Source: Deltaproteobacteria bacterium
GTDB lineage: Bacteria > Myxococcota > Myxococcia > Myxococcales > 40CM-4-68-19
DNA: 43,268 nucleotides
Assembly: GCA_005879315.1 (NCBI GenBank)
Contig: VBLC01000072.1
Span: 1 to 43,268 of the forward strand
Direction: 5' to 3'
The stretch's first letter is position 1; each line of letters begins with the position of its first letter. A program made the position numbers and the translations under genes. Positions 1 through 43,268 of this stretch are shown in pieces. A model generated the notes under the pieces. That model saw only the letters and a program-made list of their open reading frames with translations. It was not told the DNA's origin and did no database searches.

Positions 1-1917
1 CTCGCGCGCGATCACCTGCGCCGCATTCCGGGCCGCGACGCCTTCGCGGCGCGGCTCGCGCAGGTGCTCTACGTCGACTCGGTCGGCCTGCCCGAGCATC
101 GCGGCAACCGCTACTTCTACTCGCGGCGCTTCGCCAGCAAGGAGAAGGCGATCTATTACCTGCGCGAAGGAGGCAGCGAGCGCGCGCTCCTTGACCCGAA
201 CGTCTGGACCAAGGACGGCAGCGACTCGCTGGGCGGGGAATGGCCGGCGTGGGACGGCAAGCGCGTCGCCTTCAACGTCAAGCACAACAATTCCGACGAG
301 GCCGTCATGTACGTGCTCGACGTCGACTCCGGCCAGCGCCTGCCCGACGCCATCGAGGGCACGAAGTACGGCCGCGCCTCCTGGACGCCCTCGGGCGACG
401 GTTTCTATTACACCTGGATTCCCAGCGACCCGAAGATTCCCACGGCCGACCGGCCCGCCTGGCAGACGATCCGCTTCCACAAGCTCGGCGGCGATCCCTC
501 CAAGGACGCCGTGGTCGTCGAGAAGATCGGCGATCCGCAGCTCTTCCAGCATGCGTTCCTCTCCAAGGACGGCCACTGGCTCGTGCGCGAGGTCGACCAC
601 GGCTGGCGCTCGACCGACCTCTACTTCCGCGACCAGCGCAAGCCGGGCTCGAGCTGGGTCACGCTCGTCGCGGGGCAGGACGCGATCTACGACGTCGACG
701 TGCACGGCGATCGGTTCTATGTGCGCACCAACGAAGGCGCGCCCAACGGCCGCGTCTTCGCCGTCGACCCGGCCCATCCCGAGCGCGGCGCCTGGAAGGA
801 GATCGTGCCCGAGCGCAAGGACGCGACGCTGGAGGACAAGGCCATCGTCGGCGGCGCACTCGCGCTTACCTACCTCGAGGACGTGGTCACGCACATCGAG
901 CTGCGCTCGCTGGAGGGGAAGCTCTCGCGCGAAATCGCGCTGCCCGGCCTCGGCTCGGCCCAGCTGGCCGGCGACGAGGACGATGACGAAACCTACTACT
1001 CCTTCGAGTCATTCACCCATCCGCGGGAGATCTGGCGCACGTCTGTGAAAAGCGGCGGCGCGGACCTCTACTTCCGCCTCGGCGTGCCGGTCGATCCGAA
1101 GCCCTTCACGGTGGAGCAGGTCTTCTTCCAGTCGAAGGACGGCGCGCGCATTCCCATGTTCATCGTCCGCAAGAAAGATCAGAAGCTCGACGGCAGGACG
1201 CCCACCATCCTCACCGGCTACGGCGGATTCCTGGTCGCGAACCGGCCCGTCTTCTCCGCGGGGATCTATCCCTGGCTGGAGCGCGGCGGCATCTGGGCGC
1301 TCGCCAACCTGCGCGGCGGCAGCGAGTACGGCGAGGAATGGCATCGCGCGGGAATGCTGGGGAACAAGCAGCATGTCTTCGACGACTTCATCGGGGCGGC
1401 CGAGCACTTGATCAAGAGCGGCTACACCAGCCCGGCGCGGCTCGCCATCCGCGGCGGCTCGAACGGCGGCCTTCTGGTCGGCGCGGCGGAAATCCAGCGG
1501 CCCGACCTCTTCGCGGTGGTGCTCTGCCACGTGCCTTTGCTCGACATGGTCCGCTACCACCTCTTCGGCTCGGGCAAGACCTGGATCTCCGAGTACGGAT
1601 CGGCCGACGACGCCGAGCAGTTCAAGTGGCTCTACGCCTACTCGCCCTACCATCACCTGCGCGAAGGCGCGCGCTATCCGGCCACCCTCGTGCTCTCGGC
1701 CGACGCCGACGACCGCGTCGATCCCATGCATGCGCGCAAGTTCGCCGCGGCGCTGCAGGCAGCGAGCAGCGGCGGACCTGTGCTGCTGCGCATCGAGCGC
1801 CACTCGGGGCACGGCGGCGCCGACTTGATCAAGGCGACGGTGGAGAAGACGGCGGACGAGTATGCCTTTGCGCTCGAGCAGATGGGGCTCTCCGCCCCGC
1901 CCGTCGCGACGCGATAG
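1..1917 (+). CDS. Prolyl oligopeptidase family serine peptidase (5' truncated by window edge)
   Basis: The frame is open from base 1, so the N-terminus lies outside the window; the first in-window GTG (64) is internal. Prolyl oligopeptidases (S9A) hydrolyse short peptides after proline and usually have about 700 residues; 638 are visible here. The N-terminal two-thirds reads like the seven-bladed propeller that gates the active site. The C-terminal alpha/beta-hydrolase domain has the nucleophile motif GGSNGG (Ser codon at 1459), the acid loop DADDRVDP near 1702-1725 and the histidine motif SGHGG near 1804-1818, so the full catalytic triad is present. GYGGF and LANLRGGSEYGEEWH, typical of S9A enzymes, precede the nucleophile. 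Cytosolic or periplasmic location cannot be decided without the start. It is transcribed toward the lipoprotein gene at 2048-3583. Confidence 0.93.
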   Translation, partial: LARDHLRRIPGRDAFAARLAQVLYVDSVGLPEHRGNRYFYSRRFASKEKAIYYLREGGSERALLDPNVWTKDGSDSLGGEWPAWDGKRVAFNVKHNNSDEAVMYVLDVDSGQRLPDAIEGTKYGRASWTPSGDGFYYTWIPSDPKIPTADRPAWQTIRFHKLGGDPSKDAVVVEKIGDPQLFQHAFLSKDGHWLVREVDHGWRSTDLYFRDQRKPGSSWVTLVAGQDAIYDVDVHGDRFYVRTNEGAPNGRVFAVDPAHPERGAWKEIVPERKDATLEDKAIVGGALALTYLEDVVTHIELRSLEGKLSREIALPGLGSAQLAGDEDDDETYYSFESFTHPREIWRTSVKSGGADLYFRLGVPVDPKPFTVEQVFFQSKDGARIPMFIVRKKDQKLDGRTPTILTGYGGFLVANRPVFSAGIYPWLERGGIWALANLRGGSEYGEEWHRAGMLGNKQHVFDDFIGAAEHLIKSGYTSPARLAIRGGSNGGLLVGAAEIQRPDLFAVVLCHVPLLDMVRYHLFGSGKTWISEYGSADDAEQFKWLYAYSPYHHLREGARYPATLVLSADADDRVDPMHARKFAAALQAASSGGPVLLRIERHSGHGGADLIKATVEKTADEYAFALEQMGLSAPPVATR

Positions 1918-1938
1918 GCGCAATGCTGATCAAGAGCC

Positions 1939-2026
1939 GAGCTCGAGCTCGTGCTCGTTTTCGTCCTCGGTGGCGAGCTCGAGCTCGTGCTCCTTTTCGT
2001 GCGACGTCGACCTCGTGCTCGTTCTC
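1939..2026. repeat. Degenerate 6-bp-periodic intergenic repeat, locus A
   Basis: The 130 bp between two convergent genes is filled by hexamers of the form GNNCTC (GAGCTC, GTGCTC, GTTTTC, GTCCTC). A 36-bp unit starting at 1939 is largely repeated at 1975. The hexamer GAGCTC is self-complementary, so much of the stretch can fold on itself. Placement between convergent stop codons suggests a bidirectional transcription end. The same motif vocabulary recurs at 3641-3709 and 25182-25379. Confidence 0.75.
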
Positions 2027-2047
2027 ATTCGGACGACTTGACAGCAG

Positions 2048-3583
2048 CTACGGCGCCGGCAGCCCGTCGACCACGTAGAGCCCGCCGCTGCTGGCCACGT
2101 AGAAGAGGCTGCGGCCGACCACCTGGTATGTGATGACATTGCGCGCGAGAGGGACAATTTGCTTGCCATCGTCGGTGACAGCGACGAGATCCAGCGAGTA
2201 CCGCGTGAGCAGATCGGGATGGCCGGTGGCACAGATCGCGATTCGACCCGTCCAGCCACACCCCTCGTTCGCCAAGCGGACCCAATCTCCCGTGCCGTCG
2301 GCGTTCGCGAGCCAGGCGCCCTCGCGGTCGCTGTAGATTGCCTTGTCGAGGCCGCCCGCAGGTTCGAAGATCGGACCAACAACCGGCTTGCCCTGGGGAG
2401 AAAGAACGGGCCGCGGGGAGGCGCCGTCGATCGATTCGACCATCTCTCCCAAGGTCTCCGAGTAGTCCACGATGATGCGCGAGTCCGGGCTGATCGCCGG
2501 CCAGACGGACTCGCTGGGTGAAGCCGCGCCGTGGTCGCCCGAGAGCGTGGTCCAGGAGCCGCCCCCGGTGGGGCTGCTGAACGAGGCGTGGGCGATGATC
2601 GCGATCACTCGCGAGCTGTCGGGCGTGAAGCCGATCTGGTAGCGCGGCCGGAAGACGTTCTCATCGACCGGCCCCGGCTGGGGCAGGATGGTGTCCGTTC
2701 CACTCGACGTCGTGATCAGATGGACGTCCTTGCGCGTGCTGTTCTCATCGAAGGCCGCAACGATTCTGCCGTCGGGAGAAAGTGCGAACGGCCACCTCGG
2801 CGTGTCGCAGATCTTTCGCACCGTCCCCGTCAGGTCGACGACCTGGCAGGGACCCATCAGGAGCCAGCTCCCATCAGGCGCCCATTGCGGAAAGCTCGAG
2901 ACATTGTTGGGCAGCTTCAGCGGCGTCTTGCTTCCGGCAGACAGGAGGTAGCAGTCGGGAGGACTGGCCTCGATGCAATACGCGATCGACGCGCCGTCCG
3001 GCGAGAAATAGCCTCTCAGCGGTCCATACTTGTCGAAGGGTCCCGGGAACGCGGCGATCAGCTCGGCAGCCCCGTCGGGAGGCTCGAGGCGATAGAAGGA
3101 GAAGCCGGCATCGCTCTCGTCGATGTAATAGAGCCACCGTCCGCCGAAAGCGTAATACTGCGTGCGCGAGGAGAGCTGCCGCTGTCGGCTGCCGTCCGCT
3201 CGCGCAAGCGTGAGCGTCGAATCGTACCCTCCCGGGTTTCCTTTGGCGAAGACGAGGGAGCGGCTGTCGGGCGAGAACGACCCCCATGCCTCGGCGTATT
3301 GAGGCGCCAGGATCGTCTTGTCCCCTCCGCGACTGATCAGGACCAGGCCCTGGTCGTAGGTTGGCGTGCGCGCGACGAGGACGCGGCTGCCATCGGGCGA
3401 AACGGCGTCGATTCCGTTCGCGCACGCTTCCAGCAGCGTGCCGGCAGCGCCCGGATCGGTTGGGCAGGCTGCGGGCCATGGCGGAGCAGGCGTCCCGTGT
3501 TGCTGCGGTTTGTCAGGTGGAAGACATCCGCAGGCAAGAATCGCCATTGCAAGCAGGCGCGCCACGAGCGCGAAAGTAGTCAC
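2048..3583 (-). CDS. TolB/WD40-like beta-propeller lipoprotein
   Basis: The protein has 511 residues. The reading frame stays open 73 codons upstream, but that part translates the repeat at 3641-3709. The GTG at 3583 gives a clean lipoprotein signal (VTTFALVARLLAMAILACGC) with the lipid-modified Cys at residue 18, so I chose that start although no clear Shine-Dalgarno is visible. The mature part carries repeated blade motifs of the type FSPDSRSLVFAKG, FSPDGASIAYC, LSPDGRIVAAF, FTPDSSRVIAI and ISPDSRIIVDY, the usual PD40/TolB-like propeller signature. It is probably membrane-anchored in the periplasm and acts in binding or scaffolding; no catalytic domain is seen. It follows the EPS operon on the same strand but is separated from it by repeat locus B. 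Confidence 0.8.
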   Translation of the reverse strand: MTTFALVARLLAMAILACGCLPPDKPQQHGTPAPPWPAACPTDPGAAGTLLEACANGIDAVSPDGSRVLVARTPTYDQGLVLISRGGDKTILAPQYAEAWGSFSPDSRSLVFAKGNPGGYDSTLTLARADGSRQRQLSSRTQYYAFGGRWLYYIDESDAGFSFYRLEPPDGAAELIAAFPGPFDKYGPLRGYFSPDGASIAYCIEASPPDCYLLSAGSKTPLKLPNNVSSFPQWAPDGSWLLMGPCQVVDLTGTVRKICDTPRWPFALSPDGRIVAAFDENSTRKDVHLITTSSGTDTILPQPGPVDENVFRPRYQIGFTPDSSRVIAIIAHASFSSPTGGGSWTTLSGDHGAASPSESVWPAISPDSRIIVDYSETLGEMVESIDGASPRPVLSPQGKPVVGPIFEPAGGLDKAIYSDREGAWLANADGTGDWVRLANEGCGWTGRIAICATGHPDLLTRYSLDLVAVTDDGKQIVPLARNVITYQVVGRSLFYVASSGGLYVVDGLPAP

Positions 3584-3640
3584 CGGCCCGCGGCGGCGGA
3601 AGGCACGTAGAGTCCGCTGTGCAGAACGGATGCCATCACA

Positions 3641-3709
3641 CGCGAACCAGCCCCGAGCACTGAACGCGAACCAGTCCCGAGCTCGAAAAGGAGCACGTGC
3701 TCGAGAACG
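3641..3709. repeat. Degenerate intergenic repeat, locus B
   Basis: A 24-bp unit at 3641-3664 is repeated in tandem at 3665-3688 with about 19 of 24 matches. It is followed by a perfect 12-bp palindrome, GAGCACGTGCTC, at 3691-3702. The motif CGCGAACCAGCCCCGAGCAC here recurs almost exactly at 25311-25330 (one mismatch), so this is a dispersed family. The repeat lies just after the stop of the last EPS gene and before the lipoprotein gene, a plausible transcription boundary. Confidence 0.75.
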
Positions 3710-3743
3710 GCGGGCAGGGATGCTGGACTGACCGGCGCTGGTG

Positions 3744-5084
3744 CTAAGCGCTGCGGATCTTGTCGCGCCCAAACGTGACGTTCCGGGTCGCGTTTCGCGC
3801 ATCGACCACGAGCTTCGCGTCGTGCACGAGCTGCTGGTAGTCGATGCAGTCGTGGTCCGTCGCGATCACGACCACGTCGGCCTCGGCGACATTGGGATCG
3901 AGCGGCACGCTCTCCATCTCCAGCATGTACCGCGGCTGGTGGCGCATCTCCTTCATCTTCGGGCAGTACGGGTCGTGGTACTGCACCTCGGCGCCCTTCT
4001 GCTTGAAGAGCTCGATCAAGCGGATGCTGGGGCTCTCGCGCAGATCGTCGATGTTCTTCTTGTAGGCGAGGCCGAGGATGAGGACGCGCGCGCCCTTGAG
4101 CGCCTTGCCCTGCTCGTTCAACGCATCCATGGTCCGCTCGACCACGTGATAGGGCATCTGCCAGTTGATCTCGCCGGCCAGCTCGATGAAGCGCGTCTGG
4201 AACTCGAACTCGCGCGCCTTCCAGGTGAGATAGAAGGGATCGATGGGAATGCAGTGCCCGCCCAGCCCCGGCCCCGGATAGAATGGCATGAAGCCGAAGG
4301 GCTTGGTCGCGGCCGCGTCGATCACTTCCCAGATGTCGATCTTCATCCGCTCGCAGAGGAGCTTCATCTCGTTGACGAGCGCGATGTTGACGCAGCGGAA
4401 GATGTTCTCCAGGAGCTTGGTCAGCTCCGCCTCGCGCGTTCCCTTGACGGGGACGACCTTGCTGATGGCCGAGGCGTAGAGAGCGCAGGCGAGATCGGTG
4501 CACTGCTTGGTGTATCCGCCGACGACCTTGGGAATGGTCGCGGTGTTGAACTTGGGATTGCCGGGATCCTCGCGCTCCGGTGAGAAGGCGAGGAAGAAGT
4601 CGATGCCGGCGCGCAAGCCGGAGAGCTTCTCGAGGATGGGCTTGACCACCTCGTCGGTCGTGCCGGGATACGTCGAGCTCTCGAGCACCACCAGCTGCCC
4701 GGGCCGGACGTAAGGCCCGATGGCGCGCGCGGTGTTCTCGATGTACGTCATGTCCGGCTCGCGGTTGCCGTTCAGCGGCGTGGGCACGCAGAGGATGAGC
4801 GCGTCGGCCTGCGAGGCCTTGCGGAAATCCATGGTGGCGGTGAACGGCTTCTCCGCCCCGGTCGCCTTGCGGATGCGCTCGCCGGCGATGTGCTTGATGT
4901 ACGTCTCGCCCTTCTCGATGGCGTCGATCTTGCGCTGGTCGATGTCGAAGCCGACGACGGGAAAGCCCTTCTCCCCGAAGGTCAGCGCGAGCGGCAGACC
5001 GACGTAACCGAGGCCGCAGATTCCGACCACCGCCTCACGCGCGATGATCTTGTCCAAGAGCGTGGGCTCCTTGACCTGGAGCAT
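3744..5084 (-). CDS. wbpA: UDP-N-acetylglucosamine 6-dehydrogenase-like nucleotide-sugar dehydrogenase (WbpA-like)
   Basis: The protein has 446 residues, close to the family's usual length. UDP-sugar dehydrogenases oxidise C6 of a UDP-hexose twice with NAD+ to make the uronate. The Rossmann fingerprint GLGYVG is at residues 24-29. The catalytic-cysteine motif GPGLGGHCIPIDP places the thiol at Cys278. SSTYPGTTDEV and FSPEREDPGNP favour the WbpA (UDP-GlcNAc to UDP-GlcNAcA) subgroup over UDP-glucose dehydrogenase; substrate remains an inference. A strong purine-rich ribosome site (GGGAGGGGGG) precedes the ATG. This is the last gene of the EPS operon, 30 bp after the heparinase-like gene. Together with the DegT-type enzyme and acyltransferases it could feed a Wbp-like acylamino-uronate pathway, but no WbpB-type oxidoreductase is in the window. 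Confidence 0.93.
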   Translation of the reverse strand: MLQVKEPTLLDKIIAREAVVGICGLGYVGLPLALTFGEKGFPVVGFDIDQRKIDAIEKGETYIKHIAGERIRKATGAEKPFTATMDFRKASQADALILCVPTPLNGNREPDMTYIENTARAIGPYVRPGQLVVLESSTYPGTTDEVVKPILEKLSGLRAGIDFFLAFSPEREDPGNPKFNTATIPKVVGGYTKQCTDLACALYASAISKVVPVKGTREAELTKLLENIFRCVNIALVNEMKLLCERMKIDIWEVIDAAATKPFGFMPFYPGPGLGGHCIPIDPFYLTWKAREFEFQTRFIELAGEINWQMPYHVVERTMDALNEQGKALKGARVLILGLAYKKNIDDLRESPSIRLIELFKQKGAEVQYHDPYCPKMKEMRHQPRYMLEMESVPLDPNVAEADVVVIATDHDCIDYQQLVHDAKLVVDARNATRNVTFGRDKIRSA

Positions 5085-5114
5085 GTCCCCCCTCCCACCT
5101 TCGCCGCAGGCAAC

Positions 5115-7235
5115 CTAGGCATCGGACTGCGGGTCCGCCAGAAAGAGCACGGCAGTGAACAGTCGGGCGGGGACCTCGCCGGACAATTCGAGGAGGATGG
5201 TCCGCGCCGGCCGCAGCTCGGCATATCCAGGCGAGACGTCCGTCTCGATAATGGAAAGGCGCCAGGGCAGGGTGGCGCCGAACGCGAAGAGCGCCACCTC
5301 GCGCCCTTCCTGCGAGACCGCGACGCAGCGCTGCAGGTCGTAGCCGAAGGAAAGGCCGGCGTCGTGCAGCCGCTCCAGCCGCGCCGCCTCCGCCTCGCTG
5401 GCCGGCCGCTGCGCGACCTCGGTCTGCGGCACATGCCAGCGCAGCGCGATCTGGTGGGCGCCGTGGCCGTGCAGCTCGTCGACGATGGCCGCGGCGCGGA
5501 CTTCGCCGTGCAGCGCCGCCAGTCGCCGGTGCAAGACGCCCGCGCGCTGGTAGCCGTAGTGCTCGCCGGTCGCCAGCTCGAAGCCGTCCTTGCGCTCGAG
5601 GCGGAGGATGCGCGCCCGCGAGGTGTCGGGCAGCGCGAAGAGCCGGCCGGGGACGATGCGGTTCTGCTCCAGCCCATCGACCTGCACGGTGCTGTGGCCG
5701 GCCGTCCCCCGCCGCGCGTTGCGCTCGCGCGGATCGCGCGCGTAGACGAAGGTGCCGCGGTCGACGGCGAGATCGATCTTTCCCCACGACAGCTCGACGC
5801 TGTTCTTGTCGTTGTGGGCGTGGCCGCCGGTGCCGCCCTGCCCGTTCGGTCCGGCGCTGAGGCAGAGCCAGCCCTCGCCGTTGCGCAAGACCGCGACGCC
5901 GGCGTCGGCCAGCTCCACGCTGCACCTGCGGCCTTCGGTCGCGAGCCCCTCGAAGCGGTGCACGCCATCGGCGCCGAGCAGCCAGGCCACTTCCACCGGG
6001 CAGCTCACGCCGGGCAACTTCAGCTTCGCGTCGCGCAGCGCCGCCGCTCCCAGCGCCGCCAGGTACTCGCAGTCCAGCGGCGTGCGCGGCATGAGCGGCA
6101 GCCCGCGGCAGGAGTCGAGGTCGCCGACCTGGGGAATGTTGCCGCTCGGGTTGAGCACATCGGCGATGCTGCGGAACAATCCCGCGACGGCCCGCTCCAC
6201 CTCGCGAGGCGCCGGCGCTCCTGCGGCGCGCGCCGCGAGCACCGCCGCCAGGAACAGCTCGGCGCAGAGCCGCTGGTAGCCCATCGACGACTCGAAGTGC
6301 GTGCCGTCGCGGCGGCACTGGCGCGGGATCTCCTCCCACAGCCTGCGGCCGTACTCCTTCAGCCAGACGCGCGAGCGGCCCAGCTCGGGAAAGAGCGCGC
6401 CCACCACCACCAGCCCGACCAGGTCCGCGGCGTAGTGGTTGGTGCGGATGGCGCCCGTCTCCTCGAGGTGCTCCTCGATGAAGAGGCAGTGCTCCTCGAG
6501 GAACTCGAGCAATTCGCCGATGGCGCGCGCGTCGAGGGCGGGGTCGTCCCGCAGGTAGGCGAAGCTCATCGCCGCGTGCATCGCCCGCGCGCTCACCTCC
6601 ATCGCGCACGACCACTGCACGCCGAATCCCTTGCGGTTGTCGGCGCGGAACTGGCGCACCGTCTCGATGAAGGCGCGCGTCCAGGAGGAGCGCTCCTCGG
6701 CGCTCTCCGCCAGCCAGCGCGCCTGCGCGAAGCGCCAGAGATGCTGCAGCCGTCCGATCTCCCAGGCGGCCTTGGCGTCGGCGCCTTTCTGGAGGAGATC
6801 GACTTCCATCCCCGGCTGCGCCGGGTCGTAGCGGATCTGCGGATCCATCGGGTCGCGGTGGTAGTCGATGGTGGCGATGTCGGCGCCCGCGCCTTTGCGG
6901 CAATCCTTCCACTTGCCGAAGACGGGCAGCTCGCCGCGCCGGCAGGCCTCCGCCTCGCGCAGCACGAAGGAGCAGGCCTCGGGCCACCTCTCGCGCAAGA
7001 GCTGCGCGGTCTCTTCGCGCGCTGCGGGATCGACGATCGCCGGTCGCGCAGCCGAGAGAGCGAAGATCGCGCGGCTGCGGAAGGGCACCTCGAAGAAGAA
7101 AGGCGTGGCTCCGCTCTTCTCCAGCGCCAGCTTGAGGCCGGAGCGGAGCGCCTTGCGCGCGCGAGCCGCGACGGCGCGCGCCAGCTCGCGCGGCGGAATC
7201 GTCTGCGCGAGGTACGCGTAGTACTCGAAATCCAT
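5115..7235 (-). CDS. Heparinase II/III-family (alginate lyase-like) protein
   Basis: The protein has 706 residues. The first two-thirds is helical, as in the (alpha/alpha) toroid of polysaccharide lyase families. The C-terminal part carries the heparinase II/III beta-sandwich signature around GGTGGHAHNDKNSVEL and the following AVDRGTFVYARDP, with the conserved HxHND histidines. FHxS-like motifs such as HFESSMGYQRL and NPSGNIPQVGDLDS also fit the family. No signal peptide or membrane segment is visible, so as annotated it would be cytosolic, which is odd for a polymer-degrading lyase. Proteins of this kind are common in EPS loci of the XrtA type, where their role is unclear. The ATG shares one base with the TGA of the upstream fusion gene (TGATG), implying translational coupling. 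Confidence 0.88.
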   Translation of the reverse strand: MDFEYYAYLAQTIPPRELARAVAARARKALRSGLKLALEKSGATPFFFEVPFRSRAIFALSAARPAIVDPAAREETAQLLRERWPEACSFVLREAEACRRGELPVFGKWKDCRKGAGADIATIDYHRDPMDPQIRYDPAQPGMEVDLLQKGADAKAAWEIGRLQHLWRFAQARWLAESAEERSSWTRAFIETVRQFRADNRKGFGVQWSCAMEVSARAMHAAMSFAYLRDDPALDARAIGELLEFLEEHCLFIEEHLEETGAIRTNHYAADLVGLVVVGALFPELGRSRVWLKEYGRRLWEEIPRQCRRDGTHFESSMGYQRLCAELFLAAVLAARAAGAPAPREVERAVAGLFRSIADVLNPSGNIPQVGDLDSCRGLPLMPRTPLDCEYLAALGAAALRDAKLKLPGVSCPVEVAWLLGADGVHRFEGLATEGRRCSVELADAGVAVLRNGEGWLCLSAGPNGQGGTGGHAHNDKNSVELSWGKIDLAVDRGTFVYARDPRERNARRGTAGHSTVQVDGLEQNRIVPGRLFALPDTSRARILRLERKDGFELATGEHYGYQRAGVLHRRLAALHGEVRAAAIVDELHGHGAHQIALRWHVPQTEVAQRPASEAEAARLERLHDAGLSFGYDLQRCVAVSQEGREVALFAFGATLPWRLSIIETDVSPGYAELRPARTILLELSGEVPARLFTAVLFLADPQSDA

Positions 7236-8404
7236 CAGGCGGCCTTCTCTTGCGCGGAGAGGGCGGAGACGACGATCTCCTCCATCTCCTCGACGCGCGC
7301 CTCCCAGCCTTCGCCGCGCACCTGCGCGGCGCGCACCTCGCTGGGCCCGGCGCCGGCGGTGATGGCAGCCGCGATCTCGCGGACGATCTCGCCGGCATCC
7401 TTGCCGATGCGGCAGACGCCGAGCCGTTCAACCTCAGGGATGGCGGTCGAGACCACCGGCAATCCCGCCGCCAGGTATTCGCGCACCTTGAGCGGATTGG
7501 AGGCGAGCGTCAGCTCGTTCATCTTGAAGGGCATCAGCGCCACGTCGAAGGCCTTCGCGTAGCGGGGCAGATCGGCGTACGGCTTGCGCCCCAGGAGGCG
7601 GATGTTGTTCGCGCCCTGCAGCGGCTTCAGGTCCGTCGTGGCGTTGCCGACCAGGGCCACCGTGCCTCCCGAGAAGGCGTCGGCCACGTGGCGCACCAGC
7701 TGCAGATCGACCCAGTCGGCGATCAATCCCCAGAAGCCGATGATCGGCCCGGGCGCGCCCTTGAGGTCGTCGGGCACCTCGGTCTGCGGATCGAAGGCCT
7801 GGGCGAAGTGATCGAGATCGACGCCGTGCTGCACCAGGTACGCGTTCGCATTCAACCGCGCCTTGTCGTCGCGCAGCTTCTCGCTCGAGCAGAGGACGAC
7901 GTCGCTCCTGAGGAGCAGCCGCCGCTCCAGCTCGCGGATGTCCTGCCCGGGCGCGTCGGAGAAGGCGCTGAACTCGTCGACGCAGTGGTAGACGACGAGC
8001 GACTCGCCGAGCGTGCCGGCGACCGGCGCCGAGCTGGGGAGGAAGCTCCAGGAGACGACGTCCTTGAAGTCGAGCTGATCCATCGCCCGCTCGATCTGCG
8101 CCTTGAGCAAGGCCCCGTTCGCCGTGCGCACCAACTCGCTGCCGTAGTAGGGGATGGCGAGCGGAGTGAGCACCCAGATGTTGGGATGCCGCTCGCGAAT
8201 GCCTCGCAGGGCGAGGGTCACCTTGCTCGCCATGCGCCGGAAGTCGCGCACGTTCACCCGCGGCCGCCGGTTCCCGATGCTGTTGACCCAGAGCACGCGG
8301 TTGTCGCGCGCGAGGATCTTCATGATGTGCATCTTCGAGAGCGGATCGCCGTCCCAGTCGTTGCTGAAGCAGACGATGTCCCGCCCCTTGAGCCCGCCCG
8401 ACAT
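7235..8404 (-). other. Glycosyltransferase module of the fusion, with a possible independent internal start
   Basis: This segment encodes about 389 residues resembling a stand-alone GT4-like enzyme: it opens GRDIVCFSNDWDGDPLSKMHIM, has a Rossmann-like second half (GPIIGFWG, VALVGNA, IRLLGRKPYADLP) and the donor-site region FDVALMPFKMNELTLASNPLKVREYLAAGLPVVST. An ATG at 8404 is preceded by GAGG three bases upstream, so separate translation by reinitiation is possible even though the frame is continuous with the amidotransferase. It is transcribed with the rest of the EPS operon, and its product would be a cytosolic, membrane-associated transferase adding one sugar of the repeat unit. Donor and acceptor cannot be assigned. 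Confidence 0.7.
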
Positions 8405-10339
8405 CGCCCTCGGCCTGCGCTTGCCTTGCATCTGCGGCGCCTCCTCGCTGAACCCCACCTTGTGCTGACGCAGCCACAGCTCCAGCACCCAGAGCGCGAA
8501 CAGCTCTTCCTTGCGATCTGAAACGCCGTGCTTGTGATCGTCGAGCAGCCGCTCGAGCGGCTTTTGTCCGAAGCGGGCGCGCGCGAAAGCATCGCGGTCG
8601 AGCAGCGTCTCGCGCAACGGCTCATGGAGCTGGCCGCGGAACCAGCCGGAGACCGGCACGGTGAACCCGCGCTTGCCCGGCGCGGTGCACTCGGGCGGAA
8701 GGCGCTCGAAGGCGGCCTTGCGCAGGATCCACTTGCCGCTCCTGCCGCGCAGCTTGAGTCGCGTGGGCAGCCGCGCGCACCACTCGATCAGCCGGTGATC
8801 GAGGAAGGGCACGCGCAGCTCCACCGAGGTGGCCATGGTCATCTTGTCGGCCTTGACGAGCAGGTCGTCGGGCAGCCAGACGCGCCGATCCAGTTCCAGC
8901 ATCCGCTCCAGCGGCGGAAGACCCTCGGTCTCGGCCCAGTGCACTGCCAGCCGCTCGAGAAGGCGCGCGCTCACCTTGCGCGGAGCGACGAGGGAATCGC
9001 CGCGCAGGATGCTCTTCTCCTCGTCGACGAAAGCGCAGGAGACGCCGCGATAGCGCTCCTCGAGCGGCAGCGTCGACCAGTAGAGATACTTGCGCGCCTT
9101 GGGGCTGCTCGTCAGCCGCGACATCAGCGGCGCCGTCCTCTCCATCGCCCCGCCCGCCGCCGAGCGGAGCTGCTCGAGCATCAGCATGGTGCGGTAGATG
9201 GGATATCCGGCCAGCGCCTCGTCGGCGCCTTCGCCGGAGAGGACGACGACCACTTCCTCGCGAGCGCGCTTCGAGAGGTAATAGAGCGGCACGCAGGCCG
9301 CGTCGGCGACTGGCTCGTCCATGTACCAGACCAGCTGGGGCAAGAAGGCGTGGAAGTCGTCGGCGGTGACCAGCACTTCGCGATGCTCCGTGCCGAGGGC
9401 GCGCGCCACCCTCCGCGCCTGGTCCAGCTCGGAGGAGCCGTCCTCGGCGAGGTAGCCGACGGAGAAGCTCTTCACCCCGCCCTCGCCCGCCTCGCGCCGC
9501 AAGTCGAGCATGTGCGCCGCGATCGCGCTCGAGTCGAGGCCGCCGGAGAGGAAGACGCCGACCGGCACGTCGGCCATCAGCCGCGCCCGCGTCGCTTCCT
9601 TCAGCCGCTCCCAGAATTCCGCCGCGAGCTCCTCGTCGCTGCGCCGCGAAGGCTCCGGCGGAAAGACGGTGCGCCAGTAGCGGCGGATGCTCAGCCGGCC
9701 GTTCTCGTAGACGGCGAGGGACGCGGGCGGCAATTTCAGGATTTGCGCAAAAGCGGTGAGGCCAGCCGGGACGTAGCGGAGGCTGAGGTAGAGATCGAGC
9801 GCCTCCTCGTCGAGCTCGCGCGGCACCGCGGGGTCGCAGAGGAGCGACTTGATCTCGGAGGCGAAGACCAGCTTCTCCTTGCCGAGATGGTAGTAGACCG
9901 GCTTCTTGCCCAGCCGGTCGCGGGCGAACAGGAGCCGCCTGCGCTTCGAATCCCAGATGGCGAAGGCGAACATCCCCGAGAGCCGCTCGGGGAGAGCGTC
10001 GCCCCACTCCTCGTAGCCGTGCACCAGGACTTCGGTGTCGCAGCGGGAGCGGAAGAGGTGGCCCTTGGCGATCAGCTCCTCGCGCAGGACCAGGTGGTTG
10101 TAGATCTCGCCGTTGAAGGTGACGTGGACGGTGCCGTCCTCGTTCGCCATCGGCTGCGCGCCGTTGGCGGAGAGGTCGATGATCGAGAGGCGGCGGTGGC
10201 CGAGCGCGGCCGGGCCTTCGACGAAGAGGCCGCTGCCGTCAGGGCCGCGGTGGGCCATGACGTCGGTCATCCGCTTGAGCAGCGCCTGGTCGGCGGGCCG
10301 CGCGAGGTCGCGGTTCAGAAAGCCGCTGATGCCGCACAT
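7235..10339 (-). CDS. Asparagine synthetase B-like amidotransferase fused in frame to a glycosyltransferase
   Basis: A single open frame of 1034 codons runs from MCGISGF (10339) to the TGA at 7235. Residues 1 to about 635 are a complete class II glutamine amidotransferase/asparagine synthetase: nucleophile Cys2, HRGPDGSG near 30-37, FNGEIYN near 75-81, and the ATP pyrophosphatase loop SGGLDSS at 265-271. This part ends with the family's usual ...FALWVLELWLRQHKV. There is then no stop codon; about 15 linker residues lead into a GT4-type glycosyltransferase (about residues 646-1034). Separate amidotransferase and glycosyltransferase genes are normal in EPS loci, so the fusion is unusual. The amidotransferase probably aminates or amidates a sugar or uronic acid of the polymer rather than making free asparagine. 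The start overlaps the upstream GT4 gene by 25 bp. A lost stop or an assembly error cannot be excluded from sequence alone. Confidence 0.88.
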   Translation of the reverse strand: MCGISGFLNRDLARPADQALLKRMTDVMAHRGPDGSGLFVEGPAALGHRRLSIIDLSANGAQPMANEDGTVHVTFNGEIYNHLVLREELIAKGHLFRSRCDTEVLVHGYEEWGDALPERLSGMFAFAIWDSKRRRLLFARDRLGKKPVYYHLGKEKLVFASEIKSLLCDPAVPRELDEEALDLYLSLRYVPAGLTAFAQILKLPPASLAVYENGRLSIRRYWRTVFPPEPSRRSDEELAAEFWERLKEATRARLMADVPVGVFLSGGLDSSAIAAHMLDLRREAGEGGVKSFSVGYLAEDGSSELDQARRVARALGTEHREVLVTADDFHAFLPQLVWYMDEPVADAACVPLYYLSKRAREEVVVVLSGEGADEALAGYPIYRTMLMLEQLRSAAGGAMERTAPLMSRLTSSPKARKYLYWSTLPLEERYRGVSCAFVDEEKSILRGDSLVAPRKVSARLLERLAVHWAETEGLPPLERMLELDRRVWLPDDLLVKADKMTMATSVELRVPFLDHRLIEWCARLPTRLKLRGRSGKWILRKAAFERLPPECTAPGKRGFTVPVSGWFRGQLHEPLRETLLDRDAFARARFGQKPLERLLDDHKHGVSDRKEELFALWVLELWLRQHKVGFSEEAPQMQGKRRPRAMSGGLKGRDIVCFSNDWDGDPLSKMHIMKILARDNRVLWVNSIGNRRPRVNVRDFRRMASKVTLALRGIRERHPNIWVLTPLAIPYYGSELVRTANGALLKAQIERAMDQLDFKDVVSWSFLPSSAPVAGTLGESLVVYHCVDEFSAFSDAPGQDIRELERRLLLRSDVVLCSSEKLRDDKARLNANAYLVQHGVDLDHFAQAFDPQTEVPDDLKGAPGPIIGFWGLIADWVDLQLVRHVADAFSGGTVALVGNATTDLKPLQGANNIRLLGRKPYADLPRYAKAFDVALMPFKMNELTLASNPLKVREYLAAGLPVVSTAIPEVERLGVCRIGKDAGEIVREIAAAITAGAGPSEVRAAQVRGEGWEARVEEMEEIVVSALSAQEKAA

Positions 10340-11352
10340 GGCGCCATCTCCTCTGCGGAAAGGCCGTAAAGCGCGAGCAGGCGGTGGAGCGGATCGGCGC
10401 TCGCCGCGATCTGCGTCCGAGCCGGCTGCTCGGCTGCCTCGAGCAGGCCGCGGGCCAGCGCCTTTGCATCGCCCGGCGCGACCAGCCGCGCCTCGGGAGG
10501 ACGATGGCCGACGCTGGTCGCCACCACCTGCCGGCCGAGCGCGAGCGCCTCGCGCACGCTGACCGAGTCGCCGTCGACCAGCGTGGGGCGGACGAAGACG
10601 TCGCAGGAGGCGATCAGCGCCAGCGCAGTCGGGCGGTGCAGCTCGCCGAATCCTTCGACGCCGTCGGCCTGCACCGATTCGGTTCCGACTCCGTAGACGA
10701 CCAGACGCGCCTCGGGAAGCTGCGCGCGCACCAGCGCAAAGGCGCTGAGCAGCACCTCCTTGCCGTAGAGCTGCGGCGGGGCGAGCATGGCGCAGAAGAG
10801 GGGCTTCGCCCGCGCGCGAATGTCCACCAGCCGCGCCGGAGGCGGTCCCGGCTGCAGGAACTTGTGCGAGAAGGCGGGCAGCACCTCGATGCGCGCCCGA
10901 TCGACGCCGCAAGCGAGCAGCGAATCGCGGATCTGCCCGCTGACGGCGATGACCGTGCCGTAACGCTCGACAGAGGCGCGCGCGGCGGCTCGCCGCAGCG
11001 GAGACTTCGACAGCCAGGGCGAGCACATCCCCGAGTGGATGGTGACGAGCGGCGGCAGAGAGCCGATCTGCGCGGCAGCGGCGCAGAAGAAGGCCAGCGC
11101 CCACGACTTGGGGTTCGCGCCGCTGGTGTGCAGGTGGACGCGAAATCCTCGCGCCGCGTACGCGGCGAGCAGCGCGGCGAATCGCAGCCCGCTTCCGGCC
11201 GGCAAGACTCCGTCGGCGGGCAGCTGTCCCTTGCCGATGTCGAGCACGACGCACTCGCCGCCGTGCGCGCGCACGGCGCGGAAGACCTCCTCGACGTGCG
11301 TGGCCACGCCGCCGTTGGGCGGCGGGAAGTCCCCTACCAGGACCACCTTCAT
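10315..11352 (-). CDS. GT4-family glycosyltransferase
   Basis: The protein has 345 residues. It opens MKVVLVGDFPPPNGGVATHVEEV, the classic GT4 N-terminus with a glycine-rich acceptor-side loop. The C-terminal half has PEARLVVYGVG, then IASCDVFVRPTLVDGDSVSVREALALGRQVVAT, the donor-nucleotide E-x7-E-like region. I chose the ATG at 11352; an ATG eight codons upstream (11376) is possible, and neither has a convincing ribosome site. The 3' end overlaps the amidotransferase start by 25 bp, and the upstream GT4 gene ends about 28 bp before, so all are co-transcribed. It adds a sugar from a nucleotide-sugar donor onto the lipid-linked EPS precursor at the inner membrane; linkage is unknown. Confidence 0.88.
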   Translation of the reverse strand: MKVVLVGDFPPPNGGVATHVEEVFRAVRAHGGECVVLDIGKGQLPADGVLPAGSGLRFAALLAAYAARGFRVHLHTSGANPKSWALAFFCAAAAQIGSLPPLVTIHSGMCSPWLSKSPLRRAAARASVERYGTVIAVSGQIRDSLLACGVDRARIEVLPAFSHKFLQPGPPPARLVDIRARAKPLFCAMLAPPQLYGKEVLLSAFALVRAQLPEARLVVYGVGTESVQADGVEGFGELHRPTALALIASCDVFVRPTLVDGDSVSVREALALGRQVVATSVGHRPPEARLVAPGDAKALARGLLEAAEQPARTQIAASADPLHRLLALYGLSAEEMAPCAASAAF

Positions 11353-11380
11353 CGGTGCGCGGCCGGAGGGAGACATGATG

Positions 11381-12412
11381 CTAGGCGCGCTGCAAACCTC
11401 GCCCTGTCTCCGGCAGGTAGATGCCCGTCGGCCGGTGCAGCGTCACCGGTCCGATGGCCGCGTAGCAGCGAGCCAGCTCCTGGGCCATGGCGCGGGGCGA
11501 GGCCAGCTCCAACGCTGCCTGGCGGGCATTCAAGCCGACCGCCCTCGCCGCTTCGGGATCGTCGACCACCTGCGCCAGCCGGGCCGCGAGCGCAGCCGGG
11601 GCGCGCGGCGGCACCAGCCAGCCGGTGCGGCCCTCGCGAATCCAGCCTGGGTGCGAACCGATGGCGGTGGCGATCACCGGCGCGCCCACCGCCAGCGCCT
11701 CTGGCACCGGGTCGGGCAGATTTCCCGAGCGGCTGGGCGCAACCACCGCGGCGGCGCGCGCGAAGACGGACGGGAGCTGTTCGATGAGCACGCCGTGCAC
11801 GACCGCGCGCGAGAGCATGCTGGCCTGATCGGCCTGGGCACGCAGCTTGCGCGCCTCGCAGCCGTCGCCGGCGACGAGCAGCTTCAGCCGCGGCCGCGTG
11901 CGCGCCAGGGAGAGGAAGGCGAGCAGGAGATCCTGGTGACCGCGGTCGGGCCCGTCGCAAGGCGAGGCGCAGACGACCCAGCGGATGGCGGGGTCGAGCA
12001 TGGGCGGAAAGACGGCCGCTGCCTGCAGGTCCTTCTTCACGTCGAGCAGGCTGCGCAAGACGCAGGTGCTGGAAGGCGGCGCGCCGAGAGCGACCAGCGC
12101 CTCGCGGACCGAGGAGCCGCCGCAGAGGGTGCGCGCGGCCATGCGGGAAGCGTGCGCGGTCAGCGCGCCCACGTCGTTGCGCGAGGCCTGGACGAGGAGC
12201 GGCACGCCGAGGAGTCGCGCGACGATTCCGGCCTTGAGGTGGCCGGTGCGGGCGTGCACCACCGCGGGCTTCATCGCGTGCAGCGCGCGGGCAAGGCCGA
12301 AGACCGAGTCGCCCTTCACGCCCTCGAGGCGATAGCCGTACTCGCGAAGCGCTTCCGAAACGTTGCGGTCCGGTTCGCCGACATACGCGACGCGCCGCAC
12401 TGGATTTCGCAT
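11381..12412 (-). CDS. GT4-family glycosyltransferase
   Basis: The protein has 343 residues. The frame is open far upstream, but that region translates the hairpin repeat at 12534-12696 into Thr/Ser-Pro low complexity. The ATG at 12412 is preceded by a strong ribosome site (GGGGAGGGG, about 7 bases away) and begins a normal GT4 fold: MRNPVRRVAYVGEPDRN. Recognisable parts are VVHARTGHLKAGIVARLLGVP, a second-domain start IRWVVCASPCDGPDRGHQDLLLAF, LLVAGDGCEARKL and the donor site VVAPSRSGNLPDPVPEALAVGAPVIAT. Its product sits in the inner-membrane EPS assembly line. It is the first gene after the 335-bp non-coding gap in the operon, so transcription may be attenuated or restarted there. Confidence 0.88.
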   Translation of the reverse strand: MRNPVRRVAYVGEPDRNVSEALREYGYRLEGVKGDSVFGLARALHAMKPAVVHARTGHLKAGIVARLLGVPLLVQASRNDVGALTAHASRMAARTLCGGSSVREALVALGAPPSSTCVLRSLLDVKKDLQAAAVFPPMLDPAIRWVVCASPCDGPDRGHQDLLLAFLSLARTRPRLKLLVAGDGCEARKLRAQADQASMLSRAVVHGVLIEQLPSVFARAAAVVAPSRSGNLPDPVPEALAVGAPVIATAIGSHPGWIREGRTGWLVPPRAPAALAARLAQVVDDPEAARAVGLNARQAALELASPRAMAQELARCYAAIGPVTLHRPTGIYLPETGRGLQRA

Positions 12413-12533
12413 GCCCGTCCCCTCCCCCCGCGGATACACGAGAGAGAGGAAGGTGAGTCGTCGAGAGGACAGCGGCAAGGTCCCCGTCTCGGTGAGAGGG
12501 ACCAGGAGGTTCAGCATCGAACGGACCGGTCGG

Positions 12534-12696
12534 GGCGTTGAGGTTGACGTGGACGTGATCGTTGAGGTGGACGGCGACGGCGACGGCGACGTGGCCGTGA
12601 GCGGGCCCGCCCAGTGTGTGCGATTCATCGTCGCCCACGGCCACGTTCACGTCGCCGTCGCCGTCAACCCTCACGTCAACGTGAACGTCAACGCCC
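12534..12696. repeat. Long imperfect hairpin made of 6-bp-periodic repeats, locus C
   Basis: The 335 bp between two minus-strand genes (12413-12747) holds no gene. Its left arm (12537-12602) is a run of hexamers such as GTTGAC, GTGGAC, three consecutive GGCGAC, GTGGCC. The right arm (about 12629-12696) carries the complementary series GTCGCC, GTCAAC, CCTCAC, GTGAAC. The arms pair over roughly 65 bp with a few mismatches and one 5-6 base gap, around a loop of about 25 bases. This would make a very large RNA or DNA hairpin inside the EPS operon, between the flippase gene and the glycosyltransferase genes. A role as partial terminator, processing site or mobile repeat is inference. Confidence 0.8.
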
Positions 12697-12747
12697 AGGC
12701 CAACGCGCTAACTGATGAGCATTGGGGCTAAGAGGTCCCAACCGGGT

Positions 12748-14214
12748 TCAGCCCGCCATTGGCGCCGGAGCGCCCAGCAGCGCGCGGCGCACCCTCTGCA
12801 GGCCGCCGCCTTCGCCGGGCGCGAGCGCCAGCGCGGTCAGATAGACGACAGCGTACGCCGCGCCGGCGAGACAGAGCGCCGCAAAGGGTCGGGGCGATTC
12901 TGCAGCCCAGCGCGAGACGACCAGCGCCGGAACCGACGCCACCAGCGACGCCGTGGCGAGCAGCGAGAGCTGGCCCCAAGGCAGGATCCCGCGCCAGCTC
13001 GTCCCCAGCTCGCGGCGCACCCGCTCGAGCATGACGATCCGGACGGCGGCCTCGGCCAGCGTATGGCCGCCGATCGCGCCGGTCATCCCGAAGAGCCGCA
13101 GCCCGATCAGCACGGAGGGCACGGTGACCACGAGCCGCACCAGGAAGATGTGGAAGAGATACTTGGTCCGCCCCAGCGCGCGCAGCGTGCCGTCGAGCGG
13201 CAGCGCCGACAGCGGCGTGAGCAGGATGGCGACGCGGAAGATGGGCACGCTCGCGTCGTACGTATGCGTGAAGAGCGCGGGCACGAAGAGCGCGGCGGCC
13301 GCGACCATCCCCGCGGTGAAGGGAAAGAAGAGCGCGGCCAGCCGCAGATTGGCATCGTGAAAGAGCTGCACGCCCTGGGCGCGCCCGCCCGGCTCGGCCA
13401 GCTTCACTTGCAGCACGTCGCTGATGGGCAGGTAGAGCAAGTTCACGATCGGCACCTGGAAGCAGCCCTGCGCGTAGATGGCGAATGCCGCCGCGTCCAC
13501 CGCGGAGCCGACGGCCCACTGGTGGAAAGTCCGCTGGGGAATGTCGAGCAGCACCGCCCCCCCGAAGGGCAACGCGTAGGCGATCTGCTCGCGCAGGAGG
13601 GCGAAATCGAAGCTCGGCCCGCCGTTGCGCAGGACCATCACCGCCTGGAGCACCATGCGCAGCGCGCCGTGCAGCACGTAGGCCCAGAAAAATCCGTGCA
13701 GCCCCCAGCCGAGGAGCAGCGGAACCACGCTCGCCGCCACCCGCACGGCATCGGAGAGGAAGATCACCCACGCGGCCGCGCCCACCTTCCCCTCGGCGGT
13801 GAGCTGCACCTCGATCGGCGAAGTGGCGATCATGGTGAAAGCGATCAGCGCCATCGGCAGCGCGAACGTCGCCAGGTCGGGATTGCCGAACTGCCGCGCG
13901 ATGGCGAATCGCGCCATCCAGAGCCCGGCGCCGCAGAGCGCGCCCAGCATCGACACCGAGGCGACCGACTGTGTGAGCCACGCCTGCGCCCGCCCGTCCC
14001 TGCGCGGCACGAAGTAGTAGAGGCTTCCCGACATTCCCAGCTGGAGCATGAAATAGCCGGTGGTGACCACCAGCCAGACCTGTTTGTAGGTGCCGAACTC
14101 GGTCTGCGGCAGAAGGCGCGTGAGGACGAGCGGCAGGGCGAAGCCCAGCACCGTCGCTCCCGCTCGGCCCAGCAAGAGCGGGCCGGCCTGCTTGAGGATT
14201 CCCAACTGCGCCAT
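12748..14214 (-). CDS. Wzx-type oligosaccharide flippase (MOP superfamily)
   Basis: The protein has 488 residues and about a dozen hydrophobic segments over its whole length, matching MATE/Wzx polysaccharide transporters. It begins MAQLGILKQAGPLLLGRAGATVLGFALPLVLTRLL, the typical first transmembrane helices, followed by the charged QTEFGTYKQVWLV loop frequent in Wzx proteins. The family moves undecaprenyl-linked repeat units across the inner membrane. The ATG at 14214 lies two bases after the TAG of the deacetylase gene, indicating translational coupling. A Wzx normally works with a Wzy polymerase; none is visible in the window. After this gene comes the 335-bp hairpin region, so this flippase is the last gene of the first half of the operon. 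Confidence 0.88.
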   Translation of the reverse strand: MAQLGILKQAGPLLLGRAGATVLGFALPLVLTRLLPQTEFGTYKQVWLVVTTGYFMLQLGMSGSLYYFVPRRDGRAQAWLTQSVASVSMLGALCGAGLWMARFAIARQFGNPDLATFALPMALIAFTMIATSPIEVQLTAEGKVGAAAWVIFLSDAVRVAASVVPLLLGWGLHGFFWAYVLHGALRMVLQAVMVLRNGGPSFDFALLREQIAYALPFGGAVLLDIPQRTFHQWAVGSAVDAAAFAIYAQGCFQVPIVNLLYLPISDVLQVKLAEPGGRAQGVQLFHDANLRLAALFFPFTAGMVAAAALFVPALFTHTYDASVPIFRVAILLTPLSALPLDGTLRALGRTKYLFHIFLVRLVVTVPSVLIGLRLFGMTGAIGGHTLAEAAVRIVMLERVRRELGTSWRGILPWGQLSLLATASLVASVPALVVSRWAAESPRPFAALCLAGAAYAVVYLTALALAPGEGGGLQRVRRALLGAPAPMAG

Positions 14215-14216
14215 CG

Positions 14217-15392
14217 CTATCCGTGCGCGGAGAGGCGCTCCTCCGCCCCGCCCTCCGGCTCGTCGAAGCGGGTGGGCCGCGCGCCGATGACCGGCTCCTG
14301 CATCGAGAGCATCATCAGCGTGTCCTCGAACTGGCACGCGGTCAGCGCCTTGGAGTAAGCGCCCAGGACTCCCGTCGAGGACCGCTCCCAGAGCACCTTT
14401 CGCTTGAGCGCGAAGGGATCGGCCCCGGGCACGTTCGGCATGTCCTCGGTGGTGACGGCGCTGATGAAGCCCTCGGACTTGAGCGCCTCCACCACCCCGG
14501 CGCTGTAGTAGCCGTTGCAGTAGGCGAAGTGGCGGACGGGCTTCTTCACATTCTTCTCGATGGCGGCCCGGCACTGCGCCACCTCGCGCCGCGCCTCGGC
14601 GATGGGCTGCAGCGTGAGCACGGTGTGGTCGGCCGTGTGGCCGCCGGTGGCGACGCCGTGCGCGTCCATCTCGCGGAGCATGTCCCAGCTCATCGGGAGC
14701 TGGCCATCCGGCACGCGGACGTCGGTGAGGCCGAGCCGATCCTCGAGCTGCTCGGCGAGGCGCAGGAGCGCGGGCGTCGGGCGTCGCGAGATGAGCCGTT
14801 CGAGCGCGAGGTACGCGCTGGAGCCGCCGTCGAAAGCGTCGACCAGCCAGCGCTCGCCCTCGCCGCCCACGCCAACCCCCATGGGCGGAATCCCCCGCTG
14901 GACCATCTTGGAGAGCGCGAGATAGAGCCGGTCGTGGCCCAGCCGCCGGTCGGTGCCGATCAGCGACGAGGGCACGTAGACGATCCCCGGCAGCCGCATC
15001 TCCCGCAGGACGGGAAAGGCCTTGGTGTACACGTCGCGGTAGCCGTCGTCGAAGGTGATCACCGCCACGTCGCGCGCCGCCCGCCGGGTGCCGTCGAGCA
15101 CGCAGAGGGCATCGTCGATCGAGACGACGTCGTGGCTTTCCTGGAGGACTTCGAGATGGCGGCGGAAGGTCTTCTGCTCGATGTTCAGCGTCGGCAGGCC
15201 GTGCTTCGCTTCCTCGGCGAAATCGCCCACCACGCGGTGGTAGCTGAGGATGAGCACGCGCCGTCCGCCCACCGCCCGTCGCTGGATGGCCGAGAGCAAT
15301 TCGCGCGCGCCCGAATAGTGCAGCGCCAGCGCCGCCGCGCCTTTCAAGGTGCGCCGCGCCAGTTGCACCGCCGCGCTTTTCAGCCCGTCCAT
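14217..15392 (-). CDS. Polysaccharide deacetylase (NodB domain)
   Basis: The protein has 391 residues. NodB-type enzymes (carbohydrate esterase 4) remove N-acetyl groups from amino-sugar polymers using a metal held by Asp-His-His. The first motif TFDDGYRD is at residues 113-120, with the catalytic and metal-binding aspartates, and the HxxxH metal motif appears in GGHTADHTVL around 255-260. A second-half strand HFAYCNGYYSAGVVEAL matches the family's FRPPyG-like region only loosely. There is no obvious signal peptide, although the N-terminus is amphipathic (LARRTLKGAAALALHY). XrtA-type EPS loci carry such a deacetylase. It is preceded by a good ribosome site (GGGAGGGTGAG) and couples tightly to the flippase gene. 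It probably modifies the polymer or its lipid-linked precursor. Confidence 0.9.
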   Translation of the reverse strand: MDGLKSAAVQLARRTLKGAAALALHYSGARELLSAIQRRAVGGRRVLILSYHRVVGDFAEEAKHGLPTLNIEQKTFRRHLEVLQESHDVVSIDDALCVLDGTRRAARDVAVITFDDGYRDVYTKAFPVLREMRLPGIVYVPSSLIGTDRRLGHDRLYLALSKMVQRGIPPMGVGVGGEGERWLVDAFDGGSSAYLALERLISRRPTPALLRLAEQLEDRLGLTDVRVPDGQLPMSWDMLREMDAHGVATGGHTADHTVLTLQPIAEARREVAQCRAAIEKNVKKPVRHFAYCNGYYSAGVVEALKSEGFISAVTTEDMPNVPGADPFALKRKVLWERSSTGVLGAYSKALTACQFEDTLMMLSMQEPVIGARPTRFDEPEGGAEERLSAHG

Positions 15393-15434
15393 CTCACCCT
15401 CCCGCGCCCAATCTGTGCATTCCTGGGCAACGGA

Positions 15435-16712
15435 TCACTCCTGCAAGATTCTCAACGCTGCCGACAGCCGGGATTCCCCCTCGGGCAGCGGCGCCTTGAT
15501 CACGCGCCGCGCCTTGCGCATCGCATTGATCGCGCGCTGCGGCAGCGCCGCCTTGAGGGTCTCACGGGCGAAGACGGCCGCCCGCTGCGCCGCCCTCGCC
15601 GCCTGGCCGCGCCGGCCGCGCCAGAGACGGATCTGGATGGTCCAGCGCTCGCCGCGCGCCCATTCGCCCTTGTAGCCCTCGTCGCCGCGGAGGAAATCGA
15701 ATTCCTGCAGGCCCTCGGCGAAGGCGTCCGAGACCGTGCGCGCGAGGAGCACCAGGCCCACCGACTTCGAGGCCCAGCCAGGATCGTAGCCGGACTGGTA
15801 ATAGATGAACTTTCCCCGATGGACGACGCCGTAGACGGAGGCGACCGGCCGGCGGGCGGCGAAGAGCGTGTACATCCGCAGCCAGCCGCGGCCGGCGAGA
15901 AGGCGCGTCACGGAGCGGTGGAAGGCTTCGTGCCGGTCGTCGGCGAGACCGTCGGAGCCGCCCTCGGCGGCCCAGCGCGCGCGATGCAGGGCAAGGAAGC
16001 GCTCGGTCGAAGCCTTTGCCTCCTCCTCGGTGCGGGCGCATTCGATGGACACGCCGGGCTGTCGGAAGAGCCACTTCTCGCGCCGGCGCAGGTTCTCCCT
16101 GCGGCTCAGGCCGCCGAGGTACTCCTGATAGTTGCCGGTCAAGGGAATGTGCGGGCAGACGTAGCGCACGCGGCCGTCGCGGATGACGTTGCGCGCGTCT
16201 CCGCCCAGGCCGGCCTGGCCGGAGAGGATCGATCGCGAGGAGGGAAACCGCTGCGCCAGCTGCAGCGCGGTCGGGCTCTCGCGCCAGAGGCCGTCGAGAT
16301 CGCACACGTCCCAGGGCAATTCCCCAAGCTCTCTCAGGCAGGCCTCGAGGACCTCGCGCTCGCGGCCCGGAGCGGCGAGCAGGTCGAGATAATCGCAGCC
16401 GGTCGCGCCGTCGCCGACGAAGGCGATGCGCTCCACCTCGACGCCGCCCAGCCGCTCGCGCTGGGAAAAGAGCGGCCAGAGGCCGATGAGCTTCTCCCTC
16501 TCGCGCACGCAGATGACCCGCAGCTCGCGCTCCTGGCCGAAGAGGCGCCACCAGGGGTCGAGCCAGTCCGGCGCAAGGAAGAGACAGCCGGCGCGAGCGC
16601 TCTCGTTCAGCTCCTGCCACTGCGGGCGCAGCCGCGAGAGCTCCGCCGGATCGCGGAGGACGGAAACGGCGAGCGTCGCGGGCCCGGTCATCTGGACTGC
16701 CGCCTCCGTCAT
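15435..16712 (-). CDS. CelD/FemAB-like GNAT acyltransferase (EPS-associated), copy 1
   Basis: The protein has 425 residues. It belongs to the GNAT-like acyltransferase group (Acetyltransf_6, BcsL/CelD or FemAB-like) often found in EPS clusters. Visible family marks are SARAGCLFLAPDWLDPWWRLFG near the N-terminus, SRRENLRRREKWLFRQPG in the middle, and the C-terminal block RMYTLFAARRPVASVYGVVHRGKFIYYQSGYDPGWA followed by LQEFDFLRGDEGYKGEWA. It should transfer an acyl group from an acyl donor to an amino sugar or polymer amine; the actual donor is unknown. Its ATG overlaps the TGA of the DegT-type gene by four bases (ATGA). With the paralogue at 17910-19049 it brackets that aminotransferase, suggesting amination followed by N-acylation of one sugar. 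Confidence 0.85.
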   Translation of the reverse strand: MTEAAVQMTGPATLAVSVLRDPAELSRLRPQWQELNESARAGCLFLAPDWLDPWWRLFGQERELRVICVREREKLIGLWPLFSQRERLGGVEVERIAFVGDGATGCDYLDLLAAPGREREVLEACLRELGELPWDVCDLDGLWRESPTALQLAQRFPSSRSILSGQAGLGGDARNVIRDGRVRYVCPHIPLTGNYQEYLGGLSRRENLRRREKWLFRQPGVSIECARTEEEAKASTERFLALHRARWAAEGGSDGLADDRHEAFHRSVTRLLAGRGWLRMYTLFAARRPVASVYGVVHRGKFIYYQSGYDPGWASKSVGLVLLARTVSDAFAEGLQEFDFLRGDEGYKGEWARGERWTIQIRLWRGRRGQAARAAQRAAVFARETLKAALPQRAINAMRKARRVIKAPLPEGESRLSAALRILQE

Positions 16713-17908
16713 GCGAGCAGCTCGCGGGTGCAGACCGCGACGTGCTCGGCGTCGGCCGGCGACAGGTCCTGGTGCACCGGCAGCTCCAGCACCGTCTCGC
16801 GCAGCTGGTCGACCTCGGGAAAGGCGCCGAGCGGCAGGGCCGGATGGCGCAGGCGCCAGAAGTCGACCGTCTCCACGCCGCGGGCGAGCAGGCGGGCCAT
16901 CGCGCCGGCCTTGTCTTCGACGGCCATCGGATAGAAGAGCGGGCAGACGCCGGGCTTCAATTCGCCGGTGACCGGCGGAGCCACGTCGCGGAGCATGGCG
17001 TAGAGGAGGAAGTAGTTGCGCCTTCGCCGCTCGACGATCTCGGCGTAGTTCTGGTTGCGCAAGACCAGGTGGCTCGCGGCGCTCATCCCCAGCTGCACGG
17101 CGCCGAGGTCGAAGTGCTGCGTGCCGGTCGAGACGCGCTCGATCTTCGCCCTGCGCACGAATCGGCGGCTCGACTCGCGCAGCGCCTGCCGCACGCGCCG
17201 GCCCAGATCGCCCGTCCGCAGCTCGAGGTTGGAGAGCAGGCTGCCGATGAGGTGCGAAGTGGTCGAAGTCAAGGGCGCCGGCGACACATCCGGCAGCGAC
17301 GAGAGCTTGCCGGCGACCTCGCCGCGCGCGAGCAAGAGCCCGCCGTTGGGCACCGGCAGCGTCTTGTAGAGGCAGTAGACCGAGACGTCGCCGGTCGAGC
17401 CGAGCGGCTTGTCGCCGTCGCGGGAGAGCAAGGCCAGCGCGCAGTCCTCGACAAGCGGCACGCCCAGCTCCCGGGCGAGTGAGCGCGCCGCCTCCATGTC
17501 TTGCGGGAAGCCGGCGTAGTGGATGACGTAGAGCGCGGCGGCATCGGCCGCCTTGCTGCGCGCGTCCTCGAAATCGCAGCGCATCTGCGAATCGACGCGG
17601 AAGAAGACCGGCCGCGCTCCCGCCGCGAGAAGGGCCTCGAGCTCCACCCCATGGTGATAGGCGGGCAGGAGCACTTTCTTGCCGGCAAGCCCGAGCAACT
17701 CGACCGCATCCCAGACGGCGTTGCGGGCGAAGTAGCGGTAGCGCAGATGCGGCTGGTCGAAGGGAAAGACCAGCGGCGCGGTGGCCGCCGGACGGGGGAA
17801 GAGCATGTGCGGCCAGACCGTCTGCATGCTCGGCACGGTGCGCTTGGGCAGAGGAGCGCGCTCCCCTTGGCCTTCCGCCACCCGCAGCCGCTGCGCCGTG
17901 TTCGCCAT
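16709..17908 (-). CDS. DegT/DnrJ/EryC1/StrS-family aminotransferase, divergent
   Basis: The protein has 399 residues. The family uses pyridoxal phosphate to aminate keto-nucleotide sugars. The fold is recognisable from KKVLLPAYHHGVELEALLAAGARPVFFRVD (79-107), the cofactor aspartate in PLVEDCALAL (151-160) and the lysine expected to form the Schiff base in VYCLYKTLPVPNGGLL (Lys182). The region before residue 40 is not typical, and the block around SFHETK seen in the WecE protein of this window is replaced, so it is a distant member. The ATG at 17908 has AGGGGGAA upstream and begins one base after the stop of the upstream acyltransferase. Likely role: aminating a sugar destined for the EPS repeat unit. 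Substrate not assignable. Confidence 0.82.
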   Translation of the reverse strand: MANTAQRLRVAEGQGERAPLPKRTVPSMQTVWPHMLFPRPAATAPLVFPFDQPHLRYRYFARNAVWDAVELLGLAGKKVLLPAYHHGVELEALLAAGARPVFFRVDSQMRCDFEDARSKAADAAALYVIHYAGFPQDMEAARSLARELGVPLVEDCALALLSRDGDKPLGSTGDVSVYCLYKTLPVPNGGLLLARGEVAGKLSSLPDVSPAPLTSTTSHLIGSLLSNLELRTGDLGRRVRQALRESSRRFVRRAKIERVSTGTQHFDLGAVQLGMSAASHLVLRNQNYAEIVERRRRNYFLLYAMLRDVAPPVTGELKPGVCPLFYPMAVEDKAGAMARLLARGVETVDFWRLRHPALPLGAFPEVDQLRETVLELPVHQDLSPADAEHVAVCTRELLA

Positions 17909-17909
17909 C

Positions 17910-19049
17910 TCAGTTCCCCCTGCGGAAGAAGCGCCGGACGATCGGCCAGATCGTGTAGCGCGCCTCGTGCACCCAAAGGCCCTTCTGCGTCGGCCGGAAG
18001 ATGGTCAGCCAGCTGTGCGTGCGCAGCTTGCTCTCCCAGTCGAGCTTCCAGTCCATGCAGGGGCCGAGGAAGTCGAACTCGGCCAGGCCGCGGCTGCAGG
18101 CGTCGCGGATGGCCTCGCTGACCAGCTGCTGGCCGGGTGAGAACTCGTGGAACTTCTCGTCGTAGCCGAGCTTGAAGAGATAGCTGCGGGCGCCGCGGAT
18201 GAGGCTCATGTGCCCGGCGATGCGCTTGTTTGCCAGCTCGAGGAAGCCGAGCATCAGCTCCTTGCGCTTGGCCGCGTCGCGCGCCACCTGCGTGTAGAAG
18301 CCGACCAGATCGGGGCGCTGCGCGATGGCGGTGCCGCTCTGCCCCTTCCAGCCGCCCGCCTCGATGGTGAAGAAGTCCGCGAGGGCCTCGTCGAGCTCCT
18401 TGGCGTCCCTGCCGTCGACGATGACGTACTTCACCTCGCCCTGCTCGGCGAGGCGGCGCTTGCGGCGGCGCAGGTTCTGGCGGAACTTGCCGTCGACTGC
18501 CGCTTCGACCTCCTCGTACTTCTTCGGAAGCGGCAGGTACGGCGAGCGCATCGAGACGAAGAGCCCGCAGGGATATCCCGCCCGCTCGGCCAGGCCGCGC
18601 AGCTGCCACTCTTGGGCGCCGTCGGGCAGATCGCGCAGGCGGAGCCGGTCCCAGCCGGGCGTGTCCATCAATTGCTCCCAGATGGCGCGCAGGCCTTCTT
18701 CGCTGCGCCGGCCGAGGAGCATTCCGCCGCGCTGCGAGTGATCGTTGGAAGGCATCGCCCAGGTCGTCATCGGAAGGAAGCAGGTATCGGCGGCGCGGTC
18801 GCGCGATTCGATCAGCGGCAACGCGGCGTGCAGCTCGCGCCCGGCCCGCGCCACGAAGGTGCGCAGCGTCGCGCCCGGAGCGAAGTTCTCGATGAAGGCG
18901 CGCGTCCACTCGTGCCGCAGCATCGGCTCGTCGCGCGGCCCCTTGGCGAGCGCGGCGTTCCACTCGCGCTCGAGCGAGCAGAAAGCGTCGCGACCGGGAA
19001 GCACTTCGACGCGCAGCTCCTCCTCGCGCAGCTTGACCGCGACGCTCAT
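17910..19049 (-). CDS. CelD/FemAB-like GNAT acyltransferase (EPS-associated), copy 2
   Basis: The protein has 379 residues and belongs to the same group as the gene at 15435-16712. Shared marks are a central basic stretch DGKFRQNLRRRKRRLAEQG, LMLGFLELANKRIAGHMSLIRGARSYLFKLGYDEKF, and a terminal LAEFDFLGPCMDWKLDWESK block equivalent to EFDFLRGDEGYKGEW in copy 1. XrtA-type EPS loci normally carry one FemAB-like protein; here there are two, separated by the aminotransferase gene. The start ATG at 19049 overlaps the TGA of the sugar-transferase gene by four bases, and the stop is one base before the next ATG. I expect N-acylation of an amino sugar or addition of an aminoacyl group; the distinction cannot be made from sequence. 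Confidence 0.85.
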   Translation of the reverse strand: MSVAVKLREEELRVEVLPGRDAFCSLEREWNAALAKGPRDEPMLRHEWTRAFIENFAPGATLRTFVARAGRELHAALPLIESRDRAADTCFLPMTTWAMPSNDHSQRGGMLLGRRSEEGLRAIWEQLMDTPGWDRLRLRDLPDGAQEWQLRGLAERAGYPCGLFVSMRSPYLPLPKKYEEVEAAVDGKFRQNLRRRKRRLAEQGEVKYVIVDGRDAKELDEALADFFTIEAGGWKGQSGTAIAQRPDLVGFYTQVARDAAKRKELMLGFLELANKRIAGHMSLIRGARSYLFKLGYDEKFHEFSPGQQLVSEAIRDACSRGLAEFDFLGPCMDWKLDWESKLRTHSWLTIFRPTQKGLWVHEARYTIWPIVRRFFRRGN

Positions 19050-20677
19050 CGCGCGCCCCTCCCGAAGAGGACGATCTTGACGGTGTGGAAGCAGATGGCC
19101 AGGTCGAGGAAGAGCGACTGGTGCTGCACGTAGTAGAGGTCGTACTCGAGCTTGTTTTTGGCGTCCTCGACGGTGGCGCCGTAGGGATAGCGGATCTGCG
19201 CCCACCCGGTGATGCCCGGCTTGACCGCCTCGCGCAGGGAGAAGAAGGGGATCTGCGTCTTCAGCTGCTGGACGAAGAAAGGCCGCTCCGGCCGCGGCCC
19301 GACGAAGGACATGTCGCCGCGGAAGACGGCGAACGCCTGGGGAATCTCGTCGAGGCGCGACTTGCGCAAGAATGTGCCCACCCGGGTGGTGCGCGGATCG
19401 CGGACTCCCGCCCAGACCGGGCCGGAGATCTTCTCCGCGTCGTTGCGCATGGTGCGGAGCTTGTAGAGCCGGTAGATCTTTCCGCCGCAGCCGAGGCGCT
19501 CCTGCCAGTAGAAGACGGGGCCTGCGGAGTCGAGCTTGATGAGGATGGCGAGGAAGAGGAGCATCGGCGCCGCGCAGATGAGCAAGAGCGAGCTCATCAG
19601 CAGATCGAAGACGCGCTTTACCGCCGCGCGCACGGGCGAGGTGAGACCGTCGCCGATGGCCAGATCGCTCGGCCGCAAGAGCGAGAGCGGCACCCGCCGC
19701 AGCACGCGCTCGGCGAATCGCTGAGCCGGCAGCACCGTCACGCCGGAGTGGCGCAGGCGGATGAGCTCGTCGACGGGAAGGCGGGCGCGCCGCTCGTCCG
19801 AGGCGACCACCACCGTGTCGACGCGCAGTTCCCGCGCAGCTTCGGCGAGGGAACGCGCGCTGACCACCATGGCATGCGGCGCGGTGGGGAGCTGCACCAC
19901 CGGCGCGAGCGGGCCCTCGGTCTCGGCCGAGGCGAGCCGCGGCGCGCTCGGCAGGGCAGCCACCGTCGCCTCTGCCACCGGGCCGGAGATCTGCGCCGGC
20001 GCACCCGAAGGCCCCACCACCAGCTGGGAGGCGGCCACTACGTCCGCCACCGGCGCCATCGCCACCTCCGCGTCCGGGGCAGACTCGCTGGTCACCAGTC
20101 CGGGCGGTGCGGCGATCATCGGCTCGGCGCCGGCGCCCACCGCCACCTTGTGCGATTCCGTTCCGGGCAGCGTCAGGTCGATCGAAGGGTCGAGCTTCCC
20201 TGCCGCCTCGTACTCGCCGAACGCCTCGGTGCGGATGATCCGCTCGATCTCCAGGGCGCGCTGTCCAGCGCCGATGATGAGGACGCGGTTGTGGCCGCGC
20301 TCGTCGATGCGCGCCACCAGCGCAGCGCGGGCGAGGAGGATGCCGACGCTGGCCACGCCGATGGTGTCGATCAGCGCGCCGCGCGGCAGCCCGCCGCGAG
20401 CGAGGACTCCGCAGACTGCCGCCGCGAGCGCGGCGAAGCCGAGGGCCCGCAGGACGCCGCTGCCGCGGGTGCGATCGTTGCGCATGATCTGCGGATCGTA
20501 CAGATCGGCCAGGTACAGCGCGGCGGGAATGCAGGCCGCCGACGCCACCAGCGCCGCCAGCTGCGAGCCGCGGGCGTGCTGCCCGCCGACCCAGAGAGCC
20601 AGCGCGACCAGCGCGCTCTCGACGAACACCAGCCGGGCGGCCCTTCCGCTGTACCAGTGACCCGCAAACTGCGGCAT
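19046..20677 (-). CDS. Polyprenyl-phosphate sugar-1-phosphate transferase (EpsE/WbaP-like) with a large insert
   Basis: The protein has 543 residues. This class starts EPS synthesis by moving a sugar-1-phosphate from UDP-sugar to undecaprenyl phosphate at the inner membrane. The N-terminal part has about four membrane segments (roughly 12-125), then a Rossmann-like domain (VLIIGAGQRALEIERIIRT, 132-150; VDTVVVASDERRARLPVDELI, 286-306). The catalytic domain starts near 353 with the hydrophobic VFDLLMSSLLLICAAPMLLFLAILIKL and contains GPVFYWQERLG, YKLRTM, FLRKSRLDEIPQ, GDMSFVGPRPERP and VKPGITGWAQ, all hallmarks of the family. Residues about 165-275 form an Ala/Pro/Val/Ser-rich insert interrupting the Rossmann domain. 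Architecture and neighbours match the XrtA-associated EpsE type. Confidence 0.93.
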   Translation of the reverse strand: MPQFAGHWYSGRAARLVFVESALVALALWVGGQHARGSQLAALVASAACIPAALYLADLYDPQIMRNDRTRGSGVLRALGFAALAAAVCGVLARGGLPRGALIDTIGVASVGILLARAALVARIDERGHNRVLIIGAGQRALEIERIIRTEAFGEYEAAGKLDPSIDLTLPGTESHKVAVGAGAEPMIAAPPGLVTSESAPDAEVAMAPVADVVAASQLVVGPSGAPAQISGPVAEATVAALPSAPRLASAETEGPLAPVVQLPTAPHAMVVSARSLAEAARELRVDTVVVASDERRARLPVDELIRLRHSGVTVLPAQRFAERVLRRVPLSLLRPSDLAIGDGLTSPVRAAVKRVFDLLMSSLLLICAAPMLLFLAILIKLDSAGPVFYWQERLGCGGKIYRLYKLRTMRNDAEKISGPVWAGVRDPRTTRVGTFLRKSRLDEIPQAFAVFRGDMSFVGPRPERPFFVQQLKTQIPFFSLREAVKPGITGWAQIRYPYGATVEDAKNKLEYDLYYVQHQSLFLDLAICFHTVKIVLFGRGAR

Positions 20678-20722
20678 GCGCGCGACCCCCGAATCCCAGG
20701 TTGTGAACCACCACCGCAGCTC

Positions 20723-21505
20723 TTACTTGCCGGCTGTCAGATGTCCCTTCACCACCGGCAGGGGCGCCGGAACCCGGGCGGGATCGACGCCGTTGAGCAC
20801 CATGCCCCAGATGGGCGCGCCGGCGAGCGACCGGACCGCGCCGGCCACCTGCTCGCGCGGCGTCGTGCCCGCGCGAACGACCAGCACGATGCCGTCCGCC
20901 TTGTGCGCCACCACCGACGAATCCGCCGTGGCCAGCGCGGGCGGCACGTCGAGGTAGATCTCGTCGAAGAGGGTGCGCAACAGACCGAGGGTCTGCGCGA
21001 ACCGCGGGCCCGCCAGGAGCGAGGCCGACTCGGCTCCGGGCACGCGCCCCGCCGGGATCACCGCCAGGTGACCCTCGGGGTAGCGGCCCAGCGCTTCGCC
21101 GATCTCGGTCTTGCCGGTGAGCACCTCGGCCAGGCCCGGACGGGCGCCCATCCCGAAGAGCTGCGCCAGCCCGCCGCGCCGCAGGTCGCAGTCGACCAGC
21201 GCCACGCGAGCGTCGCGCGCCCGCGCTGCGGTCAGCGCCAGGTTCGCCGCGGTGACGGACACGCCCTCGCCGCGCACCGAGCTGGTCGCGGCGATGACCG
21301 CGCCGCCCTGGATCGCCTCTCCGCGGAGCGCCCGCATGTGCCGCAGCCGGTGGAGGAGGATGCGGTACTGCTCGGCCGCCGCCCCCATCGGCTGGGTGAT
21401 CGCCACCAGCCGCTCATCGATCGCCTGGCCGGCCTCGCCTGCGCCGCCCTCGATGCGCTCGAGGAACGGACCCCTCGCCGCCACTTCCTTGGGAATGCTC
21501 GACAT
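20723..21505 (-). CDS. CpsD/CapB-family tyrosine-kinase-like ATPase with degenerate Walker A
   Basis: The protein has 260 residues. The family (BY-kinases and XrtA-associated TyrK-like proteins) hydrolyses ATP next to the co-polymerase and cycles phosphorylation on a C-terminal tyrosine cluster. Walker A' is intact (VALVDCDLRR, 101-110) and Walker B reads FDEIYLDVPPAL (180-191). The P-loop, however, is SVRGEGVSVTAANLA: the invariant lysine of GxxGxGK(S/T) is Val82 (codon GTG). The C-terminus contains no tyrosine at all. This suggests loss of kinase activity and a structural or nucleotide-sensing role. The gene lies 16 bp after the co-polymerase gene. Frame and codon usage around the P-loop are normal, so a sequencing frameshift is not indicated. 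Confidence 0.88.
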   Translation of the reverse strand: MSSIPKEVAARGPFLERIEGGAGEAGQAIDERLVAITQPMGAAAEQYRILLHRLRHMRALRGEAIQGGAVIAATSSVRGEGVSVTAANLALTAARARDARVALVDCDLRRGGLAQLFGMGARPGLAEVLTGKTEIGEALGRYPEGHLAVIPAGRVPGAESASLLAGPRFAQTLGLLRTLFDEIYLDVPPALATADSSVVAHKADGIVLVVRAGTTPREQVAGAVRSLAGAPIWGMVLNGVDPARVPAPLPVVKGHLTAGK

Positions 21506-21521
21506 GATCCGTCTCCTCTCC

Positions 21522-22910
21522 TCAGCCTTCGTTTTCGCTGTGAACTGCCAAGAGCCGCGGCCTCGAATGCACGACCGCCAGCTGCGGCACGCAAGCCAGG
21601 ACCGGCAGCGTCAGCGCCATGCTCACTTCGCCCTCGCTGCGCAGCGAGCGGTCGGACAGCTCCTGGCCCAGCGCCACTGCGATGCCGAGCGCGACCGCCG
21701 CCAGGAACGCGAGCAAGAGCGCCTGCGGCCGGTTCGGGCTGGCGGCGATGGTGGGCGGCTGCGCGCTCTCCAGCACGCGGAATTCCGCCGGCCCCGACTT
21801 CGTCTCCAGCTCGGCCGTGATCTCCGCCTCCGCCTTCTTGGAGATGAGCGAGGCCACCTTGACCTTGACCAGGTCGACGTCCTTCTCCAGGTCGTCGATC
21901 TGCGCCCGGGTCAGGGGCGTGGCGGCGACCAGCTTGTCGATCTGGGCGATGCGCTGCTCCAGCGCTCCGACCCGCTTCGTGCTCCGCTCGATGGCCGCGG
22001 TCATGCGCCGCTGCTCGAGGTCGTTCTGCGCCGCGCGGGCGCGGGCAGCCTGCAGCCGGGCGGAAGTGAATTCGGTCTCGCGCTTGAGCGCCTGCACGTC
22101 GGGATGATCGGCGGTCAGCCCCGAAATCGCGGCGCCCAGCTTGGCGCGCATCGTGTCGTACTGCTCCTCGAGGCGCCCCACCTCGGTGTCCTTGCCGAAG
22201 GGCTGGGTGCCGAGCAGGTCGATGCGGTGCTGCGCCTCCTTGGCGAAGCCCTCCTCCTGCTCGATCTGCTTGCTGATGGCTTCGCGCTCGTGCATCCGCG
22301 CCTCGACGAGCTCGGGCAAGGTGTCGGCGTGCTCCTGCTTGTAGGCGGCCACCTTGGCCTGGGCGCGCGACAGCTCGCCGCGCATCTCGGCCAGCTTCTG
22401 CGAGATGATCTCGCGGGTCCGCGTCACCTGTCCGGCGCGCACCTGGAGGTTGCCCTCGATCATCAGCTCGGCCAGCCGGTTGGCGGTCTTGGCCGCGTCC
22501 TCGGCGCTCTTGCTGCGCACGATGATGGCGAAGACGTTCTCGCCGTCGGCGTGCACTTCGGTGTCGTTGCGGAAGGCCTCGATGGCCCCGTCCATCCCGT
22601 ACTTCTCCCGCTCCTTGGGATAGAGCTTGAGCTCTTCGATGGCGGTGGCCATCAGGCCGCGCGCGTAGACCTGCGCCCGCACCGATTTGACCTTCTCCTC
22701 CAGGCTGGTGGCGCCGATCATCGGCACCACCAGATCGGGATGGGGCGTGAAGGGCTCCACCATCACCAACGCTCTCGCCTTGTAGTCGTCGGGCAGGCGG
22801 GCGATGACCACCGCCGCCAGCGCCAGCACGCCAAAGGCGATCGCCGCCGTCACCTTCCAACGCCGCCGGATTGCGGCGAAGAGCTCGTCCATCGTGTAGG
22901 TCCGATCCAT
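21522..22910 (-). CDS. Polysaccharide co-polymerase / chain-length determinant (Wzz/GumC-like)
   Basis: The protein has 462 residues. The ATG at 22910 has GGGGAGGG four bases upstream; the frame extends seven codons further but without a ribosome site. Two membrane helices flank a long periplasmic domain: about 20-40 (VTAAIAFGVLALAAVVIARL) and about 394-415 (ALLLAFLAAVALGIAVALGQEL), the second preceded by the proline-rich ASPNRPQ typical of Wzz proteins. The middle (roughly 150-350) is strongly coiled-coil in character. The short cytosolic tail carries no kinase domain; that function is split into the next gene. These proteins set polymer length and bridge the inner-membrane assembly to the OPX protein. 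XrtA-type loci carry a protein of the same layout. Confidence 0.92.
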   Translation of the reverse strand: MDRTYTMDELFAAIRRRWKVTAAIAFGVLALAAVVIARLPDDYKARALVMVEPFTPHPDLVVPMIGATSLEEKVKSVRAQVYARGLMATAIEELKLYPKEREKYGMDGAIEAFRNDTEVHADGENVFAIIVRSKSAEDAAKTANRLAELMIEGNLQVRAGQVTRTREIISQKLAEMRGELSRAQAKVAAYKQEHADTLPELVEARMHEREAISKQIEQEEGFAKEAQHRIDLLGTQPFGKDTEVGRLEEQYDTMRAKLGAAISGLTADHPDVQALKRETEFTSARLQAARARAAQNDLEQRRMTAAIERSTKRVGALEQRIAQIDKLVAATPLTRAQIDDLEKDVDLVKVKVASLISKKAEAEITAELETKSGPAEFRVLESAQPPTIAASPNRPQALLLAFLAAVALGIAVALGQELSDRSLRSEGEVSMALTLPVLACVPQLAVVHSRPRLLAVHSENEG

Positions 22911-22938
22911 CGTCCCTCCCCTGAGACTCATCCGAGGC

Positions 22939-24123
22939 TCACTCGAAACGCGCCCTCTCCCACGCCAGGCGGAGCTGCACCACGTTGCGGTCCACCTGGT
23001 GCTCGATCGTCACGTCGTTGAGCCGCGCATCGCGCAGCCCGGCAATGCCGATCTTCAATTCTCTGGTCAGCGACCAGTCGACGGCCACCTCGCCGGTGTA
23101 GCCGATGGAGCCGACCGACTGCGTGTAGACGCCGGCGTTGCGGTAGATGCCGGCGCGCAGATGGCCGCTCAGATGGCCGACCTCGTACATCCAGCCGAGC
23201 TCGGCGATGTCGCCCACCAGCGGCCCGGCCGTGGTGGGGCCGATCATCAGGTCGTGGATCAGCGTCAGATGCAGCGCGGTCGAGGGCGTCACGGTCTCGA
23301 TCTCGAAGCGGCCCACCGGCATCACCCGGTCGCCGCGCGAGCTGGTCAAGAGCAGCGGGCCGCCGCGCACGCTGAGGTCGGCGTAAGGCGTGAGCTTGTA
23401 GACGTAGCCGCCCAGCGCGGCGTGGGTCTCGTCGAGCAGGCCGCCCGGCGCGCCTTTGGGCGCGAGCGCGTTGGGATTGGCGCCGACGCCGAAGAAGAGC
23501 TGCTCGCGTCCGGTCAGCTCCCAGGTCGAGCGCAGCGAGGAGGCGTAGACGTAACGCGCGTAGGGCGCGAGCAGGTAGCCGTTGCCGGGATCGCCGGACT
23601 GGAAGGCCAGGCCTTGCGCTTCGCTGCCCAGGTCGAGCCGCGACCGGGGGCTGAGCGCGTGCTCCCACTCGAGCCCCACCTTGGCGACGAAGATCTGGCT
23701 CTGCCCGGGCCGCAAGAGAAGGCCGAGCCCGGCGATGGCGAAGGGATCCTGCGCGTAGGTGGTGCGGGCCATGAAGCGCATCGTGTCGCGCGGCGAGAAG
23801 CGGCCGCGCGTGCTCAGCGCGCAGGACTCGTTGCTGGAGAAGGCGGTGCTGGAAAGTCCGAACCGCTCCGGATGCGCCAGCCGCGCGATGCCGGCCTGGC
23901 AATCGAGATCGAGGCGCAGGTCGTGCTCGCCGAAGAGATCCAGCTTGAGGCCCGGGATCGCCTGGCCGTAGCTGTCCATCGCCCGCCCATCGAGCATGAC
24001 GTTGTCGTCGTAGCCCGCCATCAAGGAGAGCCGTGGACGGAGGGTCACGTAGACCTTGGCACTCGCCGCCTGGGCGGCGAGGAGCACGGCGAGCGCCGCG
24101 AAGAGCTGGCTCCTGGTCGCCAT
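22939..24123 (-). CDS. Outer-membrane beta-barrel protein of the EPS export system
   Basis: The protein has 394 residues. A Sec signal peptide (MATRSQLFAALAVLLAAQAASA) is followed by alternating hydrophobic and polar strands to the end, e.g. RPRLSLMAGYDDNVML, DLRLDLDCQAGIARL, GLEWEHALSPRSRLDLGSEAQGL, LRAGIYRNAGVYTQS, and a C-terminal strand NVVQLRLAWERARFE closing on an acidic rather than aromatic residue. Start: the ATG at 24123 has AGGA at proper spacing, whereas the GTG at 24129 is too close. It lies 10 bp after the short OPX gene. In Myxococcus xanthus, short OPX proteins without an outer-membrane helix are thought to work with partner beta-barrel porins; this gene is placed to be that partner. 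An alternative is the barrel protein of XrtA loci, which may be the same group. Confidence 0.8.
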   Translation of the reverse strand: MATRSQLFAALAVLLAAQAASAKVYVTLRPRLSLMAGYDDNVMLDGRAMDSYGQAIPGLKLDLFGEHDLRLDLDCQAGIARLAHPERFGLSSTAFSSNESCALSTRGRFSPRDTMRFMARTTYAQDPFAIAGLGLLLRPGQSQIFVAKVGLEWEHALSPRSRLDLGSEAQGLAFQSGDPGNGYLLAPYARYVYASSLRSTWELTGREQLFFGVGANPNALAPKGAPGGLLDETHAALGGYVYKLTPYADLSVRGGPLLLTSSRGDRVMPVGRFEIETVTPSTALHLTLIHDLMIGPTTAGPLVGDIAELGWMYEVGHLSGHLRAGIYRNAGVYTQSVGSIGYTGEVAVDWSLTRELKIGIAGLRDARLNDVTIEHQVDRNVVQLRLAWERARFE

Positions 24124-24133
24124 CGGCACGGTC

Positions 24134-24688
24134 CTAAGGCACCACCACGGTGTCGCCGGGCTGCAGCGAGACGCGGCTGCGCCCGTTGACGAGATCGTCG
24201 TAATCGACCTCGATGCGCCTGCCGTCGGCGTGCAGCACGGAGATGCCGCCGCGGTCGGCGAACTCGACCAGGCCGCCGGCCAGCGCCAGCGCCTGGAGGA
24301 CGTTCATGCTGTTGCGCAGCGGGAAGGACCCCGGATGGCCCACCATGCCGGTGACGTAGACGCGCGCGCCGTTGACGTCGTGGACGATGACGGTGACGTG
24401 CGGGTCGCGCACGAAGCTCGCCAGCGCCTTCTGGACGTTCTGCTCCAGCTCCTGCGGCTTGAGCCCCTCGGCCTGCATCTCGCCGATCAGCGGCATGGTC
24501 ACCTTGCCGTCCGGACGGATGGGCATGGTGCGCGAGAGCTCCGCCTCCTTCCAGACGGAGACCTCGATGACGTCTTCCCTGCTCAGCCGGAACTCGGAGA
24601 TCTGCTGGACGTCGTCCTGCACCTGAGCGTGATGGCAACCCGCGACCAGCGCGGCAGCCGCCATCCACAATCCGACATTCCTCGCCAT
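24134..24688 (-). CDS. Short polysaccharide export (OPX/Wza-like) lipoprotein
   Basis: The protein has 184 residues. A lipoprotein signal (MARNVGLWMAAAALVAGC) gives lipid-modified Cys18. The polysaccharide-export domain follows (about 33-105): LSREDVIEVSVWKEAELSRTMPIRPDGKVTMPLIGEMQAEGLKPQEL. One SLBB domain spans about 108-184 (VYVTGMVGHPGSFPLRNSMNVLQALALAGGL) and the protein stops right after PGDTVVVP. Canonical Wza (about 380 residues) has more SLBB domains and a C-terminal amphipathic helix that crosses the outer membrane; both are missing here, so another protein must form the outer-membrane pore. A strong ribosome site (GGGGAGGGAG) precedes the ATG. This is the first gene of the EPS operon, about 38 bases after the predicted sigma-54 start site. 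Confidence 0.92.
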   Translation of the reverse strand: MARNVGLWMAAAALVAGCHHAQVQDDVQQISEFRLSREDVIEVSVWKEAELSRTMPIRPDGKVTMPLIGEMQAEGLKPQELEQNVQKALASFVRDPHVTVIVHDVNGARVYVTGMVGHPGSFPLRNSMNVLQALALAGGLVEFADRGGISVLHADGRRIEVDYDDLVNGRSRVSLQPGDTVVVP

Positions 24689-24736
24689 GCTCCCTCCCCT
24701 TCCCGCATCGGGACAAACCGGACCGCCGGCTCCTTG

Positions 24737-24752
24737 AGCACGCGGCGTGCCA
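24737..24752 (-). promoter_or_regulatory. Sigma-54 promoter of the EPS operon
   Basis: On the minus strand the 16-mer reads TGGCACGCCGCGTGCT, against the -24/-12 consensus TGGCACG-N4-TTGCW. All seven bases of the -24 block match, and the -12 block differs at one position, with GG and GC in exact spacing. The predicted transcript would start near 24726, about 38 bases before the OPX start codon. The position suits RpoN control by the response regulator encoded just upstream. Confidence 0.78.
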
Positions 24753-24815
24753 GCGGATCCACCCGCCTCTGTGGTTGCCTCCTCTTCGCTTGCAGGCGGT
24801 GAACCAGACTTGCGG

Positions 24816-24879
24816 GCAGGCGCACCTGCGCTCGCGGCGCTGTGCCGGACCACGCCGTTTCCGCGGAGAGGAACTCCGC
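24816..24879. promoter_or_regulatory. Candidate activator-binding inverted repeats between divergent sigma-54 promoters
   Basis: Two inverted repeats occur here: GCAGG-cgca-CCTGC at 24816-24829 and GCGGAG-aggaa-CTCCGC at 24863-24879. They lie about 95 and 145 bp upstream of the predicted EPS start site and about 120 and 70 bp upstream of the predicted start of the small membrane-protein gene. These distances are typical of enhancer sites for sigma-54 activators. The two repeats do not resemble each other, so at most one may be the true site. Apart from these and the two promoters I see nothing else in 24689-24984. Confidence 0.4.
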
Positions 24880-24916
24880 TTCCCACCGTCGTGCAGCGAA
24901 CTCCTCTGAAAGGGTT

Positions 24917-24932
24917 TGGCTTGTTTTTCGCT
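24917..24932 (+). promoter_or_regulatory. Candidate divergent sigma-54 promoter
   Basis: The sequence TGGCTTGTTTTTCGCT has GG and GC in correct -24/-12 spacing and matches 9 of 12 defined consensus positions, including TGGC, G7 and the final GCT. The T-rich spacer is favourable. Transcription would start near 24943, about 42 bases before the ATG of the 61-aa membrane protein. It is weaker than the promoter on the other strand at 24737-24752. Confidence 0.5.
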
Positions 24933-24984
24933 ACCGGTCGGAGCGGGCCGCGGGAGTGGGCGCGGCGTGGAGAGTCGGGGGAAG

Positions 24985-25170
24985 ATGTTCCGGACCATCG
25001 CAGCGGCAGCCATCGTTTTCGCCTTCACGGCGTTTGCTCTGAACCACACGGCGGTGGGGGGACCCCTCGAGGAGCCGATCCTGCTGCTCCTGATGGGGAC
25101 GCTCTTCCTGGTGGTCGGGAAGATCTTCTCGACCGACGGCCGCAAAGAGCTGGTCGAACGCGAAGCCTGA
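24985..25170 (+). CDS. Small two-helix membrane protein (61 aa), unknown function
   Basis: The ATG at 24985 is preceded by GGGGGAAG. The 61-residue product begins MFRTIAAAAIVFAFTAFALNHT, a first membrane helix, then a short Gly-Pro-Leu-Glu-Glu-Pro turn, a second helix (ILLLLMGTLFLVVGKIF) and a charged tail, STDGRKELVEREA. I do not recognise a family; the second helix and tail resemble other small PEP-rich inner-membrane proteins only in composition. It is the only gene on this strand between the EPS operon and the regulator, sits behind a candidate sigma-54 promoter, and ends before hairpin repeat D. Its regulation suggests a link to EPS control or assembly, but this is inference. The frame could extend 23 codons upstream (24916), but that would run through the promoter. 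Confidence 0.6.
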   Translation: MFRTIAAAAIVFAFTAFALNHTAVGGPLEEPILLLLMGTLFLVVGKIFSTDGRKELVEREA

Positions 25171-25181
25171 AAGGAACTGCC

Positions 25182-25379
25182 GAGCTCGATGTCGAGCTCG
25201 TGCTGGTGCTCCTTTTCGTGCTCGATGTCGAGCTCGTGCTCGTGCTCCTTTTGGTGGCCGAAGTCGAGCTCGTCCACGTTCTGGTTCGGGTACTGGTTCT
25301 GAGCCCCGCGCGCGAACAAGCCCCGAGCACCGAACGGGAACGACACCGAGAACCAAAACGAGCAGGAGCACGAGCACGC
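25182..25379. repeat. Long 6-bp-periodic inverted repeat, locus D
   Basis: This repeat fills the gap between two convergent genes (25171-25388). About twenty consecutive hexamers of the form G-N-N-S-T-C/G (GAGCTC, GATGTC, GTGCTC, GTTCTG) run from 25182 to about 25301. A roughly 30-bp block containing GATGTCGAGCTCGTGCT occurs twice in it. After a GC-rich centre near 25302-25313 the complementary series (GAACGG, GAGCAG, GAGCACGAGCAC) follows, so the whole can fold into a long imperfect hairpin. It shares motifs with loci A and B. A bidirectional terminator is plausible. Confidence 0.78.
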
Positions 25380-25388
25380 TATCAGCGC

Positions 25389-26999
25389 TTATGCGGTGCT
25401 CGAGCCGTCAGCGACGATCCCGATGGGACCCGGCAGATTTTCCGGCATGCCCGCCGTGATGCGCGGGTCGGTCAGGCCGCAGTCCTTGATCTTGTAGAGC
25501 AGCGCCTTGTAGCTGATCTGCAGCCGCCCCGCCGCCTTGCGCTTGTTCCAGTTGGTGCGCGCAAGCATGGCGCTGATCGCTTCCCGCTCGGCCCGCATCG
25601 CCGCCTGCCGGGCGATGTCTTTGAGCGACACCGTCTCGGCCATCGGCACCACCGGCGCGACGACCGGCTGCGGCGGCGCGGGGTGCTGCTGCAGGCCCTG
25701 GTTGGCCGGAGGCAGCGTGCCTCCCGCCGAGCCGGTGGCCAGCGGCGTCTGCATCGCCGGCCGGCGCGCGATGGCCGCGGCGAGCTCGTCGAGCACGTAC
25801 TTCTCGTCGCGCAGCACCACCAGGCGCCGCACTAGATTTTCCAGCTCGCGCACGTTGCCCGGATAATCGTAGTCGAGCAGCCGGCGGATCACTTCATCGG
25901 AGAACTGCAGCGCGCCCTGCCGGTACTTGCTGCCGTACTTGCGCCGGAAATGCTCGATCAATCCAGGGATGTCTTCCTTCCTATCGCGCAGAGGGGGAAC
26001 CAGTACGCTGACGACATTGAGCCGATAGTAGAGATCCTCGCGGAAATTGCCGCGCGCGATCTCGTCCTCCAGCACGCGGTTGGTGGCGACCACGACGCGC
26101 GCGTCGGCGCGCAGCGGCCGCTTGCCGCCCACGCGGTAGTACTCCTCGTCCTGCAAGACCTGCAGGAGCTTGGCCTGCAGGGCCGGGTGCATCTCGCCGA
26201 TCTCGTCGAGGAAGATGGTCCCTTTGTCGGCCAGCTCGAACTTGCCCGGCTTCTCGCTGGTGGCGCCGGTGAACGCGCCACGCTCGTGCCCGAACAGCTC
26301 CGACTCGAGCAGCTCGCTGGGCAGCGCCGCGCAGTTGATCTTGACGAAGGGCTTGCCCCGCCGCTGCGAGCGCTCGTGCACCGTGCGTGCGATTCCTTCC
26401 TTCCCCACGCCGCTCTCGCCGCGGATGAGGACCGGCACGTCCGTCTCGGCGACGCGGTCGACCATCTCCCAGATGGAGAGCATGGCCGGGCTGGAAGCGA
26501 TGAAGTCGACCGGCGGACCGCGCCGGCTCGAGTCGACGCGCACCGGCGATACTCCTTCGGCCGGCGCGCGCAGGACGGGCACGCTGGGTGGCGGCGGGCC
26601 GTCCTCGGACGGCGGCGGCCGCGAGCTCGCGCTGCAGCGCTCGATCGCCTCTTTCAATTCTCCAGGCTCGATCGGCTTGACGAGGTAGTCGCTGGCGCCC
26701 AGCCGCATCGCCTTGACCACCGCCTCCTTCTCGTCCATGGCGGAGAGCGCGATGACCGGCGCCGTGCCGCCTTCCGAGCGATAGGCGCGCAGCACCTCGA
26801 AGCCGTCCAGGCCCGGCATGCGCAGGTCGAGCAGCACCGCCTGGGGCTGGGCGGCGGCGCCCGCGAGCCATTCCAGACCTGCCTTGCCGTCCGGAGCAGC
26901 GAAGGCGTGAAATCCGATCCGCCCGAGAAGCTCGACGAGGATCTCTCTTGCCGCCTCATCGTCATCAATGACGAGAACCTGATTCGGTCTCTGCTGCAT
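25389..26999 (-). CDS. Sigma-54-dependent response regulator (NtrC/PrsR-like)
   Basis: The protein has 536 residues. A receiver domain spans 7-120, with acidic pocket IDDD (11-14), phospho-acceptor Asp58 in LLDLRMPG, and the conserved Lys in YLVKPIEPGE. A proline-rich linker (about 127-165) leads to the AAA+ domain: Walker A GESGVGKE (194-201), the sigma-54 contact loop GAFTGA (241-246) and Walker B TIFLDEIG (261-268). A second Pro/Gln-rich linker precedes a Fis-type helix-turn-helix, NWNKRKAAGRLQISYKALLYKI, near the C-terminus. All catalytic features are intact. The ATG at 26999 has GGGGAG upstream; the longer frame lacks a ribosome site. It is encoded directly upstream of the EPS operon and has its own -24/-12 element at 27098-27113. 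It matches the PrsR type of EPS regulators. No partner histidine kinase is in the window. Confidence 0.95.
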   Translation of the reverse strand: MQQRPNQVLVIDDDEAAREILVELLGRIGFHAFAAPDGKAGLEWLAGAAAQPQAVLLDLRMPGLDGFEVLRAYRSEGGTAPVIALSAMDEKEAVVKAMRLGASDYLVKPIEPGELKEAIERCSASSRPPPSEDGPPPPSVPVLRAPAEGVSPVRVDSSRRGPPVDFIASSPAMLSIWEMVDRVAETDVPVLIRGESGVGKEGIARTVHERSQRRGKPFVKINCAALPSELLESELFGHERGAFTGATSEKPGKFELADKGTIFLDEIGEMHPALQAKLLQVLQDEEYYRVGGKRPLRADARVVVATNRVLEDEIARGNFREDLYYRLNVVSVLVPPLRDRKEDIPGLIEHFRRKYGSKYRQGALQFSDEVIRRLLDYDYPGNVRELENLVRRLVVLRDEKYVLDELAAAIARRPAMQTPLATGSAGGTLPPANQGLQQHPAPPQPVVAPVVPMAETVSLKDIARQAAMRAEREAISAMLARTNWNKRKAAGRLQISYKALLYKIKDCGLTDPRITAGMPENLPGPIGIVADGSSTA

Positions 27000-27097
27000 T
27001 TCACTCCCCGTTTCCAAAATCGACCGGCCGCTGGTGAACAGTAGCCGGTCAAGTTTTCCGAAACCGGGCCCACAGAGAGGCGCCCGGCGGCCAGCTG

Positions 27098-27113
27098 AGC
27101 AAGCGCTGTGCCA
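27098..27113 (-). promoter_or_regulatory. Sigma-54 promoter of the response-regulator gene
   Basis: On the minus strand the 16-mer reads TGGCACAGCGCTTGCT, 11 of 12 matches to TGGCACG-N4-TTGCW with exact spacing. The start site would be near 27087, about 88 bases before the ATG. Inside this leader lies an inverted repeat, GACCGG (27022-27027) / CCGGTC (27045-27050). Upstream, GGTGT and ACACC near 27140-27165 form a loose inverted repeat. A sigma-54 promoter ahead of a sigma-54 activator suggests autoactivation. Confidence 0.75.
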
Positions 27114-27151
27114 TGATTGGGGAATGCGCGGCGCAACGGGTGTACTGCCGT

Positions 27152-27964
27152 TCACACCGGCGCGCGTCGCCAGAACTCCCGCAGCGCGGAATGGACTGCG
27201 CGCTGCGCTTCGATGTTCACCGCGTGGCCGACGTCGGGGATGACCATCAGCTGCGCGCCGGGGATGAGACTGGCCAGCTCCTCGCCGTTGGAAAGCGGCG
27301 AGAGCTGATCGAGCGCGCCGTGGATGACGAGCGCGGGAACGCGCAGCTGTCCGAGCCGATCGCGGGTGTCGTGCGAGAGGGCGGCGTCGACCTGGCCGAT
27401 GAATCCTTCGGGCGGCTGCAGCGGCTGGGAGGCGGCGAAGCGCAGCGCGGCGCGGACGTTCGCCTCCTTGCGCCAGAACAGGTCTGTGAAAAGCCAGGCG
27501 TAGGCCTGCCGCTCCCAGGCGGCGCGCAGCTCGGGGCCCTGCGTCGCCAGGGGATAGAGCGCGCGCCAGGCGAGCAAGAGCGCGCGGGTGCGCGGCGCCT
27601 GGAAAGCGAAGGTGGAGAGCAGCGCCAGCGATCGGATGCGCTCGGGATGCTGCAGCGCCAGCTCCTGTCCCGCCGCGCCGCCGAGCGAGAGGCCGACCAG
27701 GTGCGCGCGCTGCACCGAGCAGGCGTCGAGCACGGCGAGCGCATCGAGCGCGAGCTGCCGCGTCGTGTACGGCCCGCGCGGCGCATCGCTTGCTCCCACG
27801 CCGCGCGCGTCGGGCGCGATGCTCCGGTGCGACTGCGCGAAGTGCGCCAGCTGCACCGACCAGGCGGCGGCAGGCGCATTGAGGCCCTGCAGCCAGAGGA
27901 CGTCCTCGCCTTTGCCCTGCTCGACGACGTGCAGCCGCGTCCCATCGGCCGTGACGACTTGCAT
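27152..27964 (-). CDS. Alpha/beta-fold hydrolase
   Basis: The protein has 270 residues. The alpha/beta-hydrolase signature is complete: oxyanion region WLQGLNAPAAAW, the DARGVGASD motif at 52-60, the nucleophile elbow GLSLGG with Ser93, a probable acid in GALDQLSP and the catalytic histidine in DVGHAVNIE (His247). The fold is shared by 3-oxoadipate enol-lactonases, haloperoxidase-like esterases and PHA-related hydrolases; sequence does not decide among them. No signal peptide, so cytosolic. It follows the FabG-like gene by 5 bp, suggesting a two-gene unit. The response-regulator promoter lies within about 55 bp of its stop, so read-through into the regulator is possible. Confidence 0.88.
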   Translation of the reverse strand: MQVVTADGTRLHVVEQGKGEDVLWLQGLNAPAAAWSVQLAHFAQSHRSIAPDARGVGASDAPRGPYTTRQLALDALAVLDACSVQRAHLVGLSLGGAAGQELALQHPERIRSLALLSTFAFQAPRTRALLLAWRALYPLATQGPELRAAWERQAYAWLFTDLFWRKEANVRAALRFAASQPLQPPEGFIGQVDAALSHDTRDRLGQLRVPALVIHGALDQLSPLSNGEELASLIPGAQLMVIPDVGHAVNIEAQRAVHSALREFWRRAPV

Positions 27965-27969
27965 GGCAA

Positions 27970-28785
27970 CTACATGAACTGCCCGCCGTTGATGTTCAGC
28001 TGCGCGCCGGTGATCCAGTCACCCTCGGTGCAGAGGAACCGAACCAGCCGCGCCACCTCGTCGGCATCGCCGAAGCGGCCGAGCGGGATGCGGCTCTTCA
28101 CCGCCTCCTTCGCCGCCGCCGGCATGTTCGAGATCATGTCGGTGTCGACGAAGCCGGGGCAGATGGCGTTGACGGTGATGCCGTACCTGGCCAGCTCCTG
28201 CGCCACGCTCTTGGTGAAGGCGATGACCCCGGCCTTGGCCGCAGCGTAGTTGGCCTGCCCGAAGGCGCCGGTCTGTCCGATGATGGAGGCGATGTTGATG
28301 ATCCGGCCCCAGCCGCGGGCGATCATCGGCTCCAGCACGGCCTTGGTGCAGTGGAAGACGGAGTTGAGGTTGGTGTGGACGACCTCGTCCCACTCGGCGG
28401 CGGACATCTTGCGGATGCTGCGGTCGCGGTTGATGCCGGCGTTGTTGACGAGGATCTCGACCTTCCCCAGCTGCCGCGCCACCTGCTCGAGCAGCCGGTG
28501 GCATTCCTCCGGCCTCGAGCAGTCGGCCTGGAAGACGGCGACCTTGTTTCCCGCCCGCTCGAAATCCTTGGCGACCTCGTCGGCCGAGTCGCGCCCGCGG
28601 CAGTAGTGCACGGCCATGACCGCGCCTTCCGCCGCCAGCGCCTTGGCGATGGCCCTGCCGATCCCGCGCGACGATCCGGTCACCACGGCGACCTTCCCCG
28701 CCAGCCGCTTCGACTTCTCTTTCTCCGGCGAGGGCGCCGAGATCATCCGCTCCCCTTCGTGGGACAGTTCGCTTTCGTGCCCCAT
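27970..28785 (-). CDS. FabG-like short-chain dehydrogenase/reductase (3-oxoacyl-ACP or acetoacetyl-CoA reductase type)
   Basis: The product has 271 residues. It reduces a 3-oxoacyl thioester or similar carbonyl with NAD(P)H. Marks: TGSSRGIGRA cofactor loop, NNAGINRD, catalytic Ser in INIASIIGQTGAFGQ, YAAAK active-site Tyr/Lys, and the closing PGFVDTDM / WITGAQLNINGG typical of FabG and PhaB. I chose the ATG at 28785, preceded by GGAGG with 7-base spacing; an internal ATG at 28746 also has GGGGAG, giving a protein 13 residues shorter. The extra N-terminal 25 residues are polar and not part of the fold. The divergent GT87 gene starts only 15 bp away, so their promoters must overlap coding sequence. 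Confidence 0.9.
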   Translation of the reverse strand: MGHESELSHEGERMISAPSPEKEKSKRLAGKVAVVTGSSRGIGRAIAKALAAEGAVMAVHYCRGRDSADEVAKDFERAGNKVAVFQADCSRPEECHRLLEQVARQLGKVEILVNNAGINRDRSIRKMSAAEWDEVVHTNLNSVFHCTKAVLEPMIARGWGRIINIASIIGQTGAFGQANYAAAKAGVIAFTKSVAQELARYGITVNAICPGFVDTDMISNMPAAAKEAVKSRIPLGRFGDADEVARLVRFLCTEGDWITGAQLNINGGQFM

Positions 28786-28800
28786 GCTACACCTCCGCCG

Positions 28801-29889
28801 GTGAACAGTGCGAACGAGCGCGAGGGCGTGCAACCGAGCGCTTACGGATGGGTCGCGCTGGTGCTCGCCGGGCTCGCGCTGCAGGCGTGGTTCTCGAAGA
28901 ACGGCGCGGACCTGGCGGTGTTCGAGCTGGCCGGTCGCCGCGCGCTGTCGGGACAGGAGCTCTACCGGCTCGACGAGGCGATGCCCTTCAAGTACAGCCC
29001 GGCGGCGGCGTTTCTCCTCTCGCCCTTCGCACTCTTGCCGCATCGGGCGGCGCACTTCGTCTGGAACGCGCTCTCGGTACTGGCGCTCTTGCGGCTGCTG
29101 CGCTGGAGCTGCCGGCGCGCCTCGCTCGGGCAGTCGCTGGTGGTCCTGGCCCTGCACGCGCCCTTCCTCCACCGCCTCTTTGCGCTGGGACAGATCGATG
29201 CGCTTCTCCTCTGGCTGATGGTCGAGTCGGAGTCGCGCGCGGAAGGATTCATCTCCGGCCTTCTCTGGGCTTTGGCCTGTCTCTTCAAGCCTCCCTTCTT
29301 GATCTTTCTTTTGCTCGCTCTCGCATTTCGCCAATGGCGGCGCATCGCCGGACTCGCCTTTGGGCTCGCGCTGGGGCTGGCCATCGACTGGCGCGAGCTG
29401 CCGAGGTGGCGCGAGCTGCTCGAGGTCACGACGCGGCCGATGCTCTGCGGCGACCCCGAAAACCAGGGGCTGGTGGGAATCGCCTGCCACTATCTGGGCG
29501 GCGCCATCTTCGCCATTCCCCTCGCCGCCGCGCTCCTCGCGCTCTTCGCCTTCGCCTCCGCCAAGGGTGGTCCGAAGCTCGCCGCCGCTTCGGCGTTCTT
29601 TCTCTCCGCCTTCCTCTCGCCGCTCTGCTGGCAGACGAATCTGCTCAGCCTCATCCCCCTGGCGTATCTGCTCGTCGAGGCCATCTGGCGGACGCGATCG
29701 ACCGCTCTCGGCGCCGCGCTCACCGCTGCCGTCGCCGTCAATGCGCTCGGCTACGACTTGCTCGGACGCGATCGCTTCTTCGCCGTGCTCGAGCATCGTC
29801 ATTACGGCCTGACCGCGCTCTTCGTCGCGCTCTGCGGCGCGGCGGCAACTGCCCTGGCGCGGCCGGTTGACCATCCCCTGCTTCAATGA
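28801..29889 (+). CDS. GT87/DUF2029-type membrane glycosyltransferase
   Basis: The protein has 362 residues from the GTG at 28801; a GTG at 28828 is an alternative, and neither start has a strong ribosome site. Most of the protein is hydrophobic, with about eight to ten membrane segments. The family signature is visible: an acidic residue in the first periplasmic loop (SKNGADLAVFELAGRRALSGQELY), then FKYSPAAAFLLSPFALLP and ALACLFKPPFLIFLLLALAF. GT87 enzymes use polyprenyl-phosphate mannose (or another lipid-linked sugar) on the periplasmic side of the membrane. Downstream come WecE and another glycosyltransferase with overlapping or close starts, making a three-gene glycan set on the opposite strand to the EPS operon. 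A C-mannosyl or cap-adding role is possible but unproven. Confidence 0.75.
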   Translation: MNSANEREGVQPSAYGWVALVLAGLALQAWFSKNGADLAVFELAGRRALSGQELYRLDEAMPFKYSPAAAFLLSPFALLPHRAAHFVWNALSVLALLRLLRWSCRRASLGQSLVVLALHAPFLHRLFALGQIDALLLWLMVESESRAEGFISGLLWALACLFKPPFLIFLLLALAFRQWRRIAGLAFGLALGLAIDWRELPRWRELLEVTTRPMLCGDPENQGLVGIACHYLGGAIFAIPLAAALLALFAFASAKGGPKLAAASAFFLSAFLSPLCWQTNLLSLIPLAYLLVEAIWRTRSTALGAALTAAVAVNALGYDLLGRDRFFAVLEHRHYGLTALFVALCGAAATALARPVDHPLLQ

Positions 29890-29905
29890 GATTTTTCGCG
29901 CCTTC

Positions 29906-31030
29906 ATGGAGCCGGAGATCCCTTTCAACAAGCCGGCCCGCCTGGGCACCGAGCTGGAGCGCCTGCGGATCGCGCTCGAGGGGCAGACCTCGGGCGGCGG
30001 CCCCTTCGGCAAGCGCTGCGAAGAGAAGCTGCGCGAGCTGCTCGGCTGTCCGGCGCTGCTCGTCACTTCGGCCACGCACGCGCTGGAGATGTGCGCGCTC
30101 TTGCTCGAGGTCGGGCCGGGCGACGAGGTCATCCTTCCCTCCTTCACCTTCGTCTCCTGCGCCAACGCCTTTCTTCTCCGCGGCGCGAAGATCCTCTTCG
30201 CCGACTGCGACCTCTCGGGAAACATCGACCCTGCCGAGGTGGCGCGGCTCCTGACGCCCCGCACGCGCGCGGTGATGCCGATGCATTACGCCGGCTACTG
30301 TTGCGATCTCAAAGCGCTGCGCGACGCCGCCGGGAAGGTCCCCATCGTCGAGGACGCCGCGCAGGCCATCTGCGCTTCCTTCGAGGGGCAGCCGCTGGGC
30401 ACCTTCGGGTCCTGCGCCGCGATCAGCTTTCACGAGACCAAGAACATCTCCTGCGGCGAAGGCGGAGCGCTGGTGCTGCGCGACGCTGCGCTGGTCGAGC
30501 GCGCCGAGATCCTCCGCGACAAAGGCACCAATCGCCGCCGGTTCCTCGAAGGGCTCGTCGACAAGTACACCTGGGTCGACCTGGGCTCGAGCTACGCGCT
30601 CTCCGACCTCAACGCCGCCTGGCTTTCGCTGCAGCTGGAAGAATCGGCGCGCATCCAGGCGCGCCGCCTCCAGCTCCTGGAGCGCTACTTCGCCGAGCTC
30701 TCGGAGCCCTTCGAGCACGCCGGCGCGAGCATCGTGCGCGGCCGGCCGGGCTGCAGCGGAAACGGGCACCTCTTCGCCGCCGTCTTCCGCGCGCCCGAAG
30801 AGCGGACGCGCTTCATCGCTCACATGCGCGCGCAGGGGATCGCCACGCCCTTCCACTACGTCGCGCTCCACACCAGCACGATGGGCCGCAAGATCCACCG
30901 AGGCAGGCCGCTCCCGCTCTCGGAGCGGCTCTCCCTTTGCCTGGTCCGCCTGCCGCTCTATTTCAATCTCACCGACGCCGAGCAGGAGCGCGTCATCTCC
31001 GTCGCGCGCCAGTTCCTGCGCGCATGCTGA
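29906..31030 (+). CDS. wecE: dTDP-4-amino-4,6-dideoxygalactose transaminase (WecE/RffA)
   Basis: The protein has 374 residues, close to E. coli WecE (about 376). It transfers an amino group to dTDP-4-keto-6-deoxy-D-glucose, giving dTDP-Fuc4N. The N-terminus IPFNKPARLGTELERL parallels IPFNAPPVVGTEL of WecE. Other strong agreements are SFTFVSCANAFLLRGAKILFADCD, HYAGYCCDLKAL, VEDAAQ, the PLP lysine motif SFHETKNISCGEGGA (Lys179), and DKGTNRRRFLEGLVDKYTWVDLGSSYALSDLNAA. I chose the ATG at 29906, since the homologous N-terminus begins there; the frame opens at 29867, overlapping the previous gene. The stop overlaps the start of the next glycosyltransferase. This enzyme suggests Fuc4N or its acetylated form in a glycan distinct from the main EPS. 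Confidence 0.93.
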   Translation: MEPEIPFNKPARLGTELERLRIALEGQTSGGGPFGKRCEEKLRELLGCPALLVTSATHALEMCALLLEVGPGDEVILPSFTFVSCANAFLLRGAKILFADCDLSGNIDPAEVARLLTPRTRAVMPMHYAGYCCDLKALRDAAGKVPIVEDAAQAICASFEGQPLGTFGSCAAISFHETKNISCGEGGALVLRDAALVERAEILRDKGTNRRRFLEGLVDKYTWVDLGSSYALSDLNAAWLSLQLEESARIQARRLQLLERYFAELSEPFEHAGASIVRGRPGCSGNGHLFAAVFRAPEERTRFIAHMRAQGIATPFHYVALHTSTMGRKIHRGRPLPLSERLSLCLVRLPLYFNLTDAEQERVISVARQFLRAC

Positions 31031-31857
31031 CCCGCCTCGCGCTGGTCAGCTTCGGCGAGCGCGACGAGTGGTACGCGCAGGCGCATCTCGCCATCCTCAC
31101 CGCGCTCGCCAACTTGCCGGCGCCGCACGAAGTCGTCGTCACCACCGATCGGCCCGACTGCTACCGCTGGCTGAGCGGGCGGATCCTCCTGCGCAAGCTG
31201 ACTCCGGAAGATCTGGTCGAGTGGAGCGGGCCGCAGCGGTTCGTCTGGCGCATCGTGCTCAAGGCCCTGGTCGAGGCGGCGCTGCGGGAGCCTCAAGCCC
31301 ACTTCATCTATCTCGATACCGACACGCTGGTGCGCAAGCCGCTCGACTCCCTGGTCGCGGCGCTCGAGGCGGGCGACGTCTTCCTCCACACGCTCGAGTC
31401 GCCGCTGCACGCGCGCCGCGCCGACAGCCACCGCAACCTCTGGGAGCAGACCCGCGGCCGCTTTTCCGTCGACGACAAGACCGAGCTGTGGAACTCGGGC
31501 GTCGTCGCGCTGGGAGCGCAGAATCTGCAGCTCCTGCCCAAGGCGCTGCGGCTCTGCGACGAGATGACCGCCGCGGGGGTGGAGAGCTGGCTGATCGAGC
31601 AGCTGGCGCAGAGCATCGTCTATCAATCCACCGGGCGCCTGCGCGCCGCCAAGCCTTTCATCGATCACTACTGGGGCAACAAGGCCGGCTACAACGAGAG
31701 CGTGCGCAAGCGGCTGGCCACCGTCCTGATGCGCGGGATGAGCGTCGAGCAGGCGGTCGAGTACGTGCGCGAGCATCCCATTCCCCAGCGGCCGCTGCGG
31801 GTGAAGCCGCGCTGGTGGCACCGCTACTTCAAGAGGCTCGCGGGGGCCGAGCATTAG
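31024..31857 (+). CDS. Putative glycosyltransferase with DxD motif
   Basis: The protein has 277 residues and starts inside the stop region of wecE (ATGCTGA overlap). A nucleotide-sugar/metal motif DTD at residues 98-100 sits in FIYLDTDTLVRKPLDSLVAAL, as in GT8-like and similar GT-A enzymes. Downstream KTELWNSGVVALGAQNLQLLPKALRL fits the acceptor-side strand of this fold, and a C-terminal basic region (PLRVKPRWWHRYFKRLAG) could associate with the membrane. Sugar and linkage are unknown; with WecE in the same unit a Fuc4N-related transfer is a reasonable guess. The 3' end overlaps the convergent amidase gene by 29 bp. Confidence 0.75.
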   Translation: MLTRLALVSFGERDEWYAQAHLAILTALANLPAPHEVVVTTDRPDCYRWLSGRILLRKLTPEDLVEWSGPQRFVWRIVLKALVEAALREPQAHFIYLDTDTLVRKPLDSLVAALEAGDVFLHTLESPLHARRADSHRNLWEQTRGRFSVDDKTELWNSGVVALGAQNLQLLPKALRLCDEMTAAGVESWLIEQLAQSIVYQSTGRLRAAKPFIDHYWGNKAGYNESVRKRLATVLMRGMSVEQAVEYVREHPIPQRPLRVKPRWWHRYFKRLAGAEH

Positions 31858-33241
31858 CCCAAGGCGTGACCTGCTCCAGCGCCGCCGCGGTGGCGCAGAG
31901 CAGCTCCTCCGACCAGGGCGGGCCGAGCAGCTGCATGGCGGTGGGCAGGCCATGCGCCAGCGGACCGGGCAGCGCGATCGAGGGCAGGCCGAGCAGGTTT
32001 CCCGCCGAGCCGAAGGGATCGTCGCCTGCCAGCAGGGTCTCGAGATCGGCCTCGAGCGGCGTCGCCACCGCCGCGAGAAACCCCAGGGCCGGAGTGCAGA
32101 CGGCATCGAATTTCTCGAAGAGCCGCGCGTACGCTTCGCGCAGCTTGCCGCGCACGCGCTGCGACTTGAGATGGTCGGCCGCGGTGATGGCGCGGTCTGC
32201 CTGCGCCGCGGCGACCGCGTCGGTGCTCTGCAGCTCGGCGAGCTGGCCGGATTCGATCAGATCTTCGAAGGCGCCCGCCTCCTCGACGTTGACGGTGAGC
32301 AGCGCCACACCGTCGCTGGGCAGCTCGGGCGCCGGCACGTCGATCTTCTCCAGCTGCGCGATCCTTCCCAGCTCGCGGACGAGGGCCTGATGCGCAGCGA
32401 AGATTTCGCCGTCCTGTTTCTCCAGCAGCTGCGGAATGCAGACGCCGATGCGCGGCTTGCGGTTGAGCGGCCGGCCCGCCTTGAGCGGCGGCTGGCCCTC
32501 CACCGTGTGCGGATCGCGCGGGTCGTGGCCGGCCAGCGCCGCGAGGACGATGAGCGCGTCCTCGGCGCGGGTGCAGAGCGGGCCGATCTTGTCCATCGAC
32601 CAGGCGAGCGCCATCGCTCCCCGCCGCGTGACGCTGCCGAAGGTGGGCCGCAGCCCGACGACGCCGCAGAAGGCGGAGGGCGTGAGGATGCTCCCCCAGG
32701 TCTCCGAACCGAGCGCGAAGGGGACACAGCGGGCCGCCACCGCCGAGCCCGAGCCGCTCGAGCTGCCGCCCGACCACCGAGAAGGATCCCAGGGATTCTT
32801 GCCCGGACCCTGCAGCGAAGCCGCGGCGCGGTAATAGCCAAACGCGCCGGCGAGCTGCACCATCGAGAGCTTCGCCACCAGCACCGCGCCCGCCGCGGAG
32901 AGCTTCTCGATCGCGCCGGCGTCCTCGTCGATCACGCGGCTCCGATAGAAAGGAGCGCCCCAGGTCGTCGGCGCCCCGCGCGCGGCGAGCAGATCCTTTG
33001 CGCCGTACGGCACTCCGTGGAGCGGGCCTCTCCATCTGCCAGCGGCGATCTCCTCATCGGCGCGCGCCGCCTCCCGCCGCGCCCGCTCGGGCATCAGCGA
33101 GGCGACGGCGTTGAGCGGCCGGCCGCGCTCTTCCAGCCTGCGCAGCGCCTCCTCCGCGAGCGCGATCGCGCTCACCTGCCGCGTGCGCAACAGTTGGCCG
33201 AGCCGCACGAGCGGCAATTCCAGCGCAGCGGCCGCGTTCAC
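31829..33241 (-). CDS. Amidase signature-family enzyme
   Basis: The protein has 470 residues, the family's normal size. Catalytic parts: Lys82 in GVPYGAKDLLAARG, the Gly/Ser-rich WSGGSSSGSGSAVAA (157-170) holding the cis-Ser, and the nucleophile region GSETWGSILTPSAFCGVVGLRPTFG with Ser184. The usual TGGS is TWGS here, but the serine is kept. The family hydrolyses amides such as glutamyl- or asparaginyl-tRNA (GatA), or small nitrogen compounds; GatA is not implied because GatB/C are absent. Its ATG overlaps the TGA of the upstream Tat-signal ORF by four bases. The stop overlaps the glycosyltransferase on the other strand. Cytosolic; substrate unknown. Confidence 0.92.
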   Translation of the reverse strand: MNAAAALELPLVRLGQLLRTRQVSAIALAEEALRRLEERGRPLNAVASLMPERARREAARADEEIAAGRWRGPLHGVPYGAKDLLAARGAPTTWGAPFYRSRVIDEDAGAIEKLSAAGAVLVAKLSMVQLAGAFGYYRAAASLQGPGKNPWDPSRWSGGSSSGSGSAVAARCVPFALGSETWGSILTPSAFCGVVGLRPTFGSVTRRGAMALAWSMDKIGPLCTRAEDALIVLAALAGHDPRDPHTVEGQPPLKAGRPLNRKPRIGVCIPQLLEKQDGEIFAAHQALVRELGRIAQLEKIDVPAPELPSDGVALLTVNVEEAGAFEDLIESGQLAELQSTDAVAAAQADRAITAADHLKSQRVRGKLREAYARLFEKFDAVCTPALGFLAAVATPLEADLETLLAGDDPFGSAGNLLGLPSIALPGPLAHGLPTAMQLLGPPWSEELLCATAAALEQVTPWANARPPRAS

Positions 33242-33441
33242 CTGCGCCTCCTCGGCAGGGGCGGCCGGGGCAGTCCGTCGGGCGCGTCCGCGTTGCTCAG
33301 GCGCATCTTGCCCAGCTGGTCGAGGATCTCCCGCTTCTGCTTGGTGAGCTTCTGCAGCGAAGGCCAGGGCGCGCCGCCGCCGTCGGGGAGGTCCACCGCC
33401 GCGACCAGCGCAGCAGCCTTGAACAGCTCGCGTCTCTTCAT
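33238..33441 (-). CDS. Tiny twin-arginine-signal protein (67 aa), unknown
   Basis: The 67-residue frame begins MKRRELFKAAALVAAVD, a compact Tat-type N-terminus, and continues with a Gly-rich turn, a basic helix (SLQKLTKQKREILDQLGKMRL) and a Pro/Arg tail. Four-base overlaps link it to the genes on both sides (ATGA at each), which supports real translation. Tat-signal proteins are normally longer enzymes; this could be a truncated gene, an accessory partner of an exported enzyme, or simply a small unknown. The amidase next to it has no signal peptide. No family can be named. Confidence 0.55.
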   Translation of the reverse strand: MKRRELFKAAALVAAVDLPDGGGAPWPSLQKLTKQKREILDQLGKMRLSNADAPDGLPRPPLPRRRR

Positions 33442-34118
33442 CGCATCAGCTCCTTCGCGCGCGCGAGCACGCGGTCGATCATCTGCGGGGTGAGCTTGCC
33501 GGTGTTCGTGTTCTGCTGGCTGACGTGATAGCTGCCGAGCAGCGCGGGCCCTTGGGGAAAGCGCGCCTCGGCGCCGTGGCCGAAGAGAGGGCGCGGCCTC
33601 GGCACCTCAAATCCGCGCCGCGAAAGATGGGCCAGCGCCGCGCCCCAGCCGATGCTGCCGAGCGCGAGCACGACGCGCAGCGAAGGTAGGAGCGCGACCT
33701 CGCGGTCGAGCCAGGCGCTGCAGCGCAGAAGCTCTTCGGGCAACGGCTTGTTGGCGGGTGGAGCGCAGCGGCAAGGCGCAGTGATGTAAGCGCCGCGCAG
33801 CTCGAGCCCGTCGCCACGGCGCTCGCTGGTCGGCTGATTTGCCAAGCCGGCCCGGTGCAGGGCGGCATAGAGAAAATTGCCGCTGTTGTCTCCCGTGAAC
33901 ATCCGTCCGGTGCGATTGCCGCCGTGCGCCGCCGGCGCCAGGCCCATGATGAGGAGGCGCGCCTCGGGATCGCCGAAGCCGGGCAGCGGCCGCGCCCAGT
34001 AATCCCAGGCGCGGAAGCGCTTCACTTTCGTGCGCGCCACCTCCTCGCGCCACGCCACCAGCCGCGGACAGGCGCGACACTCGATCATCTCGGAATGGAG
34101 CGCTTCCAGCCGGGTCAA
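33438..34118 (-). CDS. Family-5 (UdgB-like) uracil-DNA glycosylase, iron-sulphur type
   Basis: The protein has 226 residues if started at a TTG at 34118; a downstream ATG at 34088 (MIECRAC) is possible. The TTG overlaps the TGA of the RRM gene (TTGA), suggesting coupling. The enzyme removes uracil and deaminated bases from DNA. The motif GLAPAAHGGNRTGRMFTGD is the family-5 active-site block, and ARLLIMGL and LLGSYHVSQQNTNTGKL supply the second motif. Cysteines at 14 and 17 (ECRACPR) plus those in APCRCAPP and LLRCSAW fit a four-Cys iron-sulphur site. A family-4 assignment is less likely because motif A is GLAPA rather than GEAPG. Confidence 0.88.
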   Translation of the reverse strand: MTRLEALHSEMIECRACPRLVAWREEVARTKVKRFRAWDYWARPLPGFGDPEARLLIMGLAPAAHGGNRTGRMFTGDNSGNFLYAALHRAGLANQPTSERRGDGLELRGAYITAPCRCAPPANKPLPEELLRCSAWLDREVALLPSLRVVLALGSIGWGAALAHLSRRGFEVPRPRPLFGHGAEARFPQGPALLGSYHVSQQNTNTGKLTPQMIDRVLARAKELMR

Positions 34119-34522
34119 GAGCCGCGGGTGCCGCCGCGTCCGCCGCCGCGCTGGCTGCCGCGGGGCATGTTCTGCGTGGGACCGCGCATGCCGAATCCCT
34201 TCGGCCCCTGCACGTCCTTGCCGTGCGGCGTGCCGCGGAATCCGCCGCCGCCGCCGAACTTCCCGCCGCCGCCGCGCTCCTGGGCTTCGTTGACCACCAG
34301 CGCCCTGCCGCCCATCTCCTTGCCGTTCAATTCCGCGATGGCGGCCTGCGCCTCTTCGTCGGTCTCGAGATCGACGAAGGCGAAGCCGCGCGACCGGCCG
34401 GACTCCTTGTCGGTGACGATCTTCACCGAGCGAGCCTTGCGCGCGCCGCCCTCGATGAAATCGCGGACCTGCGACTCGGTGGCGTCGAATGGAAGGTTGC
34501 CGACGAACAAGCGGTTGCCCAT
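34115..34522 (-). CDS. RRM-type RNA-binding protein
   Basis: The protein has 135 residues. A single RRM occupies about 1-85, with RNP2 NRLFVGNLP at the start and RNP1 GRSRGFAFVDLET. The remainder is a Gly/Arg-rich tail (FGGGGGFRGTP, RGGGRGGTRGS) ending in an RGG-like stretch, as in bacterial cold-shock-type RRM proteins of cyanobacteria and Myxococcota. It would bind single-stranded RNA and possibly protect it. ATG at 34522 is supported by the perfect RNP2 start; the ribosome site is a modest GGGGAAAGGG. Divergent from the ABC transporter gene by 90 bp; the stop overlaps the glycosylase start. Confidence 0.93.
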   Translation of the reverse strand: MGNRLFVGNLPFDATESQVRDFIEGGARKARSVKIVTDKESGRSRGFAFVDLETDEEAQAAIAELNGKEMGGRALVVNEAQERGGGGKFGGGGGFRGTPHGKDVQGPKGFGMRGPTQNMPRGSQRGGGRGGTRGS

Positions 34523-34612
34523 GAGAGGACCCTTTCCCCGAACCGGCGGGGACCTTACGACACTTCGCGGGCGCGCGCACCGACCGGGGCGCTGTGGCAT
34601 CTTCCCGGAAAC

Positions 34613-36352
34613 ATGACGCCTGCAGTGCGCCTCCGCGGCGCGACCAAGCGCTACGGAAACCTGACCGCTCTCGACCGCGTCTCGCTCGACATCGAGCCGG
34701 GCGAGGTCTTCGCGCTGCTCGGGCCCAACGGTGCGGGCAAGACCACGCTCATCAGCCTGGTCGCCGGCACGGCGCTCGCCACCGAGGGGATCGTCGAGGT
34801 TTTGGGCCATGACGTGGTGCGCGACTATCGCTTCACCCGCCGCGCGGTGGGCCTGGTGCCGCAGGAGATCAACTTCGATCCCTTCTTCACCGTCGAGGAG
34901 ACGCTCCAGTTCCAGGCGGGATACTTCGGCGTCCGGCTGCCCGAGGAGAGGCTGGTCGACATCCTCGGCAACCTCGGCCTCTTGGAGAAGCGCCGAGCCA
35001 ACACGCGGTCGCTCTCGGGAGGAATGAAGCGCCGGCTGCTCATCGCCAAGGCGCTCGTGCATCGGCCGCCGGTGCTCTTTCTCGACGAGCCCACCGCCGG
35101 AGTGGACGTCGAGCTGCGGCGCGATCTGTGGAGCTACGTGAAGCGCCTCGCGGCCGAGGGAACGACGGTGGTGCTCACCACCCATTACCTCGAGGAAGCC
35201 GAGGAGCTGGCCGAGCGCATCGGCGTCATCCGCGACGGGCGCCTGCTGGTGGTGGAGCACAAGGATCAGCTCCTCGCGCACTACGGCAAGCGGACGGTGC
35301 GGCTCGCGCTCGAGCAACCGGTGCGCGAGGTGCCCATCCCCGGCGCGCAGCTCCTCGAGGGTGGCAAGACAGTGATCTTCACGCCGCGGGTGGGCGAGAC
35401 GCTGTCCGGAACGCTGCAGGCGATGTCGGGGCTGCGCATCGCGGACGTGCAGACGCGCGAGCCGCGGCTCGAGACGGTGATCATCGAGCTGCTTCACAGT
35501 CCGGCGCTGCCCGAGCCGGTGCCCGGCAACGGCGCCACCGGACGCGAGCAAGTCTTCCGGCAGGCCAAGGAGCGCGTCCTCGAGCCCGAGGAGCGCACGC
35601 TTGGAATGCGCACGCTCTACCGCAAGGAAGTGAAGCGATTCCTCCGCGTGCCGGGGCAGACCATCCTCTCGCCGCTCGTCACTACCGCTCTCTACTTCGT
35701 CGTCTTCGGCTGGTCCCTGGGCGGGCGGCTGCGCGAGATCGACGGGATTCCCTATGTCCGCTTCCTCGTGCCCGGCCTGGTGATGCTGGGCTTGATCAAC
35801 AACGCCTTCCTCAACACCTCCTCGTCGCTCTTCATCATGAAGCTGCAGGGGACGATGGTGGACCTGCTCATCACACCGCTCAGCTACGGCGAGATTCTCG
35901 CGGCGTTCATCGCCGCCGGCCTGACGCGAGCGCTCCTCGTCGGCACCCTCACCTGGGCCACCGCGACGCTCTTCGTCGGGCCGCTTTTGCCGCATCCCTT
36001 CCTCGCGCTCCTCGCGGCGGTGCTGGTCTCGATCGCTTTCGCGGCGCTGGGAGTGCTCGTCGCGCTCTGGGCCGAGAAGTTCGAGCAGGTGAACTTCATC
36101 CCCACTTTCGTGATCACGCCGCTCACCTTCCTCGGCGGAGTCTTCTACTCGGCGGCGATGCTGCCGCCGGCGTTCCAGGCGCTGCTGCACTTCAACCCCA
36201 TCTATTACATGATCGAGTCGATGCGCTTCGCGCTGGTCGGCCGCAGCGACAGCTCGCCCTTGGCCGGCTTCGGCATCCTTCTCGTCCTGGCGGCGGCGAT
36301 GGTGCTCTGGGCCCTCTTGCTCCTGCGCAAGGGCTACAAGATTCGTTCTTAA
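34613..36352 (+). CDS. Fused ABC-2 transporter: ATPase plus permease (YadG-YadH-like)
   Basis: The protein has 579 residues. The ATPase half (about 1-300) contains Walker A GPNGAGKTT (37-45), the Q-loop VPQE, the signature LSGGM (134-138), Walker B VLFLDEP (154-160) and the H-loop TTHYLEE. After a Pro-rich linker (about 297-330) an ABC-2 permease follows: MRTLYRKEVKRFLRVPGQTILSPLVTTALYFVVFG, NNAFLNTSSSLFIMKLQGTMVDLLITPLSYGEILAAF and PLTFLGGVFYSAAMLPP, with six membrane segments. In YadG/YadH and most relatives these are two genes; here one frame joins them. The permease Met332 would be the natural start of a separate gene. Substrate unknown; a hydrophobic compound or drug is usual. The stop overlaps the convergent metalloprotease gene by four bases. 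Confidence 0.92.
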   Translation: MTPAVRLRGATKRYGNLTALDRVSLDIEPGEVFALLGPNGAGKTTLISLVAGTALATEGIVEVLGHDVVRDYRFTRRAVGLVPQEINFDPFFTVEETLQFQAGYFGVRLPEERLVDILGNLGLLEKRRANTRSLSGGMKRRLLIAKALVHRPPVLFLDEPTAGVDVELRRDLWSYVKRLAAEGTTVVLTTHYLEEAEELAERIGVIRDGRLLVVEHKDQLLAHYGKRTVRLALEQPVREVPIPGAQLLEGGKTVIFTPRVGETLSGTLQAMSGLRIADVQTREPRLETVIIELLHSPALPEPVPGNGATGREQVFRQAKERVLEPEERTLGMRTLYRKEVKRFLRVPGQTILSPLVTTALYFVVFGWSLGGRLREIDGIPYVRFLVPGLVMLGLINNAFLNTSSSLFIMKLQGTMVDLLITPLSYGEILAAFIAAGLTRALLVGTLTWATATLFVGPLLPHPFLALLAAVLVSIAFAALGVLVALWAEKFEQVNFIPTFVITPLTFLGGVFYSAAMLPPAFQALLHFNPIYYMIESMRFALVGRSDSSPLAGFGILLVLAAAMVLWALLLLRKGYKIRS

Positions 36353-38052
36353 CGGGGCAGCGCGCCGGCTACCCGGACCACAACGACGTGCGGCGGCACC
36401 TCTTCGCCGCTGCGCACGATCACTTCCGCCGATCCGCCCGAAGAAGGGCCGGAGACGAAAGCGGCGATGCCGTCCGCGCGCATCGTCGCGCTCTCGCCGA
36501 GATTTCGATAATCGAGATGGCGCAGCCGCTCGTGCAGCGGCGACCAGGCCGCGCCGGAGAAGTTGTACGGCGCGGAGGGCTCGTTGGAGATCAAGAGAGC
36601 CGTCGCCCACTCCGCCATGGCGCGCGGCAAGGGTCGGCCGAGCGCGTCTTCCAGGCCCTCGATGCCGCCCTGCCCCTGCGCGACCGCGCCGGGAAGCACA
36701 TCGCCGAATCGATCGGTGAAGAAGCGCAGGAAGCTGTGGGCGCCTTGATAATTGCCGATGGGATCGCCTTCCCAGTGCGTCAAGCTGCGCCCGTCGTAGC
36801 CGCGCACCGATCCCGACGACCGCGTCAGGTACTGCGCGCCCTCGCCGCGCCCCTGTGCGCCGTTCCAGCCGAAGCCCGCCAGGTCCTCGGCGACTTTCGA
36901 CAAGGCCTCGTTGATCCAGGTCTGCTCAGGGCCATCGCAGCGCTTCTCGACGCAGCGGTGGCCGAGGTTGATCAGGTGCTGCAGCTCGTGCGCCAGCGTC
37001 GCCGGATAAGAGGTTGCCGCCAGCTCCGCCGGGCTGAAGCCGTTGGCGGCGCCGTTCTGCACGTCGTTCAGGTAGATGATCTCGCCGTGGTTCGAGCCGC
37101 TGTCGGAACAATTCGCCGAGCCATCGCGCGAGCGCAGCAGATCGCCGTTGGCGAAGTAGCCGATCAGCCAGCCGCCGTTGAGATGCTGGCCGAGCTCGTG
37201 GGTGAAGAGGACCACGATCTTGCCGTTCTGGTCGACGTCGGTGGGCAGGCCGAAGGCCCGCGCGTCCGCCGGCCAGACGCGCTCCTCGAAGGCCGCCACG
37301 ATAGGTTGGAAATAGCCGGGCTGATAGTGGGCGGCGTCTTCGTCGTCGACGAAGAAGTCGGCGTGGTCGCTCGACGCGACCCGCGTGGTTGCCTTGCGCA
37401 CGTGGCGGGAGAAGTCCAGCGACTGCGCCACGCAGAACGATCGCTGCGCCGACTGCGGCGCAGCCTCGCTGGCTGCGGCCGGTCCGGCGGCCTGCTCCTG
37501 CGCGAGGTCGGAGATCGGCGGCGGCCGAGTGGACATCGAAAGCGCAGCCGAGCGCGGGGGCGCAGCGCCGGGCTGCGCGGTCCCGGTGAGGTCGACCGAA
37601 GCGGAAGCGGTATCCTTGCCGGCCCAGTTCACGAGGAGAACCCCGAGGTGCTCGCCCGCTGACAAGCTCGCGAAGGAGACATGAACCGAGCCGTTGCGGA
37701 AATCGGCCGGGCCGAAGATCTGCCAGGCGCTGCCGTCCCCGCCGGCCGCTCCGCCGGTGACGAAGCCGACGGCGCGCTCCGAGAGCGCCCCCCGCAGCGC
37801 ATCGACCCACACTCCCGTCGCTCGCGACAAAGGAAGCCGCGCGCGCGGCTGGGAAACGAATTTCGCTTCGCCGACCGGAGCGCGCGAATCGAGGTCGGCC
37901 AGCTGCACCCGATATCCCGAGACGCCCGGCACCGGCTCCCACCAGACCTCGATCGCGTCTGCCGAAACCGAAGCGCGCACGTTCCGCGGCCGCTCCAGGC
38001 CGGAGCCGCACGCGATCGACGTGCAGAAAAGAAGCAGCGCGAATGTTCGCAC
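36349..38052 (-). CDS. M30-like metallopeptidase lipoprotein with N-terminal fibronectin-III-like domain
   Basis: The protein has 567 residues. The signal MRTFALLLFCTSIAC has a lipobox with Cys15. A fibronectin-III-like domain follows (about 22-100: ERPRNVRASVSADAIEVWWEPVPGVSGYRVQL). The protease domain holds the zinc motif AHELQHLINLGHR (HELQH at 355-359) and NEALSKVAED with a likely third ligand Glu382, as in hyicolysin-type M30 peptidases. YFQP-to-ERVW and NGKIVVLFTHEL also fit that family. It is probably anchored in the outer or inner membrane facing the periplasm or surface. It is divergent from the large repeat protein, with a paired palindrome in between. Confidence 0.85.
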   Translation of the reverse strand: MRTFALLLFCTSIACGSGLERPRNVRASVSADAIEVWWEPVPGVSGYRVQLADLDSRAPVGEAKFVSQPRARLPLSRATGVWVDALRGALSERAVGFVTGGAAGGDGSAWQIFGPADFRNGSVHVSFASLSAGEHLGVLLVNWAGKDTASASVDLTGTAQPGAAPPRSAALSMSTRPPPISDLAQEQAAGPAAASEAAPQSAQRSFCVAQSLDFSRHVRKATTRVASSDHADFFVDDEDAAHYQPGYFQPIVAAFEERVWPADARAFGLPTDVDQNGKIVVLFTHELGQHLNGGWLIGYFANGDLLRSRDGSANCSDSGSNHGEIIYLNDVQNGAANGFSPAELAATSYPATLAHELQHLINLGHRCVEKRCDGPEQTWINEALSKVAEDLAGFGWNGAQGRGEGAQYLTRSSGSVRGYDGRSLTHWEGDPIGNYQGAHSFLRFFTDRFGDVLPGAVAQGQGGIEGLEDALGRPLPRAMAEWATALLISNEPSAPYNFSGAAWSPLHERLRHLDYRNLGESATMRADGIAAFVSGPSSGGSAEVIVRSGEEVPPHVVVVRVAGALPR

Positions 38053-38112
38053 GTCGACAGAACCCGCCGCGCATCGCGGTGCTTCCCATCGGAGGAACGA
38101 CGGAGAGGCATT

Positions 38113-38129
38113 TTGTACAATTTGTACAA
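38113..38129. promoter_or_regulatory. Paired palindromic operator between divergent genes
   Basis: The 228 bp between the metallopeptidase and the secreted repeat protein contains TTGTACAA twice (38113-38120 and 38122-38129), separated by one base, forming a 17-bp symmetrical AT-rich island in a GC-rich region. TACAAT, a fair -10 element, occurs within it. A dimeric regulator binding here could control both genes. Two related repeats (TTGCAC..ACGTCTGC) follow at 38200-38237. Confidence 0.5.
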
Positions 38130-38280
38130 TTTGGCCTTAGAGCGGCCCAAGTCCCCGGATTTCTAGCGCTTCGGGCATCTGCACCTACCCTGGTGCCACT
38201 TGCACACGTCTGCCCACTCTATTGCACGCACGTCTGCGTTCCCCTCATGCTGCGACCCTCAATTCTCGGGGGTCTCCGAC

Positions 38281-41200
38281 ATGTCCAAGACGCCGTGGAT
38301 CACGACGCTGATCCTGCTGCTCGCCTGCGGTCAGATGCCCTCGACGAACGCAGCCGACGGAGTGCAGGAGTTGCGCTCGCCGGCCGTCGATGCGGCCGAG
38401 AACCACGACGTCTCGCCGCCGCTCTATCTGATGGAACCGGCGCCAGAGCAGAGCGGGCTGATCGAGCACGAGGTCAAGCCCATCCCCCGCCACTACAACC
38501 GCAACGTCTCCGGCGCCGATCCGGTCCGGCAGAGCGCGCCCATCGCACTGCTCGCCCCGGCGCCGATCACCAACTTCGACGGCGTGGGCAATGGCTTCAC
38601 CGGCCCGCAGGGAACCTTCACCGTCAACGCCGCGCCGCCCGACACCAACGGCGACGTCGGGCCCAACCATTACGTCCAGATCGTCAATACCGATTTCGCC
38701 ATCTTCAACAAATCGGGGACTGCGGTCTATGGGCCGGTCCCCGTCAACACTCTCTGGTCCGGGTTCGGCGGCCTCTGCCAGACCGACAACGACGGCGACC
38801 CCATCGTCCTCTACGATCCCATCGCCGACCGCTGGCTGATCTCGCAATTCGCCGTTACCAGTCCCAACCCGAACTACTATCAGTGCGTCGCCATCTCCCA
38901 GACGCCCGATCCCACCGGCGCCTATAACAGGTATTCATTTCCCTATACCGCGTTCCCCGACTATCCCAAGTTCGGCGTCTGGCCCGACGGCTACTACGTC
39001 ACCTACAACATGTTCACCGGCGGCTCGACCTTCGCCGGCGCGAAGATCTGCGCGATGGACCGCACGCACATGCTCACGGGCGCGGCCGCCACGCAGCAGT
39101 GCTTCAACACCAGCACCAGCTACGGCGGCCTCTTGCCCAGCGATCTCGACGGCGCGAGCCAGCCGCCGGCCGGCTCGCCCAACTATGTCGTCGGCCTGGG
39201 CGCCACCGCCAACACGCTCGCCTTCTGGACCTTCCACGTCGACTGGACCACGCCGGCGAACAGCACCTTCACTGGCCCGGTCACGCTCAACAGCGCGAAT
39301 TACGCGGAAGCGTGCAATGGCGGCACGTGCATTCCCCAGTCCGGCACCAACCAGCAGCTCGACTCGCTCGCCGACCGCCTCATGTTCCGGCTCGCCTATC
39401 GCAACCTCGGTGACCACGAAGCGCTGGTGGTCAACCACAGCATCACCGCCGGCAGCTCGACGGGCGTTCGCTGGTACGAGCTGCGACCCGACACGAACCA
39501 CAACTTGAGCATCTTCCAGCAGGGCACCTACGCCCCTGACGCGCTCTACCGCTGGATGGGCTCGGCGGCCATGGACCAGGCCGGCAACATCGCCATCGGC
39601 TTCAGCGTCTCGAGCAGCTCGACCAAGCCCGCCATCCACTACACCGGCCGGCTCGCCGGCGATTCGCCGGGTCTGATGACCCAAGGCGAAGCGTCGCTGA
39701 TCGACGGCGCGGGATCTCAGCTCACCAACTTGAGCCGCTGGGGCGACTACTCGATGCTCGCGGTCGACCCGAGCGACGACTGCACCTTCTGGGTGACCAG
39801 CGAGTACATCCCCAGCAACGGCACCTTCAACTGGAAGACGCGCATCGGCTCCTTCAAGCTCCCCGGCTGCCCGGCCACGCCGCCGCCCACCAACGACTTC
39901 TCCATCTCGGCGAACCCGAGCGCGCTCTCGATCCAGCAGGGCCAGTCGGGCAACTCCACCATCTCGACCGCGGTCACTCGCGGCTCAGCGGAGACGGTCA
40001 CCTTCTCCGCGAGCGGCCAGCCCGCGGGCGTGACCGTCTCGTTCAGCCCCGGGTCGGTGACGGCGGGCGGCAGCTCGACGATGACGGTCACGGTCGCCGC
40101 GGGTGCGGCCACGGGTAGCTCCTCGATCACCGTCACCGGCACGGCTACTTCGGCCACGCACGCGACCAGCGTCTCCCTCACCGTCTCGCCTCCTCCGGGG
40201 AGCAACCCCATCGTCAATGGCGGCTTCGAGGCCGGGAACCTGAGCGGCTGGACCTCGACCGGATCCACCAGCGTGGTCGGCACCTCCCACTCGGGCAGCT
40301 GGGCCGCCCAGGTCGGCAGCACCAACCCCGGTACCGACAGCTCAATCGCCCAGACCTTCGTGGCCACGAGCGGCGGCGGCACGCTCTCGTTCTGGTACCA
40401 GATCCACTGCCCCGACACGATCACGTACGACTGGGCGAGCGCCACGCTGACCGACAACACCGCGGGCACCAGCACGACCATGCTCGCCAATACCTGCAGC
40501 AACGACGGGACCTGGCACCAGGCGACGACCAGCATCGCCGCTTCGGCGGGCGGCCACAGCTTTACGCTCAAGCTGGCGAATCACGATGACAACTACCCGG
40601 GCGACCCGACCTACACCTGGTACGACGACGTCGTCTACACCTCCAATGCGCCGCCGGCGCCGGACTTCACCATCGCCGCGACACCTTCCTCGCAGACCGT
40701 CGTGCAAGGAAACGGAACGAGTTACACGGCCACGGTGACCGCGCAGAACGGCTTCACCGGGACGGTGAACTTCAGTGTGACCGGTCTGCCAACGGGCGCG
40801 GGCGGGACCTTCACTCCGGCTTCCGTCAACGGCTCCGGCACGAGCACGCTCTCCGTCACCACAGCGACGACCACGCCGACGGGCAGCTATCCGCTCACCA
40901 TCACCGGCACGAGCGGCAGCATCACCCATACCGCCGGCGTCACGCTGGTGGTGCAGGCGCCGTCCGACTTCTCCATCTCCGCCTCGCCAGCTTCGCAGAG
41001 CGTGAACCAGGGCTCGTCGACGACCTATACCGTGAGCACCGCGGTGACGAGCGGAGCGGCGCAGAGCGTGAGCTTGTCGGCAAGCGGATTGCCAGCGGGA
41101 GCGAGCGCGAGCTTCAACCCCGCGAGCGTCACGGCCGGAAACAGCTCGACTCTGACCGTCAGCACCAGCTCCAGCACGCCGGTCGGCGGTCCGACGACCC

Positions 41201-41715
41201 TCACCATCACCGGCTCGGGGTCGACCACGCATGCGACCACCGTGCAGCTCACCGTCACGGCGCCGCCCGCCAACCCGATCGTCAACGGCGGCTTCGAGAC
41301 CGGCAACTTCAGCGGCTGGACGACCGCCGGCGCGACGTCCATCAGCACGACGGCCCATTCGGGGACGTACTCGGCGCTGGTGGGCAGCGCAAATCCCTTC
41401 AACGGCGACAGCTCCATCCGCCAGACGTTCACCGCGCCGGCAGGGACCGGGCACACGCTCACCTTCTGGTACCGCGTGGTCTGCACCGATTCCGTGACGT
41501 ACGACTGGGCGACCGCGACGCTCAAGGACAACACGACCAACACCACCACCACCGTGCTTGCCAGGACCTGCACCAACAACGGCACCTGGGTGCAGAAGAG
41601 CGCGAGCTTGACGGGCGGCCACAGCTACACGTTGACGCTCATCGATCACGACGATAACTGGGCCAGCCCGCCAGACCCGACCTACACGCTCTACGACGAC
41701 GTGACCGTGCAATGA
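38281..41715 (+). CDS. Large secreted repeat protein with Ig-like and carbohydrate-binding-like modules
   Basis: The protein has 1144 residues. MSKTPWITTLILLLACGQ gives either a lipobox (Cys at LLAC) or a Sec signal. Residues up to about 537 form a beta-rich unknown domain with an NHYVQIVNTDFAIFNKSG start and DDCTFWVTSEYIP near the end, propeller-like. Then come modules in order A-B-A-A-B: A (DFSISANPSALSIQQG, 539-640; DFTIAATPSSQTVVQG, 795-895; DFSISASPASQSVNQG, 896-997) is a Thr/Ser-rich Ig-like repeat; B (NPIVNGGFEAGNLSGW, 641-790; NPIVNGGFETGNFSGW, 998-1144) is a carbohydrate-binding-like sandwich with DHDDNW and TYDWATATL. No protease residues were recognised. It is likely a surface or secreted binding protein. 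A GGGGG motif precedes the ATG. Confidence 0.85.
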   Translation: MSKTPWITTLILLLACGQMPSTNAADGVQELRSPAVDAAENHDVSPPLYLMEPAPEQSGLIEHEVKPIPRHYNRNVSGADPVRQSAPIALLAPAPITNFDGVGNGFTGPQGTFTVNAAPPDTNGDVGPNHYVQIVNTDFAIFNKSGTAVYGPVPVNTLWSGFGGLCQTDNDGDPIVLYDPIADRWLISQFAVTSPNPNYYQCVAISQTPDPTGAYNRYSFPYTAFPDYPKFGVWPDGYYVTYNMFTGGSTFAGAKICAMDRTHMLTGAAATQQCFNTSTSYGGLLPSDLDGASQPPAGSPNYVVGLGATANTLAFWTFHVDWTTPANSTFTGPVTLNSANYAEACNGGTCIPQSGTNQQLDSLADRLMFRLAYRNLGDHEALVVNHSITAGSSTGVRWYELRPDTNHNLSIFQQGTYAPDALYRWMGSAAMDQAGNIAIGFSVSSSSTKPAIHYTGRLAGDSPGLMTQGEASLIDGAGSQLTNLSRWGDYSMLAVDPSDDCTFWVTSEYIPSNGTFNWKTRIGSFKLPGCPATPPPTNDFSISANPSALSIQQGQSGNSTISTAVTRGSAETVTFSASGQPAGVTVSFSPGSVTAGGSSTMTVTVAAGAATGSSSITVTGTATSATHATSVSLTVSPPPGSNPIVNGGFEAGNLSGWTSTGSTSVVGTSHSGSWAAQVGSTNPGTDSSIAQTFVATSGGGTLSFWYQIHCPDTITYDWASATLTDNTAGTSTTMLANTCSNDGTWHQATTSIAASAGGHSFTLKLANHDDNYPGDPTYTWYDDVVYTSNAPPAPDFTIAATPSSQTVVQGNGTSYTATVTAQNGFTGTVNFSVTGLPTGAGGTFTPASVNGSGTSTLSVTTATTTPTGSYPLTITGTSGSITHTAGVTLVVQAPSDFSISASPASQSVNQGSSTTYTVSTAVTSGAAQSVSLSASGLPAGASASFNPASVTAGNSSTLTVSTSSSTPVGGPTTLTITGSGSTTHATTVQLTVTAPPANPIVNGGFETGNFSGWTTAGATSISTTAHSGTYSALVGSANPFNGDSSIRQTFTAPAGTGHTLTFWYRVVCTDSVTYDWATATLKDNTTNTTTTVLARTCTNNGTWVQKSASLTGGHSYTLTLIDHDDNWASPPDPTYTLYDDVTVQ

Positions 41716-41750
41716 CGGGCAGGTGATCGTCGGATCAGACAGCGCGCTCG

Positions 41751-42860
41751 CTAGTTCGTGGTGAGCGCTTCCGTCTCTTTGGCGATGGCGCCCTTCCAGG
41801 TCTCCGCGTCGCGGTTGGAGGCCACCGCCTTCTCCGCCTTCGCCTGCTTCTGCCGCTGCACCAGATCGGCGTGCGTCGAGAAATACCCGAGCGACTTGCC
41901 GATGAGCTGGCGCAAGTCGGTGAACTCGTGGTCGACCATGAACTTCTCCAGATCGGCCTTCAGCTCGCTGACGATCTCGTAGCCGCGCAGCATCGCGCCC
42001 GTGCAGACTTGCACGGTGTGCGCGCCGAGGAGGAAGAACTGCGCCGCGTCGGCGCCCGTCTCGATGCCGCCCATTCCCGAGATGGGCACGCCGGGGAGCG
42101 CGCGGGCGATCTCCATGATCTGCCGCAGCGCGATCGGCCGCACCGCCTGGCCGGAATAGCCGCCCGGCACGGTGTATCCCTCGACCGTGGGCAGCGGCCG
42201 CAGCGTCCGCAGATCGATCCCGATCACCGAGAGGATGGTGTTGATGGCGCTGATTCCATCGCATCCGGCCTTGATGGCCGCAGCTGCCGGCTCGACGATG
42301 TGGCTGACGTTCGGGGTCATCTTCGCCCAGACCGGAATCCGCGCGACCTCCTTGACCCAGCCGCACACCTCCGCCACCAGGTCGGGATTCTCGCCCATCG
42401 CCATGCCCATCTTGCGCTCGGGCAGGCCGTGCGGACACGACAGATTCAGCTCGAATCCGTCGACACCGGTCTCTTGCACGCGGCGGACGATCTCGTGCCA
42501 CGCCTCGCGCCGATACTCCTCCATGACCGAGGCGATCAGCACCTTCTTCGGGTAGTGCTTCTTCAGCTGGCGCAATTCGTCGAGCCACGTCTCGAAGGGC
42601 CGGTCGCTGATCAGCTCGATGTTCTCGAAGCCGATCACTTCGCCCGACTCGCGCCCGCGCAGCTTGCCGTAGCGGGGCGCGGTGTTGATCACCTTCGCCG
42701 CTTCCAGCGAGATGGTCTTGATGACCACGCCGCCCCAGCCCAGATCGTAGCTCTTGGCGATGACCTTCCCGTTGGTGCCGGGCGGCCCCGAGGCGAGCAG
42801 GAAGGGGTTGTCGAACTCGATGCGGCCGTTGATCTGGATGGCGAGCGATGGTCGAGCCAT
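41751..42860 (-). CDS. preA: PreA-like dihydropyrimidine dehydrogenase subunit (DHOD fold), lacking ferredoxin domain
   Basis: The protein has 369 residues. The dihydroorotate-dehydrogenase-like barrel binds FMN and reduces or oxidises pyrimidines. NPFLLASGPPGTNG, the catalytic motif NLSCPHGLPERKMG, VWAKMTPNV and the FMN-phosphate region GVPISGMGGIETGADAAQFFLLGAHTVQVCT match PreA and DPD domains. E. coli PreA (about 411 residues) ends in a 4Fe-4S domain; here the tail (LVQRQKQAKAEKAVASNRDAETWKGAI) has no CxxCxxC, so electron transfer must use another partner. No PreT gene is nearby. A good ribosome site (GGAGG) precedes the ATG. A stand-alone dihydroorotate dehydrogenase is a less likely reading. 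Confidence 0.88.
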   Translation of the reverse strand: MARPSLAIQINGRIEFDNPFLLASGPPGTNGKVIAKSYDLGWGGVVIKTISLEAAKVINTAPRYGKLRGRESGEVIGFENIELISDRPFETWLDELRQLKKHYPKKVLIASVMEEYRREAWHEIVRRVQETGVDGFELNLSCPHGLPERKMGMAMGENPDLVAEVCGWVKEVARIPVWAKMTPNVSHIVEPAAAAIKAGCDGISAINTILSVIGIDLRTLRPLPTVEGYTVPGGYSGQAVRPIALRQIMEIARALPGVPISGMGGIETGADAAQFFLLGAHTVQVCTGAMLRGYEIVSELKADLEKFMVDHEFTDLRQLIGKSLGYFSTHADLVQRQKQAKAEKAVASNRDAETWKGAIAKETEALTTN

Positions 42861-42898
42861 GGCCGTTTTCCTCCAGTAGAAGCGGCCATTCTACCCCT

Positions 42899-43268
42899 TC
42901 AGCGGGCTCCTGCGATGATGCGGGCGAAGTCCTCTGCCTTGAGCGACGCGCCGCCCACCAGCGCGCCGTCGATGTCGGGCTGGGCCAGGAGCTCGGCGGC
43001 GTTCTCGGGCTTGACCGAGCCGCCGTACTGGATCCGCACGGCTTCGGCTGCCGGCGCGCCGGCCAGCTCGCGCACGAGCCCGCGGATCTGCCCGTGCACC
43101 TCCTGGGCCTGGGCGGTGGTCGCGGTCTTGCCCGTGCCGATGGCCCAGACGGGCTCGTAGGCGAGAGTGCAGCGGCCGACCTGCTCGGCGGAGATGCCGG
43201 CCAGCGCTTGGCGCACCTGGCGCGAGACCACTTCCCAGGTCCGGTTGGCCTCGCGCTCCTGCAAGGTC
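42899..43268 (-). CDS. tpiA: Triosephosphate isomerase, C-terminal part (runs off the window)
   Basis: The frame is open at the right edge, so the N-terminal half is missing; about 123 residues are seen. The protein interconverts dihydroxyacetone phosphate and glyceraldehyde 3-phosphate in glycolysis. The catalytic-glutamate motif [15 protein letters not shown], the phosphate-binding [10 protein letters not shown] and [15 protein letters not shown] near the end are diagnostic. The C-terminus stops normally. The next gene on the same strand (preA) starts 38 bp after it, so they may be co-transcribed. Confidence 0.95.

Follow-up and report, generated by a model that had tools for sequence, protein, structure and literature searches.

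A probable BY pseudokinase in the ExoD/BtkA lineage of a myxobacterial spore-coat-type polysaccharide cluster

The 260-residue protein described here, encoded in a 43,268-nucleotide stretch of DNA from the order Myxococcales (hereafter the window, meaning the whole stretch), is probably a catalytically dead, scaffold-type BY pseudokinase within the ExoD/BtkA (WzeS) lineage. Its status as a pseudokinase is well supported by sequence, selection and structure. Its lack of catalysis, its binding to the co-polymerase and its scaffold role are what we infer by analogy with two published protein pairs, EcpK/EpsV and HfsB/HfsA. The novelty is that the loss occurred independently in the ExoD/BtkA lineage, whose Myxococcus orthologue is an active kinase.

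Motifs of the protein and its place in an exo-type cluster

A preliminary description, made from the DNA letters, had read the P-loop as GEGVS, with Val82 in place of the Walker A lysine in a clean GTG codon and a well-behaved frame, and had noted that Walker A' and B were still recognisable and that the C-terminus carried no tyrosine. These readings were all borne out. Thus, translation gives 260 residues followed by a stop codon, the P-loop is SSVRGEGVSVTAANLA, codon 82 is GTG, and in the profile alignment Val82 falls on position 540 of Wzc, which is lysine in BY-kinases. Walker A' (VALVDCDLRR, with Asp105 and Asp107) and Walker B (YLDVPP, with Asp186) are intact, and Ser83 is retained. By residue scan, tyrosines occur at positions 47, 142 and 184 only, leaving the last 76 residues tyrosine-free. 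Against the NCBIfam models, the protein scores below the cut-off both for TIGR03018, the XrtA-associated tyrosine autokinase (124 bits, cut-off 231), and for TIGR01007 (98 bits, cut-off 108).

The gene lies in an operon (Table 1) that runs OPX, 396-residue protein, polysaccharide co-polymerase (PCP), pseudokinase, sugar-phosphate transferase, GNAT, DegT, GNAT, deacetylase. We number the families f1 (that of the window) to f9, where f6 is presumably Anaeromyxobacter, f4 is the Myxococcaceae and genus g24 of f4 is, we assume, Myxococcus. The order OPX-PCP-kinase-GNAT-DegT-GNAT is common to f2, f4 (including the Myxococcus genome), f5, f6 and f7, and by this shared order the operon in the window matches the exoA-I/MASC spore-coat cluster of M. 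xanthus, where the co-polymerase ExoC has no kinase domain and is paired with a separate BY-kinase, ExoD/BtkA (PMC3858216, PMC7310880). In the IQ-TREE phylogeny, the family sits among the stand-alone ExoD sequences and is separated from the one PCP-2a row used as outgroup, and the best match of the window protein in Myxococcaceae genomes is the ExoD-position protein. Synteny and tree thus identify the protein as the orthologue of Myxococcus ExoD/BtkA (WzeS), and this assignment takes the place of the label "CpsD-like EPS ATPase" given in the preliminary description.

Table 1. Features of the export cluster in the window. The positions ExoE to ExoI are our own assignment, made partly from general knowledge.
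Feature	Positions	Strand	Remarks
Probable BY pseudokinase, ExoD/BtkA orthologue, 260 aa	20723..21505	-	Val82; intact Walker A'/B; Tyr-free tail
ExoC-like polysaccharide co-polymerase (PCP-2b, 469 aa), predicted partner	21522..22931	-	TIGR03007, 162 bits; N-terminal Wzz
ExoB-position gene, 396 aa	22939..24129	-	syntenic; no Pfam/NCBIfam family match
ExoA-like outer-membrane polysaccharide export protein (OPX)	24134..24886	-	Poly_export + SLBB
Sigma-54-dependent response regulator, NtrC-like	25389..27155	-	directly upstream of the export operon; syntenic in f1, f5, f6
Initiating sugar-phosphate transferase, ExoE position	19046..20677	-	Bac_transf, XrtA-type EpsB_2
GNAT-type acyltransferase, ExoG position	17910..19045	-	range end approximate
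DegT/DnrJ/EryC1 aminotransferase, ExoH position	16709..17908	-	synteny
GNAT-type acyltransferase, ExoI position	15435..16712	-	synteny
Polysaccharide deacetylase	14217..15392	-	syntenic in f1, f5, f6, f7

A family search of the predicted partner, the ExoC-like PCP, found no kinase-family stretch, and the protein ends soon after its second transmembrane region. The order of PCP and kinase genes is the same in relatives. A further TIGR03007-type PCP was sought in the source genome and none was found.

Several observations concern the neighbouring genes. The 396-residue ExoB-position protein is conserved at 49–60% within the family and at only 24–29% in f5 and f6; it is a candidate for the outer-membrane barrel that pairs with the OPX protein. 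The sigma-54 response regulator was not seen in the fetched Myxococcaceae loci. The longest open reading frame, with 934 aa at 17910-20714 on the minus strand, runs in a different frame across the sugar-phosphate transferase gene; since the actual start lies near 19045, automatic annotation could readily miscall it. Downstream of the glycosyltransferases, at 3744-7235 on the minus strand, genes for a UDP-glucose/GDP-mannose dehydrogenase and a heparinase II/III-like protein suggest a polymer containing uronic acid. An Rfam scan of the window gave no match.

Predicted fold and proposed function

Orthologues were searched for in 12 genomes of the family and 145 of the order. The family yielded seven, from three genera and separate assemblies, at 73–85% identity. 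An AlphaFold2 model of the 260-residue protein, built with 38 relatives (pLDDT 84.6, pTM 0.83), predicts the Rossmann/P-loop fold of BY-kinases. Indeed, the best solved Foldseek matches are all BY-kinase domains (E of 1e-16 to Wzc), and the VIA Z scores are 30.1 to CapA1B1-ADP-Mg, 29.4 to CapAB K55M and 29.4 to Wzc K540M.

The last two structures are engineered counterparts of the state found here. Wzc K540M is an inactive kinase mutant employed in structure work (PMC11986026), which is still octameric and still binds ADP and Mg (PMC8285477); the octamer formed by CapA1B2 K55M (CapB K55M) also contains ADP-Mg (PMC3795738). They resemble the window protein in having a neutral side chain at the same residue of the same fold (Z of 29). 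They are, however, laboratory mutants with tyrosine tails, whereas the window protein represents a natural state fixed across a family. Since both mutants bind Mg-ADP, the missing lysine, although strong evidence against phosphotransfer, does not count against the binding of nucleotide, which the retained Asp105, Asp107, Asp186 and Ser83 leave possible.

We propose that the pseudokinase arose inside the ExoD/BtkA lineage of stand-alone BY-kinases that serve the spore-coat (MASC/Exo) polysaccharide pathway. It most likely folds like a BY-kinase and docks like one beneath the ExoC-like co-polymerase, via the cytoplasmic C-terminus of that partner. There it would serve as a scaffold, holding or guiding the octamer of co-polymerase without any cycle of tyrosine phosphorylation. 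The preliminary description had predicted a pseudo-kinase acting on the co-polymerase without phosphotransfer. In silico, this prediction is upheld by the residues, the selection, the kinase-less partner and the lack of another BY-kinase match; the loss of activity itself we infer.

One fact speaks against a pure scaffold, namely that Asp105, Asp107, Asp186 and Ser83 are all kept, unlike in EcpK, where all three motifs are lost. Judged from these retained residues, some nucleotide-dependent function is possible. It might take the form of a nucleotide-binding switch without kinase activity, in which binding or slow hydrolysis controls ring assembly with the co-polymerase; we regard this alternative, which overlaps the scaffold reading, as tentative. 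With the same reserve, the Mg-nucleotide might be held by the P-loop backbone, Ser83, Asp105/Asp107 and Asp186. None of the seven family orthologues differs at the three acids or at Ser83, Asp107 and Asp186 are invariant in 38 of 38 aligned relatives, and the Mg-ADP octamers of the two mutants (PMC8285477, PMC3795738) would fit such a switch. The retained residues are, however, also structural in the fold, and EcpK functions without any of the motifs (PMC12004946). A related and similarly speculative idea is that the protein is the natural equivalent of Wzc K540M: it would have given up phosphotransfer for good and retained a site for Mg-nucleotide, leaving the ring of the spore-coat co-polymerase under the control of nucleotide binding or of docking alone. 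Such a state may have evolved repeatedly within this orthologous group, whose Myxococcus member is active.

That the protein is still an active kinase is improbable. A relocated cation or a substitute, such as Arg78 of the P-loop, would then stand in for the lysine, and the kinase would phosphorylate a different protein instead of its own tail. All seven family orthologues have Arg78, as do most of the relatives with Arg82, Walker A' and B are intact, and a relocated lysine is known among eukaryotic kinases (WNK). However, since Arg78 is also found alongside Arg82 in relatives, it is no compensation specific to Val/Thr82. Wzc K540M, moreover, is inactive (PMC11986026), and searches of the source genome, a 125-contig draft assembly of 97.55% completeness, found neither a Wzb-type tyrosine phosphatase nor a CapC/PHP phosphatase, the latter being present in a Myxococcus genome. 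The only low-molecular-weight phosphatase match carries CVHNAGRS as its active site, a sequence characteristic of arsenate reductase (ArsC-like) and not of Wzb.

Searches of the same assembly for a second BY-kinase found none, an absence that its completeness makes likely, not certain, as it does for the phosphatases; the other BY-kinase-like matches are a ParA-type (C52), a ParA/MinD-like (C88) and an Mrp-type (C112) ATPase. Another BY-kinase acting in trans was accordingly dropped as a candidate.

Relation to published BY-kinases and pseudokinases

The closest known system is ExoD/BtkA (WzeS) of M. xanthus, with which the window protein shares synteny, the split PCP-2b architecture and about 45% identity to the orthologue in the Myxococcus genome (G038). 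BtkA of M. xanthus is reported to be catalytically active and required for mature spores and the spore coat (PMC12004946, PMC3858216). The Myxococcaceae orthologues have GEGKT and, mostly, a YLKNY-like tail, in contrast to the Val or Thr and the tyrosine-free tail found here.

BY pseudokinases that act without phosphotransfer have been published as the pairs EcpK/EpsV of M. xanthus and HfsB/HfsA of Caulobacter (PMC12004946). The window protein has the features that mark such proteins: the catalytic lysine and the tyrosine tail are missing, and the partner PCP-2 has no kinase domain. EcpK (MXAN_7447) is similar in being a stand-alone protein with neither catalytic lysine nor tail tyrosines, in having a kinase-less partner, EpsV, and in its proposed role as a phosphorylation-independent scaffold (PMC12004946). 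The likely EcpK orthologue of the Myxococcus genome, about 43 kb from epsY, has no Walker motifs and a Lys/Arg-rich C-terminus, whereas the window protein retains Walker A' and B, has a tail that is not basic and belongs to an exo rather than an eps cluster. Three findings ruled out orthology to EcpK: the synteny, the retained motifs and the score of only about 10 bits that the likely EcpK orthologue reaches against the ExoD profile. HfsB, from the holdfast pathway of Caulobacter crescentus, likewise stands alone as a BY pseudokinase alongside a PCP-2 that has no kinase domain (PMC12004946), but belongs to another pathway and another phylum; it is likened here by its published description.

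In the standard model, PCP-2 co-polymerases need cycles of tyrosine phosphorylation, and the exceptions, EcpK and HfsB, have diverged very far. The preliminary description had presented the window protein as a change from the standard export model. This part does not hold as a novelty, since the idea of a pseudokinase is prior art, published for EcpK/EpsV and HfsB/HfsA (PMC12004946). In the open-access literature, we found no description of a pseudokinase in the ExoD/BtkA group, nor of the graded Lys, Arg and Val/Thr series across the order that is set out below.

Fixation in the family and residue 82 across the order

Of the seven family orthologues, five have Val at residue 82 and two have Thr. 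Where residue 82 is Val, the codon varies among genomes (GTG, GTC, GTT) and the residue stays the same; pairwise dN/dS among the orthologues is 0.10–0.39. The spread of the orthologues, the codon turnover and the dN/dS values together indicate that the change at residue 82 has become fixed, is common to the orthologues and is maintained by purifying selection. The tail is tyrosine-free in 7/7, and all seven carry in it a new conserved motif, PxPLPxVxGxLxxG.

These data bear on two further alternatives. A gene decaying toward loss is very unlikely. Catalytic residues have indeed been lost, and an ExoD orthologue was found neither in the same-genus genome G003 (91% complete) nor in genus g4 of the same family (G009, G011), an absence that may reflect gene loss or an assembly gap; yet the frame is intact in seven genomes, dN/dS is low in the range given, operon order is kept, and the tyrosine-free tail motif is conserved throughout. 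A sequencing or assembly error at codon 82, conceivable in a draft of 125 contigs, is ruled out for practical purposes, since six other assemblies, too, encode Val or Thr at this position, and do so with different codons.

Two family members, G006 and G008, have an additional, canonical Wzc-like protein with the lysine and a Tyr-rich tail, so that the loss is specific to the ExoD-type gene. In G006 (C171; loci L059 and L139/L145), this kinase with its Tyr-rich tail has a Wzb-like phosphatase (CTGNICRS) about 3 kb away.

Across the order, residue 82 is Lys in f2, f3, f4, f5 and f7, Arg in f6, f8 and f9, and Val/Thr in f1. The lysine was replaced, by Arg or by Val/Thr, at least three times on the order's tree, whose deep branches are poorly resolved and where f8 is long. 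A single origin of the loss was rejected (AU test, p = 0.006), with the same weak resolution of the deep branches. Thus, the change is visible within one orthologous group and one operon, from Lys with (mostly) Tyr in the Myxococcaceae, through Arg, to Val/Thr without Tyr. In such closely matched natural pairs, one can ask at what point, and for what reason, phosphorylation ceases to be needed.

All sampled f6 orthologues (for example, L093 364-1146 in G039 and L030 1432-2193 in G033) have Arg in place of the Walker A lysine, and in most of them Glu replaces the first Asp of Walker A'. The Arg-bearing orthologues of f6, f8 and f9 are possibly further pseudokinases. Other orthologues, one in f5 (L024 1492-2268) and two in f3 (L027 1432-2211 and L088 501-1370), keep the lysine of GEGK and have a tail without tyrosine; tail loss and lysine loss are thus uncoupled.
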